From: Acidocella sp. KAb 2-4
Lineage (GTDB): Bacteria; Pseudomonadota; Alphaproteobacteria; Acetobacterales; Acetobacteraceae
NCBI RefSeq assembly: GCF_020567705.1
Contig: NZ_JAJDJU010000015.1
Coordinates: forward strand, 1 to 64,000
Length of the DNA: 64,000 nucleotides
Direction: 5' to 3'
A model generated the notes under the pieces. That model saw nothing but the letters and a program-made list of their open reading frames with translations. It was not told the DNA's origin and did not search any database. The position numbers and the translations under genes are program-made. Below, piece after piece: positions 1-64,000 of this stretch; the stretch's first letter is position 1; every line of letters starts with the position of its first letter.

Positions 1-220
1 TCACGGTGTTCACCGCCACGCCCTCGGTGCCTTCCGGCACCAGAATCTCGGACAGTTTGCCCTCATCCACGGCTTCCACTTCCATGGTCGCCTTGTCGGT
101 CTCGATCTCAGCGATCACGTCGCCGGACTTCACCTCATCGCCCGGCTGCTTCAGCCATTTGGCAAGCTTGCCCTCCGTCATCGTCGGCGAGAGGGCGGGC
201 ATCAGAATATCGATCGGCAT
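1..220 (-). CDS. pdhB: Pyruvate dehydrogenase E1 component beta subunit, N-terminal lipoyl domain (partial)
   Basis: The gene runs off the left edge; only about 73 residues are visible. They form a biotinyl/lipoyl-attachment domain starting [17 protein letters not shown], with the lipoylated lysine in [10 protein letters not shown]. In alphaproteobacteria the E1-beta subunit often carries such a domain and follows pdhA directly, so pdhB is the best call; the E2 gene (pdhC) begins with the same domain and is the alternative. The ATG lies 6 nt after the pdhA stop, which suggests one operon. The product would act in the cytosolic pyruvate-to-acetyl-CoA complex. Confidence 0.8.
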
Positions 221-226
221 TTTAGC

Positions 227-1237
227 TCAGCCCTCCACCAGCACATCGGTATAAAGTTCAGACGGGTCGGGCTCCGGCGAGGCCTGCGCGAAATCCGCCG
301 CCTCCTGCACCCGCAGCTTCACCTCGTCGTCGATCTTCTTCAACTCCGCCTCGCTCACCCCCAGCGCGACCAGCTTGGCCTTGGCGCTGTCCAGGCAATC
401 ATGCTCGGCGCGCATGCGCTGCACCTCCTCGCGGGTGCGGTATTTCGCGGGGTCGGACATCGAGTGCCCGCGATAGCGATAGGTCTTCATCTCCAGCAGG
501 AACGGCCCCTTGCCCGCGCGGCAATGCGCCACCGCTTCCATGCCCGCTTCCTTCACCGCCAGCACGTCCATGCCATCGACCGACAGGCTGGGCATGCCCC
601 AGGGCACGCCGTTCAGCGACAGATCGCGCGAGGCCGAGGCGCGCTCGACCGAGGTGCCCATGGCGTAGCGGTTGTTTTCGATGATGAACACTGCCGGCAG
701 TTTCATCAGATTGGCCAGGTTGAAGCTCTCATACACCTGGCCCTGATTGGCCGCGCCCTCGCCGAAATAGGTCAGGCTCACGCGGTCATTTTCGCGGTAC
801 CAGTTGGAGAAGGCGAGGCCGGCGCCCAGCGACACCTGCGCGCCCACGATGCCATGCCCGCCGAAGAAGCCCTTCTCCTTGCTGAACATGTGCATCGAGC
901 CGCCCTTGCCGCGCGAATACCCGCCAGAGCGCCCGGTCAGCTCGGCCATCACGCCCTTGGGGTCCATGTCGCAGGCCAGCATATGGCCATGGTCGCGGTA
1001 GGAGGTGATCACCTCATCCCCCTCGCCGATGCAATGCTGCATGCCGACCACCACGGCCTCCTGGCCTATATAAAGGTGACAGAACCCGGCGATCAGCCCC
1101 ATGCCATAAAGCTGCCCGGCCTTTTCCTCGAAGCGGCGGATCAGCAGCATCGATGAATAGGCTTTGAGCAGCTCGTCGCGGTCCATCACCTCGGCGGTCT
1201 TGCGGGATTTTCGGGGCTTCTCGGGGCTTACGGCCAT
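227..1237 (-). CDS. pdhA: Pyruvate dehydrogenase E1 component alpha subunit
   Basis: 336 residues, usual for the alpha chain of heterotetrameric E1, which decarboxylates pyruvate with thiamine diphosphate. The ThDP fold is clear: RRFEEKAGQLYG near 35-45, GGHGIVGAQ near 126-134, GEGAANQGQ at 159-167 and IIENNRYAMGTS at 185-196, with the phosphorylation-loop-like YRYRGHSMSDPAKYR near 253-267. The Mg-binding motif reads GEG rather than GDG (Glu160). The start at 1237 is preceded by an AAGGGAG ribosome site; the frame stays open about 20 codons further upstream, but that part looks non-coding. Co-transcribed with pdhB. Confidence 0.95.
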   Translation of the reverse strand: MAVSPEKPRKSRKTAEVMDRDELLKAYSSMLLIRRFEEKAGQLYGMGLIAGFCHLYIGQEAVVVGMQHCIGEGDEVITSYRDHGHMLACDMDPKGVMAELTGRSGGYSRGKGGSMHMFSKEKGFFGGHGIVGAQVSLGAGLAFSNWYRENDRVSLTYFGEGAANQGQVYESFNLANLMKLPAVFIIENNRYAMGTSVERASASRDLSLNGVPWGMPSLSVDGMDVLAVKEAGMEAVAHCRAGKGPFLLEMKTYRYRGHSMSDPAKYRTREEVQRMRAEHDCLDSAKAKLVALGVSEAELKKIDDEVKLRVQEAADFAQASPEPDPSELYTDVLVEG

Positions 1238-1346
1238 GTTTCGGGGTCTCCCTTGCGGCGCTGTGCGTCTGCCCCGGCTATGCCAAGTTTTTTGCACCGC
1301 GCAAAGAAGGATTTTGAAAACTCCTCATGCTGCGCTGCGAAAGTTT

Positions 1347-1371
1347 AAATTAACCAGAAAATGGTTAATTT
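1347..1371. repeat. Perfect 10-bp inverted repeat upstream of pdhA
   Basis: AAATTAACCA and TGGTTAATTT flank a 5-nt GAAAA loop in the gap between ftsB and pdhA. The site is AT-rich within GC-rich DNA and has no T-run, so it looks more like an operator than a terminator. It lies about 110 nt upstream of the pdhA start. The regulator is unknown. Confidence 0.5.
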
Positions 1372-1471
1372 GGCCGCGTGGCGTACAGCCTGGAAACTGG
1401 CGCGAAACAAAATTGCGTGCAAAGCGGTGGCTTCGCACGCATCATCAAGCTTGCCGGTTAAAAAAAACGGA

Positions 1472-1795
1472 TTATTCGGCCGCGCGGCTGCTGGAGAGAT
1501 CGATCACGATATCGCCGGGATCGGCGAGATTCAGCACCTCGCGGGCCTGTTCCTCCAGCATGTCGCGGTGGATCGACTGGCCGGACAGATCGGCGATCTT
1601 GGTCTGCCACATCTGCCGCTGCTCATGCACGGCCTGATATTGCGCCTGGGCCTGGGCCAGTTGGGCTTTCTGCGCCTGCTGCGCCTCCAGCCCGCTTTTG
1701 CCATGCACCGCGTTCCAGCCGAAATAATAGGTGATGCCCAGCAGGATGGCGGGCGCGATGAAGCCGCGGAGGCGATATTTGATCACGCGTTGCAC
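1472..1795 (-). CDS. FtsB/DivIC-like septum formation initiator
   Basis: 107 residues. A short cytoplasmic start (MQRVIKYRLRG) leads into one membrane segment near 12-30, then an Ala/Gln-rich coiled coil near 35-70 and a C-terminal DPGDIVIDL element typical of DivIC/FtsB proteins. These bitopic divisome proteins link cell-wall synthesis with septation through FtsL and FtsQ. The position just upstream of pdhA matches alphaproteobacterial gene order. The first ATG of the frame was kept because the membrane segment begins soon after it. Confidence 0.85.
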   Translation of the reverse strand: MQRVIKYRLRGFIAPAILLGITYYFGWNAVHGKSGLEAQQAQKAQLAQAQAQYQAVHEQRQMWQTKIADLSGQSIHRDMLEEQAREVLNLADPGDIVIDLSSSRAAE

Positions 1796-2000
1796 AATCC
1801 TGCCCTGTGAGCGAGATGGTTGGAATTACGCGAAGATTGGCGGATTATGCCCGGTTTCGCAACAGGTATTTTCTGTAGAGATATGATTTTAATAAATTTA
1901 ATGCAAAATTTGGCCTGCCATTTTTTGGCCCCGCTTCCGTCGTGATGCCGCCTCGGGCAATGACTATCCCGGAAACACGGAACCGGAGGGGTCTCAACCC

Positions 2001-2414
2001 ATGACGCTTAAATCTCTGCTCGGCACCGTCGCGCTCTTCGCCGCGCTGGGCCTCGCCGCCGCCCCCGCCTTTGCTGATGGCTGGAACGACCATGATGGCG
2101 GCGGAGGCTGGCACGAGCATGGCGATGGTGGCGGTTGGCATGACCATGGCGGCGGTGGCGGCTGGGATGGCCGCGAGGCTTATCACGATTGGCACGGCCA
2201 TGGCTGGTGGGATGGCGATCATGCCTGGCATTGGTATCCGGGCTGGGGCCCCGGCTATGGCTATTACGGCCCGGCCCCGGTGTGGGTGGCGCCGCCCCCG
2301 GTCTATTACGCGCCGCCGCCCCCGCCGCCGGCTTATTACGCGCCGCCGCCCGTGATGGTCGCTCCGGCGCCGTCGATCGTCATCACGCCCGGCGGCATCG
2401 GAATCACGCCGTAA
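2001..2414 (+). CDS. Secreted His/Gly/Trp-rich low-complexity protein
   Basis: 137 residues with a classical signal peptide (cleavage probably after APAFA, near 25). The mature part opens with repeated Gly-Gly-Trp-His-Asp/Glu-His units (about 27-70). It continues as a Tyr/Trp/Pro-rich region with YYAPPPPPP-type repeats and ends in SIVITPGGIGITP. A GGAGG ribosome site lies about 14 nt before the ATG. Exported His/Gly-rich proteins can bind metals, but no family function can be assigned. It is convergent with hemF and ends 3 nt from it. Confidence 0.7.
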   Translation: MTLKSLLGTVALFAALGLAAAPAFADGWNDHDGGGGWHEHGDGGGWHDHGGGGGWDGREAYHDWHGHGWWDGDHAWHWYPGWGPGYGYYGPAPVWVAPPPVYYAPPPPPPAYYAPPPVMVAPAPSIVITPGGIGITP

Positions 2415-2417
2415 AAA

Positions 2418-3305
2418 TTACGGCCACTTCACTTCCGGCGGCATGGACATGAGGATCGCCTCGGTATTGCCGCCGGTTTTCAGCCCGAACATCGTGCCGC
2501 GGTCGTAGAGCAGGTTGAACTCCACATAGCGACCGCGGCGGATGAGTTGCGCCTCGCGCTCTTGCGCCGTGTAGGGCTCGGCGAAGCGCCGGCGCGCGAT
2601 CGGCGGATAAGCGGCGAGGAACGCCTCGCCGACATCGCGGGTGAAGGCGAAATCCGCCTCGGCATCGCCGGAATCCAGATAATCGTAGAAAATCCCGCCC
2701 GCGCCGCGCGGCTCCTGGCGGTGCGGCAGGTAGAAATATTCGTCGCACCAGGCTTTGAACTTGGCGTAATAATCCGGGTTGTGAGCGTCGCAGGCGCGGC
2801 GATAGGCGGCGTGGAAATGCGCCGCGTCCTCGGCGGCCTCGGCGCTGCCGGGCTGCAAGGGGGTGAGGTCGCCGCCGCCGCCGAACCAGCCCTTGGCCGT
2901 TACGATCATGCGCGTGTTCATGTGCACAGCCGGCAGCTTGGGGCTGCGCGGATGCGCCACCAGCGAGATCCCCGCCGCCCAGAATTTCGCCCCCGCCTCG
3001 GTGCCGGGGATGCGCTTGGCGAAATCCTCTGAAAATTCACCTTCGACTACCGAGACATTCACCCCGGCCTTCTCGAAGACCTGGCCGCGGATCACGCTCA
3101 TCACGCCGCCGCCGCCGCCGGGGCGGTCCCAGGCGGTGCGCGCGAAGCGTCCGGGATGGGGGCCGGCGAGGTCTTCGATGGCCTCGAACTCGGCGCAAAT
3201 ACGGTCGCGCAGCTGCGCGAACCAAGCGGCGGCGCGCGGTTTGAGCGCCGCGTGCGGGGGGAAGTTGTTCATGCGATTGAGTTTAGGGGCTTCTTGACGC
3301 GTCAT
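2418..3305 (-). CDS. hemF: Oxygen-dependent coproporphyrinogen III oxidase
   Basis: About 295 residues, normal for HemF, which converts coproporphyrinogen III to protoporphyrinogen IX with O2 in haem synthesis. Family signatures are clear: [14 protein letters not shown], the VHMNTRM strand, [18 protein letters not shown] and [12 protein letters not shown], then [20 protein letters not shown] near the C-terminus. The start MTRQEAPK at 3305 was chosen because a weak AAGAG element precedes it. An internal ATG at 3272 is the alternative; extension to 3584 would overlap petA. Divergent from petABC, whose c1 subunit needs haem. Confidence 0.93.
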
Positions 3306-3378
3306 CCACTCTTGAAATTTTTCGGCGTTGCCGTCATGCCTTGGGGACAGGAGTGTCATCTGCTCCGGGGGGACAAGA

Positions 3379-3936
3379 ATGGCTGAAACAGCAGCAACAG
3401 AGGCTTCGGGCCACGGCACCGAATCGCGGCGTGGCTTTCTCACCATCCTGACTGGCGCGGCCAGCGCCGTCGCCATTGGTGCGATCGGCTGGCCGTTGGT
3501 CGACGCCCTCAACCCGGACGCCGAGAGCGAGGCCGGGGCGCGGCTGATCGTGGATGTCGCGGATATCGCCGAGAACACCGCCAAGGCGGTGCAATGGGGC
3601 GGGCTGCCGATCTATATCCGCAAGCTCACCGCGCAGCAGATCGCCGATGCCCAGGCCGTGGTGCCCGACACGCTGCCCGACCCGGCGGATTTTATGTCCC
3701 GCGTGCCCGCCGCCTACCAGAATTATGTCGTGGTGGTGGGGCTGAACACCGGCACACCCTGCGAGCTGGAGGGCAATGACCCCGCCGACCCGCGCGGCGA
3801 TTTCGGCGGCTGGATCTGCCCCTGCGATGGCAGCCAATACGATCCGCTGGGGCGCGTGCGCTCTGGCCCGGCGAAGAAAAATCTCGCCATTCCCCGCTTC
3901 ACCTTCATCAACGCCGCGCAGATCCAGTTCGGCTGA
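3379..3936 (+). CDS. petA: Rieske-like bc1 subunit lacking most [2Fe-2S] ligands
   Basis: 185 residues with the architecture of the bc1 Rieske protein: a twin-arginine-type start ([11 protein letters not shown], 16-26), a membrane anchor to about 44, a hinge, and the soluble Rieske fold ending NLAIPRFTF. The cluster motifs are altered. Box 1, normally CTHxGC, reads NTGTPC (123-128); box 2, normally CPCHGS, reads CPCDGS (147-152). The expected Cys/His and Cys/His ligands are therefore Asn123, Gly125, Cys147 and Asp150. The disulfide pair Cys128/Cys149 remains. A normal [2Fe-2S] cluster is not expected. First gene of a petABC operon; the start matches the twin-arginine peptide. Confidence 0.88.
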
Positions 3937-3948
3937 GGACAAGGCATC

Positions 3949-5073
3949 ATGACCACGGACGCAAAACAATCCTGGGCCGGTGAACGCATGCCCTGTCTGG
4001 GCGGCCTGTGCGGCGCGCTGTTCGCGCCGCGCTGCACGCCGGAAGGTAAATACCTTGACACATTGCCGGGGCTGATCGCCATCGCGCTCGCCTTCCTCAC
4101 GCTCTCGGGCGCGGTGATGGCGGCGTATTACGACCCGTGGCACGCCTTCGCCTCGGTGCAGTTCATCCGGCGCGAGGTGAATAATGGCTGGCTGGTGCAG
4201 GCTTACCACGCTACCGGGGCCACGGCGCTGTTCGGGCTGGTGTATCTGCATCTGTTCCGCGTCATGCTCACCCGCGCCTATCGCGCTCCCGGCGAGTTTG
4301 CCTGGTGGCTGGCGGTGAAGCTGCTGGCGCTGCTGCTGTTCGTGGGCTGGATGGGCTTTGTGCTGAGCGGCGGGGCGGCGGGATATTGGTCGCTGTTCAA
4401 CGCCGCCAATGCGGCGGTGAGCCTGCCCGGCGCGCCGGGGGCGGTGGCGCGCTGGTTCCTGGGCGGCCCCGCGGCGCCGGCTTCTCTGGCGCGGCTGGAG
4501 ATGTTCCACACCGTGCTGGCGCTGGCGGCGCTGGCCGTGGCGGGCGGGCTGCTGGCGGCGCGGCGCAAGGTGGCGCCCCAGCCCGCGCCGGGCAAGGGGG
4601 TGGCGTTTTACCCCTATTACCTCGCGCAATATCTGGCGGCGCTGGCGGTGTTCGCGCTGATCTTCTCGGTGCTGCTGTTCTTTGCCCCGCATTTCGGCCA
4701 GCCCGCGGTGAATGCGCTGGCGGCTGACCCCCTCACCCTGCCGGCGGGCACGGCGCTGCCGTGGTATCTGCTGCCCCTGGCCGGGGTGGCTGACGCGCTG
4801 CCCGGCCTGTGGGGCGGGGTGGCCGGCGTGGCGGGCGCGCTCGTGGTGCTGGCGGCGCTGCCCTGGCTCGACCGCGCGGGGCCGGACGGCGCCAAGGGCA
4901 AGCTGTATTGCGCGCTAACCTGGATTTTGGCGCTCGACGTGCTCGCCCTGGGCGCCACCTCGGCCGCGCATGACAACCCGCAGGCGCCGCTGCTGCTGGG
5001 GCTGTTCACCCTCTGGTATTTCTTCCACTTTCTGGTGCTCACCCCGCTGGTGACCGCGATGGAGGCCAAATAA
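3949..5073 (+). CDS. petB: Degenerate cytochrome b subunit of a bc1-like complex
   Basis: 374 residues, shorter than the usual 400 or more, with about eight hydrophobic segments. Helix B is well preserved (VNNGWLVQAYHATGA...YLHLFR) with His87 and His101. Helix D keeps His187 (EMFHTV), but the position 14 residues on, normally the second haem bH ligand, is Leu201. The Qo-site PWG motif after helix C reads SGG (140-142), and PEWY reads LPWY (270-273), losing the catalytic Glu. One b haem (bL) could still be bis-His ligated. It follows petA by 12 nt and its TAA overlaps the petC ATG. Confidence 0.88.
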   Translation: MTTDAKQSWAGERMPCLGGLCGALFAPRCTPEGKYLDTLPGLIAIALAFLTLSGAVMAAYYDPWHAFASVQFIRREVNNGWLVQAYHATGATALFGLVYLHLFRVMLTRAYRAPGEFAWWLAVKLLALLLFVGWMGFVLSGGAAGYWSLFNAANAAVSLPGAPGAVARWFLGGPAAPASLARLEMFHTVLALAALAVAGGLLAARRKVAPQPAPGKGVAFYPYYLAQYLAALAVFALIFSVLLFFAPHFGQPAVNALAADPLTLPAGTALPWYLLPLAGVADALPGLWGGVAGVAGALVVLAALPWLDRAGPDGAKGKLYCALTWILALDVLALGATSAAHDNPQAPLLLGLFTLWYFFHFLVLTPLVTAMEAK

Positions 5074-5783
5074 TGCGCCGGTTTTTCGCCCCGCTTCTGG
5101 CCCTGGGCCTCGCCGCCGCCGGAGCCGCCCAGGCCGAGGACACGCTGACCCCGCTGCATTTCCAGAGCCAGGGGGCGCTGGGGAGTATCGACAAGGCCGC
5201 CGCGCAGCGTGGCTTTCTGGTTTATCAGACCGTCTGCGCCGCGTGCCACTCGGCCAATGCGCTGCATTACCGCGACCTTGAGGCCCTGGGCCTGACGCCC
5301 GACCAGGCCGCGGGTGTGGCGGCGGGGGTGAAACTCGCCGATGGCAGCGCCGCGACGCTCGATTCGCCGTTCAAGGACCCGGCGATGCCCGCCTCGGCCT
5401 TTGGCGGCGCGGCGCCGCCCGATCTCTCCAGCATCGTCGCCCAGCGCAAGCATGGCACGATGTATATCTACAAGCTGCTCACCGGCTATGCCGCCGCGCC
5501 GCAGAGCGTGAACCTGCTGCCCGGGCATTATTACAATACCGCCTTCCCTGGCGGGCAGATCGCCATGCCGCCGGTGCTGCGCGATAACGCGGTGACCTAT
5601 GCCGACGGCACCGCCGCCACTGCCCAGCAGGAGGCAGCGGATGTCGCGGAGTTCCTCACCTGGGCGGCGGACCCGAATCTCAGCGCGCGTCACCAGATCG
5701 GGCTGCGGGCGGTGATCTTCTTCCTGTTTCTCAGCCTTGTCGCGCTTGCCTCCAAGCGCGGTATCTGGCGCGAGCGGGCCTGA
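5073..5783 (+). CDS. petC: Cytochrome c1 of the bc1-like complex
   Basis: 236 residues: signal peptide to about 21 (AAQA), the haem c site CAACH at 55-59, PPDLS near 115-119, YIYKLLTGY near 131-139, the axial Met165 in GGQIAMPP, and a C-terminal membrane anchor near 212-228 followed by KRGIWRE. All features needed for a working c1 are present, unlike its two partners. The ATG overlaps the petB stop. It should be exported and haem-loaded in the periplasm, anchored to the inner membrane. Confidence 0.93.
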   Translation: MRRFFAPLLALGLAAAGAAQAEDTLTPLHFQSQGALGSIDKAAAQRGFLVYQTVCAACHSANALHYRDLEALGLTPDQAAGVAAGVKLADGSAATLDSPFKDPAMPASAFGGAAPPDLSSIVAQRKHGTMYIYKLLTGYAAAPQSVNLLPGHYYNTAFPGGQIAMPPVLRDNAVTYADGTAATAQQEAADVAEFLTWAADPNLSARHQIGLRAVIFFLFLSLVALASKRGIWRERA

Positions 5784-6352
5784 GCGCGCTCGCCGCGCTC
5801 TCGTCGGCGGCGCAAGGCTGCGCCGTCTGCGCCGCCGCGCTGCCGCTGGGGCCGCGCCCGGTGTTCCAAGTTTCGGAGACGGTGCGGCTGCTGATCATCG
5901 GGCAGGCCCCGGGCACGCGCGTGCATGAGACGGGCATTCCGTTCAACGACGCCTCGGGCGAACGGCTGCGCGGCTGGATGGGGATCGGGCGGGACGTGTT
6001 TTACGATGCCGCGCGCATCGCCATCATGCCGATGGGGTTTTGCTATCCGGGCCGCCTGCCCAAAGGCGGCGACGCGCCGCCCCGGCCGGAATGCGCGCCG
6101 CTCTGGCACGAAAAATTCCTGGCGTTGATGCCCCGTGTGGAGTTGATCCTGCTGGTCGGCGGCTACGCGCAGCGGCGTTACCTCGGCAAGGGCAGCATGA
6201 CCGGGCATGTGCGCGCCCAGCGCGGCGGGCGGTTTCTGGCGTTGCCGCATCCCTCATGGCGGACCACGGCCTGGGAGCGGAAGAACCCCTGGTTCGGGGC
6301 GGAGATTCTGCCCCGGCTGCGCGCGGAGGTCGCCCGCCTAACCGCGGAATGA
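5780..6352 (+). CDS. Uracil-DNA glycosylase family protein, probable CTG start
   Basis: The core contains IIGQAPGTRVHETGIPFND (motif 1 of UDG-fold proteins), GFCYPG, PRPECAPLWH and LLVGGYAQ, and ends with ALPHPSWR, the His-Pro-Ser motif of the family. The first ATG/GTG/TTG in frame is the GTG at 5861, but the open frame upstream encodes LSALAALSSAAQGCAVCAAALPLGPRPV-like sequence with the CxxC start typical of relatives. No standard start codon is found there. A CTG at 5780 overlaps the petC TGA, so it is used here as an inferred start; 5861 is the conservative choice. It probably acts in repair of deaminated bases. Confidence 0.75.
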   Translation: MSALAALSSAAQGCAVCAAALPLGPRPVFQVSETVRLLIIGQAPGTRVHETGIPFNDASGERLRGWMGIGRDVFYDAARIAIMPMGFCYPGRLPKGGDAPPRPECAPLWHEKFLALMPRVELILLVGGYAQRRYLGKGSMTGHVRAQRGGRFLALPHPSWRTTAWERKNPWFGAEILPRLRAEVARLTAE

Positions 6353-6997
6353 GGCGAGGGAGCGCAGCGCCGCGCCGGAGCGGTCGAAATTCCCCGGCGC
6401 CAGCCAAGCCAGAATGGCGTCGCGCCGGGCGGGCCATTCATCTTCCAGGATCGAGAACATCGCGGTATCGCGCCGCTGGCCCTTCACCACCATATGCGCG
6501 CGCAGCAGCCCCTCGGGCGTGAAGCCCAGGCGCAGCGCCGCCGCTTTCGAGGCCTCGTTGCGGTTGTCGCATTTCCAGACCAGGCGGCGATAGCCGAGAT
6601 CCTCGGCGGCGTGGCGCAGCAGCAGGACCATCGCCTCGGTGGCGGCGCGGGTGCGTTGCAGGCGCGGGGCGAACCAGATCGAGCCCAGCTCGATGGCGGC
6701 GTTATGCGGCTCGATGTTCATCAGGCTGAGCCAGCCGGAGGCGAGGCCGGTGGTCTTGGGGCGGATCGCCCAGAACAGCGTGTCGAGCCGGGCGGCGGAG
6801 GTGGCGACGAAGCCCTCCAGCGCCGCGCGCTCGGCGAAGGGGCCGTAAGGCATGTAGGCGAAGCTGGCTTCGGCGCCGCGCGCGGCCTCCCACAGCTCCG
6901 CCGTGTGCCGCCGGTGCAGTGGCTCCAGCGCGACATGCGCGCCGCCATGCGGCACGCGGGCGGGCACGGGGCGGGGCCAGGGATCGACGGCGCTCAT
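6338..6997 (-). CDS. GNAT family N-acetyltransferase (RimJ/RimL-like)
   Basis: 219 residues. The layout fits RimL-type acetyltransferases: N-terminal VALEPLHRRHTAELWEA, central FWAIRPKTTGLASGWLSLMNI, then EAMVLLLRHAAEDLGYRRLVWKCDNRNEASKAAALRLGF split over the acetyl-CoA fold, and DTAMFSILEDEW near the end. The acceptor substrate is unknown. The ATG sits 2 nt after the hldE stop, so it is probably co-transcribed. Its 3' end overlaps the UDG gene tail to tail by 15 nt. Confidence 0.85.
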   Translation of the reverse strand: MSAVDPWPRPVPARVPHGGAHVALEPLHRRHTAELWEAARGAEASFAYMPYGPFAERAALEGFVATSAARLDTLFWAIRPKTTGLASGWLSLMNIEPHNAAIELGSIWFAPRLQRTRAATEAMVLLLRHAAEDLGYRRLVWKCDNRNEASKAAALRLGFTPEGLLRAHMVVKGQRRDTAMFSILEDEWPARRDAILAWLAPGNFDRSGAALRSLASFRG

Positions 6998-6999
6998 GC

Positions 7000-8460
7000 C
7001 TAACCGCGCAGCCGCGCCAGCGTGGCGGTGGTGGAGTGGCCGGGCAGCAGCTCGGCCAGGGCGACTCTGCCGCCCCAGCTTTCCACCAGATCGGCGCCGA
7101 CCACCGTCTCGCGCGTGTAATCGGCGCCCTTGATCAGCAGATCCGGCTTGATCTGCTTGATCAGCTCGATCGGGGTGTCTTCCTCGAACAGACAAACGAG
7201 ATCGACCGAGGCCAGCGAGGCCAGCACGGCGGCGCGCGCGGCTTCGCCCTGGGCGGGGCGGGTGGGGCCTTTCAGGCGTTGCACCGAGGCGTCGGAGTTG
7301 ATGCCGACGATCAGCCGGTCGCACATGGCCCGGCATTGCTCCAGCAGATGCACATGGCCGGGGTGCAGCAGGTCGAAACAGCCATTGGTGAAGCCGACCT
7401 TGTAGCCGCGCAGGCGCCAGCGTTCGGCGGCCTCGGCGGCGGCGGCGGCGGTGACGACCTTGCGCAGCGCGCCGGTAACCGGGGCGATGGCGGCGAGCAG
7501 ATCGGCGGGGCGGGCGACGGCGGTGCCGACCTTGCCGACCACGATGCCGCCCGCGATGTTGGCCAGGCGCGCGGCCTCGGCCAGCGGCACCTCGGCGGCG
7601 ATGGCGGTGGCCAGGGTGGCGACCACGGTGTCGCCGGCGCCGGAGACGTCGAATACCTCTTTCGCCTCGCCGGGATAATGGCGCACGGAGTCAGGGGTGA
7701 TCAGGCTCATGCCGTCCTCGGCGCGGGTGACGAGCACGGCCCCGAAGCCAAATTGCGCCAGCAGGCTCTGCGCCGCCTGCACGATCTGGGCCTCGGTCTC
7801 CACCGGCAGGCCGGTGGCCTCCAACAGCTCCTTGCGGTTGGGGGTGACGATGTCGGCGCCGCGATAGCGCGTGTAGTCGCGCCCCTTGGGGTCGACGATG
7901 ACCTTGCGGCCGAGCTTCTTCGCGCCCTCGATCAGCTGCTGCACCACCGCCTCGGTCAGCACGCCCTTGCGGTAATCGGAGAGCACGGTGACGGAGGTGG
8001 CGGCCATCGCGTCGAGCGCGATGCGCACCAGCCGCTCGGCCAGCTTCTCGGGCAGGGCGACGGTCTCTTCGCGGTCGGCGCGGATCAGGTGCTGGCCCTG
8101 GGCGATGTAGCGGGTTTTGAGCGTGGTGGTGCGCCCGCCCTGCACCAGCAGCCAGGGCTCCACGCGCTCCTGCCCGCCAACCAGGCTGGTCAGCTCGGAC
8201 CCGGCCTGGTCATCGCCAACCACCGAGACGAACGCCGCCGCCGCATCCAGCGCGACCAGGTTGCGCACCACATTGCCGGCGCCGCCGGGCATCGCCACCT
8301 CACGCGTCACGGTCAGGATCGGCACCGGGGCCTCGGGGCTCACGCGTGAGACGTCACCATAGACGTAGCGGTCCAGCATCGCATCGCCCACCACCAGCAC
8401 GCTCGCGCGGTGGAATTTTTTCACATAGGCGCCAAGGTCAACCGTGTGTTCTGCAGTCAT
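7000..8460 (-). CDS. hldE: Bifunctional heptose-7-phosphate kinase / heptose-1-phosphate adenylyltransferase
   Basis: 486 residues with both expected domains. Residues 15-330 are a PfkB-type kinase (GDAMLDRYVYG, PGGAGNVVRN, and DVSGAGDT at 271-278 with the catalytic Asp). Residues 350-486 are a nucleotidyltransferase with TNGCFDLLHPGH (358-369). The enzyme makes ADP-heptose for the LPS inner core. The ATG at 8460 is divergent from hslO; the short gap holds both promoters. A full-length, apparently intact gene. Confidence 0.95.
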   Translation of the reverse strand: MTAEHTVDLGAYVKKFHRASVLVVGDAMLDRYVYGDVSRVSPEAPVPILTVTREVAMPGGAGNVVRNLVALDAAAAFVSVVGDDQAGSELTSLVGGQERVEPWLLVQGGRTTTLKTRYIAQGQHLIRADREETVALPEKLAERLVRIALDAMAATSVTVLSDYRKGVLTEAVVQQLIEGAKKLGRKVIVDPKGRDYTRYRGADIVTPNRKELLEATGLPVETEAQIVQAAQSLLAQFGFGAVLVTRAEDGMSLITPDSVRHYPGEAKEVFDVSGAGDTVVATLATAIAAEVPLAEAARLANIAGGIVVGKVGTAVARPADLLAAIAPVTGALRKVVTAAAAAEAAERWRLRGYKVGFTNGCFDLLHPGHVHLLEQCRAMCDRLIVGINSDASVQRLKGPTRPAQGEAARAAVLASLASVDLVCLFEEDTPIELIKQIKPDLLIKGADYTRETVVGADLVESWGGRVALAELLPGHSTTATLARLRG

Positions 8461-8525
8461 GCCAAACCGCTAACCCGGCCTTGGCATTATGGCAACGCGA
8501 GAAAACGTGATTAAGTGTCGGGACG

Positions 8526-9467
8526 ATGACCGAACTTCCAGCTTTTCTTGATTCGTCCCGGCCCGATGTGCCGGATCTGGCGGTACCCCGCGGGGTGCTG
8601 CCCTTTTACCTGCCCGAGAAGCCCGTGCGCGGGCGCGTGGTGCGGCTGGGGCCGCTGGCGGCCACGCTGCTCTCGCGCCACGAGCATAAGCCGCCGGTGA
8701 AGGCGCTGCTCGGCGAGGCGCTGGCCTTGGCCGCGGCGCTTGCCAGCGCGTTGAAATTCAAGGGCTCGTTCTCGGTGCAGGCGCGCGGCGATGGCCCGGT
8801 CTCCATGCTGGTGACCGATTGCACCGAGGCCGGGGCGCTGCGCGGCTATGTGCGCGTTGATCCCGAGGTGGAGATCCCCGCCACCGCCAATGCCGGGCAG
8901 ATGCTGGGCATTGGCTATCTGGCCTTCACCGTCGACCAGGGCATGGACCGCGACCCGCAACAGGGTATCGTGGCGCTGGAGGGTGGCTCGCTGGCGCGCA
9001 TGGCCGAGTATTATTTCCAGCATTCCGAGCAGCTCCCGGCGCGGGTGTTCCTGGCCGCGGGGGAGACGCCATCCGGCTGGCGGGCCTCGGCCCTGGTGCT
9101 GGAGCGCATCGCCGGGGCAGGGGGCATCGCCCCGGACATGAGCGACGAGGACCAGGAGGAGGCGTGGCGCACGGCCTGTGTTCTGGCCGATACGCTGACC
9201 CGCGAGGAGCTGCTGGACGACACGCTGCCGCCTGAGCGGCTGCTCTACCGGCTGTTTCATGGCGAGGGCGTGGCGGTGGGCAAGCCGCGGCCATTGAGCT
9301 TCGGCTGCCGCTGCTCGCGCCAGCGCCTGGGCGGCATTCTCGAAGGTTTCCCCACCGATGACCTCGACCATATGGCGGTGGACGGGGATATCGTGATGAC
9401 GTGCGAATTCTGCAATTTCGACTTCCGCTTCGCGCGGGATGCGATCACCGGAAGACCTGGAGCCTGA
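8526..9467 (+). CDS. hslO: Redox-regulated holdase chaperone Hsp33
   Basis: 313 residues. The N-terminal domain carries VRLGP near 39 and the GPVSMLVTDC...LRGYVR region typical of Hsp33. The C-terminal zinc switch is complete: Cys261 and Cys263 (GCRCS), Cys293 and Cys296 (CEFC). Oxidation releases zinc and activates holdase function in the cytosol. The start is the ATG at 8526. The lipoprotein gene follows after 5 nt, suggesting one transcript. Confidence 0.95.
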   Translation: MTELPAFLDSSRPDVPDLAVPRGVLPFYLPEKPVRGRVVRLGPLAATLLSRHEHKPPVKALLGEALALAAALASALKFKGSFSVQARGDGPVSMLVTDCTEAGALRGYVRVDPEVEIPATANAGQMLGIGYLAFTVDQGMDRDPQQGIVALEGGSLARMAEYYFQHSEQLPARVFLAAGETPSGWRASALVLERIAGAGGIAPDMSDEDQEEAWRTACVLADTLTREELLDDTLPPERLLYRLFHGEGVAVGKPRPLSFGCRCSRQRLGGILEGFPTDDLDHMAVDGDIVMTCEFCNFDFRFARDAITGRPGA

Positions 9468-9472
9468 GTGAT

Positions 9473-10198
9473 ATGAAGAAACTGCTTGCCATTCTGCCGC
9501 TTGGCGCGCTGGCCGCGTGCAGCTCGGCGCCGACGCCGATGAGCTTCGCGCCGCTGGATTATTCCTATCTGCGCCCGATCACGCTCAACGTGGCGAATCT
9601 AAACGTCGTTAACAACTATGTGCCCAGCCCCTCGGAAGCGACGCTGGAGGCGCAGGATCCGGTACCGCTGGCGGCAACGCTGGTGACCATGCTGCAACAC
9701 CGGCTGCAACCCTCCGGCACGCCGGGCACGGGCACGGTGACGGTGCAGGTGGTCTCGATCACCGAGGCCGGGGGCAATCTGAACGGCGCGATGACGGTGG
9801 ATGTGAACCTGACCAGCGCCGATGGGCGCTCAACCGCCTTTACCGAGGCCAGCGTGACCGCCAGCCAGACCGCGCCGGACTCGAATAGCGGCCCGGACAT
9901 GCAGGCCGCGCTATATCAGATGACCAAGACGCTGATGACCCAGATGAACGTGCAACTGCCCTATCAGATCATGCACAACATCCCGAGCTGGGTGGTGGGC
10001 AGCGCCGCGGGCGGCGCCGCGCCGGGCATGGGCGGCGCGGCTGGCGGCATCATCCAGGCGGCGCCGCTGAGCGCGCCTGGCGGGGCCGCGGCACCCGCCA
10101 CCGGCACCCCGCCTGTGGCCGCGCCGGTCAACACCAACGCCGCCGTGCCGAATTATCTGCCCGGGGCTGGCCCGGCCGCTTTGGGGGCGCCGCAATGA
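9473..10198 (+). CDS. Predicted lipoprotein of unknown function
   Basis: 241 residues. It starts MKKLLAILPLGALAAC, giving a lipobox with Cys16, so it should be a lipoprotein. A folded-looking part follows (about 20-170), with VQVVSITEAGGNLNG and a segment near 140-165 ending QMNVQLPYQIMH. The C-terminal third is Gly/Ala/Pro-rich and probably disordered. No family is recognised. Its TGA overlaps the ATG of the cupin gene (ATGA). The ATG at 9473 was preferred because the signal sequence starts there; the frame is open further upstream inside hslO. Confidence 0.75.
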   Translation: MKKLLAILPLGALAACSSAPTPMSFAPLDYSYLRPITLNVANLNVVNNYVPSPSEATLEAQDPVPLAATLVTMLQHRLQPSGTPGTGTVTVQVVSITEAGGNLNGAMTVDVNLTSADGRSTAFTEASVTASQTAPDSNSGPDMQAALYQMTKTLMTQMNVQLPYQIMHNIPSWVVGSAAGGAAPGMGGAAGGIIQAAPLSAPGGAAAPATGTPPVAAPVNTNAAVPNYLPGAGPAALGAPQ

Positions 10199-10539
10199 GC
10201 CGCTTGCAGCGTCTGGCCCCGCCCAGCGGGGCGCCGTGGGAGGATGTGGCGGCGGAAAAAGTGCTCGACGGCACGCCGCGCACGCGCAGCTGGGTGCTCT
10301 ATGAGAACCCGGCCGAGCGGCTCTACGCCGGGGAGTGGGAGGCCACCCCCGGCAAATGGCGAATCGCCTATACCGAGTGGGAATATATGGAGATCATTTC
10401 CGGCGCCTGCGTGGTCGAAGGGGGCAATGGTGAGCGCATCGAGGCCGGGCCGGGGGATAGATTCGTCATCGAACCCGGCTTCACCGGCACCTGGGAAGTG
10501 CTCTCGCCGATGCGGAAATCCTGGGTTATCCGCGAATAA
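10195..10539 (+). CDS. Cupin domain protein (DUF861/EutQ-like)
   Basis: 114 residues. The pattern ERLYAGEWEATPGKWRIAY, then TEWEYMEIISGACVV, GPGDRFVIEPGFTGTWEV and RKSWVIRE matches small cupin_3 proteins. They form a single beta barrel and are mostly of unknown substrate. Only some canonical metal-binding histidines are present. It is translationally coupled to the lipoprotein gene. Confidence 0.85.
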   Translation: MSRLQRLAPPSGAPWEDVAAEKVLDGTPRTRSWVLYENPAERLYAGEWEATPGKWRIAYTEWEYMEIISGACVVEGGNGERIEAGPGDRFVIEPGFTGTWEVLSPMRKSWVIRE

Positions 10540-10562
10540 ACGGGCGATTGGCCGCTTGCGGC

Positions 10563-10591
10563 TTGACGTATCCGGCGGGCGGGTCTAGACC
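10563..10591 (+). promoter_or_regulatory. Candidate sigma-70-type promoter of rpsT
   Basis: TTGACG (10563-10568) and TAGACC (10586-10591) are separated by 17 nt, and the rpsT ATG follows 36 nt later. The -35 box is a near-consensus match; the -10 box is moderate. Confidence 0.5.
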
Positions 10592-10626
10592 GCGCGCTCT
10601 ATTGAACACTCTTTGTTTTGGACACC

Positions 10627-10896
10627 ATGGCCAATATCGCATCTGCTGAGAAACGCATCCGTCAGACCGAAAAGCGCACCGCGCGTAACAAGGCGCGCAA
10701 GTCGCGCGTCCACTCCTTCGTTCGCAAGATCGAGGAAGCGGTGGCCTCCGGGGACAAGGAAGCGGCCCTGGCCGCCTTCCGCGCCGCGCAGCCTGAGCTG
10801 CAGCGCGCCGCTGGCAAGGGTGTGCTGAAGGCCAACATGGTGTCGCGCAAGATCTCCCGCCTGTCGGCCCGCGTGAAGGCGATCGCCGCCGCCTAA
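10627..10896 (+). CDS. rpsT: 30S ribosomal protein S20
   Basis: 89 residues. It starts [17 protein letters not shown] and is Lys/Arg/Ala-rich and helical throughout, as S20 is. It binds 16S rRNA early in small-subunit assembly. The ATG at 10627 gives the canonical MANI start; an ATG-free extension to 10618 is in frame but unlikely. Confidence 0.97.
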
Positions 10897-11279
10897 GGGC
10901 GATTACGAAGGCGCAATACCTTCGTTTCAAAAATGAGATTTCCGTTTGGCGCTGCCATCTCCTTGAAATATCGGAGGGGCGGCGCTTTCGGTATTTGGGT
11001 TTCCGATTGATTACCGAGCGGTTAGCCGAACTGCGCTTCAAGAAACTTTTTGCTTAATAGTGAATTGATTTTGTTGTAAAAATTGGCTGGCTCAGAGGGT
11101 TGGGCGGCAAGCTGGAAGTTTTGAGCGCTTGCGCCATTTGGTAATTTCGACCTACACTTGGGCGCTTAAACACGACCATCAGGGATTGTCTCAATTCTGG
11201 GAAGACTCGCCTTGCCGCGGTGCTCTTGCCGGAACAGGTCGTGGTGTTTTTGAATTTGGGGCTGAAGCGGAAAGTGGGA
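10897..11279. other. Intergenic region rpsT-dnaA (383 bp)
   Basis: No coding frame is convincing. A hairpin follows rpsT (ACGAAGG 10905-10911 and CCTTCGT 10919-10925), with only a weak T-run. A second possible stem uses GCGCTGCC and GGCGGCGC around 10950-10985. An AT-rich stretch lies at about 11040-11090. No clear DnaA box (TTATCCACA-like) was seen on either strand. It probably carries the rpsT terminator and the dnaA promoter. Confidence 0.5.
10905..10925 (+). terminator. Possible rpsT terminator hairpin
   Basis: A perfect 7-bp stem with a 7-nt loop begins 9 nt after the rpsT stop. It is followed by TTC and then A-rich DNA, so the U-tract is weak. Confidence 0.4.
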
Positions 11280-12725
11280 ATGAGCCTGGAGATCAGTTCC
11301 ATGCGTGAAGGTGACGCTTTGTCGAGGCTGTCTCCGGCGCGGCAGGATGAGGTGGGGTTGAACGAGCAATGGGCGCGCGTGCGCGCCCGGTTGCAGGCGG
11401 AGGTGGGTGAGGTCGAGTACCGCACCTGGCTGAAGCAGGTGGCGCTCGGCGGCATCGCCGGTGACGAGCTGACCGTGATCCTGCCCACGCGCTTTTTGCG
11501 CGATTGGGTGAACAAGGAATATGGCGAGCTGATCACCGCCTTCTGGCAGGCGGAGAACCCGGCAATCCGCGGTGTCGAGTTCCGCACGGGCTCGCCGGCG
11601 CGTGGCGCCGCGCCCAATCTGGCCGAGCCGCCGCCGGCGATTCAGGTGCCGGCGCAGCCCGCACCCGCGCCGGCCCCCGCGCGCCCGGACTCCGCCGCGC
11701 CGCTGGACCAGCGCTTTACCTTCGACACCTTCGTGGTCGGCAAGCCTAACGAGTTTGCCTATGCCTGCGCGCGCCGCGTGGCCGAGGCTCCGGCCACGCC
11801 GGGCTTCAACCCGCTCTTCCTTTATGGTGGCGTCGGCCTCGGTAAGACGCATCTGATGCATGCCATCGCCTGGGAGCTGTCGACCCGCAATACCGGCCGC
11901 GCCCCGGCCTCCGTCGCCTATATGTCGGCGGAGAAATTCATGTACCGCTTCATCAACGCGCTGCGCTCGCAATCGACGCTCGAATTCAAGAACGAGCTGC
12001 GCAGCGTCGACGTGTTGATGATCGATGATTTGCAATTCCTGATCGGCAAGGACAACACGCAGGAAGAGTTCTTCCACACCTTCAACGCGCTGGTCGATGC
12101 CGGCAAGCAGATCGTGATCTCGGCCGACAAATCGCCCTCCGACCTTTCGGGGCTGGAGGACCGTCTACGTACCCGTTTGGGTTGCGGAATGGTCGCGGAT
12201 TTGCACGCCACCACCTTTGAACTTCGCTACTCCATTCTCGACGCCAAGGCGCAGCGCGCGGGCGTTGAGGTGCCGGCGAAGGTGCTGGAATTCCTGGCGC
12301 GCAAGATCACCACCAATAACCGCGAGCTGGAAGGCGCGCTGAACCGGCTGGTGGCGCATGCCAATCTGTTCAACCGGCCGCTGACGCTCGATACCGCGCA
12401 TGAAGTGCTGCACGATGTGCTGAAGGCGCATGACCGCAAGATTTCCATTCAGGAAATTCAGAAGAAAGTGTCCGAGCATTTCAATATCCGCGTGGCCGAG
12501 ATGTCCTCGGCCCGGCGCGCGCGCAACATCGCCCGGCCGCGCCAGATCGCGATGTATCTGGCCAAGCAACTCACCTCGAAGAGCCTGCCGGATATCGGCC
12601 GCCATTTCGGCGACCGTGACCACACCACGGTGATGCATGCGGTCAACCGCGTGAGCGAACTCATCGGGCAGGACGCGGCTTTTGCCGAGGATGTGGATCT
12701 GCTGCGGCGGATGCTGGAGAACTGA
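11280..12725 (+). CDS. dnaA: Chromosomal replication initiator protein DnaA
   Basis: 481 residues with all four domains. Domain I is near 25-100 (WARVRARLQAEVGEVEYRTWLKQV), domain II is a Pro/Ala-rich linker (about 105-140), and domain III is the AAA+ core with Walker A GGVGLGKT at 183-190 and Walker B VLMIDDLQFL at 245-254. Domain IV carries the DNA-binding signature DRDHTTVMHAV (445-455). The start MSLEISS at 11280 was chosen; ATG 11301 with GGAG upstream is also possible. The stop is followed by two hairpins. Confidence 0.95.
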   Translation: MSLEISSMREGDALSRLSPARQDEVGLNEQWARVRARLQAEVGEVEYRTWLKQVALGGIAGDELTVILPTRFLRDWVNKEYGELITAFWQAENPAIRGVEFRTGSPARGAAPNLAEPPPAIQVPAQPAPAPAPARPDSAAPLDQRFTFDTFVVGKPNEFAYACARRVAEAPATPGFNPLFLYGGVGLGKTHLMHAIAWELSTRNTGRAPASVAYMSAEKFMYRFINALRSQSTLEFKNELRSVDVLMIDDLQFLIGKDNTQEEFFHTFNALVDAGKQIVISADKSPSDLSGLEDRLRTRLGCGMVADLHATTFELRYSILDAKAQRAGVEVPAKVLEFLARKITTNNRELEGALNRLVAHANLFNRPLTLDTAHEVLHDVLKAHDRKISIQEIQKKVSEHFNIRVAEMSSARRARNIARPRQIAMYLAKQLTSKSLPDIGRHFGDRDHTTVMHAVNRVSELIGQDAAFAEDVDLLRRMLEN

Positions 12726-12737
12726 TAACAGGTTTTT

Positions 12738-12770
12738 GAACGCCGCATTTTTATAAAAAACGCGGCGTTC
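12738..12770. terminator. Bidirectional terminator after dnaA
   Basis: GAACGCCGC (12738-12746) pairs with GCGGCGTTC (12762-12770) around an AT-rich loop, 13 nt beyond the dnaA stop. It lies between convergent genes and may serve both. Confidence 0.6.
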
Positions 12771-12771
12771 A

Positions 12772-12793
12772 GCAGCTTTTTGAAGAAAGCTGC
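12772..12793. terminator. Second hairpin between dnaA and ymdB, acetic-acid-bacteria-type element
   Basis: GCAGCTTT (12772-12779) and AAAGCTGC (12786-12793) form a perfect 8-bp stem, followed by ACCAAAAACTTTTG. On the minus strand it reads AAAGTTTTTGGTGCAGC before the stem. From memory, similar elements recur between genes in Acetobacteraceae genomes. Confidence 0.5.
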
Positions 12794-12811
12794 ACCAAAA
12801 ACTTTTGAACT

Positions 12812-13627
12812 TTATATCTTGGGCAGGGCCGGGGCGAGCCTGCCGCCGAGCCGCACCGGCTCGATGCGCGTGGCAAGGCCCGTGGCGTCCGCCGTTTCGA
12901 TGAAGGCGCCGCAGAGCGTGGCCGCACCTTCGGCCGGGGCCAGCTTGTCGCCGGGCAGTTTGCGGATGAAGCGGCCGATCGCGGCGTCCTTCTGCATCCC
13001 GATCACTGAATCATAATCGCCGCACATGCCGAGATCCGTCGCGTAGGCGGTGCCGCCGGGCAGGATCTGGTGGTCGGCGGTGGGGATATGCGTGTGCGTG
13101 CCCGTGACCGATGACACCCGGCCATCGAAGGTATGGGCGAAGGCCATTTTCTCCGAGCTGGCTTCAGCGTGGATGTCGAGCAATATCGCATGCGCGGTGA
13201 CGCCGAGCTTGTGGCGCGAGAGCAGGTCCTCGGTGGTGCGGAACGGGCAGTCCAGCGGGTCCATGAACAGCCGGCCCATCGCCTGCGCCACCAGCACTTT
13301 GCGGCCATCGGCCAGCGCCACCAGCGCGGCGCCCTGGCCGGGCGTGCCGGGCGGATAATTGATCGGCCGCAGCAGGCGTTTTTCCTGCGCGATATAGGGA
13401 ATGATCTCGCGCCGGTCCCAGGCATGGTTGCCGAGCGTGATCACGTCGGCCCCGGCCGCGAACAGCGCCTGCGCCATGTCCGGCCCCAGCCCGAAACCGT
13501 GGCTGGCATTCTCGGCGTTCACCGCCACGAAATCGAGCTTGAGCGAAGAGCGCAGCTCGGGAATGTGTTTCAGCGCCGCTTCGCGGCCGGCACGGCCGAG
13601 CAGATCGCCCAGGAATAATAATCTCAT
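12812..13627 (-). CDS. TIGR00282/YmdB family metallophosphoesterase
   Basis: 271 residues. It begins MRLLFLGDLLGRAGREA and carries NAENASHGFG, TLGNHAWDR (metal site), HAEASSEKMAF, VTGTHTHIPTADHQILPGGTA split across the second half, and GMCGDYDSVIGM. These are the signatures of the YmdB family, cAMP/2',3'-cyclic-nucleotide phosphodiesterases. The ATG overlaps the recF stop (ATGA), so the two are probably translated together. Confidence 0.92.
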   Translation of the reverse strand: MRLLFLGDLLGRAGREAALKHIPELRSSLKLDFVAVNAENASHGFGLGPDMAQALFAAGADVITLGNHAWDRREIIPYIAQEKRLLRPINYPPGTPGQGAALVALADGRKVLVAQAMGRLFMDPLDCPFRTTEDLLSRHKLGVTAHAILLDIHAEASSEKMAFAHTFDGRVSSVTGTHTHIPTADHQILPGGTAYATDLGMCGDYDSVIGMQKDAAIGRFIRKLPGDKLAPAEGAATLCGAFIETADATGLATRIEPVRLGGRLAPALPKI

Positions 13628-14724
13628 GGCGCGTCTATAGAGCCATCGCGGATGGTGTAACAGGCCGCCTCCAGCCCGGCGAAGGTCTCGCGGTCGGTGC
13701 CGGTGAGCCAGGCGCAGAGCGGCGCGGCGTTGAGCGCGGCAAACAGCGCGGCGCGGCGTTCGGCGTCGAGATGCACCAGCGGTTCGTCGAGCAGCAGCAG
13801 CGGCGGGGTGCCGCGCGCGCTGGTGATGAGCGCCGCATGGCCGAGCACGATGCCGATCAGCATCGCTTTTTGCTGGCCGGTGGAGGACAGCGCGGCGGGG
13901 CGCCCGCTGGCGGCGTCGGCCAGGGTGAAATCGGCGCGGTGCGGGCCGCGCGCCGCGGATTTCGCCGCCGCATCCTGGGCGCGGTCGGCGTGGTAGGCTG
14001 CACGCAGGCTGTCTTCCACCTCCACCGCCGGGCTGGCGGCGAGGCGCTGGGCGATGGCGCATGCCAGCCCCAGCGCAACGCGCGGGAACGGCTCGGCGGC
14101 CCCGGCGGCGAGCGTGGCGTTGAGCCGGTTGAGCAGCGCCATGCGCGCGGCGGTAGCGGCCACGGCGTGGCGGGCCATCGACTCCTCCAGCCCCGACAGC
14201 CAGGCCGGATCCGGGCTCTCGGCCAGCAGCCGGTTGCGCTGGACCGAGGCGGATTCGTAGGCCGCGATCTCACGCGCATGGCTGGGCTCCAGCGCCACCA
14301 CCAGGCGGTCGAGGAATTTGCGGCGGCCGGAGGCGGTGTCGGTGAACAGCCGGTCCATCTGCGGGGTAAGCCAAACGGCGGCGAGCTGCTCGGCCACTTC
14401 GGCCTGGGTGCGCGGGCGCACGCCGTTGAGGCGAAACTCGCGCCGCTCGGGCGCGGTTTCGGCCATGCCGGTGCCGATCTCCAGCCCGTTGGAGAATTGC
14501 GCCGCCACCGCCCAGCTGCCCGAAGCATCCGCCCCGCGCCGGGCGAGCTCGGAGAATTTCGCCCCGCGCAGCCCGCGCCCCGGCACCAGCAGCGAGAGCG
14601 CCTCCAGCAGATTGGTCTTGCCGGTGCCGTTGGGCCCCGCAAATACGTTAAGCCGCGCTGCGGGGGTAAAGCGCAGCGCGGCATAAGAGCGGAAATCGGT
14701 AAGGGTGAGACGCGAAACTTGCGT
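13624..14724 (-). CDS. recF: DNA replication and repair protein RecF, apparent ACG start
   Basis: 366 residues from the inferred start. An SMC-like ABC ATPase that loads RecA at gaps. Walker A GPNGTGKT lies in the N-terminal 40 residues, the signature-like LSSTGQQKA near the C-terminal third, and Walker B PLLLLDEPLVHLD after it. The first ATG/GTG/TTG in frame (GTG 14586) would remove Walker A. The frame is open back to a TAA at 14730-14728, and the codon aligning with the expected Met is ACG (14724-14722) in ACG-CAA-GTT-TCG. GAGGGTG lies about 9 nt upstream as a ribosome site. Follows dnaN directly. Confidence 0.88.
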   Translation of the reverse strand, partial: TQVSRLTLTDFRSYAALRFTPAARLNVFAGPNGTGKTNLLEALSLLVPGRGLRGAKFSELARRGADASGSWAVAAQFSNGLEIGTGMAETAPERREFRLNGVRPRTQAEVAEQLAAVWLTPQMDRLFTDTASGRRKFLDRLVVALEPSHAREIAAYESASVQRNRLLAESPDPAWLSGLEESMARHAVAATAARMALLNRLNATLAAGAAEPFPRVALGLACAIAQRLAASPAVEVEDSLRAAYHADRAQDAAAKSAARGPHRADFTLADAASGRPAALSSTGQQKAMLIGIVLGHAALITSARGTPPLLLLDEPLVHLDAERRAALFAALNAAPLCAWLTGTDRETFAGLEAACYTIRDGSIDAP

Positions 14725-14727
14725 GGG

Positions 14728-15852
14728 TTACACCCTCATCGGCATCAGCACGTAGATCGCGGAGGCGTCGTCCTGGTCGCGCACCAGGGTCGGCGCGGCG
14801 CCGTCGGCGAAGAGGAACTCCACCTTGCCCTTGATCTGGTCGGTCACATCCGAGAGGTAACGGGCCTGAAAGCCGATTTCGAGCGGCCCGGCCTGGTAAT
14901 CCACCATATCGCCGCCCAGCTCCTCGGAGGCCGAGCCCTGCTCGGCGGAGGCGGCGGAGATCACCAGCAGATCCTTGGCCAAGGAGAGCTTCACCGGGCG
15001 GTGCTTCTCGGAGGAAATCGCCGAGACGCGGCCGACCGCGTCGTTGAAATCCTTCTTGTCCACGCGCAGGATCTTGTCGTTCCCGCGAGGGATGACGCGA
15101 TCATAATCTGGGAAGGTGCCGTCGATCAGCTTGCTGGTCAGGCGCATATTGGCGATGGTGAACTGGATGCGCGTTTCGGAGAGCGCGATCTCAAGCTCGC
15201 CGGAGGCTTCATCGAGCAGCTTGCGCAGTTCCGTCACCGTCTTGCGTGGCACAATGATGCCCGGCATCCCGGCGGCGCCGGCGGGCAGCGGCTCCTCGAC
15301 GCGCGCGAGGCGATGGCCATCAGTGGCCACGGCGCGCAGCACCGGGCCGCCTTCACCCTCGGCCGCGTGCAGGAAGATGCCGTTGAGGTAGTAGCGGGTT
15401 TCCTCGGTCGAGATGGCGAAGCGGGTGCGGTCGATCAGCCCGCGCAGTTCCTGCGCCGAGAGGACGAAGCTATGGCTGAGCTTGCCGGCGTCGAGCTTGG
15501 GGAATTCATCGACCGAGAGCGCCACCAGGCTGGTGGCGTAGCGCCCGGCGCGCAGGGCGAGCTGGGCGTCGCCGCCCGGATGATCGAGTTCGATCACCGC
15601 GTTATCCGGCTGGCGGCGCACGATCTCATACAGCGTGGCGGCGGGCACGGTAATGGCGCCGTTGCGCAGCGTCTCCGCCGCGACTTCCTCGACCAGCGAG
15701 ATTTCCAGATCGGTCGCGGCGATGGTCAGCTTACCGTCATGCACCGCGAGCAGCACGTTGGCGAGGATGGGGATCGTGTTGCGCTTCTCGACCACGTTCT
15801 GCACATGGGCCAGAGATTTCATCAACGTGGCGCGATCGGCCTTGAACTTCAT
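14728..15852 (-). CDS. dnaN: DNA polymerase III beta subunit (sliding clamp)
   Basis: 374 residues, normal length. It starts MKFKADRATLMKSLAHVQNVVEKRNTIPIL-like (first part of clamp domain 1), has VPAATLYEIVRRQPD and FVLSAQELRGLIDRT in the middle domain, and ends IYVLMPMRV. It forms the ring that tethers polymerase to DNA. The order dnaN-recF-ymdB on the minus strand runs toward dnaA rather than following it. Confidence 0.97.
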   Translation of the reverse strand: MKFKADRATLMKSLAHVQNVVEKRNTIPILANVLLAVHDGKLTIAATDLEISLVEEVAAETLRNGAITVPAATLYEIVRRQPDNAVIELDHPGGDAQLALRAGRYATSLVALSVDEFPKLDAGKLSHSFVLSAQELRGLIDRTRFAISTEETRYYLNGIFLHAAEGEGGPVLRAVATDGHRLARVEEPLPAGAAGMPGIIVPRKTVTELRKLLDEASGELEIALSETRIQFTIANMRLTSKLIDGTFPDYDRVIPRGNDKILRVDKKDFNDAVGRVSAISSEKHRPVKLSLAKDLLVISAASAEQGSASEELGGDMVDYQAGPLEIGFQARYLSDVTDQIKGKVEFLFADGAAPTLVRDQDDASAIYVLMPMRV

Positions 15853-16018
15853 GATACCCTTCCAGAAACGAACTTTGGCGTTATTGACCGATTCGTGACT
15901 TAACGTAGCAAGCGCCGCCGCTCTAGGGAAGGTGCCGGTTTGCGCCGCGCCCGGCGGTGTTCACCTTGTGTTAAGCGCGGCTGTGCGATGCCTGTGCCGG
16001 GCACCGGCGGATGGGCGT

Positions 16019-16405
16019 ATGACTTCATTGGTACTGGAACTCAGGCAGGGCGAATCGATGATCGTGAATGGGGCGGTGATTCGCTTCAAGACACGCACGC
16101 GCCTGGAGCTGAGCACCCAGGCGCGCTTTCTGTTCGGGCGGCAGATCATGCGCGCCGAGGATGCGACGACCCCGGCCCGGCAGGCCTATTACGCGCTGCA
16201 ACAGGCCTATATCGCGCCCGAGGCCGGGCGCGCGGCGGCGATGGCCTCGGCCCGGGGGCTGGTGGCCGGGCTGCGCGACGCCGCGCCCGAGGCGGCGCGC
16301 CGGGTTTGGGAAGCCCTGCTCGACGCGGTTGGCGAGGATGCTGGATTTAAGGCGCTGAAGCTGGCGCGGGAGCTGATCCGCGCCGAGGCGTTTGCAAACG
16401 TTTAA
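16019..16405 (+). CDS. flbT: Flagellar biosynthesis regulator FlbT
   Basis: 128 residues. LVLELRQGESMIVNGAVIRF and TPARQAYYALQQAYIAPE correspond to the conserved FlbT core. FlbT acts after transcription on flagellin mRNA in alphaproteobacteria. The ATG at 16019 gives the expected length; upstream sequence in frame looks non-coding. No other flagellar gene is in the window. The stop overlaps the LOG gene stop tail to tail. Confidence 0.85.
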   Translation: MTSLVLELRQGESMIVNGAVIRFKTRTRLELSTQARFLFGRQIMRAEDATTPARQAYYALQQAYIAPEAGRAAAMASARGLVAGLRDAAPEAARRVWEALLDAVGEDAGFKALKLARELIRAEAFANV

Positions 16406-16956
16406 GCCGCGCGCAGCTCTTCCAGCCGCCGCAGCAGGGCGGGCACATCCGCCACCACCTCAAACAAATCGCGCACACTCGCGCGCGCGAAGCCGCGGGC
16501 AATGGTCTGCTCGATCATCGCCACGAAGGGCTGCGCCCAGCCGAGGATATCGACCAGCAGGATCGGCTTGCTGTGCTGCTCGAGCTGCTTCCAGGTCAAA
16601 ATCTCCATGGTCTCGTCATAAGTGCCGAGGCCGCCCGGCATCACCACGAAGGCATTGGCCAGCGCGAACATCCGGCGCTTGCGGGTGTGCATCGAGTCGG
16701 TGACGATGAGTTCCGACAGGCCGTGATACTCCACCTCGCGCTTGCGCAGGAAATCCGGGATGATGCCGGTGACATGCGCGCCCGCCGTGAGGGCGGCGGC
16801 GGCGGTCACGCCCATCAGCCCGACATTGCCCCCGCCGAACACCAGATTGATGCCGCGCTCCCCCAGGCCGTGGCCGAGATCCTGCGCCGCCTGGCCATAA
16901 AGCGGGTCGGCCCCCGGAGAGGAGCCGCAAAACACGGTGACGGAAAAACTACCCAT
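16402..16956 (-). CDS. TIGR00730/LOG family Rossmann-fold protein
   Basis: 184 residues. SVTVFCGSSPG, FGGGNVGLMG, MHTRKRRMFALANAFVVMPGG (split at 20) and PGGLGTYDE with TWKQLEQHSKPI match the LOG (Lonely Guy) family. These enzymes hydrolyse nucleoside 5'-monophosphates to base and ribose 5-phosphate, classically in cytokinin activation. The role in this bacterium is probably nucleotide turnover. Confidence 0.92.
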   Translation of the reverse strand: MGSFSVTVFCGSSPGADPLYGQAAQDLGHGLGERGINLVFGGGNVGLMGVTAAAALTAGAHVTGIIPDFLRKREVEYHGLSELIVTDSMHTRKRRMFALANAFVVMPGGLGTYDETMEILTWKQLEQHSKPILLVDILGWAQPFVAMIEQTIARGFARASVRDLFEVVADVPALLRRLEELRAA

Positions 16957-17009
16957 AAAGCTCTGCCTCGCTTCCAGTTCCGGCCTGTTCGTGGCAGGCT
17001 AGGGCCGAC

Positions 17010-17978
17010 ATGGCAAGCAATGAGCAAGCCCCGAAGCGGGGCAACAAGGCAAAGATCATCGCCGTCGCCGTGCTCGGCACGCTGGCGCTGCTGGATGTTG
17101 GCGTGTTGCTGATGCTGCGCCACGGCATGCGCACGCCACCGCCGCCCGTGCCCGCGACCGCGCCGCCCGCCGCCGCGCCCGCCGCCCCGGTGAGCACCGC
17201 GACTCCGCCGGAATTCGACGTGGTGCGCGTGGACACCCAGGGCAACGCGGTGATCGCAGGGCGGGCCGCGCCGGGCGCGGTGGTGACGGTGCTCGACAAC
17301 AACAAGACCCTCGGCGCCGCCACGGCTGATGCGCAGGGCGCCTTTGTGCTGGTGCCGCCAGCGCCACTGGCGCCGGGTGTGCACGACATCACCCTTTCGG
17401 AGGTGCCGCCGGGCGGCGTGGCCGTGGCCGGCGATCAGCACGCCGTGGTCAATGTGCCGGGCAATGGCGGGCAGGTGCTCACCGTGCTCTCCGGCCCCAC
17501 CGGCAGCACGGTGCTGACCGGGCAGGGGCCGCAGGCCGGGCAACTCGCCATGGGCGCGGTGGATTACGACACGTCGGGCCACGCCATTTTCTCGGGCACC
17601 GCCCCAGCCGGGGCGATGGTGCAACTCAGCCTCGGCGGCGCGGTCATCGGCCAGACCAAGGCCGACGCCCAGGGGCGGTGGCATTTGAGCGCGCCGGTGC
17701 CCGCCGCGCCGGGCATGTTGAGCCTGAGCGCCACCACCGCCGATGGCCAGGCGCTGGGGCCGGTGAGCGCGCCCTTCGCGCCCGAGACGTTGGCCAATGC
17801 CCTGGCCGACGGGCATGTGGTGATCTCGCCCGGCGATAATTTGTGGCTGATCGCCCGCCATGTTTATGGCCACGGCATTATGTATACGCTGATCTACTCG
17901 GCCAATGCCGGCCAGATCCACAACCCCAACCTGATCTTCCCCGGCCAGAATTTCGTTCTGCCCAAACCCAAGAGCTGA
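17010..17978 (+). CDS. Membrane-anchored LysM-domain protein
   Basis: 322 residues. A basic cytoplasmic start is followed by one membrane segment (about 15-36), a Pro/Ala linker (about 40-65), and two Ig/Big-like beta domains (near 68-150 and 185-260). A LysM domain follows at about 268-320 (VISPGDNLWLIARHVYG...NPNLIFPGQNFVLP). It is probably a periplasmic protein binding peptidoglycan. The psd gene follows after 5 nt, so they may share a transcript. Confidence 0.88.
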   Translation: MASNEQAPKRGNKAKIIAVAVLGTLALLDVGVLLMLRHGMRTPPPPVPATAPPAAAPAAPVSTATPPEFDVVRVDTQGNAVIAGRAAPGAVVTVLDNNKTLGAATADAQGAFVLVPPAPLAPGVHDITLSEVPPGGVAVAGDQHAVVNVPGNGGQVLTVLSGPTGSTVLTGQGPQAGQLAMGAVDYDTSGHAIFSGTAPAGAMVQLSLGGAVIGQTKADAQGRWHLSAPVPAAPGMLSLSATTADGQALGPVSAPFAPETLANALADGHVVISPGDNLWLIARHVYGHGIMYTLIYSANAGQIHNPNLIFPGQNFVLPKPKS

Positions 17979-17983
17979 GAACC

Positions 17984-18661
17984 ATGCATATCATTCAAAG
18001 CGTGCAGTCGGTGCTGAGCCCGCCGCACAAGGCTGGCTACCCGTTCATCGTCGGCGGCATCGTCGTGGCGCTGCTGGGGCTGCTGTTTTGGCACCCGCTG
18101 GCGTGGCTGGGGCTGCTGTTCACCATCTTCTGCCTGTATTTCTTCCGCGACCCCGAGCGCGTGGCGCCGCCGCGCGACAATGTGTTCCTCGCCCCCGCCG
18201 ACGGGCTGGTGGTGAGCATCGAGGAGGCCGTGCCCCCGGCCGAGCTGGGGCTGGGCGAGGCCAAGCGCATGCGCATCGCCACCTTCCTCTCGGTGCTGGA
18301 CGTGCATGTGAACCGCGCGCCGATCGCCGCCACGGTGGAGAAGATCGCCTATCACCCCGGCCTGTTCCTCAACGCCGCGGCCGATAAGGCGAGCGACGAC
18401 AATGAGCGCAATTCGCTGCTGCTGCGCCTGGCCAATGGCCAGCAGGCGGTGGTGGTGCAGATCGCCGGGCTGATCGCGCGGCGGATTTTGTGCGAGGCGC
18501 ATGAGGGCCAGAGCCTGAGCGCCGGGCAGCGTTTCGGCATCATCCGCTTCGGCAGCCGCACCGATCTCTATTTGCCGGAAGGCTGCGCGCCGCTGGTGGC
18601 GGTGGGGCAGCGCATGATCGGCGGCGAGACCGTGATGGCCGAGCTGCCCGTCGCGCCATGA
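17984..18661 (+). CDS. psd: Phosphatidylserine decarboxylase (short PSD-A type)
   Basis: 225 residues. It has two membrane segments near 20-55, APADGLVVSIEE, FLSVLDVHVNRAPI and the autocatalytic site RFGSR, where cleavage at Gly-Ser makes the pyruvoyl group. It turns phosphatidylserine into phosphatidylethanolamine. The next gene, pssA, makes its substrate and overlaps it by 4 nt (ATGA). The ATG at 17984 gives the family's normal start. Confidence 0.95.
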   Translation: MHIIQSVQSVLSPPHKAGYPFIVGGIVVALLGLLFWHPLAWLGLLFTIFCLYFFRDPERVAPPRDNVFLAPADGLVVSIEEAVPPAELGLGEAKRMRIATFLSVLDVHVNRAPIAATVEKIAYHPGLFLNAAADKASDDNERNSLLLRLANGQQAVVVQIAGLIARRILCEAHEGQSLSAGQRFGIIRFGSRTDLYLPEGCAPLVAVGQRMIGGETVMAELPVAP

Positions 18662-19506
18662 TCGACGCGCGCCGCCGCCGCCGGCTGCCCCGCCGGCAGC
18701 GTTTTTCCGGGCAGAGCTTCAACCGCATGCTGCCCAATCTGATGACGCTGCTGGGGCTGTGCATCGGGCTGTCGGCCATCCGGCTGGGGATGCAGGACCG
18801 CTATGGCGCGGCGGTGATCGCCATTGCCGTGTCGATGGTGATCGACGGGCTGGATGGGCGGCTGGCGCGGATGCTCAAGGCCACGTCGCGCTTCGGCGCG
18901 GAGCTGGACAGCCTCTCGGATTTTCTGTGCTTCGGCGTCGCCCCGGCGCTGATTATTTATATGTGGTCGCTCGACGCGCTGGGGGCGATCGGCTTCCTGC
19001 CGCCGCTGATGTATGCCGCCGCCATGGCGCTGCGCCTCGCGCGCTTCAACGCGGCGCTCGATTCGGCGCCGAAAGCCGCCTTCGCCTATAATTTCTTCAC
19101 CGGCGTGCCGGCCCCGGCCGGGGCGGCGCTGGCGCTGTTTCCGCTCTTCGTGGGGCTGGAGGCCGATGAGCTGGGCATGAACTGGCTGCACGAGTTGGCG
19201 GCGTTTCCGCTGTTCACCGGCGTGGCGCTGGTGGTGGTGGCGGGGCTGAGCGTGTCCACCCTGCCGGTCTGGAGTTTCAAGAACTTCAAGATCCCCACCG
19301 CGGGGATGTTGCCGATGCTGCTCGGCGTGGTGGTGCTGGCGGCGCTGATCTTCGCCGACCCGTATCTGGCCGGGGCGTTGTTCGGGCTGGCCTATATGGT
19401 GATGCTGCCCTTCAGCCTGCGCAGCTACCGCAAGCTGGCGCGTCAGGCCGAGGAGCGCCGCGCCGCCGCCGAGGATGTGCCGGAAGCCGAGCCGGAGACG
19501 CCATAG
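18658..19506 (+). CDS. pssA: CDP-diacylglycerol-serine O-phosphatidyltransferase
   Basis: 282 residues, a polytopic membrane enzyme. The CDP-alcohol phosphotransferase motif DG-x2-AR-x8-G-x3-D-x3-D is complete around residues 62-84 (IDGLDGRLARM ... FGAELDSLSD). It condenses CDP-diacylglycerol with serine. Coupled to psd, giving a two-step PE pathway in one operon. An Arg-rich N-terminal stretch precedes the first membrane segment. Confidence 0.95.
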   Translation: MIDARRRRRLPRRQRFSGQSFNRMLPNLMTLLGLCIGLSAIRLGMQDRYGAAVIAIAVSMVIDGLDGRLARMLKATSRFGAELDSLSDFLCFGVAPALIIYMWSLDALGAIGFLPPLMYAAAMALRLARFNAALDSAPKAAFAYNFFTGVPAPAGAALALFPLFVGLEADELGMNWLHELAAFPLFTGVALVVVAGLSVSTLPVWSFKNFKIPTAGMLPMLLGVVVLAALIFADPYLAGALFGLAYMVMLPFSLRSYRKLARQAEERRAAAEDVPEAEPETP

Positions 19507-19519
19507 CCGGGCTTGGCGT

Positions 19520-19759
19520 TTATTCCTCCACGTCCACATCCGGGCGGTCGATGCCGAGCACATGCTCGGTGTGCCATTTGCCGTCTGGCGTCTGATATTC
19601 GATGTTAGTGGTCTCGCCAGGCACGCGCTGCTCATCCGCCGCCCGCCGCGCGGCTTTCAGCGCCGCATCGTGGGTCCGGAACGTCTCGGAAAACGCGCCG
19701 TTCAGCGTGTAGGCCCAGCCACCGTCATGCGGCACGATTTTGTAATGGATGTTGCTCAT
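19520..19759 (-). CDS. DUF2188 domain protein
   Basis: 79 residues. HYKIVPHDGGWAYTLNG, FRTHDAALKAARRAADEQ and a closing WHTEHVLGID fit the small DUF2188 fold, whose function is not known. It is convergent with pssA. An AGGAGGG ribosome site (on the minus strand) lies just before the ATG. Confidence 0.8.
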   Translation of the reverse strand: MSNIHYKIVPHDGGWAYTLNGAFSETFRTHDAALKAARRAADEQRVPGETTNIEYQTPDGKWHTEHVLGIDRPDVDVEE

Positions 19760-19899
19760 ATCGGCCCTCCTGTTTTTGGTAATATACGCCGCCGCGGGCG
19801 CGCCGCAATCGTTGCGCCGCGTGCCCGGACCTCGACGCTGGGGCGCGCGGCGCGTATGGTCCGCCCCCGAATGAACGCGGGCATCGGGAATTGGTTGCT

Positions 19900-20577
19900 A
19901 TGAATATCGCCATGATCGTCGCGGCGGGGCGGGGCTACAGGCTCGGCGGGCCGCTGCCCAAGCAATATCTGCCGCTGGCGGGGCAGCCGATTTTGCGGCG
20001 CACGATCTCCGCCCTGGCCGCGCATCGGGAGATCGACGCCGTGCAGGTGCTGATCCACCCGGACGACGCCGCGCTCTATGAGGAGGCCGTGAAGGGGTTG
20101 GAGAAGCTGCGCCCGGTGCTGTTCGGCGGCGCCACGCGGCAGGATTCGGCGCGGCTGGGGCTGGAGGGCATTGCCGGGCTGCAACCGGGCAAGGTGCTGA
20201 TCCATGACGCTGTGCGCCCGTTCATCGCGCCAGAGACGATCAGCGCCGTGCTCGCGGCGCTGGAGCGCGTGCCCGCCGTGATCGTGGGCGTGCCGCTCGC
20301 GGACACCCTCAAGCGCGTGCAGGATGGCGTGGTCACCGCCACCGTGGACCGCGCCGGGCTGTGGCGGGCGCAGACGCCGCAAGGCTTCCGCTATGCCGAG
20401 ATTTTGGCCGCGCACCGCCACGCGGTGGTGAGCGCGCCGGAGACCGAGTTCACCGATGACGCGATGATCGCCGAGCATGCCGGGATGCGTGTGGAGATGG
20501 TCGCCGGCACCGAGGATAATTTCAAGATCACCACGGCCAGCGATCTCGCCCGCGCGGAGTTCATGCTGCGCGGATAA
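19900..20577 (+). CDS. ispD: 2-C-methyl-D-erythritol 4-phosphate cytidylyltransferase
   Basis: 225 residues, MEP-pathway enzyme joining CTP and MEP. The signature MIVAAGRGYRLGGPLPKQYLPL splits into the GRG-x-R and PKQY motifs; RQDSARLGLE, IHDAVRPF and TPQGFRY are also present. The ATG at 19900 was preferred; TTG 19891 is three codons upstream. In many alphaproteobacteria IspD is fused to IspF; here the frame ends after IspD and no IspF follows. Confidence 0.95.
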   Translation: MNIAMIVAAGRGYRLGGPLPKQYLPLAGQPILRRTISALAAHREIDAVQVLIHPDDAALYEEAVKGLEKLRPVLFGGATRQDSARLGLEGIAGLQPGKVLIHDAVRPFIAPETISAVLAALERVPAVIVGVPLADTLKRVQDGVVTATVDRAGLWRAQTPQGFRYAEILAAHRHAVVSAPETEFTDDAMIAEHAGMRVEMVAGTEDNFKITTASDLARAEFMLRG

Positions 20578-20612
20578 AAAGGGCGTGTTAGGCTGCGGGC
20601 AGGAGGAGTTTC

Positions 20613-21308
20613 ATGTCCCGCACCGCTTCCATCGCCTTGCTGCTGGCTTTGGCCGCCAGCCCCGCCGTGGCGCAGACGGCGCTGAGAATCGGCGCCACCG
20701 GCGAGGCCCCGGCCGCGCCGGATGAGGCGGTGGCGGCACTCACCGCGCAGGCCACGGGGCCGGATGCCGCCAGCGTGCAGGCCAAGGTGAACGCCATGAT
20801 GGCCAAGGCCCTGGCGGCCTCCCGCGTCGTGCCCGGCGTGGTGGCCACCACTGGCAGCTACGACGCCGAACCGCAGACGCTGGACACGCAGCCGCCGAAA
20901 ACCGTGTATCAGGCCAGCCAGCCGCTGAACCTGGTGCTGCCCGCCAAGGATGGCCTGCCGCCCGCAGCCTTCACCGATCTGCTGGGGCGGTTGCAGCAGC
21001 AGGGGTTGCTGCTGAATGATCTCGGCGGCGATCTCTCGCCCCAGGCGCGCCAAGCGGCGCAGCAACAGGCGGTGCTGGCGGCGCTGGCGCAGATCCAGGC
21101 CCAGGCCGCGGCGGTGGCCGCGCAATTGCACGAGCGGATGGGCGATGTGAAGACGCTGAACGTGAACGCCGCCCCCGCGCCAGGGCCGCAGCCGCTGATG
21201 GCGATGCGGGCCATGGCCGCGCCCGCGCCGGTTTCGGCGCCGGGCAATATCAGCGTAACGGCGGATGTGACCGCCGAGGTGGAGCTTACGCCGCTGTCGG
21301 CACCCTGA
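20613..21308 (+). CDS. SIMPL (DUF541) domain secreted protein
   Basis: 231 residues with a signal peptide (cleavage near AVAQ, about 21). The start of the mature part, LRIGATGEAPAAPDEAV, is the usual opening of SIMPL proteins, periplasmic or surface proteins of poorly known function. YQASQPLNLVL and a second domain ending VTADVTAEVEL complete the fold. It ends overlapping the L,D-transpeptidase gene tail to tail. Confidence 0.85.
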   Translation: MSRTASIALLLALAASPAVAQTALRIGATGEAPAAPDEAVAALTAQATGPDAASVQAKVNAMMAKALAASRVVPGVVATTGSYDAEPQTLDTQPPKTVYQASQPLNLVLPAKDGLPPAAFTDLLGRLQQQGLLLNDLGGDLSPQARQAAQQQAVLAALAQIQAQAAAVAAQLHERMGDVKTLNVNAAPAPGPQPLMAMRAMAAPAPVSAPGNISVTADVTAEVELTPLSAP

Positions 21309-21789
21309 TCGCGCTCAGCCCCGCGCGCAGCGCCGCCAGCAGATCGGGCAGCGCCAGCGCCACGCAGCCCGCCGTGGGCGCGTAATCGGGCGTGGCGACG
21401 TGGAAGAAGATGGCCGAGCCGCGCCCCGGCGTGACCGGAGCGAGGTTCCAGTTCAGCACGCCGATCACGTCATACACATGGTCGGCGCGCCAGAGCTCCT
21501 CGTGGCTGGCCGGGTAGGGCAGGCGCACAGGGCGGTTATAGGCGGCATCAGCGGGGTCGTCGCACCAGCCATCTTGCGGGCCGATCGGCTCCAGCGGCAC
21601 GGCGCAGGCGGGCGGGGGCAGGCGGTCGGCGCGGTAGAGCACGCGCACCAGCTTCAGCCGCCCGGCCGGGGTGGCGCCGTCGCCCTCGCGCTTGGCGGCG
21701 GCTGGGGTGATGCCCGTGCGCCCATGCGCGGCCCGCAGGCTCAGCCCGGCGCCGCGCAGCACCTGGCCGTCGAGCGCGAATTCAACCAA
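21286..21789 (-). CDS. L,D-transpeptidase family (YkuD) protein
   Basis: 167 residues from the inferred start. HGRTGITPAAAKREGDGATP opens the YkuD-like fold, and FFHVATPDYAPTAGCVAL carries the His...Gly-Cys active site. Such enzymes cross-link peptidoglycan or attach proteins to it; the lack of a signal peptide here is odd. The frame has no ATG near the expected start; the TTG at 21789 overlaps the end of ribA and is the best start. A longer ATG start (21858) would lie inside ribA. Confidence 0.85.
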   Translation of the reverse strand: MVEFALDGQVLRGAGLSLRAAHGRTGITPAAAKREGDGATPAGRLKLVRVLYRADRLPPPACAVPLEPIGPQDGWCDDPADAAYNRPVRLPYPASHEELWRADHVYDVIGVLNWNLAPVTPGRGSAIFFHVATPDYAPTAGCVALALPDLLAALRAGLSAIRVPTAA

Positions 21790-22903
21790 TGAGGTGCCCG
21801 AAGCGTTTCGCCTTGGTCTCCAGATAGGCATCGTTGATGCCGTTGGGCGCGAATTCATGCGCCACGCGCGCGACGATCTCGATGCCGCAGGCGGCGAGGC
21901 CCTTCACCTTCTCGGGGTTGTTGGTAAGCAGGCGGATCTTGTGGATACCCAGCGCCTCCAGCATGGAGGCGGCGATGTGGAAATTGCGCTCGTCCGCCTG
22001 CCAGCCCAGCGCGCGGTTGGCGTCCACCGTGTCGAGCCCGCGGTCTTGCAGTGTGTAGGCGCGCAGCTTGTTGATCAACCCGATGCCGCGCCCCTCCTGC
22101 GCCAGATACAGCACCGCGCCCGCGCCCTCCTGCGCCATGCGCGCGATGGCGCCTTGCAGCTGCGGCCCGCAATCGCAGCGCAGGCTGCCGAGCAAATCGC
22201 CGGTGAAGCATTCTGAATGGATGCGCACCAGCGGCGCCTCCTGATCCTCGGGGTGGCCGACCAGGATCGCCATGTGTTCGATACCCTGGTCCTGCGCGCG
22301 GAAGGCGATCAGGCGGGCGTCGCGCGCGGCATCCAGCGGCACCGCGACCTCGGCGACCTTGGTGAGCGAGGCGGCGAGGTTGAGCGGGTAGGCGAGCAGG
22401 TCGGCGGCGGGGACCGAAAGCAGGTCCGCCCCGGCCTTCTGGCTCGCCCAGCCGGGTTTCACCGGGGCCGCGACCATGGCCGGCAGCAGCCGCGCGAGCT
22501 TGCCCAGGGCCAGCGCCGCCGCCGCCGCGTCCGGCGCCTCGGTGGTCTCGAAGGTCGGCAGGATCTGCTCCAGCGTCGGGTCGGCGGCGCGCTTCAGCGT
22601 CTCGGCGTCGATCAGCGGGCGGTGCAGCTTGAGCGCGATCGCGGGGGCGGTGTCCGCCACCTCGTGTTGCAGCACGGCGGCGGCGCGGGACGGGCTGAGC
22701 AGCAGCACGGCCGGCCCGGTGGAGAGCGTGTCGATCAGGCGCAGCCCCTCGGCGCCCACCGTCTCGGCCGGGACGATGATAAGCGGGTGGCGCGCGGCCA
22801 GCACCACGGGCACGCCGCGGCGGGCGTCGGCAATGGCCCGGTGCACGGCCCTCGTGCGCGGGGTGCCGAGCCTAGCCCCCGCTTCATGCGCGATATGTGT
22901 CAT
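21782..22903 (-). CDS. ribA: GTP cyclohydrolase II with N-terminal RibB-like domain
   Basis: 373 residues. The C-terminal half is typical RibA: RIHSECFTGDLLGSLRCDCG (zinc cysteines), YLAQEGRGIGL, DTVDANRALG, LTNNPEKV. It opens GTP in riboflavin synthesis. The first 165 residues resemble a degraded DHBP synthase (RibB) in length and position, but the acidic RibB active-site motifs are not seen, so one activity is expected. The ATG at 22903 is divergent from the response regulator. Confidence 0.92.
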   Translation of the reverse strand: MTHIAHEAGARLGTPRTRAVHRAIADARRGVPVVLAARHPLIIVPAETVGAEGLRLIDTLSTGPAVLLLSPSRAAAVLQHEVADTAPAIALKLHRPLIDAETLKRAADPTLEQILPTFETTEAPDAAAAALALGKLARLLPAMVAAPVKPGWASQKAGADLLSVPAADLLAYPLNLAASLTKVAEVAVPLDAARDARLIAFRAQDQGIEHMAILVGHPEDQEAPLVRIHSECFTGDLLGSLRCDCGPQLQGAIARMAQEGAGAVLYLAQEGRGIGLINKLRAYTLQDRGLDTVDANRALGWQADERNFHIAASMLEALGIHKIRLLTNNPEKVKGLAACGIEIVARVAHEFAPNGINDAYLETKAKRFGHLIG

Positions 22904-22999
22904 CGCCCAACACATAGGGTGCGCTGGGGCCGATGGCCAGAGAGGCTTACAGAAACCTGGAAATTCTGTATGGTGCGACGATATAAGAAGGAGGTTCAC

Positions 23000-23692
23000 A
23001 TGTCTGGCCAGCGCCCGATTTTGGTGGTGGATGACGATGATGCCCTGCGCACCGCGCTGATCGAGCAGCTGGAGCTGGATGGGGAGTTCGCGCCCGATCA
23101 GGCGAACTGCCTGGCGGCGGCGGAAGCCAAGCTCGATGGCGCCGGGGCGCGCTATGACGCGCTGCTGCTCGATGTCAGCCTGCCCGATGGCGACGGGCGT
23201 GATTTCTGCCGCCGCCTGCGCGATCGCGGGGTGAAGGCGCCGATCATCATGCTCACCGGCGCGGCCGAGGAGACTGACGTGGTGCGCGGCCTCGATTCCG
23301 GCGCCAACGACTATATCGCCAAGCCGTTCCGGCTGAACGAGCTGCTCGCCCGGCTGCGCGCGCAGCTGAGGAGTTTCGAGACCTCGGAGGACGCGGTCTT
23401 CACCATCGGGCCGTATACGTTCCACCCGGCCATGCGCCAGCTCATCGACGCCAAGGGCAAGCGCATCCGCCTCACCGACAAGGAAACCGCGATCCTGAAA
23501 TATCTCTACCGCGCCGAGGGCAAGCCGACCTCCCGCCAAGTGCTGCTGAACGAGGTGTGGGGCTATAATTCGGCGGTGACGACGCATACGCTGGAGACGC
23601 ATATCTACCGGCTGCGGCAGAAGATCGAGCCGGACCCATCGTCGTCGCGCCTGCTGGTGACCGAGAGTGGCGGTTACCGGCTGAACCCCTGA
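23000..23692 (+). CDS. OmpR/PhoB-type response regulator
   Basis: 230 residues. The receiver domain (1-120) has the acidic pocket DDDD at 11-14, phosphoacceptor Asp58, Thr86 and Lys108 in YIAKPF. A winged-helix DNA-binding domain follows, with LTDKETAILKYLYR, NEVWGYNSAVTTHTLETHI and RLRQKIEPDP. No sensor kinase gene is adjacent, so it is an orphan here. The ATG at 23000 has a strong AAGGAGG site. Confidence 0.93.
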   Translation: MSGQRPILVVDDDDALRTALIEQLELDGEFAPDQANCLAAAEAKLDGAGARYDALLLDVSLPDGDGRDFCRRLRDRGVKAPIIMLTGAAEETDVVRGLDSGANDYIAKPFRLNELLARLRAQLRSFETSEDAVFTIGPYTFHPAMRQLIDAKGKRIRLTDKETAILKYLYRAEGKPTSRQVLLNEVWGYNSAVTTHTLETHIYRLRQKIEPDPSSSRLLVTESGGYRLNP

Positions 23693-23714
23693 CGGGCTGG
23701 CCTCTGGCTGGGCG

Positions 23715-24269
23715 TCAGCGGCGGGTCTCCAGGGCTGCTGCGGCGGCGCAGCGCTCGAACACGTCTAGCGCGTCGAAGGCGCGCGAGCGCCCGTCGGGCG
23801 GCAAATGCAGGCTGACCCCGCCGCCATATTCCACCGCGCCCTGGATCATCAGATTATCCGCGAGGCCGAAATCCTCCACCTCGATTCCGGGCAGCGGGTC
23901 GGGGCTGGCGCGCATCTGCGCGCGCGAGCGCGCGCCGAAATCCTCGGCGGTGTTGGAATAGCCGAAAGCGGGGCGCCCCTGGCCGAGAAACCAGCCAAGC
24001 TCGACCAGCGTGCCGGCATCGGCCGAGGCGCCGCGGAAGGGGGTAAGATTGGCGATGATCAGGTCGCAGCCCTGCATCATGGCGATGTCGTCGAGATAGA
24101 TCCGCCGCCACAGCACCGCGGCGGGCAGCGAGAAATCAAGCTCCGGATTATAGGGCGAGATGCCGATGAGGCCGTGCCGGGCGCAAATGGTGCGCTTGGC
24201 CTCGGCCTGTGCGGCGGCGTTGGGCAGGAACACGTCCGGTCCGGCGAGATAGGCTTTGAGGGCGGGCAT
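23715..24269 (-). CDS. Nucleoside 2-deoxyribosyltransferase
   Basis: 184 residues. KAYLAGPDVFLP at the start, the acidic DFSLPA and YLDDIAMMQGCDLIIANLTPFRG, then SADAGTLVELGWFLGQGRP carrying the catalytic Glu and ending PAFGYSN, are typical. It swaps bases on deoxyribonucleosides in salvage. It lies 5 nt after the unknown gene upstream, suggesting co-transcription. Confidence 0.9.
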   Translation of the reverse strand: MPALKAYLAGPDVFLPNAAAQAEAKRTICARHGLIGISPYNPELDFSLPAAVLWRRIYLDDIAMMQGCDLIIANLTPFRGASADAGTLVELGWFLGQGRPAFGYSNTAEDFGARSRAQMRASPDPLPGIEVEDFGLADNLMIQGAVEYGGGVSLHLPPDGRSRAFDALDVFERCAAAAALETRR

Positions 24270-24274
24270 GGCGG

Positions 24275-25240
24275 CTACCTGGAAGTTTCGCCGCCAATCT
24301 GCCTGGATTCGGGGATGAAGGGAAAGCGGGGGCGCGCTTCGGCGCCATCGCCGCGCATGAGCTGGGTGGGCGAGGCGGCGGCGGCGGCGCGCAGCGTCTC
24401 GGGCAGGGTGGCGAAGACCATCGCCGACCAGTCCGGGTCGTAGAAGGTGGCGCCGTCCCACCCCATGTCCACGCGGGCGAACTCCTCGCGCAGCCCGTGG
24501 CCGGGCAGCAAATGGCGGTAGAACTGGAAGCTCGCGGCCAGGGCGTTGACCTCGCGGATCAGTTCGCGGTTTTGCGCGCGGCGGTGGCCGTCGGGCAGGA
24601 AGACCGGGGCGGTGGCGGGGCTGTGCAGCAGGATGCTCTCGCGCGCCAACTGGGTGGCGATGCGCCGGAACGCCTCGTTGGAATGGCCGGTGAGCGCGCC
24701 CCAGGGATGGGCGAGGCAGATATGGAACTTGTCGCCGATCTGCTGGAAGCTGACCATGCATTCGATGCAGGTTTCGGCATTGCCGAACAGGCGCCAGGTG
24801 GAGATCACGGCCTCGGCCTCGGCAAAGGCGGCGAGGCCGGGCGGCTGGCCAGTGTCGAGCCTGGATTTGCGCTCCAGCGTGCCCTCGCGCCTGTGGCGCA
24901 GCGCCCGCTCATGCGCGGCCTCGGCTTCCTCGATGCTGGTGAAGGCGTCGAAATCCGGGATCACCGCGAACTCCCCGGCATTGGTGGCGGCGTCGTCAAA
25001 CAGCCAGGCCGCGTAATCGGCGATGGTGCGGAACCGTGTTAGCCGCGCGGCGTGCAGGGTGGCCTTGGCGGTGGTCAGGAATTCCAGCGCCGCGCGATGG
25101 GCGGCGGAGCCGAACCCGGACGCCATCGCCGCGTCGCATTGCATCAGCGCGCGCGCATAGCGGGCCTCGGCCGTGGCGATACGGCTGGCGCAGTCAGCGG
25201 CGTAATGCGGGTTGGGGTGAACGCCCATGATGAACGACAT
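24275..25240 (-). CDS. Conserved-looking protein of unknown function
   Basis: 321 residues, no signal peptide or membrane segment, and no family recognised. It is Ala/Arg/His-rich. Notable parts are AEARYARALMQCDAAM, TCIECMVSFQQIGDKFHICLAHPWG (split at the Cys pair ECMV) and an acidic DMGWDGATFYDPDW. The frame has normal codon bias for its neighbours. It lies between a BzdR-like regulator (46 nt upstream) and a nucleoside deoxyribosyltransferase (5 nt downstream). A start at the second Met (MGVHPN) is possible. Confidence 0.7.
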   Translation of the reverse strand: MSFIMGVHPNPHYAADCASRIATAEARYARALMQCDAAMASGFGSAAHRAALEFLTTAKATLHAARLTRFRTIADYAAWLFDDAATNAGEFAVIPDFDAFTSIEEAEAAHERALRHRREGTLERKSRLDTGQPPGLAAFAEAEAVISTWRLFGNAETCIECMVSFQQIGDKFHICLAHPWGALTGHSNEAFRRIATQLARESILLHSPATAPVFLPDGHRRAQNRELIREVNALAASFQFYRHLLPGHGLREEFARVDMGWDGATFYDPDWSAMVFATLPETLRAAAAASPTQLMRGDGAEARPRFPFIPESRQIGGETSR

Positions 25241-25286
25241 GTAACAGAGTTAACCCGCCCGCCGGAAGATCAATACGAGATCAAAT

Positions 25287-26165
25287 TTATTTCATCGTCA
25301 CCGGCCGCGCGCGCAGCACCGCCATCAGCCCGGCGAAGGCTTCCTCCAGCGTCTTGCCTGAGGTGTCGAAGGCGCAATCGGCCTTGGCGTAGAAGCCGGC
25401 GCGGCTCTCCAGCGTCAGGCGGATATCGTCGATGCCGTTGCGGTTGCCGGGCATCTGGCGCTGGTCGCCCTGGGCCAGCACGCGGTTGAAATGATCCTCG
25501 GGGTCGGCCTGCAGCCAGACCGTGTAGCAATTGCTGAGCAGCAGGTCGAAGGTCGAGGTGTCGCCCACCAGCCCGCCGGCGGTGGCGATGACGCAGGCAT
25601 CATGCGTGCGCAGGGTCTCCTCCAGCGCCTGGCGCTCATAGCGGCGATAGGCGTTGGTGCCATAGAGCGCCTGGATCTCATAAGGGCCGCAGCCGGCCAG
25701 GCGGGTGATCTCCTGGCGCAGCTCGATGAAGGGCACGCCGAGTTCGGCCGCCGCCATCTTGCCCAGGGTGGATTTGCCCGCCCCGCGCAGCCCGACCAGG
25801 GCGATGCGGTTTTGCCGGTTGCGCGCGGCGCCGGTATTGCCGAACAGCTCGGAGAGCACGCGGTGCGCCTCGGCCAAATCGCGCGCCTCGCGCCCATGCA
25901 GCAGGCGTCGGATCATCAGCCATTCGGGCGTGGTGGTGGTCTCGTCGCCCAGCAGCTCGGCCAGCGAGCAATCCAGCGCCTGGGCGACATGGGCCAGCAC
26001 CAGCACCGAGATGTTGCCGGTGCCGGATTCGAGATTGGCGAGATGGCGCTCGGAGACATCGGCCTCTTCGGCCAGCATGCGCCGGGTCATGCCACGGCGG
26101 GCGCGCAGCAGCTTCACGCGCTGGCCAAGCCCGGGGAGAATATCGGAATCGTGAGGGGAGGTCAT
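25287..26165 (-). CDS. BzdR/BoxR-like regulator: HTH fused to shikimate-kinase-like domain
   Basis: 292 residues. Residues 15-72 are an XRE-type HTH (MTRRMLAEEADVSERHLANLE). From about 118 a shikimate-kinase-like domain follows, with a P-loop GLRGAGKS at 125-132, FIELRQEITRLAG and VIATAGGLV. This is the plan of BzdR/BoxR, repressors of benzoyl-CoA pathways that sense benzoyl-CoA with the kinase-like domain. No box or bzd catabolic genes are in the window, so the targets are unknown. It is divergent from hslV. Confidence 0.88.
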   Translation of the reverse strand: MTSPHDSDILPGLGQRVKLLRARRGMTRRMLAEEADVSERHLANLESGTGNISVLVLAHVAQALDCSLAELLGDETTTTPEWLMIRRLLHGREARDLAEAHRVLSELFGNTGAARNRQNRIALVGLRGAGKSTLGKMAAAELGVPFIELRQEITRLAGCGPYEIQALYGTNAYRRYERQALEETLRTHDACVIATAGGLVGDTSTFDLLLSNCYTVWLQADPEDHFNRVLAQGDQRQMPGNRNGIDDIRLTLESRAGFYAKADCAFDTSGKTLEEAFAGLMAVLRARPVTMK

Positions 26166-26238
26166 GCAGGGGTCAGTTCAAAATCGAGGGGCGGGTTAGC
26201 AGCTTTTTGCCGCCGCCGGAAGCGTTTGCGCAAGAAAA

Positions 26239-26266
26239 CTTGAAATATATTGCATAATGGGACATT
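26239..26266 (+). promoter_or_regulatory. Possible heat-shock (sigma-32) promoter element of hslVU
   Basis: CTTGAAA (26239-26245) matches the sigma-32 -35 consensus and fits a heat-shock operon. The -10 box is unclear (GACATT, 16-nt spacing). An 8-bp palindrome TTGCGCAA (26226-26233) and a TGCA word lie in the same divergent region. Confidence 0.35.
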
Positions 26267-26334
26267 CGCACCCCTTTGCGGCGTAAATCGGGCGGGGCTT
26301 GGCAAGGGCTGGGGCAGGTGCCATGTCTCGGGGC

Positions 26335-26886
26335 ATGACAGAACAACATGATCCGATCGGCTGGCACGGCACCACCATTCTCTCCGTGCGCCGCAACGGC
26401 CAGGTGGTGGTGGCGGGAGATGGCCAGGTGAGCCTGGGCAACACGGTGGTCAAGGGCAATGCCCGCAAGGTGCGGCGCATCGGCAACGGCAATGTGATCG
26501 CCGGGTTCGCCGGGGCCACGGCGGATGCCTTCACGTTGCTGGAGCGGCTGGAGGCGAAGCTGGAGCGCTTCCCCAACCAGCTGGAGCGCGCCTGCGTGGA
26601 GCTGGCCAAGGATTGGCGCATGGACCGCTATCTGCGCCGGCTGGAGGCGATGCTGATCGTGGCCGATAAGGAGCGCGGCTTCACCATTACCGGCAATGGC
26701 GATGTGCTGGAGCCGAGTGACGGCATCATCGCCATCGGCTCGGGCGGCAATTACGCGCTCTCCGCGGCGCGGGCGCTGATGACGGTGCCCGACCTCACGG
26801 CCGAGGACATCGCCCGCCGGGCGATGAAGATCGCCGCCGATATTTGCATCTACACCAACGACAACCTGATTGTAGAAACCATCTGA
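26335..26886 (+). CDS. hslV: ATP-dependent protease peptidase subunit HslV
   Basis: 183 residues. The start [20 protein letters not shown] includes a short propeptide before the nucleophile Thr (TTILSV). [31 protein letters not shown] and [14 protein letters not shown] are the family's hallmarks. It forms the proteolytic core of a two-part cytosolic machine with HslU. The ATG at 26335 was chosen; an in-frame ATG at 26323 is 4 codons upstream. The stop overlaps the hslU ATG (TGATG). Confidence 0.95.
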
Positions 26887-28202
26887 TGGACGCCCCTGTT
26901 TACTCGCCCCGCGAGATCGTCTCGGAGCTCGACCGCTTCATCATCGGCCAAAACGACGCCAAGCGCGCCGTTGCCATCGCGCTGCGCAACCGCTGGCGGC
27001 GCCTGCAACTCGCCGATGACATGCGCGACGAGGTGGTGCCGAAGAACATCCTGATGATCGGCCCCACCGGCTGCGGCAAGACCGAGATCGCGCGCCGCCT
27101 GGCCAAGCTGGCGCAGGCGCCGTTCATCAAGGTGGAAGCCACGAAGTTCACCGAGGTCGGCTATGTCGGGCGCGATGTGGAGAGCATCGTGCGCGATCTG
27201 GTGGAGGCCTCCATCACCATGCTGCGCGAGCAGAACCGCAAGGGCGTGGAGGCCAAGGCCGAACTCAACGCCGAGGAGCGGCTGATCACCGCGCTGGTGG
27301 GCGAGGGGGCGAGCGCCGATACGCGCGTGAAGTTCCGCCGGATGCTGCGCGCGGGCGAGCTGGAGGACAAGGAGATCGAGATCGCGGTGGGCGAGAGCGC
27401 GGGCACGCCGATCGGCGTGATCGACCTGCCCAACATGCCGCAGGGCGGCGCGATCAATCTGGGCGACATGATGAAGGGCATGTTCGGCCGCCCGGCGCAG
27501 AAGAAGAAAATGCGCGTGGACGAGGCCCGGCGCGTGTTGCAGCGCGAGGAGGCCGACAAGCTGCTGGATACCGAGGCGCTGACCAAGGACGCGTTGCGCC
27601 ATGCCGAGCAGAACGGCATCGTGTTCCTCGATGAGATCGACAAGATCTGCGCGCGCAGCGAGGGCGGGGCGCGCGGCGCCGATGTCTCACGCGAGGGCGT
27701 GCAGCGCGATCTGTTGCCGCTGATCGAGGGCACAACCATTTCCACCAAATACGGCCCGATGAAGACGGATTATGTTCTGTTCATCGCCTCGGGCGCGTTC
27801 CATGTCGCCAAACCCTCCGACCTGCTGCCCGAGCTGCAGGGGCGGCTGCCGATCCGGGTGGAGCTGAACTCGCTCTCGCGCGAGGATTTCAAGCGAATCC
27901 TCACCGAGACCGAGCATTCGCTGCCCAAGCAGTACATCGCCCTGCTGGCGACCGAGAACGTGACCCTGACCTTCGCCGATGACGCGATCGATGCGCTGGC
28001 CTCGCTGGCCTATGACATCAACGAGCGGGTGGAGAATATCGGCGCGCGGCGTCTGGCCACGGTGATCGAGAAGCTGTTGGAGGAGATCAGTTTCTCCGCC
28101 AGCGACCGGCCAGGTGAGACGGTGACGGTGGACGCCGCCTATGTGAATGAGCGCGTCGCCCCGCTGGCGGCGAAGGGCGATCTCTCTCGCTTCATCCTGT
28201 AA
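26886..28202 (+). CDS. hslU: ATP-dependent protease ATPase subunit HslU
   Basis: 438 residues. AAA+ unfoldase: [22 protein letters not shown] (start, split), Walker A GPTGCGKT near 57-64, [11 protein letters not shown] (pore loop), [11 protein letters not shown] (Walker B) and [11 protein letters not shown] (sensor 2). The C-terminus RFIL is the standard HslV-docking tail. It feeds substrates to HslV. Confidence 0.97.
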
Positions 28203-28236
28203 CCAGGGCGATGGCGGGTGTTTCTTCCCCCGGGAG

Positions 28237-28267
28237 CTTTAGCGCCGCCGCGAACGGCGCTAAAGCC
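28237..28267. repeat. Perfect 12-bp inverted repeat between hslU and dsbB
   Basis: GCTTTAGCGCCG (28237-28248) pairs perfectly with CGGCGCTAAAGC (28256-28267) around a 7-nt loop. It begins 35 nt after hslU and ends 6 nt before the dsbB ATG. There is no T-run, so it is either a weak terminator or a structure controlling dsbB translation. Confidence 0.6.
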
Positions 28268-28273
28268 GTGGGC

Positions 28274-28744
28274 ATGAACAATAAATTGGCTGGATTGCTG
28301 ACGATGCTGGCGGCGCTGGGGGCGCTGGGCTTCGCCTATTACGTGCAGTTTGATCTGCACCGCACGCCTTGCGCGCTATGCCTGGTGGAGCGCTGGCCCT
28401 ACCGCGCCGTGGCGGTGCTGGGGCTGCTGGGCGTGCTCAGCCGCCCGCGCGCCACGCGGCTGCTGCTGGGGCTGGCCGGGCTGGTGATGCTGGGCGATGC
28501 CGGTGTCGCGTTTCTGCATGTGGGCGTGGAATTCGGCTGGTGGAAATCGCCGCTGCCCGAGTGCAACGGGGTGCTCGTGCCGGGGCAGCCGCTGCCGCTG
28601 GTGCCGGCGACGCCGTGCGACAAGCCGGTTTATCTCGCGCCGTGGCTGCATGTGTCGATGGCGATGATGGATCTCGGCGCGGCGCTGGTCTTCGCCGCGC
28701 TGCTGCTGGGCTATGCGCTGCGCAAGAGGAGGGTGTTCCGATGA
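28274..28744 (+). CDS. dsbB: Disulfide bond formation protein B
   Basis: 156 residues with four membrane segments. The first redox pair is in PCALCLVERWPY, the second pair is in PECNG and TPCDKP, as in DsbB/DsbI proteins that reoxidise DsbA with quinone. No DsbA is nearby. The ATG at 28274 gives the usual start (MNNKLAG); an ATG at 28211 would add 21 residues coded by the hairpin DNA. It overlaps coq7 by 4 nt. Confidence 0.92.
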   Translation: MNNKLAGLLTMLAALGALGFAYYVQFDLHRTPCALCLVERWPYRAVAVLGLLGVLSRPRATRLLLGLAGLVMLGDAGVAFLHVGVEFGWWKSPLPECNGVLVPGQPLPLVPATPCDKPVYLAPWLHVSMAMMDLGAALVFAALLLGYALRKRRVFR

Positions 28745-29250
28745 GCGATCAGGTGAAGCAATTCATCCGCGTGGACCATGCCGGCGAATATGGCGCCGCG
28801 CGCATCTATGCCGGGCAGCTCGCCGTACTGGGGCGCGGCGCGCACGGGCCGCAGCTGGAGCATATGAAGGCGCAGGAGCAGGTGCATCTCGACGCTTTCG
28901 CGGAGCTGATCGCGCGGCGGCGCGTGCGCCCCACGGCGCTGCTGCCGTTCTGGCATGTCGCCGGGTTCGCGCTGGGGGCGGTGACCGCCGCACTCGGCCC
29001 CGAGGCGGCGATGGCCTGCACCGTCGCGGTGGAGGAGACGATCGACGCGCATTACGCCGCGCAGCGCGACGCGCTGGGCGAGGATGAGGCGGATCTGCGC
29101 GACACCATCGAGATCTTCCGTCTGGAGGAGGTCGAGCACCGCGATATCGGGCTGGAGAACGGGGCCGAGCGTGCGCCGGGCTACAAGCTGCTCTCCGGGC
29201 TGATCCGGCTGGGCTGCAAGACCGCGATCCGCCTGAGCGAGATCGTATAA
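28741..29250 (+). CDS. coq7: Demethoxyubiquinone hydroxylase (Coq7 family)
   Basis: 169 residues. Diiron-carboxylate ligands are in HAGEYGA, EQVHLDAF, VEETIDAHY and EEVEHRDIG. It performs the last hydroxylation of ubiquinone synthesis. Short, as the bacterial/mitochondrial core family is. Coupled to dsbB (ATGA overlap), whose function also depends on quinone. Confidence 0.95.
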   Translation: MSDQVKQFIRVDHAGEYGAARIYAGQLAVLGRGAHGPQLEHMKAQEQVHLDAFAELIARRRVRPTALLPFWHVAGFALGAVTAALGPEAAMACTVAVEETIDAHYAAQRDALGEDEADLRDTIEIFRLEEVEHRDIGLENGAERAPGYKLLSGLIRLGCKTAIRLSEIV

Positions 29251-29257
29251 CCGCCGG

Positions 29258-30631
29258 ATGACGGCCGCCCATGCCAGCGCCGTGCCCGAGGGGCTGGCGC
29301 CAGGGCCGCGCCAGCGCGCCATGTTTGGCGTGGCGCTGGCGGTGCTGCTCTCGGTGCTCGACTACGCGGTGGTCAACGTGGCGCTGCCGCGCATCGCCAT
29401 CAGCATTCATTGCACCGATTCCGCGGCCATTTGGGTCATCAACGCCTATCAGCTCATCACCGTGATCGCGCTGCTGCCCGTGGCGGCTCTGGGCGACCGG
29501 GTGGGGCATGCGCGCATGTGCCGGGCGGGGCTGGGGCTGTTTCTCGTCGCCTCGGTACTGTGCGCGCTCTCGCGCACACTGCCCGAGCTGGCGCTGGCGC
29601 GGGCGCTGCAAGGCTTTGGCGGCGCCTGCATCCTGGGCGTGAACGCGGCGCTGCTGCGCTATATCTACCCGCCCGCCATGTTGGGCCGGGGCATCGCGCT
29701 CAACGGGCTGGTGATCGGCCTGGGTGTGGCGCTGGGGCCGACCATCGCCGCGGCGGTGCTGGCCGTCACCACCTGGCCCTGGCTGTTTCTCATCAACCTG
29801 CCGTTGGGCGGGGCGGCGCTGTATTTCACCCTCAGCGCGTTGCCGGATACGCCGCGCATCCCCGGCGGGTTCGACTATGTGAGCACGCTGCTGATCGCCT
29901 GCGCCTTTGGCGGACTGATCGTGGGCGGCGACCGGTTCGCCCATGCCAGCGCGGTTGGGTTGTCGGTGGCGCTGCTGGCGTTCGGGGCGGCGGCTCTGGC
30001 CGTGCTGGTGCTGCGCCAGCTTGGCCGGCCGGACCCGATGCTGCCGGTGGACCTGCTGGCCCGCGGCGGCTTCCGCGCCGCCTTCGTCACCGGCTTCACC
30101 GCCTTCGTCGCCTCCAATTTCTTCATCATCCCGATGCCGTTCACGCTGATGAACGTTTTGCATCGCGGCCCGGTGGCGACGGGCCTGCTCATCACCCCCT
30201 GGCCGGTGGCGATCGTGCTGGTCTCACCCTATGTCGGGCGGCTGGCCGATCGTCATTCGCCGCTGATCCTCTCCACGCTCGGGCTATGCCTCACCGGCAC
30301 CGGATTTTTACTGCTGCGGCTGATGCCGCCCGAGCCATCCAATCTGGACATCGCCTGGCGTATTTTCATCGCCGGGGCGGGGTTCGGATTGTTCCAGCCG
30401 CCGAACAACAAGGCGATGATCGGCACCGTGCCGCGCGCGCGGGTGGGCGGGGCGAGCGGCATGGTCTCGGTGGCGCGGCTGCTGGGGCAAACGGTGGGTG
30501 GCATGGCCGTGGCGCTCACGCTGGGGCTGGTGCGGCACGCGCCGGGGCAGGCCTGCCTCGATTTCGCCGCGGGCTGCGCCTATCTGGCGGCGCTGTTCAG
30601 CCTGAGCCGCGGGCTGGCGCGCGAGGGCTGA
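29258..30631 (+). CDS. MFS transporter, DHA2 (EmrB/QacA-like)
   Basis: 457 residues, about 14 hydrophobic segments. LDYAVVNVALPRIA is the motif of the DHA2 drug:H+ antiporter group, and ALGDRVGHARMCRAGL is the loop 2-3 motif. It probably exports small toxic compounds. It begins 8 nt after coq7. The substrate is unknown and no local regulator is seen. Confidence 0.9.
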   Translation: MTAAHASAVPEGLAPGPRQRAMFGVALAVLLSVLDYAVVNVALPRIAISIHCTDSAAIWVINAYQLITVIALLPVAALGDRVGHARMCRAGLGLFLVASVLCALSRTLPELALARALQGFGGACILGVNAALLRYIYPPAMLGRGIALNGLVIGLGVALGPTIAAAVLAVTTWPWLFLINLPLGGAALYFTLSALPDTPRIPGGFDYVSTLLIACAFGGLIVGGDRFAHASAVGLSVALLAFGAAALAVLVLRQLGRPDPMLPVDLLARGGFRAAFVTGFTAFVASNFFIIPMPFTLMNVLHRGPVATGLLITPWPVAIVLVSPYVGRLADRHSPLILSTLGLCLTGTGFLLLRLMPPEPSNLDIAWRIFIAGAGFGLFQPPNNKAMIGTVPRARVGGASGMVSVARLLGQTVGGMAVALTLGLVRHAPGQACLDFAAGCAYLAALFSLSRGLAREG

Positions 30632-30675
30632 CGAGTTTGATTTGCGCGGCGAATGGTTTGGACTAGGATTTGACC

Positions 30676-33045
30676 ATGAACGAAATACGCCCGGTTGAAC
30701 AAGGCGTGGGGAAACTCGAGACATTGGCCCAGATCGAGCGCAAGCTGGTCTGGCTCGCCTCCTGGATGATCCATCACGCTAACCATATCCGCCCCAACCC
30801 TGAGGGCCAGAAGGTCGGCGGGCATCAGGCCTCTTGCGCCTCGGTGGCGACGATCATGACCGCGCTGTATTTCGACGCGCTGCGCCCGCAGGACCGCGTG
30901 GCCGTGAAGCCCCATGCCGGGCCGGTGCTGCACGCGATCAACTATATGTTTGGGCGGCAGAGCCTGGAGAAATTGCAGGCGCTGCGCCAGTTCGGCGGCG
31001 CGCAGGCTTATCCCTCGCGCGTCAAGGACGGACCGGAAATTGATTTCTCCACCGGCTCGGTCGGTCTGGGCGTGGCGCTCACCAGCTTCTCGGCGCTGAT
31101 CCAGGATTATGTACAGGCGCATGGGCTGGCCAAGGCCGGGCTGCCGCGCGCGCGCAATGTCGCCATCGCGGGCGATGCCGAGCTGGATGAGGGCAATATC
31201 TACGAGGCGTTGCTCGAAGGCTGGAAGCACGATGTGCGCGATGTCTGGTGGGTGGTGGATTACAACCGCCAGAGCCTGGATTCGGTGATGCCCGACCGGC
31301 TGTTCGGCCGGTTCGAGGGGCTGTTCCGCGACATGGGGTGGAAGGTCGCGACCCTGAAATATGGCCGCAAGCTGGAGGCCGCCTTCGCCCGCCCCGGTGG
31401 CTACAGCCTGCGCGGCTGGGTGGATGAATGCCCGAACTCGACCTATTCGGCGCTCACCTTCCAGGGTGGGGCGGCGTGGCGCGAGGCAATTCTGGCCGAT
31501 ATGCGCCGCAGCCGGGGCGTGCGCGCGATCATCGACAAGCTGAGCGATGACGAGCTGGCGGCGCTGATGACGAATCTGGCCGGGCACGACCTCGGCGCGC
31601 TGACCGACGCCTTCGCCGCCGCCGCGCAGAGCGACCAGCCGACGCTGTTCCTGGCCTACACGATCAAGGGCAACGGCCTGCCCTTCGCCGGGCATAAGGA
31701 CAACCATGCCGGGATGATGACGCTGGAGCAGATGGACGGATTCCGCGCCGCCAATCACATCCGCCTTGGCCATGAATGGGAAAAATTCGAGGGGCTGGAG
31801 AGCCCGCGCGCGATGGAGCGCTTCGTGCAATCCGTGCCGTTCGCGAAGCCGCTGGCCGCGCATGGGCGGCGCCTGCCCGCGGCGGTGGTGCCGGTGCCCG
31901 CAACGCTGCCGCAGCCGCGCGTCACCGGGCGCAAGATGAGCACGCAATCAGGGTTTGGCGAGATCCTCTCGGAGATTGGCCGCGCCCAGGGGGATTACGC
32001 GGCGCTCTCGCGCCATATCGTGACCACCAGCCCGGATGTGGCGGTGTCCACCAATCTCGGGCCATGGATCAACCGGCGCGGGGTGTTCGACCGGTATACG
32101 CGCGAGGATGTATTCCGCAACGGCAAGCTGGTGAGCGCGCAGCGCTGGGGCACGGATGCGCAGGGCCAGCATGTGGAGCTGGGCATCGCCGAGCAGAATC
32201 TGTTCCTGCTGCTGGGCGCGGCGGGGCTGAGCCATGACCTTTACGGCGCGCGTCTGCTGCCGGTGGGCACGGTGTATGACCCGTTCGTGAATCGCGGACA
32301 TGACGCGCTATTTTACGCCTGTTACCAGGATGCGCGGTTTCTGCTGATCTCGACGCCCTCGGGCATCACCCTGGCGCCCGAGGGCGGGCAGCACCAAGCC
32401 ACCAATACGCCGCTGCTGGCCATCGTGCAGGATAAGCTGGCCAGCTTCGAGCCCGCCTATTGCGACGAGCTGGGCATCCTGCTGCGCCATGCCTTCGAGT
32501 ATATGCAGCGCCCGGAAGGCAGCGCGGTGTGGCTGCGCCTGTCCAATCTGGCGCTGCCGCAACCCACCCGCGCGCTGGACCCGGCGCAGGTGATCGCGGG
32601 CGGGCATTGGGTGGTGCCGCCGCAGCCGGGGGCGAATATCGCCATCGCCTATCAGGGCGCGGTGGCGGGCGAGGCGGAGAAGGCGTTCGCCATCTTGCAG
32701 GAGGATGTGCCAGAGGCCGGGTTGCTCGCCATCACCAGCCCCGACCGGCTCTATGCCGGATGGCGCGCCGCCCAGCGCAGCCGCCGCCTGGGGCATAAGG
32801 CGGGCTCGCATGTCGAGGATTTGCTGACGCCGCTGGCGCCGGGAGCGGCGATCATCTCGGTGCTGGACGGCCACCCGGCGGCGCATGCCTGGCTGGGCGC
32901 GGTGCGCGGCCAGCGCGTGATGGCGCTGGGGCCGGACCGGTTCGGGCAGTCGGGCGATGTCGGCAGCCTGTACCGTGAATATGAGATCGACAGCGCGGCG
33001 ATTCTGGATGCCTGCGCCGAGGCGCTGCTGCCCAGCAACGATTAG
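30676..33045 (+). CDS. Homodimeric 2-oxoacid dehydrogenase E1 (AceE/MdeB-like)
   Basis: 789 residues, a single-chain transketolase-type E1. The ThDP motif is GDAELDEGNIYEA...VVDYNRQS (near 170-205), with EGGQHQATNTP and a C-terminal transketolase-like domain (SGDVGSLYREYEID). This matches AceE-like proteins such as MdeB of methionine breakdown (2-oxobutyrate). No E2 or E3 gene is adjacent; it must borrow partners or act alone. Start ATG 30676 with TAGGA upstream; a TTG at 30670 is possible. It would be a second E1 besides pdhA-pdhB. Confidence 0.85.
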   Translation: MNEIRPVEQGVGKLETLAQIERKLVWLASWMIHHANHIRPNPEGQKVGGHQASCASVATIMTALYFDALRPQDRVAVKPHAGPVLHAINYMFGRQSLEKLQALRQFGGAQAYPSRVKDGPEIDFSTGSVGLGVALTSFSALIQDYVQAHGLAKAGLPRARNVAIAGDAELDEGNIYEALLEGWKHDVRDVWWVVDYNRQSLDSVMPDRLFGRFEGLFRDMGWKVATLKYGRKLEAAFARPGGYSLRGWVDECPNSTYSALTFQGGAAWREAILADMRRSRGVRAIIDKLSDDELAALMTNLAGHDLGALTDAFAAAAQSDQPTLFLAYTIKGNGLPFAGHKDNHAGMMTLEQMDGFRAANHIRLGHEWEKFEGLESPRAMERFVQSVPFAKPLAAHGRRLPAAVVPVPATLPQPRVTGRKMSTQSGFGEILSEIGRAQGDYAALSRHIVTTSPDVAVSTNLGPWINRRGVFDRYTREDVFRNGKLVSAQRWGTDAQGQHVELGIAEQNLFLLLGAAGLSHDLYGARLLPVGTVYDPFVNRGHDALFYACYQDARFLLISTPSGITLAPEGGQHQATNTPLLAIVQDKLASFEPAYCDELGILLRHAFEYMQRPEGSAVWLRLSNLALPQPTRALDPAQVIAGGHWVVPPQPGANIAIAYQGAVAGEAEKAFAILQEDVPEAGLLAITSPDRLYAGWRAAQRSRRLGHKAGSHVEDLLTPLAPGAAIISVLDGHPAAHAWLGAVRGQRVMALGPDRFGQSGDVGSLYREYEIDSAAILDACAEALLPSND

Positions 33046-34358
33046 CCAAGCGCGGCCATGATCCGGGGCAGGGCCGCGGGGAGGTCTTCGGCTAATAAGC
33101 CGGGGCCGAGGGATTGCGCGGCCTGGCCATGCAGCCATACGGCGGCGCAGGCGGCGGGGAAGGGCGCCATGCCCTGAGCCAGCAGCGCGGCGGTAAGCCC
33201 GGCCAGCACATCCCCCGTGCCGCCCGTGGCCAGCCAGGGTGGGGCGTTGGCGTTGATGGCGGCGCGGCCATCGGGGGCGGCGATCACCGTGTCAGCGCCC
33301 TTCAGCACCGTCACCGCGCCGCAAGCTTTCGCCGCGCGGCGGGCGGCCTCCAGCTTGCTCGGGCCGATGGCGCCGAAGACGCGGGTGAACTCGCCCGTAT
33401 GCGGGGTGATGACGGCGGCGCCGCGCAGGCGCTCCGGCGCCCCGGCGCAGGCGGTGAGGGCATCGGCATCCGCGACGATTGTTTTCGCCGTCGTGATGAG
33501 CTGGGCCAGGGTGTCATCCGCGCGCGCCACGCCCAGGCCCGGTCCCACCACCCAGGTTTGGCGGCGCGGATCCTGCAACAGCGCCGAGAGCGGGTCGGTG
33601 CGCAGGATCAGCCCGGCCTCGGGCAGGGTCATCGGCGCGTCGGCGGCCAGGGTGACCATGCCCGCCCCGGCCCGGCGCGCCGCGGCGCAGGCGAGGCGCG
33701 CGGCCCCGGCCAGCTCGCCCGCCAGCACGGTGACATCTCCGGCGCTGTATTTATGCCCGGTGGCGGTGCGGGCGGGCAGGGTGAACAGGGCGGGCGTGTT
33801 CTCCCAGGCTTGCGGCGCGATGGGGCCCAGCACCGAGGCGGGCATGCCGATCTCGCGCAGCAGCAGCTCGCCGCACAGGCCGCGCCCGGGGTGGAGCAGA
33901 TGGCCGGGCTTCTTGCGGAAAAAGGTGATGGTGAGTTCCGCCTGCGGGGCGAAGCCGCGCACCGCGCCGGTGGCGCCATCCACGCCCGAGGGCACGTCCA
34001 CCGCCACGATTCGCGGCGCGGCGCTGAGCAGGGCGGCGATGGACTCGGGTACGTCGCGCGATAGCCCGGCGCCGAACACGGCATCGATCACCAGCCCGGC
34101 GCGGCGGACATCCTCGTCGCGGGCGGTGAGGGCGTCGGCCACCGTCACCGGCCAGCCGGATTCGGCCAAATAGCGCGCCGCCACTTTGCCATCCCCGCCA
34201 TTATTGCCCGGCCCGGCCAGCACCAGCACGCGGCAGGGGCGGTAGCGTTGCAGGATGGCGCGGGCCACGGCGCGCCCGGCGGCATCCATCAGCGCCTGGA
34301 TGTTGCCGGCGTCGGCGTCGGCGCGGGCCATTTCGGCGGGGGTGAGCAATTCATTCAT
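33042..34358 (-). CDS. nnr: Bifunctional NAD(P)H-hydrate epimerase / ADP-dependent dehydratase
   Basis: 438 residues. The N-terminal YjeF_N domain (NELLTPAEMARAD, LAGPGNNGGDG, GLVIDAVFGAGL, VDVPSGVDG) epimerises damaged NAD(P)H hydrate. The C-terminal YjeF_C domain (VVGPGLG, NANAPPWLATGGTGDVLAG) dehydrates it using ADP. The start MNELLTP at 34358 was chosen; the frame is open upstream. Convergent with the E1 gene, overlapping by 4 nt. Confidence 0.93.
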   Translation of the reverse strand: MNELLTPAEMARADADAGNIQALMDAAGRAVARAILQRYRPCRVLVLAGPGNNGGDGKVAARYLAESGWPVTVADALTARDEDVRRAGLVIDAVFGAGLSRDVPESIAALLSAAPRIVAVDVPSGVDGATGAVRGFAPQAELTITFFRKKPGHLLHPGRGLCGELLLREIGMPASVLGPIAPQAWENTPALFTLPARTATGHKYSAGDVTVLAGELAGAARLACAAARRAGAGMVTLAADAPMTLPEAGLILRTDPLSALLQDPRRQTWVVGPGLGVARADDTLAQLITTAKTIVADADALTACAGAPERLRGAAVITPHTGEFTRVFGAIGPSKLEAARRAAKACGAVTVLKGADTVIAAPDGRAAINANAPPWLATGGTGDVLAGLTAALLAQGMAPFPAACAAVWLHGQAAQSLGPGLLAEDLPAALPRIMAALG

Positions 34359-34420
34359 AAAATCATTCGCCTTTCTGCCGAATCTACCGTTAATTGTGCG
34401 GTGCAGGAGGATTTTAACGT

Positions 34421-35050
34421 ATGGGCAAGGTGATTGCGGTTGCACAGCAAAAAGGCGGCGCGGGCAAGACCATGCTGGCGGCGCAGTTCGCCGTGGCATT
34501 GGCTGAGCAGGCGCGGGTGGCGCTGTTGGATATCGACCCTCAGGGCAGCCTGAGCGTGTGGGGGCGGTTGCGCGCGGCGGCGCCCAAGGCGGCGCATGAG
34601 GTGCCAGTGGAGGCGGTCTCGGGCTGGCGGCTGGCGAATGAGCTGGAGAAGCTGAAGGCGGCTTATGATTACGTGTTCATCGACACCCCGCCGGTGATCG
34701 ACAGCGACGCCCGCCGGGCGATTCGCGGCGCCGATCTGGTGTTGATCCCGATGAATCCGGCCCCGCCGGACCTTTGGGCCGCCGAAGGCACGCTGAAACT
34801 CGCCGCCGAGGAGAAGCGCAAGACCGCGCTGGTGTTCAACCGCGCCCCCGCCGCCTCGCGCCTGCGCAAGCGGCTGGAGGCCGAGATCGCCGCGCGGGGG
34901 CTGACCCTGTTGCCGGTGGCGCTGGCGAATCGGGCGGGCTACGCCAATGCCTTCGCCGACGGGTTGGGCGTGACCGAGGCCGGCCCAACCACCCAGGCGG
35001 CGGATGAGCTGCGGGCGGCGGTTGAGGCGCTGAAACAGCTTCTTGTATAA
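34421..35050 (+). CDS. ParA/MinD-family ATPase (orphan)
   Basis: 209 residues. A deviant Walker A KGGAGKTMLAAQ (11-22), a second motif LLDIDPQGSLSVW and VFIDTPPVIDSDARRAIRGAD mark a ParA-type ATPase. It binds no ParB neighbour here; orphan ParA proteins position chromosomal, chemosensory or carboxysome-like cargo. A strong AGGAGG site precedes the ATG. Confidence 0.9.
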   Translation: MGKVIAVAQQKGGAGKTMLAAQFAVALAEQARVALLDIDPQGSLSVWGRLRAAAPKAAHEVPVEAVSGWRLANELEKLKAAYDYVFIDTPPVIDSDARRAIRGADLVLIPMNPAPPDLWAAEGTLKLAAEEKRKTALVFNRAPAASRLRKRLEAEIAARGLTLLPVALANRAGYANAFADGLGVTEAGPTTQAADELRAAVEALKQLLV

Positions 35051-35109
35051 ATTTTATGAAAAAAACTTCGCCTGCGCCGATTCGTATGCAAAAAAGATCA
35101 TCTGGAGAC

Positions 35110-35138
35110 TTGCAAGCCTGTCTTTTTTCCGCCACAAT
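35110..35138 (+). promoter_or_regulatory. Candidate promoter for a small RNA
   Basis: TTGCAA (35110-35115) and CACAAT (35133-35138) are 17 nt apart. No gene follows on this strand before a strong terminator, so the transcript would be short. Confidence 0.4.
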
Positions 35139-35144
35139 CAGGGC

Positions 35145-35269
35145 GTGGCATGAATGAGAGGTTAACGGGAGACCGGGGCCGAACACCAGATGTCAGCCGC
35201 CAAGTTTAGGGAGCAAACAAAATAAGCATCGTAAGAGGTGCTGGCCGGCCGAAATGGCCGGCTTTTTTT
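35145..35269 (+). ncRNA. Candidate small RNA ending in an intrinsic terminator
   Basis: A plausible promoter and a strong terminator bracket about 125 nt between parA and the opposing YciI gene. No known RNA family (tmRNA, SRP RNA, 6S, RNase P) was recognised. A 19-codon ORF starts at 35150 but has no convincing ribosome site. The alternative is that the terminator simply ends parA transcripts. Confidence 0.35.
35244..35269 (+). terminator. Strong intrinsic terminator
   Basis: GCCGGCC (35244-35250), loop GAAAT, GGCCGGC (35256-35262), then seven T. It ends any transcript coming from parA or the candidate sRNA, shortly before the stop of the convergent YciI gene. Confidence 0.85.
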
Positions 35270-35271
35270 AT

Positions 35272-35562
35272 TTAGCCCTTGCGGCGGTAAAAACGGTGGA
35301 TCTGAATCTCGCCCCAGATGCGCTCGAGCGTGAAGGGGTCGTTGGCCACGAAGTGGTCGGCGGCGGCGCGGCTGGGCGCCTCGACGATCACCAGCGAGCC
35401 CAGCATCTCCTCTCCATTATCGGATTGCAGCGGCCCGGAGAGAACCACCTTGATTCCGGCCAACTCCTGCTCCTCGACATAGGCGCGGCGCGCGGCGTCA
35501 TGCTCCAGGCGAAGGGCGAGTGCGTCTGGGCGGTCCAGGGCATAAATGGCGAATAACGGCAT
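35272..35562 (-). CDS. YciI-family protein
   Basis: 96 residues. LFAIYALDRPDALALRLEHDA (split), LSGPLQSDNGEEMLGSLVIVEA (split) and HFVANDPFTLERIWG match YciI-like proteins. These are small dimeric ferredoxin-like folds whose reaction is mostly unknown. Convergent with parA. Confidence 0.88.
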   Translation of the reverse strand: MPLFAIYALDRPDALALRLEHDAARRAYVEEQELAGIKVVLSGPLQSDNGEEMLGSLVIVEAPSRAAADHFVANDPFTLERIWGEIQIHRFYRRKG

Positions 35563-35692
35563 GCGGCGGGGCTCTTTCTATGTCGTCGCCACTACGCCTA
35601 ATATGAAACCAGTGTTTTGACACGCCGCATGTGCGCGCCCCAGCGTTGTGTTGGGCGCCGTGTGCGCGGTTTGCAGGCAAGGGAGCCGGACG

Positions 35693-36526
35693 ATGAAGCT
35701 GCTGCGATATGGGGATGCGGGCGCCGAGAAATGGGGCGTGCTGGACGCCGAAGGCCGGGTGCGCACGCTGGATGACGCGCTGGAGCATGTGACCGGCGAA
35801 GCGCTGAGCCCGGGCTGGCTGGCGCAGCTGGGCAAGCTCGACCCGGAGAAGCTCTCGCTGCTGAAAGCGGAGCGGCGCATCGGCCCCTGTGTGCCGCGGC
35901 CGGTCAATTTCGTCTGCGTCGGGCTGAACTATGCCGACCATGCGGCCGAGACCAATTCCAAGATCCCGCGCGAGCCGATCCTGTTCCTGAAGGCGCTCTC
36001 CGCTTACTCCGGCCCGTATGATGACATCGCCATCCCGCCCGGCTCGACCCAGACCGATTATGAGGTGGAGCTGGGCGTGGTGATCGGCACCAAGGCCAAG
36101 CGCGTGCGCGAGGAGGAGGCGCTGGATTACGTGGCCGGGTATTGCGTGGTGAATGACGTGAGCGAGCGGCACTTCCAGAAGGAGCGCGGCGGCCAGTGGG
36201 ACAAGGGCAAGGGCTGCGACACCTTCGGCCCGGTCGGCCCGTATCTCGTGACCAAGGACGAAGTGCCCGACCCGCAGGCGCTGCATCTGTGGACCGATGT
36301 GGACGGCGAGCGCCGCCAGGATGGCAGCACCGCCAACATGATCATGGGCGTGCGCCAGCTGATCGCCTATGTCACCGAGTTCTTCACCTTGCATCCGGGC
36401 GACATCATCGCCACCGGCACCCCGGCGGGGGTGGGCATGGTCAAGGGCTTCCTGCGGCCGGGCCAGGAGGTGCGGGTCGGCATCGCCGGGCTGGGCGAGC
36501 AGCGCGCCAAGCTGGTGGGAGGCTGA
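35693..36526 (+). CDS. Fumarylacetoacetate hydrolase family protein
   Basis: 277 residues. FVCVGLNYADHAAETN, EPILFLKALSAYSGPYDDI (split), the metal motif DYEVELGVVIG, GYCVVNDVSERHFQ, KGCDTFGPVGPYLV and ATGTPAGVGM are typical of FAH-fold enzymes that split C-C bonds in aromatic-acid or sugar-acid breakdown. The exact substrate cannot be told. Start ATG 35693 with GGGAG upstream. A monooxygenase-like gene follows after 2 nt. Confidence 0.92.
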   Translation: MKLLRYGDAGAEKWGVLDAEGRVRTLDDALEHVTGEALSPGWLAQLGKLDPEKLSLLKAERRIGPCVPRPVNFVCVGLNYADHAAETNSKIPREPILFLKALSAYSGPYDDIAIPPGSTQTDYEVELGVVIGTKAKRVREEEALDYVAGYCVVNDVSERHFQKERGGQWDKGKGCDTFGPVGPYLVTKDEVPDPQALHLWTDVDGERRQDGSTANMIMGVRQLIAYVTEFFTLHPGDIIATGTPAGVGMVKGFLRPGQEVRVGIAGLGEQRAKLVGG

Positions 36527-36528
36527 GC

Positions 36529-36819
36529 ATGGTCGTCGAATTCGCCGAGATCGAGGTGAAGCCCGGCATGGAGCAGGAGTTCATCGCCGGGGTGGAGAAG
36601 AGCAAGCCGGCCTTTTTGCGCTCGGCGGGCTGCTACGGGCTGCATCTGGTGCGCAGCGTGGAGAGCCCGTCCAAATTCGTGCTGCATGTGCGTTGGGAGA
36701 GCGTGGAGCACCATATGGTCAATTTCCGCGCCGCGCCGGAGTTTCAGGAATGGCGGGGCAATGTGGCGCATTGCTTCGCCGCGCCGCCGCATGTGTGGCA
36801 TGGCGAGGTGGTGGCCTAG
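36529..36819 (+). CDS. Antibiotic biosynthesis monooxygenase (ABM) domain protein
   Basis: 96 residues. VEFAEIEVKPGMEQEFIAGV (N-terminal strand and helix, split), ESPSKFVLHVRWESVEHHMV and FRAAPEFQEWRG fit the dimeric ABM fold. Such proteins act on quinols or haem, or have no known activity. Probably in one operon with the FAH-family gene. Confidence 0.88.
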   Translation: MVVEFAEIEVKPGMEQEFIAGVEKSKPAFLRSAGCYGLHLVRSVESPSKFVLHVRWESVEHHMVNFRAAPEFQEWRGNVAHCFAAPPHVWHGEVVA

Positions 36820-36846
36820 AAGGGCAAACTTTGCTAGGGGGGCGCG

Positions 36847-38415
36847 ATGGACCAGAATTTCGCCGCCCCCGACATTGCCAACGCCATTCCGCCGCGCCGC
36901 ACCTTCGCGATCATCTCGCACCCGGACGCGGGCAAGACCACGCTGACCGAGAAGCTGCTGCTGTTCGGCGGCGCCATTCGCGAGGCGGGAATGGTGAAGG
37001 CCCGGCAGGACCGGCGCAACACGCGCTCGGACTGGATGAAGATCGAGCGTCAGCGCGGCATCTCGGTCACTTCGTCGGTGATGACCTTCGAGTTTGGCGG
37101 CGCGGTGTTCAACCTGCTCGATACGCCGGGCCACGAAGACTTCTCCGAGGACACCTACCGCACGCTCACCGCGGTTGATTCGGCGGTGATGGTGATCGAC
37201 GCCGCCAAGGGCATCGAGCTGCAGACCAAGAAGCTGTTCGAGGTCTGCCGCCTGCGCAACATCCCGATCACCACCTTCATCAACAAGATCGACCGTGAGG
37301 GCCAGAACGCCTTCGCGCTGCTCGACGAGATCGCGGACACGCTTCAGCTCGATATCTGCCCGATGGTGTGGCCGATCGGCATGGGCGGGCTGTTCAAGGG
37401 CTGCTTCGACATCCGCAACGACAAGCTGGTGAGCGCGCGCAAGCCGGGCGAGGAGGGACCGGCCCAAAGCTTCGACATTCCCGCCGAGCAGAAGGCGCAG
37501 CTGGATGAGGAGGTGGAGCTGATCCGCGCCGCCTATCCGGAATTCGACCCGGAAGCCTATGCCGAGGGGCATCTGACCCCGGTCTATTTCGGCTCGGCGT
37601 TGAAGGATTACTCGGTGCGCGAATTGCTGGAGGGGCTGGTGGCCAACGCGCCGCCGCCGCAGCCGCGCGCCGCCGATATCCGCACCGTGGCGCCGGATGA
37701 GGCCCCGGTGACCGGCTTCGTGTTCAAGGTGCAGGCGAACATGGACCCGCAGCACCGCGACCGCATCGCCTTCACCCGCATCTGCTCGGGCAAGTTCACG
37801 CGCGGCATGAAGCTGACGCATTCGCGCACCGGCAAGCCGATGGCGATCCAGGCGCCGATCTTCTTCTTCGCGCAGGACCGCTCTCTGGCCGAGGAAGCCT
37901 ATCCCGGCGACATCATCGGCATCCCCAATCACGGCACGCTGCGGGTGGGCGACACGCTGACCGAGGGTGAGAAGCTGCGCTTCACCGGCATCCCCGATTT
38001 CGCGCCCGAAATCCTGCGCCGCGTGCGCCTGGCCGACCCGATGAAGGCCAAGCAGATGCGCAAGGCGCTGGAGGATCTGGCCGAGGAAGGCGTGACCCAG
38101 GTATTCCGCCCGATGAATGGCTCGGACTGGATCGTAGGCGTGGTCGGGGCGCTGCAGCTCGATGTTCTCTCCAGCCGGATCGAGCAGGAATATAACGTGC
38201 CGGTCGCGTTCGAGCCCGCACCGTTCGACACCGCGCGCTGGATTTTCTCCGAAGATACGGCGCGGCTGAGATTCTTCATCGAGGTGAATAAGAGCGCGAT
38301 GAGCGAGGATCGTGAGGGGGCGCCGGTCTATCTGGTGCGCAACACTTGGGAGCTGAACCGGATGAAGGAGAACTTCCCCGAGATCACCTTCTCGGCCACG
38401 CGCGAGCGGCGCTAA
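36847..38415 (+). CDS. prfC: Peptide chain release factor 3
   Basis: 522 residues, the normal length. GTPase with G1 SHPDAGKTT, switch I region KMEREQRGIS-like (KIERQRGISV), G3 DTPGHEDFSEDTYR, G4 NKIDR. It ends FPEITFSATRE. It recycles RF1/RF2 from ribosomes. The start is the ATG at 36847, 27 nt after the ABM gene. Confidence 0.97.
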   Translation: MDQNFAAPDIANAIPPRRTFAIISHPDAGKTTLTEKLLLFGGAIREAGMVKARQDRRNTRSDWMKIERQRGISVTSSVMTFEFGGAVFNLLDTPGHEDFSEDTYRTLTAVDSAVMVIDAAKGIELQTKKLFEVCRLRNIPITTFINKIDREGQNAFALLDEIADTLQLDICPMVWPIGMGGLFKGCFDIRNDKLVSARKPGEEGPAQSFDIPAEQKAQLDEEVELIRAAYPEFDPEAYAEGHLTPVYFGSALKDYSVRELLEGLVANAPPPQPRAADIRTVAPDEAPVTGFVFKVQANMDPQHRDRIAFTRICSGKFTRGMKLTHSRTGKPMAIQAPIFFFAQDRSLAEEAYPGDIIGIPNHGTLRVGDTLTEGEKLRFTGIPDFAPEILRRVRLADPMKAKQMRKALEDLAEEGVTQVFRPMNGSDWIVGVVGALQLDVLSSRIEQEYNVPVAFEPAPFDTARWIFSEDTARLRFFIEVNKSAMSEDREGAPVYLVRNTWELNRMKENFPEITFSATRERR

Positions 38416-38418
38416 GCG

Positions 38419-40083
38419 ATGGCCGACTGGCGCTGGCATTTTGTGGCGGTCGTCCTGTATGCAGCTTTGTCTTACAGTATTCTTGCCCATGGTGCTGGTG
38501 TCGCTAGTTCCGTCTGGGGCATCGGCTCGGACCCATATTCGTTCATGTGGTGTTTGGCTTGGTGGCCCTATGCCATTGCCCATCACATCAACCCTTTGTT
38601 CGGCGATCTTGTTTGGCAGCCTTGGGGGATTCATCTGGGTTGGACAACATGTGTACCGCTATTGAGCCTGGTGATGGCGCCGGTTACGCTTACCATGGGG
38701 CCTGGGGCGAGCTATAATTTGGCTATGTTGGCCGCCCCTGTGGCCAGCGGCTTTGCTGCGTGGTTGCTATGTCTGCGTCTGACAGGCCGCCCGGTGGCCG
38801 CGCTTATCGGCGGTTTTCTTTACGGTTTTTCGGCTTACGAGTTGGCCGAGTGTTTGGAAGAATTAAATCTAGCTTATAATTTTGCGCCGCCACTACTGGC
38901 ACTCTTGGCAGTGGAACGGCTAACGAACCGCATCTCTCTTGCGAGGACCGTGGCAGGTGCCTCCGTTACGCTGGCGGCAGAGTTCTATATTTCAGCGGAA
39001 ACCTTTGCAACGACTGTGGTGTTTGCAGCAGTTGCGTGGTCGCTCGCATTCATACAATTAACGGAGTGGCGGTCGCGGCTTGTTAGATTTCTGCCGGAGG
39101 CCTTGGCTGCGTTGGCGGGTGCCGCGGTTTTGGTGATGCCACAGCTCACGCAGATGCTTGCAGGCCGGGATGTGGATGTACCTCGTACTTGGCCCGCTCT
39201 GTTCTCGGCTCATTTTGGTGGGCTGATCACACCATCACCCGAGATCGCGCTTAGTAGCCAGGGGCTTGCATCACTTGGGCGGGGATTTTTTGGTCTCCTG
39301 CCTGAGAATGATGTTGTGACAGGCCTGCCGCTTATTGTCATGCTGATCCTTTTGGTCAAAACGCGGGGGCAGCAGTCAGTCGTCCGGTATGCATTTTACC
39401 TATTATTGATCATCCTTGTATGCAGCCTGGGTCCGCGGCTTTGGTGGAATTGGAATATTACATCGATCTATTTGCCGTGGCGGCTTTTTGTCAATTTACC
39501 TTTCCTTGGCTCGGCTCTGCCTGTGCGGTTCCTGGCTTATTCGTCGCTTCTGATAGCGTTGCTAAGCTCCGTGTGGATTGCGGGAGGCCGACGATGGCGT
39601 CTGGTACTGGGTGTTCTGGCCTGCTTGGCAATTATGCCGCAGCCACACCCGGTGAAGCCACTTCCCCTGGCCAAGCTATTCATGCCGGGACGACTGCAAG
39701 CATTTCTCGGGCCAAACCCGAGATTGCTTATTCTACCGGGACGCGATCAAGATCCATCTCCTTTATGGCAGGCGGAAAACAATTTTGGTTTTGTTCATAC
39801 CAGAGGTTTTCTCGGTATACCGCCTCATAAATCGGGGCGATTTCCTGCGATCGTAGATCTTTCCTTCGGATTGCAGCCGCCGAGTTTTGCGAGCGATTTG
39901 AGTGATCTTTGTCGGGCGACCGGAACAAACTATGTGGTGGCTAGTCCAAATGTTGGGGAGACGATGCTTAGGAGCGTTGAAGCGCTTGGTTGGCCGGAAA
40001 GAAAATTAGATGGGTTCACCGTTTTTTTGGTGCCAGGTGGGGTTCTGCACACTACGGAACTGTCTCTGTCTCTCGCTGGCTAA
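38419..40083 (+). CDS. Multi-spanning membrane protein, GT-C-like, compositionally foreign
   Basis: 554 residues with about ten hydrophobic segments. The large region between the first two segments (GIGSDPYSFMWCLAWWPYAI) and a C-terminal soluble part (about 430-554) resemble GT-C-fold or YfhO-like envelope glycosyltransferases, though no exact family is recognised. Codon use is clearly different from neighbours: many A/T-ending codons and lower G+C, suggesting recent transfer. It starts 3 nt after prfC. Its 3' end overlaps the EAL gene by 32 nt. Confidence 0.7.
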   Translation: MADWRWHFVAVVLYAALSYSILAHGAGVASSVWGIGSDPYSFMWCLAWWPYAIAHHINPLFGDLVWQPWGIHLGWTTCVPLLSLVMAPVTLTMGPGASYNLAMLAAPVASGFAAWLLCLRLTGRPVAALIGGFLYGFSAYELAECLEELNLAYNFAPPLLALLAVERLTNRISLARTVAGASVTLAAEFYISAETFATTVVFAAVAWSLAFIQLTEWRSRLVRFLPEALAALAGAAVLVMPQLTQMLAGRDVDVPRTWPALFSAHFGGLITPSPEIALSSQGLASLGRGFFGLLPENDVVTGLPLIVMLILLVKTRGQQSVVRYAFYLLLIILVCSLGPRLWWNWNITSIYLPWRLFVNLPFLGSALPVRFLAYSSLLIALLSSVWIAGGRRWRLVLGVLACLAIMPQPHPVKPLPLAKLFMPGRLQAFLGPNPRLLILPGRDQDPSPLWQAENNFGFVHTRGFLGIPPHKSGRFPAIVDLSFGLQPPSFASDLSDLCRATGTNYVVASPNVGETMLRSVEALGWPERKLDGFTVFLVPGGVLHTTELSLSLAG

Positions 40084-41341
40084 TGCGAGCTGCCATGGCG
40101 GCCGGGTCCACCGGGGGGCTCATGAAATAGCCCTGGCCTTCGTTGCAGCGCCATTCGCGCAGCATGACATAGGCGCGTTTTGATTCGATGCCCTCGGCCA
40201 CCACGCTGTAATCGAGCTTGTGGGCCAGTTCGATGAGCGCGCGCACCACGGTGGCGGAGCGCGGGTCGGAGCAGATGCGCTGGATGAAACTCTTGTCGAT
40301 TTTGATGATGTCGGCGGGCAGATGCGTGATGTAGGAGAAATTGGCGAAGCCGGTGCCGAAATCGTCGAGCGCGATGCGCATGCCGGTGGCGCGCAGGGCG
40401 CGTAATTCATCGAGCACGACAGGATCGTTGCTGACCAACACGCCCTCGGTGAATTCAAGCTCGATCCTCGAAGGGTCGACGCCGTAACAACTCAGCAGCT
40501 TGCCGACCTGGGTGGAAAAGCCGCGCCGGGTGAGGTTGCGCGGCGAGACGTTGATGGCGGTGTTGAGCCGCAGCCCCTTGGCGGCCCAGGCCCCGGCCTG
40601 GGCGATGGCGTGGCGCAGCACCCATTCGGTGAGCTGGTGGATTTGCGCCGTGGTTTCGGCCAGGGGCACGAACTCCGCCGGCGAGATGTTGCCGAACACC
40701 GGATGGCGCCAGCGCAGAAGGGCCTCGGCGCTGCTCGTCTCGCCGGTGCCGAGGTCGTATTTCGGCTGGAAATGGAGATGCAGCTGATCGTCGGCCCTGA
40801 TCGCGGCGCACAGATCGGAGAGCAGCATGAAACTGCGCTGGTGCGCGCTGTCGGTCTTGCGGTTATAGCGCGCCCAGCCCCGCCCGCTGTCGCGGCAATC
40901 GCGCGCCGCGCAGAGCCCGGCGCGCAGCACCGAGGCGGCGTCGGCATCATGACAATCGGCGACGCCGAGCGCGATATCGGCGCTGATCGGGATGACGCCG
41001 CAGGTGAGCGGCTGGTTGAACGCGTCGAGGAGGGTTTGCAGCATGTCGGGCGGCGCGCCGAACGGCATGACGAAGGCATAGTTGAGGGGGCTGATATGGT
41101 AGATTTCGACGCTGCCCGCCAGCACTGCGCGCAGCCGGGTGGCGGCGTCGCGGATGAAGGTCTCGGCGTGTTCATGCCCGATGGCGCCGAGCAGCCGGTC
41201 GAAATGTTTCGGGTCGGCAAGGGTGAGCATGACCAGCTGCGCGCCGGGCAGCGGCTGATAGGCGGCGGTGAACGCCCGCCTGTTGGGCAGGCCGGTGATG
41301 GGGTCCTGACGGCCTGCTGGCAGAGTTGCGCGTGAAATCAT
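40052..41341 (-). CDS. EAL-domain phosphodiesterase with degenerate GGDEF domain
   Basis: 429 residues. The N-terminal half is GGDEF-like (DPITGLPNRRAF at 13-24), but the GGDEF signature position reads PLNYAFVMPF, so it should not make c-di-GMP. The EAL half (from about 175) is intact in its main motifs: EALLRW, NVSPRNL, ELEFTEG, DDFGTGFANF, KIDKSFI, AEGIES and QGYFMSPP. It probably degrades c-di-GMP. No sensor domain is seen. Confidence 0.9.
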   Translation of the reverse strand: MISRATLPAGRQDPITGLPNRRAFTAAYQPLPGAQLVMLTLADPKHFDRLLGAIGHEHAETFIRDAATRLRAVLAGSVEIYHISPLNYAFVMPFGAPPDMLQTLLDAFNQPLTCGVIPISADIALGVADCHDADAASVLRAGLCAARDCRDSGRGWARYNRKTDSAHQRSFMLLSDLCAAIRADDQLHLHFQPKYDLGTGETSSAEALLRWRHPVFGNISPAEFVPLAETTAQIHQLTEWVLRHAIAQAGAWAAKGLRLNTAINVSPRNLTRRGFSTQVGKLLSCYGVDPSRIELEFTEGVLVSNDPVVLDELRALRATGMRIALDDFGTGFANFSYITHLPADIIKIDKSFIQRICSDPRSATVVRALIELAHKLDYSVVAEGIESKRAYVMLREWRCNEGQGYFMSPPVDPAAMAARISQRETETVP

Positions 41342-41461
41342 CCCGGTTCGTCCGCCTGTCCCAAATCTGTGATGCCGGAGGTTAGGATAGGAACGGATTA
41401 TTTGCCGGAAGGTTAACGGCCTTAATCAAAGCCGGATCGAAGAGACGCCGTGCCGGCCCGC

Positions 41462-44400
41462 TCAGTAGTTGAACTGGTAGCTCAGCCCGACACTGCTGCT
41501 CTGGCCGCCGCCGCTGGTCGAGGTGCCGGTGGCGCTTTGCAGTTTTAACCCCTTATAGAGATTGATCTGCACATTCGCCTGGGTGCCCTGGCCGTTGGTC
41601 GCCTGACTGGCGCCGACATAGACGCCGGGGGCGACATAGCGCCCCGCCTGCACCGAGGGCGGGCCGCCCGCGCTGCCGGAGCTGAGCGAGAGTTCATCGA
41701 GCCCGAGCGCGTCACGCATTTTGTCAATCGGGTTAAGCCCGGCGCCGACCCCGGCGAGCTGCGCCAGCGCCGCCGCGAGCGACGCCGCCTGGAACGGGCT
41801 GAGGCTGGCCGTGCCCTGGCCGAACAGCAGGCGGGAGAGGATCTCGTCGGAGGGCAAAGGCGGGGTGCTGGTGAGGATGATCTTGGGCTGTTCGGCGGTG
41901 CCGCCGATGGTCAGGGTGGCGGTGGTGCCGTCGCTGGTGGTGGTGCTGGCTTCAAGGTCGAGCGCGGGCTCGAACCCGGCGCCGGTGAAGCTGATCCGCC
42001 CCCGGGTGAATTGCAGCGTCTTGCCGGCCAGGGTGTAGTCGCCATGGATGAGGGTGAAGCCGCCCTGCGGCGCGGGGTTGGCGGCGGTGCCGCCGATCCG
42101 CACATGCCCGCCCAGCACCGCGAACAGCCCCTGGCCGCGCAGTGTGATTTCGTCGTGGGCGGTGATGTCCAGCGCCAGGGCGATGGGCGGCGGCGGCGGC
42201 GGTGGTGGCGGCGGGGTTTCGCCGGCGCGGATGATTGGCAGATCCGCGACGCTGGGCGGCAGGGCGGTGGGGATGTTGATATTGGCCTTGTCGATGGTGA
42301 GCGCGCCCGAGAGCGCCAGCTTGCCGCGCAGCGCGCCGCGCAGGGCGAGGTCGCCATCCAGCGTTTCGGTCAGCAGGTCGGTGGTGGTGGGTGTGGCGTG
42401 GTCGGCGTGCAGCGTCAGCTCCACCGGCCAGTCAGGGGTTGAGAGGTCGAGCGTGCCCTGGGCGCTGAGCTGCCCGGCGCCCGCCTGGGCGGTGGCGGAG
42501 GCGAGCACCAGCCGCCGCCCCTGCGCCGTGAACCGGGCCTGGATTTTGGTGAGGTTGAGCCCGGCGCCGATATTCTCGACCGCGCCATCGGCCAGGGTGA
42601 GGGTGCCGCTGGCCTGGGGCGCCAAGGGCGTGCCGGTGAGGCGCAGATGCGCGGTGGCGAGGCCGCGCGCGCTGTTGCCCTGGGCGGCGATGATGGCGTT
42701 GAGCAGACGCAGATCGGCGCTGCCGTCGAGGCGCAGATCGAGCGGGCCGGTGGCGCTGAGCGGCGCGCCGCCCTGGGTGGTGAGGGCGAGTTGCGGGCCG
42801 GCGGTGAGGCTGAGGGCGAGATTGGCGGTGGCGCTGGTGAGGGTGGCGGTGCCTGTGAGGTCGGCGGGAGGCAGGGAAGCGGCGATGCCCTGGCTCACAT
42901 GCAGCCCGGTGGCGTGCAGCGAAAGCTTGCCAACGGGGTTGGCGAGCGTGCCGCTGAATTGGGCGCTGGCCGAGATTTCGCCGCTAGCCCCCAGCCCGGG
43001 GGCGAAGCTTTGCGCCAGCGCCAGCGGCAGGTTTTGCGCCTGGGCGGTGGCGGCGAGGCGGGGGGTGAGCGTGCCGTCCAGCCCCAGCCGCCCGCCATCT
43101 AGGGCCAGGCCGAGATGGCGCAGGGCGAGGCCGTTTTTGGCCTCGATCTCGGCCGGGCCGGTGAGGCTGGGCGCCAGCCCGCGCCAAGCGCCCGAGAGGC
43201 GCGTGAGATGCGCCGTCTGGGCCGGAAGGTTGAGCGTGGCGGCGAGGCTGGCGCTGGCCGGGGCGCCTTGCAGGCTGGCGGTGGCGAGTTGCGCTTGCAC
43301 GGCGAGCGCGTCCTCCGGCCCCTGGGCGCGCAGCGTGGCGGTGAGCGCGCCCAGCCCCGGCAGGCCCTGCACCTGGATGGCGGTGGCATCCAGCCGGAAA
43401 TCCTGGCCGTCCGGATGCGTCAGGGTGAGGCGCGCCGCGCCGTGCAGCGGATAGGGCAGGAACAAGTCAAGATCCTGCAGCGCGGCGATGGAGAGCGAGG
43501 CCGTGCCGGTGGGCAGGGTGCCGCCGGGCGGCAGGCGCAGCTCGGCCATGCCGCTCAGCGACCGCCAGCTTGCCCGTGGAATGGCGAGCGCCGCGCCGCC
43601 CTGCGCCGAGCGGGTGAGGGCGGCTTCCAGTGTGATGGGCGCGTGCTCCAACTTGCCCGAGGCGGTGAGCGTGCCGACCGGGGCGTTGGGCAGGTGTTGC
43701 AGGGCGAGCGCCAGCGTGAAGGGCGCCGTGGGCATGCCGCCGGGGGCGGCCTCGCCGCTCGCGTTCAGGGTGGCGGCGTAGTCGCCGTTTTGGCCAGTGA
43801 GGCGGCCTGTGGCCTTGCTGGTGAAGGCGGGGGTGGTGAGCTGGAAGTCTTCGAGCGTGACGGTGTTACCGTGCAACCGCGCCTTCAGGTGCAGCGTGTC
43901 CTGCTTGCCCAGCACCCGGGCGAGGCGCGGCGGCGCGTTGGTGAGGGCGGCGGTGCTGTCCAGCGCCAGGATGGCGGTGTCAGACCCCTCGCTGCTGACG
44001 GTGAGGTGGAATTGCGCCGTGCCGCCAAGGTCGTTCCCGGCCATGGCGGTGAAGGGGGCGAGATGCGGCACGGTGAGTGTGACATCGGCGAAGGGATGGC
44101 CGGGGCCAAGGCCGAGCGTGCCGGTGCCGCTGAGTTGCGCCGCGCCCAGGGCGGCGGAGAGCGTGAGCGCGGCGGCGTCGCGCGGGCCGTTGAGCGTGGC
44201 GTCGAGCCGCAGCGGGGCGGGCGGGGTGAGCCCGGCGAAATGGCCGAGCAGCCCGCCCGGCGGCTCGGCCACATGCAAAGTGAGGGCGGTGGTCTGGCGG
44301 TCGAGCGCAGCGGCGAGATGGTATTGCGCCCGGCCGTCCGGGGTGGTGGCGTCAAGCGTCAGCCCCGCCTGGTCCGGCCCGTGCAGCGTGGCGCCGCCAT

Positions 44401-44860
44401 CCACGCGCAGCGCCACGGCCTCGCCCGCCAGCGCGGCGGGCAGGCTGAGCGTGCCGATATGCAGCGCGCCGATTTTGCCGCGCAGCCGGGGCAGGCCGGA
44501 GCCGCCCCCACCGCTGGCACCGCCATAGGCGGGGGCACGGACGATGGCGAGCGTGTCGGCGTTCAGTGCCGCGATGGAGATATCGCCGCCCAGCAGCGCC
44601 AGCGGCTGCCAGCGTAGCGTTAGCCCGGTGGCGGTGAGCCAGACGCCGTGCGGATCGGCCAGGTTGAGCGTGGCGAGGCGGAGATCAGCGGGGAAATGCC
44701 CGCCGAGGCCGCTGATCCGCACGCCGGGCGCGGCCAGCCGGTTGATCTCGCGCTCGGCGAAGTGCAGCCCGCTGGCGGTGTTGAGCGCCACGAACAGCCC
44801 CGCCACCGCCAGCACCGGCAGCAGCAAGAGCGCGAGCAGGGCATAGAGGGCGCGGCGCAT
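41462..44860 (-). CDS. tamB: Translocation and assembly module subunit TamB
   Basis: 1132 residues. One N-terminal membrane anchor (about 4-26) is followed by a very long repetitive beta-rich periplasmic region, and a C-terminal DUF490 part with LSSGSAGGPPSVQAGRYVAPG (split), ending LSYQFNY with a terminal aromatic. It spans the periplasm to work with TamA on the outer membrane and in lipid transport. A Pro run occurs near residue 890 (PPPPPPPPP). Its ATG overlaps the tamA stop. Confidence 0.93.
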   Translation of the reverse strand: MRRALYALLALLLLPVLAVAGLFVALNTASGLHFAEREINRLAAPGVRISGLGGHFPADLRLATLNLADPHGVWLTATGLTLRWQPLALLGGDISIAALNADTLAIVRAPAYGGASGGGGSGLPRLRGKIGALHIGTLSLPAALAGEAVALRVDGGATLHGPDQAGLTLDATTPDGRAQYHLAAALDRQTTALTLHVAEPPGGLLGHFAGLTPPAPLRLDATLNGPRDAAALTLSAALGAAQLSGTGTLGLGPGHPFADVTLTVPHLAPFTAMAGNDLGGTAQFHLTVSSEGSDTAILALDSTAALTNAPPRLARVLGKQDTLHLKARLHGNTVTLEDFQLTTPAFTSKATGRLTGQNGDYAATLNASGEAAPGGMPTAPFTLALALQHLPNAPVGTLTASGKLEHAPITLEAALTRSAQGGAALAIPRASWRSLSGMAELRLPPGGTLPTGTASLSIAALQDLDLFLPYPLHGAARLTLTHPDGQDFRLDATAIQVQGLPGLGALTATLRAQGPEDALAVQAQLATASLQGAPASASLAATLNLPAQTAHLTRLSGAWRGLAPSLTGPAEIEAKNGLALRHLGLALDGGRLGLDGTLTPRLAATAQAQNLPLALAQSFAPGLGASGEISASAQFSGTLANPVGKLSLHATGLHVSQGIAASLPPADLTGTATLTSATANLALSLTAGPQLALTTQGGAPLSATGPLDLRLDGSADLRLLNAIIAAQGNSARGLATAHLRLTGTPLAPQASGTLTLADGAVENIGAGLNLTKIQARFTAQGRRLVLASATAQAGAGQLSAQGTLDLSTPDWPVELTLHADHATPTTTDLLTETLDGDLALRGALRGKLALSGALTIDKANINIPTALPPSVADLPIIRAGETPPPPPPPPPPIALALDITAHDEITLRGQGLFAVLGGHVRIGGTAANPAPQGGFTLIHGDYTLAGKTLQFTRGRISFTGAGFEPALDLEASTTTSDGTTATLTIGGTAEQPKIILTSTPPLPSDEILSRLLFGQGTASLSPFQAASLAAALAQLAGVGAGLNPIDKMRDALGLDELSLSSGSAGGPPSVQAGRYVAPGVYVGASQATNGQGTQANVQINLYKGLKLQSATGTSTSGGGQSSSVGLSYQFNY

Positions 44861-46683
44861 CAGAACGCCTCGCCCAGGCCGATATAGAGCGCGAAGCCGC
44901 CGCTGCCCGCGGTGCGGGTGAGCGGAAAGGCGACATCCAGCCGGATCGGCCCGATGCCGGTGTAATACCGCGCGCCCAGCCCGGCGCCGACGCGCAGCGT
45001 GCCGGTGAAGGGGGCGCTGCCCGCGCTCACCTGCCCGGCATCGATGAACGGCACGAGGCCGATGGTTTTGGTGACATGCTGGCGGAATTCCAGGCTGAAG
45101 GCGTCCATCGCGGCGCCCCCCTCGGGGATGTCGTCGGGGAAGAGCGGGCCGATGGTCTGATAGGTGTAGCCGCGCACGGTGCCGGAGCCGCCCGCATAGA
45201 AGCGCTGGTCGGGCGGCACCTGGAATTGCCGCGCGCCCTGGATGCTGCCCACCTGCCCGCGCAGGGCGAGCACGCCCCAGCCCCTGGCCTCCACCGGCAG
45301 ATAGGCCGAGGCCGAGGCCAGCGCGATGAGAAACGGATGGCTATGCCCGGCCACCGGATAGGTGGGCGTGAGGGTGAGGCTGGCATTCACCCCGCGCGTC
45401 GGCTCCAGCAGGTCGTTGGCGCCGGACCAGGTGAAGCTGAGCGGGAATTGCGTGAGCACATAGGTGCGGGTCTGGCCCTCCTGGTTCACTCGCTCGGAGA
45501 CGAAGCTGGGGCCGAAGCTGATCAGCCCGTGCGCGTCCACCGGGCGGCTGAGGGCGGCGCCGAGGAGCAGCGCGGTGCGGCTATAGGCGGTGAGCGACTG
45601 GCGCAGCCCCTCGGCGTTGAGGCTCAGCGTCTGCCCGCGCGCGTAATAATCGGGCTTGGTGAACAGGGCCTTGAGGTCGTAGCCCGCCGAGGTGGTGCCG
45701 GTGCCGCCGAGATCATTGGCGGCGGCGGAGAGGGTGAGCGTTTCCGCCTGGCCGAACAGGTTGCGGTCGAGCCAGGAGGTGGAGAGGCTGATGCCGGTAT
45801 CGGTGGCGTAGGCGCCTGTGAGGCTCACCGTGTGGCGCTTCTGCTCCAGCACGTTGAAGGTGACGGGCACCGCGCCGTTTTGCACGGCGGCGGGGTCGGG
45901 CGGCAGCGGCGAGACCGAGGAAAACACGCCGAGCCCGAGCAGTGAGTCCCGCGCCTGCTGCAAGGCGGTGTCGGAATAAGGCTGGCCGGGGGCGAGCGCG
46001 ATGTGGCGGCGCAAAAAGGCCGGTTTGGTGCGCTTGAGCCCGGTGAAGCCGATGGGGCCGATCGCCACGCGCGGGCCGGGGGTGGCGCTGTAGGTGACAT
46101 CGAGCTTATGCGTGGGGGGGTGGGCGATGGCGAGCGGGGCGCTGACGCTGGCGAAGGCGTAGCCCGCATTATGCAGCGCGCTGAGCAGCGCGGGCTGGGC
46201 GGCGAGGATGGGCGCGGCCAGCGCGGGGGCACCGGGCTTGACCATGGCGGGCGGGGTGAAGCCAGGCGGCAGGCCGGTGATGTTCACCTGCCCCAGGGTG
46301 AAGCGCGCGCCTTTTTGCGTCACCACGCGCACTTCGGCCACCGCGCTGGCCGGGGCCTGGGTGAGCGCGTCGGGCAGGGTAGGGTCGGAGAGCGGCGCGC
46401 CGTTGATGGTGATGGCGACGCTGCCATCGTCATACCCCAGGCTGTGCAGCACGATGGTGAATTGGCGCGCATCGGCGCGGGCGCGACCGATGAGGGCGAA
46501 GGGCGCGGGCGGGAGTTTCCGCGCCAGCTCGACCAGGGCGGAGGTCTGGCGCAGCAGCACATCGAGCCCGGCATCGCCCGAGGGCGCGAAGCTGACGCGG
46601 TATTGCACCGGATCGGCCGCCAGGGCCGGCGCGGCCAGGAGCAGAAACGCGCCGGGGAGAAGGATCGTCCGCCGCATGGGCAT
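44860..46683 (-). CDS. tamA: Outer membrane protein assembly factor TamA (BamA family)
   Basis: 607 residues. Signal peptide to about 22, POTRA domains to about 280, then a 16-strand Omp85 barrel. The barrel lid motif is FYAGGSGTVRGYTYQ near 500-514. It ends ALYIGLGEAF with a terminal aromatic, the usual outer-membrane signal. It forms a pair with TamB. A second in-frame ATG lies two codons on. Confidence 0.93.
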   Translation of the reverse strand: MPMRRTILLPGAFLLLAAPALAADPVQYRVSFAPSGDAGLDVLLRQTSALVELARKLPPAPFALIGRARADARQFTIVLHSLGYDDGSVAITINGAPLSDPTLPDALTQAPASAVAEVRVVTQKGARFTLGQVNITGLPPGFTPPAMVKPGAPALAAPILAAQPALLSALHNAGYAFASVSAPLAIAHPPTHKLDVTYSATPGPRVAIGPIGFTGLKRTKPAFLRRHIALAPGQPYSDTALQQARDSLLGLGVFSSVSPLPPDPAAVQNGAVPVTFNVLEQKRHTVSLTGAYATDTGISLSTSWLDRNLFGQAETLTLSAAANDLGGTGTTSAGYDLKALFTKPDYYARGQTLSLNAEGLRQSLTAYSRTALLLGAALSRPVDAHGLISFGPSFVSERVNQEGQTRTYVLTQFPLSFTWSGANDLLEPTRGVNASLTLTPTYPVAGHSHPFLIALASASAYLPVEARGWGVLALRGQVGSIQGARQFQVPPDQRFYAGGSGTVRGYTYQTIGPLFPDDIPEGGAAMDAFSLEFRQHVTKTIGLVPFIDAGQVSAGSAPFTGTLRVGAGLGARYYTGIGPIRLDVAFPLTRTAGSGGFALYIGLGEAF

Positions 46684-46737
46684 TATTCCGGGGCGCCGCC
46701 CGCGCGGCGGACGGCGTTGAGCCGCGCGGCCAGCGGC

Positions 46738-47430
46738 TTAGCTGGCGGGCTGCTGGGCCGGGAAGGCCACGTAGATTTCCACGCGGCGGTTCTCGGCGCG
46801 CCCGGCGGCGGTGGCGTTGCTGGCCACCGGGTCCTGCGGGCCCATGCCCTTGGTGGTGATGCGCGCGCCGTCGACGCCATGGGAGACGAGATAAGATTTC
46901 ACGCTCTCGGCGCGATGGTCGGAGAGCGGGTAGTTGATGTCGCTGGAGCCGGTGCTGTCGGTATAGCCGACGATCTGCACGGTCTCGGTCGGGTTTTGCT
47001 GCAAGCCGCTGCCAAGCTGGTCAAGGATCGGGGACAGGCGGGGGTTCAGCGTCGCGCTGCCGGTGGCGAAGCCGGCATCGGCGGGCACGTTGAGCTTCAG
47101 GCGGTTATCGGCGGTGCGGGTGACCTGCACGCCGGTGCCCTGGGCGGTTTGCTGCAATTGCTGCTTCTGCGCCTCCATGTGCTGGTTCCACAGATAGCCG
47201 CCCAGCGCCCCGGCCGCGGCGCCGCCGAGCGCGCCGATGACCGCGCCGCTGGCGTGGCCGCCGCTGGCCAGCGTGCCGAGCAGCGCGCCGCCCACCGCGC
47301 CGATGCCAGCCCCGGTGGCGGCGCTGGTGACGCCGGGATTGTTTTGCGCGTATTGCTGGCTGCAGCCGGTGAGCATGGCCACGCACATGAGGGTGGCGGC
47401 GGTGCGGTGGACTGTTTTGGTCATTTGCAT
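46738..47430 (-). CDS. OmpA-family lipoprotein with glycine zipper (YiaD-like)
   Basis: 230 residues. Lipobox MLTGC near 19-23, a glycine-zipper segment (GAGIGAVGGALLGTLASGG and GALGGAAAGALGGYLW), then a C-terminal OmpA domain with GYTDSTGSSDINYPLSDHRAESV (split) and NRRVEIYV. It probably links the outer membrane to peptidoglycan. Start 47430 with AGGAG upstream. It could share a transcript with tamA-tamB, 54 nt downstream. Confidence 0.92.
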   Translation of the reverse strand: MQMTKTVHRTAATLMCVAMLTGCSQQYAQNNPGVTSAATGAGIGAVGGALLGTLASGGHASGAVIGALGGAAAGALGGYLWNQHMEAQKQQLQQTAQGTGVQVTRTADNRLKLNVPADAGFATGSATLNPRLSPILDQLGSGLQQNPTETVQIVGYTDSTGSSDINYPLSDHRAESVKSYLVSHGVDGARITTKGMGPQDPVASNATAAGRAENRRVEIYVAFPAQQPAS

Positions 47431-47865
47431 CGGCGTTCTCCTGTTGAAGTTCGGTTTTATCCGTCGTCAAGCGATGCGGAGCGGCGGGGCGCGTGTCGAG
47501 CCGTCTCTGGCGCGATACAGGTTACGCGGCTTTACCCTGCCGGAGCAAGCACTTGGCGGTTTTCATCACGGCCATCGCGTCGCCGCCTCCGGCGCGGGTG
47601 CGGAAAGGCCGCGACAAACGAGCCCGTGGCGCATGTGTTTGGGCAGGCGGCGGGACGGATGAAAATCCGCCTGGGGAAGAAGAAGCCACCGCATGGGGCG
47701 GTATGCGAGTGTTGGGAGGTGGGAAGCGGTGGTTGGGGGGATTGCGGACGGGCTGCTTTCAGGCGGGGCCGATGTGAAGCGGTCATTTAGGCCTAGCACG
47801 TTGGATCGCGAGGGACCCTAGAGCCGATCGAAGTCCTTCTCAAACTCGGACAAGTGACCACGCCA
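47431..47865. other. Intergenic region with rluC-tail remnant (435 bp)
   Basis: No intact gene. About 47577-47700 resembles the 3' end of rluC (see separate entry). The rest shows no ORF with supporting signals. It forms the left flank of the AT-richer islet; composition drops at about 47790. Confidence 0.6.
47577..47700 (-). pseudogene. Decayed copy of the rluC 3' end
   Basis: On the minus strand it encodes PKHMRHGL, matching PKHMRDGL at the C-terminus of the intact rluC (49609-50574). Positions 47621-47646 match 49664-49689 in the same orientation with one mismatch in 26; similarity continues for some 40 nt on each side with gaps. It lacks a start and full frame. It may be the trace of an insertion or duplication. 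Confidence 0.6.
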
Positions 47866-49155
47866 TTACACCATTCCCGACCTTCCCTTGTGAATCTGGC
47901 TGATCTTCTGTGAGGATCGAAGGTAAAACATAAAGTAGGGATTGGTGATCTCAAGTTTGTCGTCATCCCACTCCAGGATGGGCGAGTCTCTTTTAATATC
48001 TTTTGCGATACCATCCATTTGCTTAAGAGCGAGTTGGACGCTGGAACCCACAGGGAATTCGTCTGTGCAGATATTCTTTATTCTTTTCATGATTTCATCG
48101 TAATCAAAGCTTAGCCGTGGAGGATTCTCGATGAGAGCAAGAAGAATTGCGCGATACACGTCGCCCGCTGATCCATCCTTAAATTTGAACTCCTTTCTCT
48201 GCGTTCCGCGCTCTTTTGCGCCGGCATGCAATTTTTCGACGGTCCTAGAATAATCTGTTTGAAGAGTCGTTCTCTCAAGTGCGGCACGATACTCCGCGTC
48301 GGTAACGTCGATTCTCCTCTCCAAAACCCGCTTGTTCCTAATGCCTTTCTCAAGACACAAATTTAAGCAAAGAGACTGCATTAGCTGGGGGGACCCGAGT
48401 GCTTCTGTTGCGATTTGCTTGATCATTTCTGGGGCAATATCAACGTCGAGAGCCTCAAAGCCAGTCTTGGCGATGATCTCCAATTCTGGAACGGTCCAAT
48501 AGTCGAACAGGATTGAGACTATGCGGCCCGTTAGTTCGTCATTTGCGCGAACCATATCATCTGACTTATGGGGGACCGAAGCAATGCAGATACGAACACC
48601 GCGTTCGGCAATCGCCTTAATGGATTTTGCGATGTCGATCTGTGCTTCTTCTGAAATGTAGTGAAAGTCATCCAAAAATACGACAAAGCTGCTTCCGCTG
48701 AGTTCTCTCACTACGGCCTCAAAGAACTCAATGCCATATTTCTCTGACGTCGCTGTGGCGACCTCAATCCCACCGTTTATTTCCCCTTCAGCCTTCCCCT
48801 TGGCAAAAATCACACCCGCTTCACCGCTTGCCTTCCCCGCTACGCCTGCCTTTAGGACTCGGTTTTTGATCTTTTCAACTTCCTCCGGACCACCGATCCA
48901 TCGCATCACTGATTGCCACAGCTCGTTTGATGAATGGAGCGACTGGCCGGAAACGGGGATTATCCGATCCGTCGTTATAAGAGTGTCAACTAGGGCTGTC
49001 TTGCCGGTTTTGGATGGGCCAGAAATGGAGATCACCATTTTCGGCATATCAAGGGCAGCGGCGAGCTTTTCTTCGTTCTTTTCTTCGGCTCTTTTCACGT
49101 AAGTATGTGTAGGGGTTCCATCTGGGATAAAAACCTCGAAAACGAAATCAGCCAT
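47866..49155 (-). CDS. Stand-alone AAA/STAND-like P-loop NTPase
   Basis: 429 residues. Walker A GPSKTGKT at 46-53, Walker B FVVFLDDFHYI at 157-167 and a sensor-like ATEALGSPQLMQSL at 249-262. A Gly/Ala-rich stretch at 100-135 lies between. The C-terminal third looks like a winged-helix lobe (YRAILLALIENPPRLS...LEITNPYFMFYLRSS). A short N-terminal lead (FIPDGTPTHTYV) recurs, from memory, in a family of uncharacterised ATP-binding proteins. The G+C is near half by eye against about two thirds around. A defence or stress role is plausible but not shown. Confidence 0.8.
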   Translation of the reverse strand: MADFVFEVFIPDGTPTHTYVKRAEEKNEEKLAAALDMPKMVISISGPSKTGKTALVDTLITTDRIIPVSGQSLHSSNELWQSVMRWIGGPEEVEKIKNRVLKAGVAGKASGEAGVIFAKGKAEGEINGGIEVATATSEKYGIEFFEAVVRELSGSSFVVFLDDFHYISEEAQIDIAKSIKAIAERGVRICIASVPHKSDDMVRANDELTGRIVSILFDYWTVPELEIIAKTGFEALDVDIAPEMIKQIATEALGSPQLMQSLCLNLCLEKGIRNKRVLERRIDVTDAEYRAALERTTLQTDYSRTVEKLHAGAKERGTQRKEFKFKDGSAGDVYRAILLALIENPPRLSFDYDEIMKRIKNICTDEFPVGSSVQLALKQMDGIAKDIKRDSPILEWDDDKLEITNPYFMFYLRSSQKISQIHKGRSGMV

Positions 49156-49283
49156 CTATCGTATTCCATCGTGAAATATGAATAATTAAGCGCCACCGCC
49201 GGTTGGGGCAGCACTTCGACGCTATTACTAAGGCAGAATATATCGGATGCAACAAGATGGATTGTCGAGAGGGACACTAGGGT

Positions 49284-49577
49284 TTAGGCATCGGTTGTAT
49301 CTCGGTCCACTTGCCCTTCGCGCGTCAGACGCTGGCCATTCGCCATCTGCACATCCATGCTGTTTGCGATAAGCACTGCCAACGTCAGCTCCCCCGCTCC
49401 GAGGGCCTGCGATGGCAGCTCCACCGTGATCTCATACCCAAAAGTCCACTCTTCTCGTGTTGACGCGATATGCTTGCTCAGACAGGGAATGTCAGCATCC
49501 CATCCTTCTTGACAGTTGCCGACAAACCTAGTGAACGGCAGCTTAAGGGCGCAGTGGCGGTCGGTCTGGCCGACCAA
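49284..49577 (-). CDS. Possible small protein or gene fragment
   Basis: The frame upstream runs antisense to rluC and is not coding. From the TTG at 49577 it would give 97 residues with a varied, protein-like make-up (CALKLPFTRFVGN, TREEWTFGYEITVEL). No family is recognised and no clear ribosome site is seen. It may be a 3' fragment of a lost gene. It is part of the islet. Confidence 0.3.
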   Translation of the reverse strand: MVGQTDRHCALKLPFTRFVGNCQEGWDADIPCLSKHIASTREEWTFGYEITVELPSQALGAGELTLAVLIANSMDVQMANGQRLTREGQVDRDTTDA

Positions 49578-49608
49578 GATGGCTCGGTTCCCGCCGCCCC
49601 AAATCCCA

Positions 49609-50574
49609 TCACCTCCCCCGCTTCGCCGGCTCCGCCTCGGGCGTGGAAAAGCCCAGATACGCCAGCCCGTCGCGCATGTGTTTGGGCAGCGGGGCTTCGA
49701 TGGACAAAAGCCCGCCTTCGGGGTGGGCGATGACGAGGCGGCGCGCGTGCAGGTGCAGTTGCTGCGCGAAATGTTCCGAAAAAATGCCGCCATAGACGGC
49801 GTCGCCCAGAATCGGCGTGCCGAGGGCGAGGCAATGCGCGCGCAGCTGGTGCATGCGCCCGGTATGCGGTTTCAGCTCCACCAGGCAGAATCTCTTGCCC
49901 GCGCGGTCGAGCACGCGATAATCGGTGATCGCCTTCTGCGCCTCTTTGTCTTTGCGGCTGGCGGGCTCGGCGCGCGAGGTGGTGCCGAGATCGATCCGTT
50001 TCAATGGCAGATCGATGCGGCCTTCCAACAGTTCCGGCACGCCCGCGAGCAGCGCCCAATAGGTTTTCTCCACATCCCGCCCGCGAAAGGCGGCGGTGAG
50101 GAATTTCGCCGCGCGCCCGCTACGGGCGATGATAAGCAGGCCCGAGGTGTCGCGGTCGATGCGGTGGACGAGTTTCGGGCGCTCCGGCGCGTCGCCCTGC
50201 AGCGCGTCCAACATGCCGTCGATATGCACGGTGATGCCGGAGCCGCCCTGCACGGCCAGCCCCGCGGGCTTGTTCAGCACCAGCAGCGAGGCGTCGCGGT
50301 ACAGCACCATCGCCTCCAGCTCTTTCTGCCGCACCGGGTCCATTTTCACCACCTGGCGGGCGCGGGGTTTCTGCTCGGGCTCGATCTCGGGCGCGGTGAG
50401 CGTGTCGCCGGCGGTGAGCCGGGCATTGGCCTCGGCCCGCGCGCCGTTGAGCCGCACCTTGCCGGTGCGCAGCAGCTTTTGCAGCACGCCCTGGGTGAGG
50501 CCGGGGATTTCGCGGCGCAGGAATCGGTCGAGGCGCATCTCGGCCCCGGTTTCGTCGATGATGAACTCTTTCAT
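49609..50574 (-). CDS. rluC: 23S rRNA pseudouridine synthase (RluC/RluD family)
   Basis: 321 residues. An S4 RNA-binding domain (near 12-70) is followed by the catalytic domain with LVLNKPAGLAVQGG, HRIDRDTSG at 137-145 (catalytic Asp140), LKPHTGRMHQLR and a C-terminal LPKHMRDGLAYLGF. It modifies 23S rRNA. The start is the ATG at 50574 overlapping the rarA stop (ATGA). Its 3' end has a diverged copy 2.0 kb to the left. Confidence 0.93.
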   Translation of the reverse strand: MKEFIIDETGAEMRLDRFLRREIPGLTQGVLQKLLRTGKVRLNGARAEANARLTAGDTLTAPEIEPEQKPRARQVVKMDPVRQKELEAMVLYRDASLLVLNKPAGLAVQGGSGITVHIDGMLDALQGDAPERPKLVHRIDRDTSGLLIIARSGRAAKFLTAAFRGRDVEKTYWALLAGVPELLEGRIDLPLKRIDLGTTSRAEPASRKDKEAQKAITDYRVLDRAGKRFCLVELKPHTGRMHQLRAHCLALGTPILGDAVYGGIFSEHFAQQLHLHARRLVIAHPEGGLLSIEAPLPKHMRDGLAYLGFSTPEAEPAKRGR

Positions 50575-51887
50575 GCCTTCTCTTCGCGCAGTTTGGCCCA
50601 ATACGCCAATCGCTTGATAATCTCACGCTCGAAGCCGCGCTCCACCGGGCGGTAGAAATCCGGGCGGCCCATGCCCTCGGGGAAGTAATTGGCGCCGGAG
50701 AAGCCTTCATCGGTGTCGTGGTCGTATTCGTAGCCCTCGCCATAGCCGAGGGTTTTCATCAGCTTGGTGGGGGCGTTGAGGATGTTCATGGGCGGCATCA
50801 GCGAGCCGGTCTCGCGCGCCGCGCGGTTGGCCGCGCCCAGCGCCTTGTAGGCGGCGTTGGATTTGGGGGCGGTGGCGAGATACAGCACCGCCTGGGCGAT
50901 GCACACCTCGCCCTCGGGCGAGCCGAGGCGCTCATAGGCCTCCCACGCCGCCAGGGCCTGGGGCAGGGCCTGCGGGTCGGCGAGGCCGATATCCTCGGCG
51001 GCGAAGCGGGTGACGCGCCGGGCGATGTAGCGCGGGTCCTCGCCGCCCGCGAGCATGCGCGCCAGCCAATAGAGCGCGGCGTCGGCATCCGAGCCGCGCA
51101 TCGATTTATGCAACGCCGAGATCAGGTTGTAATGCTCCTCGCGGTCGCGGTCATAGAGCGCGGCGCGGCGCGCGAGCAGGCGGGCGAGGTCGTCCTCGTT
51201 CAGCGCGGCATCGGGCGGCAGGGCGAAGAGCTGCTCGGCCATGTTGAGCAAAGCGCGGCCATCGCCATCGGCCATGGCGCGCAGCGTGGCGCGGGCGGCG
51301 GCGGTGAGCGGCAGGCGGCGGGCCATCTCGGCCTCGGCGCGGGTGAGCAGCTGCTCCATCGCGTCGTCATCCAGCCGGCGCAGCACGAAGACCTGGCAGC
51401 GCGAGAGCAGCGCGCCGTTGAGCGCGAAGGACGGATTCTCGGTGGTGGCGCCGACCAGCACGATGGTCCCGGCCTCGACCACCGGCAGGAAGGCGTCCTG
51501 CTGGGCGCGGTTGAAGCGGTGGATCTCATCGACGAATAGCAGCGTGACATGCCCGGCGCGTTGCAGCTTCTGCGCGTCCTCAAACACTTTCTTGAGGTCC
51601 GCGACGCCGGAGAACACCGCCGAGATCTGGCGGAATTGCAGCCCGGCCTGCGCGGCCAGCAGCCGGGCGATGGTGGTCTTGCCCACGCCGGGCGGGCCCC
51701 AGAGGATGAGCGAGGCCAGCGAATGGCGCGCGAGCATGCCAGTGAGGCTGCCCTCGGGCCCGAGCAGATGCTCCTGGCCGACGATATCGGCCAGTGCCTT
51801 GGGCCGCAGCCGCTCGGCCAGCGGCTGGGCGGCGCTGGGCGGCGGGGGCGCCGGCTCGGGCGAGGCAAACAGATCATCGACGGGCAT
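50571..51887 (-). CDS. rarA: Replication-associated recombination protein A (MgsA/WRNIP1)
   Basis: 438 residues. AAA+ ATPase with DIVGQEHLLGPEG, Walker A GPPGVGKT, Walker B LLFVDEIHRFNRAQQD, GATTENPSF and, in the C-terminal half, SALHKSMRGSDADAALYWLA (motif of the family). It acts at stalled forks. The start at 51887 follows a Pro-rich N-terminus. Coupled with rluC. Confidence 0.95.
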   Translation of the reverse strand: MPVDDLFASPEPAPPPPSAAQPLAERLRPKALADIVGQEHLLGPEGSLTGMLARHSLASLILWGPPGVGKTTIARLLAAQAGLQFRQISAVFSGVADLKKVFEDAQKLQRAGHVTLLFVDEIHRFNRAQQDAFLPVVEAGTIVLVGATTENPSFALNGALLSRCQVFVLRRLDDDAMEQLLTRAEAEMARRLPLTAAARATLRAMADGDGRALLNMAEQLFALPPDAALNEDDLARLLARRAALYDRDREEHYNLISALHKSMRGSDADAALYWLARMLAGGEDPRYIARRVTRFAAEDIGLADPQALPQALAAWEAYERLGSPEGEVCIAQAVLYLATAPKSNAAYKALGAANRAARETGSLMPPMNILNAPTKLMKTLGYGEGYEYDHDTDEGFSGANYFPEGMGRPDFYRPVERGFEREIIKRLAYWAKLREEKA

Positions 51888-52029
51888 CGCGCCCTTCTAC
51901 CCGCAACCCGGGCCCGCCGCCACTGGGGGATGAGACGATATGCAAATGCATCGCAGTTGCGTTGTGAGGCGCTTTCCGGCAAGGTTTTTTTCTGTAGAAT
52001 GAGAACATACACATGCGGGGTGATCTGAA

Positions 52030-52917
52030 GTGAGCGATCTGATGACCGACCGGGCGCTTCTGGAAGTGGAAGCCATCCCGTTTTGGACCGGGCCGATCAA
52101 GATTTGGCCGCTGGAGGGCGGCACCACCAACCGCAATTACGGCGTGTTGCAGGCCGATGGCCAGCGCTTCGCCGTGCGGCTGGGGGAGGACAAACCCGAG
52201 CATGGGGTGATGCGCTTCAACGAGCAGGCAGCGGCGCGGGCTGCGGCGCGGGCTGGGATTTCACCCAAGATCTATTACACGGCGCCGGGGGTGATGGTGA
52301 GCCGGCTGCTGCCGGGGCGCAGCCTGAGCGCCGACGAGATGCACCGGCCCGAAAACCTGTTGCGCGTGGCCGCCTTGCTGCGCCGCTGCCACACCAGCAT
52401 GGCGGCGTTTTTGCAGGGGCCGCTGCTGGCCTTCTGGGTGTTCCACATCAACCGCTCGTACATCGCCGGGCTGCACAAGATGGGCTCGCGCATCGCCGCG
52501 CGGCTTGACGCGCTGAACGAGACCAATGAGATGCTGGAGCGCCGCGCCGGCAAGGTGGATATCGTGTTCTGCCACAACGACCTGCTGGCCGGAAACGTGT
52601 TCGACGATGGCGCCCGGCTGTGGCTGCTGGACTGGGATTATGCCGGGTTCAACGCGCCGCTGTTCGATCTTGCCAATCTCTCCTCCAATAACGGCTTCAT
52701 GCCGGGCGAGGATGAGGCGCTGCTCAACGCCTATTTTGGCCGGGCGGTGGAGCGGGGCGAATATGACTCGTTTGCCGCCTTCAAATGCGCCTCGCTGCTG
52801 CGCGAGGCGCTGTGGAACGCGACGTCGGAATTATCCTCCGGCCTGCCGGTGGATTATGCGCATGCCACGGATGAGTATCTCACCCGGCTGGAGATGGCGC
52901 TGACAACGCTGAATTGA
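52030..52917 (+). CDS. Choline/ethanolamine kinase-like phosphotransferase
   Basis: 295 residues. LEGGTTNRNYGVL near 31-43 (nucleotide loop), FCHNDLLAGNVFDDG (catalytic loop, Brenner-type motif HNDxxxxN) and WLLDWDYAGFNAPLFDLAN (metal-binding DWD) define the aminoglycoside/choline kinase fold. Substrate unknown. The start is GTG 52030; ATG 52042 is a close alternative. Confidence 0.88.
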   Translation: MSDLMTDRALLEVEAIPFWTGPIKIWPLEGGTTNRNYGVLQADGQRFAVRLGEDKPEHGVMRFNEQAAARAAARAGISPKIYYTAPGVMVSRLLPGRSLSADEMHRPENLLRVAALLRRCHTSMAAFLQGPLLAFWVFHINRSYIAGLHKMGSRIAARLDALNETNEMLERRAGKVDIVFCHNDLLAGNVFDDGARLWLLDWDYAGFNAPLFDLANLSSNNGFMPGEDEALLNAYFGRAVERGEYDSFAAFKCASLLREALWNATSELSSGLPVDYAHATDEYLTRLEMALTTLN

Positions 52918-52939
52918 CCCCCCGGCCCGGCGCCCCCAT

Positions 52940-53182
52940 ATGAGTGATATGAAAAAAGATGAAGGTCCGGTGATCGACATGACGCCGGAAGGCGAGTTCG
53001 TTGACCAGCCGAAAACGGGGTTTGGCGTCTTCCTGATCCGGTTGGCGATTTTTGGCCTCGCCGTGGGGGCGGTGGCGCTGATGTTCTGGACCATGCTGCT
53101 GGCGCTGCCCATTTTGTTCGTGCTCGGCATCATCGGCTATTTCGCGATCAAGACGCGCCCACCCGGCCAGCGCCCGTTTTAA
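52940..53182 (+). CDS. Small membrane protein of unknown function
   Basis: 80 residues. An acidic soluble lead (about 1-28) is followed by one long or two close membrane segments (about 30-70) and a basic C-terminus (KTRPPGQRPF). It begins 22 nt after the phosphotransferase gene. No family recognised. The ATG was chosen because the frame has no earlier start. Confidence 0.65.
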   Translation: MSDMKKDEGPVIDMTPEGEFVDQPKTGFGVFLIRLAIFGLAVGAVALMFWTMLLALPILFVLGIIGYFAIKTRPPGQRPF

Positions 53183-53190
53183 CCGGCTAA

Positions 53191-53221
53191 AACAAAACCG
53201 CCCGGCTTTGGGGGCGGGCGG
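53191..53221 (-). terminator. Intrinsic terminator of the Hint-protein gene
   Basis: CCGCCCG (53198-53204) and CGGGCGG (53215-53221) form a GC stem; on the minus strand it is followed by TTTTGTTTT. It ends the gene whose stop is at 53246 and may also affect the upstream plus-strand gene. Confidence 0.8.
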
Positions 53222-53245
53222 CGTTGGTTGCGGTGGTTGCCGGGT

Positions 53246-54181
53246 TCAGGCCGCGGCGGCGGAGCTGGCGCTGAACAACGCCTTAGCCCGTTCCGTAAGG
53301 CGCGCGCGGGTCTCGGCGGGTAGCTGGCGGGCGGATTTGGCGCGCGGATACTCCATCTCGACGACCGGGGCGGCCGCTTCGGCGCGCTCTGCCCAGTTGT
53401 CGAAGTTCATGCGTTCCACATTATCCACGAAGGTCTCGGCCGGGGTGTTTTCGGCGAAGATCAGCGCGTGGCTGGCCAGCTCGATATGGTAATAGGTGAA
53501 GATGGACGGAACCTCGGTTTCGCGCAGGATCGACACGCCATTCACCAGCGCCCCGGCCTGCACCAGCACGCCATCGACGAACAGCGCGTGGTCGGGCGAA
53601 ACCAGCAGGTCGCGCGCGGGCACACCGTCGGCCAGGGCATTGGCCTTGACACGGATCGGGTAGACGCGCAGCGGGTCGGCGAACAGCGCCACCTTGGTCT
53701 GGCGGCCAAGCCACAGCACCGGGGCGCTGCCGCCATCGGCCAGGGTGACCAGATCTCCGGCCTTCAGCGTTTCTACCGCGACCTCGCCGGAGGGGGTGGA
53801 GATCAGCGTGCCAGGCATGAAGCAGATGGTGAGCGTGCCGGTGGATGAGGTGTTGATGGAGTGGCCGCCGGGGGACGGAGGGCCGCCATTGCTGAGCACA
53901 TAATATGTCGTGCCGACCTCGATGACGTAGTAGCTGTCGGGACCCGAGGTAAAATCCCCGATATATGCAACATTGCCTGAGGCGCCAGAGACGGCGCCGG
54001 TTGCGGTGAGACCCGAGACGTCGCTGGTGCTGGGCGTCAGAGTGACGGTCCCGTTGCTGTCGGTCAGCGTCTCGTTGCTGTTGCGGCCAGTGCCGACTGG
54101 CCCGCCGACGGTGATTTTGCCCGTGTTGGGATCATAAGTGGCATTGTAGGTGTGACTGAACGTAATCGATGCTGATGCCAT
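53246..54181 (-). CDS. Hint-domain (Hedgehog/intein-like) protein
   Basis: 311 residues. The first 115 are Ser/Thr/Gly-rich with DSNGTVTL, like repetitive surface proteins. A Hint_2 domain follows from CFMPGTLISTPSGE (about 118-131), with VSPDHALFVDGVLVQAGALVNG and FTYYHIELASHALIFAENTP in the second half (each split). The catalytic-type Cys and the HAL block are kept. Such proteins are common in Acetobacteraceae and may autoprocess. No signal peptide or intein-host gene is seen. Confidence 0.85.
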   Translation of the reverse strand: MASASITFSHTYNATYDPNTGKITVGGPVGTGRNSNETLTDSNGTVTLTPSTSDVSGLTATGAVSGASGNVAYIGDFTSGPDSYYVIEVGTTYYVLSNGGPPSPGGHSINTSSTGTLTICFMPGTLISTPSGEVAVETLKAGDLVTLADGGSAPVLWLGRQTKVALFADPLRVYPIRVKANALADGVPARDLLVSPDHALFVDGVLVQAGALVNGVSILRETEVPSIFTYYHIELASHALIFAENTPAETFVDNVERMNFDNWAERAEAAAPVVEMEYPRAKSARQLPAETRARLTERAKALFSASSAAAA

Positions 54182-54523
54182 TTCCGCTCATCCATTCCGC
54201 AACAGAATTGTATCTATATCGAAATTGTCGCCGCGGTTGGTGTGCCGTAAATCTTTACCACCCGAGCGTCCATTAACGCGCGCTTACTAATTTCGAGTTT
54301 TACGGTGTGTTTAAAAAAAGCGATAGCGAATCAGAAACGAATCCAGGAGTCGGAAAGGTAAACTTTTTGTGATTTATCAACTGTTTGTGAGTATTTTAAT
54401 GAGAGTTGTTTGCAAAATTCTGGCGCGTATTTGCTATGAAAATCTCGAATTCAACTTTTTGTGACCGTTAATGAGATGGCGGTCATGGCCTGCGTTTCTG
54501 AATTTTAACGGATCATTCCGGGC
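54182..54523. other. AT-rich intergenic region (342 bp)
   Basis: No coding frame of interest. The DNA is markedly AT-rich with T-runs, unlike its surroundings. It should hold the Hint-gene promoter (on the minus strand) and lies downstream of the transglutaminase gene. No clear terminator was seen. Confidence 0.5.
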
Positions 54524-55393
54524 TCAGGTCAGTACGGGCTCGAGATCGACATTCACCCGCAGAAAATGCCGCCCGCCGCCCAGGATGATGCCGCGCAGGG
54601 GGGAAACATCGTTGAAATCGCGCCCCCAGGCGAGGGTGACATGTTCATCCGCCACCACCAGGTTGTTCGTGGGGTCGAAATCGACCCAGCCAACCGCCTC
54701 GCCCAGCCACGCCGAAACCCAGGCGTGGGACTGGTCGGCGCCGCGCCGTTTTTCCTGCCCTGGCGGCGGCGAGGTGCGCAGATAGCCCGAGACATAGCGC
54801 CCCGGCAGGCCGAGCGCGCGCAGGCAGGCGAGCATGAGATGCGCGTAATCCTGGCACACCCCGGCACGGGTGGTGAGCACATGCGCGGCGGTTGTGCAGT
54901 TATTGGTCACGCCGGGGCGGTAGCTCATCTCGTTGAAGATGCGCTGGTTCAGCTCCAGCAGCGCGGCGAGCACCGGGCGCCCGGGCAGGAAGGAAACGGC
55001 GGCGTAATCGGCGAGTTCGCCATTTGGCTTGGCCAGCGGGCTGGGCAGGCAGAACTCGGCCACATCGGGGTCGGTGATGCCGCGCGCGGCGACGGCCTCC
55101 CAGCGCGGGGTGGCCTCGGGCGCGGGCGGGGCGGGCTGGGCGACCTCCACCGTGGCGCTGAGGGCGACGCGGAATTCCTTGTGCGCGCCGGTGAGCGAGA
55201 CGGTGGTGGTGGGGTTGCCGAAATGGTCGGTCTCGTCGCGCCGGTTGTCAGGGGCGGGCGAGATCGCCAGCGCCGCCTCGCGCACCACCTGGCCGGGCCG
55301 GGCGCGGGGCAGCAGGTGCAGGAAATGCGTGCCGAGAACAACCGGTTCGGCGTAGTCGTAGGCGGTGGCGTGGTGCAGGCGGTAGAGGGTCAC
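54524..55393 (-). CDS. Bacterial transglutaminase-like protease-fold protein
   Basis: 289 residues from the GTG start. An N-terminal Bact_transglu_N region (LYRLHHATAYDYAEPV) leads to a transglutaminase core with Cys180 (RAGVCQDYAHL), His223 (QSHAWVSAW) and Asp240 (VDFDPTNN), a full triad. The GTG at 55393 overlaps the stop of the ATP-grasp/alpha-E gene, so they are coupled. Members of this set are linked to peptide-ligation systems, but the function is not known. Confidence 0.9.
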   Translation of the reverse strand: MTLYRLHHATAYDYAEPVVLGTHFLHLLPRARPGQVVREAALAISPAPDNRRDETDHFGNPTTTVSLTGAHKEFRVALSATVEVAQPAPPAPEATPRWEAVAARGITDPDVAEFCLPSPLAKPNGELADYAAVSFLPGRPVLAALLELNQRIFNEMSYRPGVTNNCTTAAHVLTTRAGVCQDYAHLMLACLRALGLPGRYVSGYLRTSPPPGQEKRRGADQSHAWVSAWLGEAVGWVDFDPTNNLVVADEHVTLAWGRDFNDVSPLRGIILGGGRHFLRVNVDLEPVLT

Positions 55394-57603
55394 TGCGCGG
55401 CTTCCAGGATCTCTTCGTCCTCCAGCGTATGTGCCTCGGGCAGCAGGGTGAAGAAGCGCCGCTGCACGCGGTCGGAAAGCTGGCGGAGCTTTGCCCCGGC
55501 CTGGGTCAGCGGGGCGCGCAGCCCGGCGGCGGTGCCGGCGAGGTTGGCGATGTCCTGCTGCAACTGGCGGGCGGATTCGGCGTCGTCCTCGGCGCCGAGG
55601 CGCGTGAGGCAGCCGCGCAGCGCGGCGCATTGATAGGCGAAGGCGCGCGGGTTGGAGATATCGGCCAGCAGCATGGCCAGCACCGGGCCGGGGGCGAGGA
55701 TGCCGGCATGGCGCAGATCATAGCTGAGCACCGAATCGGCCAGTTCGATGGCCAGCCCGAGGCCCGGCTCCAGCCGCTCGGGCGGGGCGTCGAGCAGGAT
55801 GGCGAGCGATTCCGCCATGGTCTCGGCGCGCTCCAGCCGGCGGCCCATCTCCAGGAACAGCCAGCCGCCATCGCGCGACATGTTTTCGGCGGCGATGCCG
55901 GCGAAGGTGGCGCAGAAGGCGAGCATGGTCGGCAGCGCGCTTTCCTGGTGCGGCTGGGCCTCGGCGGCGTGGTTGAGGGCGAAGCGCACCGTCGCCAGCA
56001 TCGAGGGAGAGAGCCGCTCGGAGGAGGCATTGACCAACCGCCCGACCTCGCGCAGCAGCCCCGCGAGGGGCCGCCGCCGGGCCAGGGTCTGGCGCAATAG
56101 CCGGCCGGAGATGGCGCCGCCCGCGAGCTCCGCCGGGAGCAGCCCGGCCTGCGCCAGGCAGCGCGAGAGCAGCGCGCACTCGGCGATATCGCGCGGCAGC
56201 GAGGTGCCGGATTCGAGCCGGGGCAGCGCCAGCATCAGCAGGCGGCAGGCGGCCTCCAGCCGCTCCACCGAGCGGCCGAGCCAGAACAGATTATCGGCCA
56301 GGCGCGAGGGCAGATGCGCCGCGGCGAGGAATGTGACGCGCGCGGGCGGTTCGGCCGGAAGCGGGCCCGCGGTGTAGAGGTCTTCCTCCTCGTCCAGCAC
56401 CCAGACATCCTTGAGCCCGAGGGCGGGCGCGCTCTCGCCGGCGGCGGTCATCGGCAGGCCGAGCCCGCCGGGCAGCACGATCCAGGTGGTGCCGTCATTC
56501 CAGGCGAACAGGCGCAGGCAGAGCGGGGCAGCGGTGTAACCTTGCCCGGTGCAGAACGGCGCCTTGGAGGCTTCGGCGGCGGTGGCCTCGGCGGCGCGGG
56601 GCAGTAGCGGCGCCTCGCCCAGCAGGATGGGGCAAAGTTGGTCGATATAGGGGCGCAGGCTGGCGGCCTCGACCAGGGCCGTGCCGGGGGCGTTGAGCAG
56701 GCTGAGCACCCCCGCGCGCACCGCGCCGAACGCGCCGGGAATGCCAAGGCCGGGGCGTCCGCCTTGTTCCAGTGGGTCGAGGTCGATGCCCGAGATGCCG
56801 CGGATGAGCGTGGCGACATGCAGCAGCCCGCTCAGCGTTTTCATGTGCAGGGCGCCGTTGCGGGCCGCGAGGTCGCCGGGCTCGATCAGCAGCAGGCCGA
56901 GGGCGCGGGCGAGCAGGGCTTCGTCCACCATGTCCTGCTCGGCGCCGCCATTGGCTCCGGCCGAGAGCACCGCCACCAGCCCGCCCTCGGCGCCGCGGTG
57001 CAGATGGTCGACCAGCATCTCGCGCGCTGGGCGTAGCGAGCGCAGCCCGCCAGCGCGGAACAGCTCGGGCAGGGTGCTGGCGGCGAGGCGGCGCAGGCTG
57101 AGCGCGTGGCCCAGGCCGGGGATCACCCCGGTATGGTCACGCAACAGGTGGAATTGCCCGTTTGGCCCGCGGATCAGGTCGGCGGCGTAAAAGCTCAGCC
57201 TTGGGCCGGGCAGGGGGCCGCCCGTGTGCATGGCGCGCAGAAAATGCGGCTCGCCCAGCACCAGGGCCGGGGGCAGATGGCCCTGGCGCAGCAGGGTTTG
57301 CGGCCCGTAAAGGTCTTCGAGCGCGGTGCTGAGCATGCGCGCGCGCTGGCCGACCGCGGCCTCCAGCGCCGCGAATTCGCGCGCGGTGAGCACCGAGGGC
57401 AGCGGGTCGTACATTGATTTCGGCGTGGTGCCGAAGGGCGCGGCCAGCCCCATTTGCCGGTTTAGCGCGGCGGCGCGCCGCTCCAGCTCCGCCGGCCCGA
57501 TCTCGCGCACCGCCGTCATCACCGGCCCCCAGGGGGTGCGGATGCGGCCATGGCGATCAATCAACTCATCGCAGGCGGATAATCCTTCCGGCAGTCCTTG
57601 CAT
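55390..57603 (-). CDS. Fused circularly permuted ATP-grasp (degenerate) and alpha-E protein
   Basis: 737 residues. Residues 35-450 correspond to the circularly permuted type-2 ATP-grasp. Where the split homologue at 57904 has EDNARTPSGVSY, this protein has RDHTGVIPGLGH (155-166), losing the acidic pair, and no KPVGE-like ATP-lysine motif is seen. From about 455 an alpha-E (DUF403) domain follows (LADNLFWLGRSVERLEAACR). It looks like an inactive or changed ligase with a helical partner. Coupled to the transglutaminase gene. Confidence 0.85.
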   Translation of the reverse strand: MQGLPEGLSACDELIDRHGRIRTPWGPVMTAVREIGPAELERRAAALNRQMGLAAPFGTTPKSMYDPLPSVLTAREFAALEAAVGQRARMLSTALEDLYGPQTLLRQGHLPPALVLGEPHFLRAMHTGGPLPGPRLSFYAADLIRGPNGQFHLLRDHTGVIPGLGHALSLRRLAASTLPELFRAGGLRSLRPAREMLVDHLHRGAEGGLVAVLSAGANGGAEQDMVDEALLARALGLLLIEPGDLAARNGALHMKTLSGLLHVATLIRGISGIDLDPLEQGGRPGLGIPGAFGAVRAGVLSLLNAPGTALVEAASLRPYIDQLCPILLGEAPLLPRAAEATAAEASKAPFCTGQGYTAAPLCLRLFAWNDGTTWIVLPGGLGLPMTAAGESAPALGLKDVWVLDEEEDLYTAGPLPAEPPARVTFLAAAHLPSRLADNLFWLGRSVERLEAACRLLMLALPRLESGTSLPRDIAECALLSRCLAQAGLLPAELAGGAISGRLLRQTLARRRPLAGLLREVGRLVNASSERLSPSMLATVRFALNHAAEAQPHQESALPTMLAFCATFAGIAAENMSRDGGWLFLEMGRRLERAETMAESLAILLDAPPERLEPGLGLAIELADSVLSYDLRHAGILAPGPVLAMLLADISNPRAFAYQCAALRGCLTRLGAEDDAESARQLQQDIANLAGTAAGLRAPLTQAGAKLRQLSDRVQRRFFTLLPEAHTLEDEEILEAAQ

Positions 57604-57903
57604 TTTTTCGGCTTAACAGACTGTCACGCGGGTGCCTACCACGAAAACTTCACGCTGCGGGGGTGGGGTGGTCCGGCATTTGCATGGTTTTGGGCATGAT
57701 CAGGGAAGGGGCTTGCGGGGGCACGGGTTTTGGAGGCAGCTTGAAGCGGCGAATGACGGATAGGCGCCACATCATGGTTAAAGCGCGATGAAAATATCGG
57801 CGTTGCATCCGCTTATGGCGCGGATTTCGGCAAATCATGGCCTTGGCGAGGCCCGCCGCGCGCCGGCCCCTGATCATCGGTTTTGTTTCCTGGAGGCGCT
57901 GGC
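57604..57903. other. Divergent promoter region of the two ATP-grasp modules (300 bp)
   Basis: No gene. It must hold promoters for both modules. A TGGAGG ribosome site ends about 9 nt before the GTG at 57904. No shared operator was identified. Confidence 0.6.
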
Positions 57904-59379
57904 GTGAACGATATTTTCCGTAAGCTTTGGCCTGACTATGAGTCCGGGCGGTATTTTTGCGAATTGACCTCTGCGCGCCCCGAGGCCGGGCCGGTCCCGC
58001 GGCTGCTGGCCGAGCGGCTGGAGCGGATCGGGCTGGACGCGCTGCGCGCCCGGGCATCGGCGGCGGAGACGGATCTGATCGATCTCGGCGTCACCTTCAC
58101 CGTTTATTCCGACGCCACGGCGATCGACCGCATCTTGCCGTTCGACTGCATTCCGCGCGTCATCACCGCGCGCGAATGGGATTTGCTGGAGCGCGCCTGC
58201 AAGCAGCGCGTGGCGGCGCTGAACGCCTTCCTGGGCGACATCTACGGCGCCGGGAAGGTGGTGAAGGACGGCGTGATTCCCGGCGAGCTGGTCTATGGCA
58301 ATGCCAATTACCGGCCTGAGATGCGGGATTTCCCGGTGCCGCACGGCACTTATGTGCATGTCTGCGGCATCGACATCATCCGCGACGAGCACGGCGAGTT
58401 CCGCGTTTTGGAGGATAATGCGCGCACGCCCTCGGGTGTCTCCTACGTGATCGAGAACCGTCATCTGATGCTGCGCACTTTTCCCGATCTGATGGCCGGG
58501 ATCAGGCTAAAGCCGGTGGATGATTACGGGCGGCGGCTGCGCGCGGCGATGAGCGAGGTGGCGCCGGGCGCGCAGGATGACCCCAATGTCGTGCTGCTCA
58601 GCCCCGGCATCTACAACTCCGCCTATTTCGAGCATGTGTTCCTGGCGCGCGAGATGGGCGTGCCGCTGGTGGTGGGCGCCGATCTCGTGGTGGAGGATGA
58701 GCGCGTCTATATGCGCACCACCGCCGGGCTGCGGCGCGTGCACACGATTTACCGCCGGCTGAACGACGATTTTCTCGACCCGTTGGTGTTCCGCCCGGAT
58801 TCGATGCTCGGCGTGCCCGGTCTGATCGGCGCCTGGAAGGCGGGGCATGTGGCGATCGCCAACGCGGTGGGCACCGGGGTGGCCGATGACAAGGCGGTGT
58901 ATGCCTACATGCCGCGCATCATCAAATATTATCTCGGCGAGGAGCCACTGATCCGCAATGTCGATACCCATATTTGCCGCGAGGCGGAGGGGCTGCGCTA
59001 CACGCTCGACAATCTCGACAAGCTGGTGACCAAGCCGGTGGGCGAGTCGGGCGGTTATGGCATCACCATCGGGCCGCGCGCCAGCAAGGAGGAGCTGGAG
59101 GCGTCGCGCGCCGCCATCCTCGCCAACCCGGATAACTGGATCAGCCAGCCGGTGATCGGGCTTTCGGTGGCGCCGACGCTGGCGGAGGAGGGCATCGGCC
59201 CGCGCCATCTCGACCTGCGCCCCTTCATCATCACCGGCAAGGAGAGCTGGGTGCTACCCGGCGGGCTGACCCGCGTGGCGATGAAGCGCGGCAGCCTGAT
59301 CGTCAATTCGTCACAGGGCGGCGGCTCCAAGGATACGTGGGTGCTGGCCGAGACATTCGCCCAAGGAGGTGCGGCATGA
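57904..59379 (+). CDS. Circularly permuted type-2 ATP-grasp protein
   Basis: 491 residues. Conserved motifs: FTVYSDATAIDRILPFD, the NANYRPEMRDFPVP region, EDNARTPSGVSYVIENR at 170-186, TKPVGESGGYG and ISQPVI..., ending LRPFIITGKESWVLPGGLTR and SSQGGGSKDTW (motifs given in part). It should be an ATP-dependent ligase, probably forming an amide or peptide bond. The GTG start at 57904 has a TGGAGG site. The alpha-E gene overlaps its stop. Confidence 0.9.
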   Translation: MNDIFRKLWPDYESGRYFCELTSARPEAGPVPRLLAERLERIGLDALRARASAAETDLIDLGVTFTVYSDATAIDRILPFDCIPRVITAREWDLLERACKQRVAALNAFLGDIYGAGKVVKDGVIPGELVYGNANYRPEMRDFPVPHGTYVHVCGIDIIRDEHGEFRVLEDNARTPSGVSYVIENRHLMLRTFPDLMAGIRLKPVDDYGRRLRAAMSEVAPGAQDDPNVVLLSPGIYNSAYFEHVFLAREMGVPLVVGADLVVEDERVYMRTTAGLRRVHTIYRRLNDDFLDPLVFRPDSMLGVPGLIGAWKAGHVAIANAVGTGVADDKAVYAYMPRIIKYYLGEEPLIRNVDTHICREAEGLRYTLDNLDKLVTKPVGESGGYGITIGPRASKEELEASRAAILANPDNWISQPVIGLSVAPTLAEEGIGPRHLDLRPFIITGKESWVLPGGLTRVAMKRGSLIVNSSQGGGSKDTWVLAETFAQGGAA

Positions 59380-60389
59380 GCCAGTTGCGTGACCCCGGAT
59401 TGCTGGCCCGTGACGCCGAGGGGGTGTTCTGGATGGCCCGCTACCTGGAGCGGGTGGAAAATCTCGCCCGGCTGATCGACGTGACGCAGAGTTTCGAGAG
59501 CCCCGGCGAGGAAACCGCCGCCTGGTGGGGGCTGATCCGCATCAACGCCGATGAGCAGAACTTCCTCGAACGCGGCTTTTCCGCCGATGCCGCGCATATC
59601 AAGCGCTTTTATCTGCTCGACCGGGGCAACAAGACCTCGATCCCCTCGTCGGTGGAGGATGCGCGCACCAATGCGCGCACGCTGCGCCCGCTGATGAGCA
59701 CTGAGATGTGGCGGCAGATCAACATGTTCCAGCGCTTCGTGGCGCGCATCACGCCCGAGGATCTGGAGGGCGACGCGCTCTCGCGCCTGTGCACGCGCAT
59801 CAAGGAAGGAGTGCAGGCGCATACCGGCATCACCCGCGGCACCATGTATCGCGACCAGGGCTGGTATTTCTATGAGCTCGGGCGGCTGATCGAGCGCGCC
59901 GACCAGACCACGCGCATGCTCGACATCAAATACACCGCGCTGCTGCCCAAGGGCGCGGAGGAAAAGCGCGTGGCGGAACTGACGCAGTGGAACGCGATCC
60001 TGCGCGCCGCCGCCGGGTATCATGCCTTCAAGCGGCTGGCGCGGGCCGCGTTTTCGCCCGAGGATGTGGTGCATTTCCTGCTGCGCGATCCGTCCAGCCC
60101 GCGCTCGGTGCTGCTTTGCGTGCGCCGGGCCGAGGCGCATCTCGACGATCTGCGCCGGTTTTACGGGCTGGCCGCCGCCAGCGAGGCGATCGAGCTGGCC
60201 GAGATCCTGCGTGAATTGCTGCTGGAAAAGCCGCTCAGCCATATTCTCGCCACCGGCTTGCACGAATATCTGGATCTCGTACAAATCCACTTGCAGAAAC
60301 TCGCCGCCGCCATCGGCCGCGCCTTCTTCCGGGACTGGCGACCCGGATTTGAGGCACCGGGGGAGGCGGCACTCCAGGAATCGGCTTGA
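59376..60389 (+). CDS. Alpha-E (DUF403) domain protein
   Basis: 337 residues, all helical. GVFWMARYLERVENLARLID near the start and QGWYFYELGRLIERADQTTR in the middle are the two conserved alpha-E blocks. Always found with this ATP-grasp family, its role is unknown; it may bind or present the substrate. The ATG at 59376 overlaps the ATP-grasp stop, and the next gene overlaps its own stop. Confidence 0.9.
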   Translation: MSQLRDPGLLARDAEGVFWMARYLERVENLARLIDVTQSFESPGEETAAWWGLIRINADEQNFLERGFSADAAHIKRFYLLDRGNKTSIPSSVEDARTNARTLRPLMSTEMWRQINMFQRFVARITPEDLEGDALSRLCTRIKEGVQAHTGITRGTMYRDQGWYFYELGRLIERADQTTRMLDIKYTALLPKGAEEKRVAELTQWNAILRAAAGYHAFKRLARAAFSPEDVVHFLLRDPSSPRSVLLCVRRAEAHLDDLRRFYGLAAASEAIELAEILRELLLEKPLSHILATGLHEYLDLVQIHLQKLAAAIGRAFFRDWRPGFEAPGEAALQESA

Positions 60390-61981
60390 TCGACTTTAAC
60401 CATCTGAAGTCCCGCCTCGCGCATTTGCCTTATGGCTTCTGGCCGGGGGTGGTGTTTGTGTTCGCGCTGGTGCCGCGCTTGGCGGGGCTGGCAGCGCGGC
60501 CATTCTGGCTGGATGAAGTGTTCACCCTGCAGCGCGCATCGCTGCCGCCGCCCGCGCTGGTGCTGGACTCGTTCGAGAACCACCACATGCCCAGCTTCTT
60601 TCTGATGCTGCGGCCCTTTGTCGCGCTCGGGCATCCGGAGTTTTGGTTGCGCCTGCCCTCGGCCGTGTTTGGCGCGGTGGCGGTGGCGCTGGTGTTCCTC
60701 ATCGCCCGGCGCATTGGCGGCTGGCTCGCGGGCGCGCTCGCGGCGCTGATCATCGGGCTCTCGCCAATGGCGTTGGCATTCAGCCAGGAGGCGCGGTCCT
60801 ACACGCTGGAGATGTGCCTGATCCTGTTCGCGCTCTACGGGCTGGTGCGGCTGGCGTTGGACCTGCCCGCCGCGGCGCGGCCGATATTGGCGCGCGAGAG
60901 CCGGGCGGGGTGGCTGTTTTTCATCGGCGGCACCGTGGCGGCGCTCGACACGCTGGGCGACGCGCTGCCCTGGCTGCTCGCCGCCAATATGGTGTTTTTC
61001 TGCCTGCTGTTTTTCGCGCCCGCGCCGCGCGCCTTGGCGTGGAACCTGGCTAAGGCCGATTTCATCATCGCCCTATGCAGCGCGCCGCTTTATCTGCTGA
61101 TGGCGCATTTTCAGAGCAGCTCGCCCGCGGATGCGCTGATGTGGATCCCGCCGCTCAACCTGTCGCGCTTCTGGTACAGCCTGGGCTCGGTCTATTTCAT
61201 GCATGTGGCGGATTGGGTGACGTTCCACTTCATGCGCGTGCCCACGCCGGGACTTTTGCTGTGGCTGATCGACGCCGCGCTGGTCGCCGCGCTCGCCGCC
61301 GCCACCTGGCGGTTGCGCCGCCGCCCGGCAATGCTGGCCGTGCTCGGCATCTCGCTGATCTTCCTGCCGGGGCTGTTCGCGCTGGTGTCGCTGTGGCGGC
61401 CGATCTTCCTGCCACGCTATCTGCTGTGGAGCGCGGCTCCCTTCGCCATCCTGACCGGCATCGGCGCAGCCGCGCTGCTGGAGCATGTGGGGCCGCCGGC
61501 GCGGCGTGTGGCGGTGGTGCTGGGGGCGCTGCTGCTGGTGATGAACATGCTGCCCTATTATGCGGCGGAGACGAAACCGCGCTGGGATATCGCGGCGCAG
61601 ATGCTGGCGCAGGAGGTGGCGCCGGGCGATGTCGTGTATCTGGCCGATCTGGGCGCGTTGCCGATCCTGCGCGTTTACTTGCCGCAGAGCGCTCAGTCTG
61701 TGGTGCTGAATGACGCCAATGGCGACCTCGCCCACGCCCAGGCGGCGCTGAGCCAGGGGCACCGGGTATGGACCATCTGCGGCCATGCCGGGCAGAGCGC
61801 CGACCATGTGGACGTGAAGGCCTTCATGGCCAAGAATCAGGTGCTCGGCACACCTAGTCTGGTGCAGACGGCGGGAAGGCGCATTTACATCGCGCTGTAT
61901 ACGCCGGACAACGCCACCGCCGCCGCTCCGGTTTGCGCGGGCACGGCAGCGGCTGGCGCCGCGCCATCGGGCTGCAACTAA
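60386..61981 (+). CDS. GT39/ArnT-like membrane glycosyltransferase
   Basis: 531 residues with 10 or more hydrophobic segments. FWLDEVFTL near 36-44 carries the Asp-Glu catalytic motif of GT-C enzymes that use polyprenyl-linked sugars; EARSYTLEM near 133 is the second conserved block. A C-terminal soluble part follows (about 400-531). The TTG start at 60386 overlaps the alpha-E stop, so it is translated with the ATP-grasp/alpha-E pair. Acceptor unknown. Confidence 0.85.
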   Translation: MIDFNHLKSRLAHLPYGFWPGVVFVFALVPRLAGLAARPFWLDEVFTLQRASLPPPALVLDSFENHHMPSFFLMLRPFVALGHPEFWLRLPSAVFGAVAVALVFLIARRIGGWLAGALAALIIGLSPMALAFSQEARSYTLEMCLILFALYGLVRLALDLPAAARPILARESRAGWLFFIGGTVAALDTLGDALPWLLAANMVFFCLLFFAPAPRALAWNLAKADFIIALCSAPLYLLMAHFQSSSPADALMWIPPLNLSRFWYSLGSVYFMHVADWVTFHFMRVPTPGLLLWLIDAALVAALAAATWRLRRRPAMLAVLGISLIFLPGLFALVSLWRPIFLPRYLLWSAAPFAILTGIGAAALLEHVGPPARRVAVVLGALLLVMNMLPYYAAETKPRWDIAAQMLAQEVAPGDVVYLADLGALPILRVYLPQSAQSVVLNDANGDLAHAQAALSQGHRVWTICGHAGQSADHVDVKAFMAKNQVLGTPSLVQTAGRRIYIALYTPDNATAAAPVCAGTAAAGAAPSGCN

Positions 61982-61988
61982 CGCGGGG

Positions 61989-63977
61989 TCAGGCGCTCAC
62001 CAAATCCGGGGCGGCGAGCTTGGCCGGGCGGTAGCTGGGGATGGGGTTGGCGGCGGCCAGCTTGTCCCAGTTGCGCAGGATCAGGTCGATCTTCAGGAAC
62101 ACGGTGTTGAGGTCGAGGAACTCGCGCGCCAGCCGCGCCTGGGCGGCGAGGTTGCGGTGCGAGGGCTCGCCGGCCAGCAGCCGCGCCCCGGCGGAGACGC
62201 GCAACGCCCCCATCTGCCCCTCGCCAGCGGGCTGAGCCAGCGGCACGGGCTGGCCGATATGGCAGATGCGCGCCGCCACCCAGCTTTCACCGGGCAGCAG
62301 CGGGGAGAGATCGGTGTTCAGCCACACATAAACCTGCCGGGCTTCGGCCGGGGTGACGCAGCGGGCCGGCGCGTGCGGGGCGCGCAGGCTGAAGGTGAAG
62401 ATCGTGGGCAGGCGCTCCCACGTCTCGTCCGCTTCGGTGCGGGAGAGTGGCGGGGAGTCGAGCAAGGTGAGAGCCGGCTGGGCGGCGATGGCGGCGCGCA
62501 CCGTCTCGCCGAAGCTGCGCAAAATCTCGGCGCGGCGGGCGGGCGGCACGCGCAGCAGGGCCTTGGCCTCGGCCAGGGCGGCGTGCCAGCGTAGCGACAG
62601 CCCGTAATTCCCGCCCGCATGCAGGGCTTTGGCGGCTTTGGCGTCGGCGGGGAATTCGTCGCGGCCAAAATAGGCGTCCAGCCCCGCGGGCAGGGTGCCG
62701 GCGCGCAGCCGCGCGGTGTAGCTGGCGGGCAGCAGCGCCGCCCCGGCGAAGGGCGGACCGGTGAAGAATTTGGAGCCGGTGACCAGCACCACGGCGTCCA
62801 GCGCCAGATAGGCGCGCACCGAGGCGGGGGAGAGCCGCGCCTGGCAGGCATCGACCACGATGTCGAAATGCGGGCCGTGGCTCTGGCGCAGCTTGGCGAG
62901 GAAGGCGGGGGTGGGGGCGAGCAGCCCGGTCTTGGAGAGGTCCAGCCCGTGCAGGATGACGCGCTGGCCCACGGCGATGCCCGCCGCCAGCGTGGCCTCG
63001 ATCTCGGCCTCGACCTCGGCCTGCGGGCGTACCGCGCCGGAGGGTTGGCGCAGCATGATGTTGGCGAGCGCGGTGTCGGGGCGGAAGCCTTCGATCGGCG
63101 CCTCGAAGGTGACATCATGCCCGCGCGCGGTGTCCACCGCGAAATGCAGCCCGCGCGCCGCCATCGGCACGCCGCGCCCGGTTTCCTCGGGCGCGATGAG
63201 GATGTTGAGGATCGGCTTGTCGCTGCCCGCGAGATGGGTGAGCGCCAGCGCCAGCAGCTCGGTGTCGGTGCCCGAGGCGGCGAGGATGATGCGCTCATCG
63301 GCCCCCAGCCCGAACGTGCTGGCGATGCCCCGGCGCGCGGCGGCGATGGCGTGGCGGATGGCCTGATGCGGCGGCACCCCGCGCAGCAGGGCGGCGGTGA
63401 TGCGCAGGCGCATCTTATCCGCCGCGATATAGCCGCGCTCTGAGGAGGAGGACGCCGTGGACGAGGCGAAGGTGATGGCCCAGGGGCGCGGGCGGTGCGA
63501 GCAGCCATAGCCGTTGAGCGCCGTCTTCGGGTCGCGCGCCAGGCGGATATCGCCGCCCGTTTCCATCAGCGCCTCGGCGGTGCCGAGATGCGGCCAAGCC
63601 TGGAGCAGCAGCCCCGCCTCGGCGGCGGAGAGCGAGAATTCGCGGGTCAGGTAATCGGAACCGGGCGGGATTTCAGCCGCCATCGGCGCCACCCAGCCGG
63701 GCAGGGCGGCACGGTCTTCCGGCGCCAGCGTCTCGGCCTCGGCCAGAATGTATTGCGCGGCGGCGCGGGCGGCCCCGGCGCGGGCGAGCGCCGGCGGCAC
63801 CCCCTTGGCGGCGAGGGATTCGGCCTCCAGAATCAGGCGCAGATGCAGCCCGACCAGCCCCTGGGGAACGGCGGGAGGTGTGGCTTTCAGGCCACGGAAA
63901 GCGGCGAATTCAGGCGCGCGGCGAAAACTGTCGGCAAGGAGCTGCCGCTCAAGGTCACGCAAAGTCGCAGAGGTCAT
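61989..63977 (-). CDS. PLP-dependent, fold-type-I-like protein of unknown substrate
   Basis: 662 residues. After a helical N-terminal region (about 1-150) comes an aminotransferase-like core: GYGCSHRPRPWAITF, AASGTDTELLALAL (PLP-phosphate loop, 234-247), FDIVVDACQARLS with Asp376 and TGSKFFTGPPF with Lys403, the expected Schiff-base Lys. The C-terminal part has VYVWLNTDLSP. No close family is recalled. It is convergent with the GT39-like gene, whose stop is 7 nt away. The 5' end is complete at 63977. Confidence 0.75.
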   Translation of the reverse strand: MTSATLRDLERQLLADSFRRAPEFAAFRGLKATPPAVPQGLVGLHLRLILEAESLAAKGVPPALARAGAARAAAQYILAEAETLAPEDRAALPGWVAPMAAEIPPGSDYLTREFSLSAAEAGLLLQAWPHLGTAEALMETGGDIRLARDPKTALNGYGCSHRPRPWAITFASSTASSSSERGYIAADKMRLRITAALLRGVPPHQAIRHAIAAARRGIASTFGLGADERIILAASGTDTELLALALTHLAGSDKPILNILIAPEETGRGVPMAARGLHFAVDTARGHDVTFEAPIEGFRPDTALANIMLRQPSGAVRPQAEVEAEIEATLAAGIAVGQRVILHGLDLSKTGLLAPTPAFLAKLRQSHGPHFDIVVDACQARLSPASVRAYLALDAVVLVTGSKFFTGPPFAGAALLPASYTARLRAGTLPAGLDAYFGRDEFPADAKAAKALHAGGNYGLSLRWHAALAEAKALLRVPPARRAEILRSFGETVRAAIAAQPALTLLDSPPLSRTEADETWERLPTIFTFSLRAPHAPARCVTPAEARQVYVWLNTDLSPLLPGESWVAARICHIGQPVPLAQPAGEGQMGALRVSAGARLLAGEPSHRNLAAQARLAREFLDLNTVFLKIDLILRNWDKLAAANPIPSYRPAKLAAPDLVSA

Positions 63978-64000
63978 GTCAGCTCCGGCGGAAAAGCGAG

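Follow-up and report, generated by a model that had tools for sequence, protein, structure and literature searches.

Throughout Acidocella the petABC operon, as judged from the encoded residues, lacks the ligands of the Rieske cluster and a complete heme bH histidine pair while keeping those of heme bL and cytochrome c1, and codon comparisons indicate that it is maintained by purifying selection. The operon was first noticed in a stretch of 64,000 nucleotides from Acidocella sp. KAb 2-4, here called the window, where it occupies the following positions.

2418 to 3275, reverse strand: hemF, coproporphyrinogen oxidase, divergent neighbour of petABC
3379 to 3936, forward strand: petA, Rieske-fold subunit without the cluster ligands, 185 aa, Tat/anchor N-terminus retained (family profile, alignment, model)
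3745 to 3762, forward strand: petA box 1, NTGTPC; Cys ligand replaced by Asn123, His ligand by Gly125; disulfide Cys128 retained
3817 to 3834, forward strand: petA box 2, CPCDGS; Cys147 and disulfide Cys149 retained, His ligand replaced by Asp150
3949 to 5073, forward strand: petB, cytochrome b; bL histidine pair H87 and H187 retained, PEWY changed to LPWY
5073 to 5783, forward strand: petC, cytochrome c1; CAACH and axial Met165 intact

The petA product is a member of the NCBIfam family TIGR01416 (Rieske_proteo; 127 bits, cut-off 97), and its N-terminal anchor/Tat segment is present, with a match to PF10399. The Pfam Rieske domain model gives no match to it. The two boxes are CTHLGC and CPCHGS in relatives whose complex is normal, and the phmmer alignment to the Paracoccus protein (2yiu_C) places N and G opposite C and H of CTHLGC, and D opposite H of CPCHGS. 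The set of two Cys and two His that ligates [2Fe-2S] is incomplete and reads N/G/C/D in the window (codons for Asn123 at 3745-3747, Gly125 at 3751-3753, Cys128 at 3760-3762, Cys147 at 3817-3819, Cys149 at 3823-3825 and Asp150 at 3826-3828). The first-pass annotation had reported the loss of three of four ligands and the retention of Cys147 and of the pair Cys128/Cys149, and for the window this is exact in residues and coordinates. The replacements support the view that this PetA would be unable to bind a [2Fe-2S] cluster normally. That the fold would be otherwise normal, as the same annotation proposed, agrees with the AF2 model, in which the soluble domain has a pLDDT of about 90-97 and lies 1.7 A rmsd from bovine 1rie; Foldseek matches the model to ISP chains.

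All fetched Acidocella petA copies, which represent 29 distinct operons from separate assemblies, carry ligand replacements. The first and fourth positions hold Asn and Asp in 29/29, the second is Gly in 24 and Ala in 5, and the third, corresponding to Cys147, is Cys in 20 and Ser in 9. All four ligands are therefore absent in those nine. Variation thus continues at the one ligand still left, in contrast to the new Asn and Asp, which do not vary. The disulfide cysteine pair (a predicted bond) is found in 29/29 as well, as are the Ser and Tyr of the hydrogen bonds to the cluster, and nowhere in PetA is conservation within the genus higher than in the subdomain that once bound the cluster, where 24 of 51 positions are invariant. 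Every one of the 18 Acidocella genomes that are at least 90% complete has a single such gene with an open frame. The protein of A. aromatica DSM 27026 is 84% identical to that of the window. That the replacements stem from faulty sequencing or assembly of the window can practically be dismissed: we found no supporting evidence for it, and the identical residues recur in all these separately assembled operons, A. aromatica included.

To the first-pass annotation the altered protein did not look like random decay, and the wider comparison bears this out. Frames are open in every Acidocella genome carrying petA, so the premature stops expected of simple decay do not appear, and dN/dS of petA between close species, which had been suggested as a check, is well below 1 at about 0.12-0.36 (Nei-Gojobori on the closest species pairs, more distant pairs being limited by saturation). 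This is similar to intact petA elsewhere in the family (about 0.09-0.4). For close pairs the values were 0.08-0.5 in petB and 0.02-0.25 in petC, and the median for Acidocella ctaD, used as a control, was 0.09. Neither the broken frames nor the dN/dS near 1 of a pseudogene operon were found in Acidocella petABC. The constraint is not evenly spread: cytochrome b identity is 51% within Acidocella vs 81% among seven genomes from other genera whose complex is intact, but c1 identity is 65% in both sets, which indicates that constraint was relaxed on cytochrome b and kept on c1.

This relaxation could also be taken as slow decay of a useless operon, all the more as decay is real in a sister genus: in Acidiphilium G153 and G096 petC is broken and petA largely or wholly missing. 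We regard it as improbable for Acidocella, given the open frames, the low dN/dS of all three genes, and the invariant c1 ligands and nearly invariant bL ligands.

The first-pass annotation overlooked the cytochromes: cytochrome b, encoded next to petA, is likewise without bH and without the glutamate of the Qo site, and c1 is intact. In the petB of the window one histidine of the bH pair, in helix D, has become Leu and the other is retained. Across Acidocella the bH positions hold many different residues and the complete His pair occurs in 0/29 operons, while the bL positions are retained in 29/29 and 28/29, the single copy with one bL ligand lost being L083. Glu of PEWY is replaced by Pro in 29/29, with W and Y retained. 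The fold of cytochrome b is kept in the AF2 model of PetB (TM about 0.85 to bc1 cytochrome b). In c1 the CxxCH and axial Met ligands (C,C,H,M) are present in 29/29. Of the features of a functional bc1, then, Acidocella has the CxxCH and Met of c1, but neither the full axial histidine set of bL and bH nor PEWY.

With cluster, bH and PEWY Glu missing, the established bc1 mechanism would leave no bifurcated quinol oxidation and no Q cycle; the earlier expectation that quinol could not be oxidised in the usual way is in line with this, the classical Q cycle being excluded on the residues found. A profile search of the genome found no second, intact petA, which the first-pass annotation had suggested looking for, among 14 Rieske-domain matches, and no NrfD-type protein, the mark of an alternative Complex III, was found. 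From their sizes, 370-499 aa or 122-141 aa, we read the 14 matches, all in open frames, as ring-hydroxylating oxygenases and ferredoxins. At least 10 frames of 370-499 aa occur in this 3.1-Mb genome, and their number suggests a wide use of aromatic compounds. We found a complete aa3 operon, ctaC-D-B-E, whose CtaC has the CuA motif CNQICGLNHDAM, a 693-aa bo3-like COX1 homologue, Complex I (by its 49-kDa family match), and two c-type cytochromes, one a diheme c anchored in the membrane and the other small and of class I. In another genome, G126, a frame of the COX1 family (G126:C1:787601-788944) is interrupted by a single TAG. Acidocella thus keeps an aa3 oxidase with no recognised quinol to cytochrome c route left, which makes the electron donor of this oxidase a testable question.

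The losses are asymmetric, sparing c1 and bL but not bH or the cluster, and this fits a b-c1 core that holds a working c1 heme. We infer, at roughly even confidence, that Acidocella PetABC is a non-catalytic bc1 core presenting this heme. Cytochrome b, stabilised by heme bL, would anchor cytochrome c1 in the membrane, and the c-heme of c1 would still work, carrying one electron at a time for the branch of periplasmic cytochrome c and aa3 oxidase. The Rieske head, free of a cluster, would stay docked and act as a structural cap, with the disulfide and the invariant Asn123 and Asp150 holding its tip in place, and quinol oxidation would be left to the bo3-type oxidase. Heme bL may have been retained as the first heme inserted during assembly, the order described for yeast bc1 (PMC9502982). 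Both the production of PetABC and the reduction of c1 are predictions of this c1-carrier scheme. Against it, relatives with decayed c1 or no petABC keep aa3, so c1 is not generally required: the aa3-type oxidase is present in Acidiphilium G153 and G096, which have decayed c1, and in genus g100, which has no petABC. A strict need of c1 for aa3 fails on these genomes. The L083 copy with its lost bL ligand also speaks against a c1 carrier. If only a scaffold for c1 were required, the strong constraint on PetA would be hard to explain, since A. multivorum has petBC without petA.

Alternatively, the complex may be a selected, repurposed enzyme in which the two hemes bL and c1 transfer electrons in a new, non-bifurcating reaction and the Rieske site has been rebuilt around Asn123/Asp150 for a new function, e.g. 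the binding of another metal. Ligands are retained for exactly two of the three hemes, and the new Asn and Asp are present in 29/29, as would be expected; a respiratory complex would then have changed its function with its architecture kept. We hold this to be doubtful. In known bc1 structures the bL and c1 hemes are too distant for direct electron transfer without the cluster, and the drift of the third position between Cys and Ser and of the second between Gly and Ala is unlike a metal site.

A third explanation is the proposal of Degli Esposti et al. (2023) (PMC10715153) that a non-functional bc1 is kept to stabilise Complex I. We consider this unlikely. A match to the Complex I 49-kDa family was found in all 31 Acidocella genomes searched, as the proposal would have it, but full-length NuoD-like matches also occur in relatives that have lost petABC (Acidisoma G053 and G179, genus g100) and in Acidiphilium G153 and G096, whose petABC is decayed. 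A strict need of bc1 for Complex I thus fails. These relatives weaken the proposed role as a general rule, not specifically in Acidocella. Moreover, a purely structural function leaves the invariant Met and CxxCH of c1 unexplained.

Regarding the origin of the locus, hemF adjoins petABC in nearly all fetched Acidocella loci and also in Acidiphilium, Acidisoma and relatives with normal bc1, and in the c1 tree the Acidocella sequences group on a single branch. These two observations rule out a horizontal replacement and indicate that the lineage has kept its original petABC operon, which was altered in place. The petABC of Acidisoma (G217, G130) resembles that of Acidocella in the loss of the Rieske His ligands and one bH ligand, in the changed PEWY and in the intact c1. 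It differs in that the Cys ligands are retained, His is replaced by Pro/Thr or Arg/Asn, PEWY reads PQWY and, in G217, the disulfide cysteines are lost. The boxes read CDRNGI/CPTNGS in Acidisoma sp. PAMC 29798 (G217, locus L166), where neither His and neither disulfide Cys is left; those of G130 (L165) read CGPDGC/CPCTGS. In both genomes the ligand losses look independent. The differing replacements among Acidocella, Acidisoma and Acidiphilium suggest parallel events.

In Acidiphilium G196 (L164; petA 3646-4282, petB 4271-5486) all four Rieske ligands are present (CPHRGC and CPCHGA, with Ser to Ala and Tyr to Phe), and in the adjacent cytochrome b neither of the bH histidines nor the PEWY Glu is left. 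This suggests that the loss of bH may have preceded that of the Rieske ligands there. Acidiphilium G232 (A. multivorum), whose plasmid shows 100% identity to that strain AIU301 of the species and so places the genus, has petBC and no petA. The petC has an internal loss in G153 (L168), is shortened in G096 (L169), and appears frameshifted in genus g57 (G132, L170). Acidocella, Acidiphilium and Acidisoma together offer a graded series, from loss of bH with all Rieske ligands still present, through loss of the Rieske ligands and absence of petA, to a decayed operon.

The canonical alphaproteobacterial bc1 of Rhodobacter and Paracoccus (2yiu, 6nin, 9fks) shares with Acidocella the petABC order, the three-subunit core, the folds of PetA and PetB and the ligands of c1 heme and bL. 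Acidocella differs from it in the incomplete [2Fe-2S] ligand set, the lost bH site and the change of PEWY Glu to Pro. With a complex III that selection maintains despite the missing catalytic cluster, Acidocella provides a natural test of other bc1 roles, such as scaffold, c1 carrier or supercomplex partner.

The loss of Rieske ligands in Acidocella is already known, as PMC10715153 describes a "deranged" bc1 complex of acidophilic Acetobacteraceae. In that paper the Acidocella ISP is without three or four ligands and keeps the disulfide pair, bH histidines are lost and c1 is intact, and the window and the 29 Acidocella operons have these same features. The paper also proposes iron oxidation as the electron source, beside the structural role for Complex I, and states that bH ligands are never lost without mutation of the ISP and that Acidiphilium lacks the ISP gene. 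The Acidiphilium G196 ISP, with four ligands despite lost bH, contradicts such a constant tie. Unlike the present analysis, the part of the paper available contains no dN/dS or per-position tallies. New here are the genus-wide measure of selection, the retention of bL and c1 while bH and the cluster go, the Acidiphilium with four Rieske ligands despite its lost bH, and Complex I in relatives without bc1.
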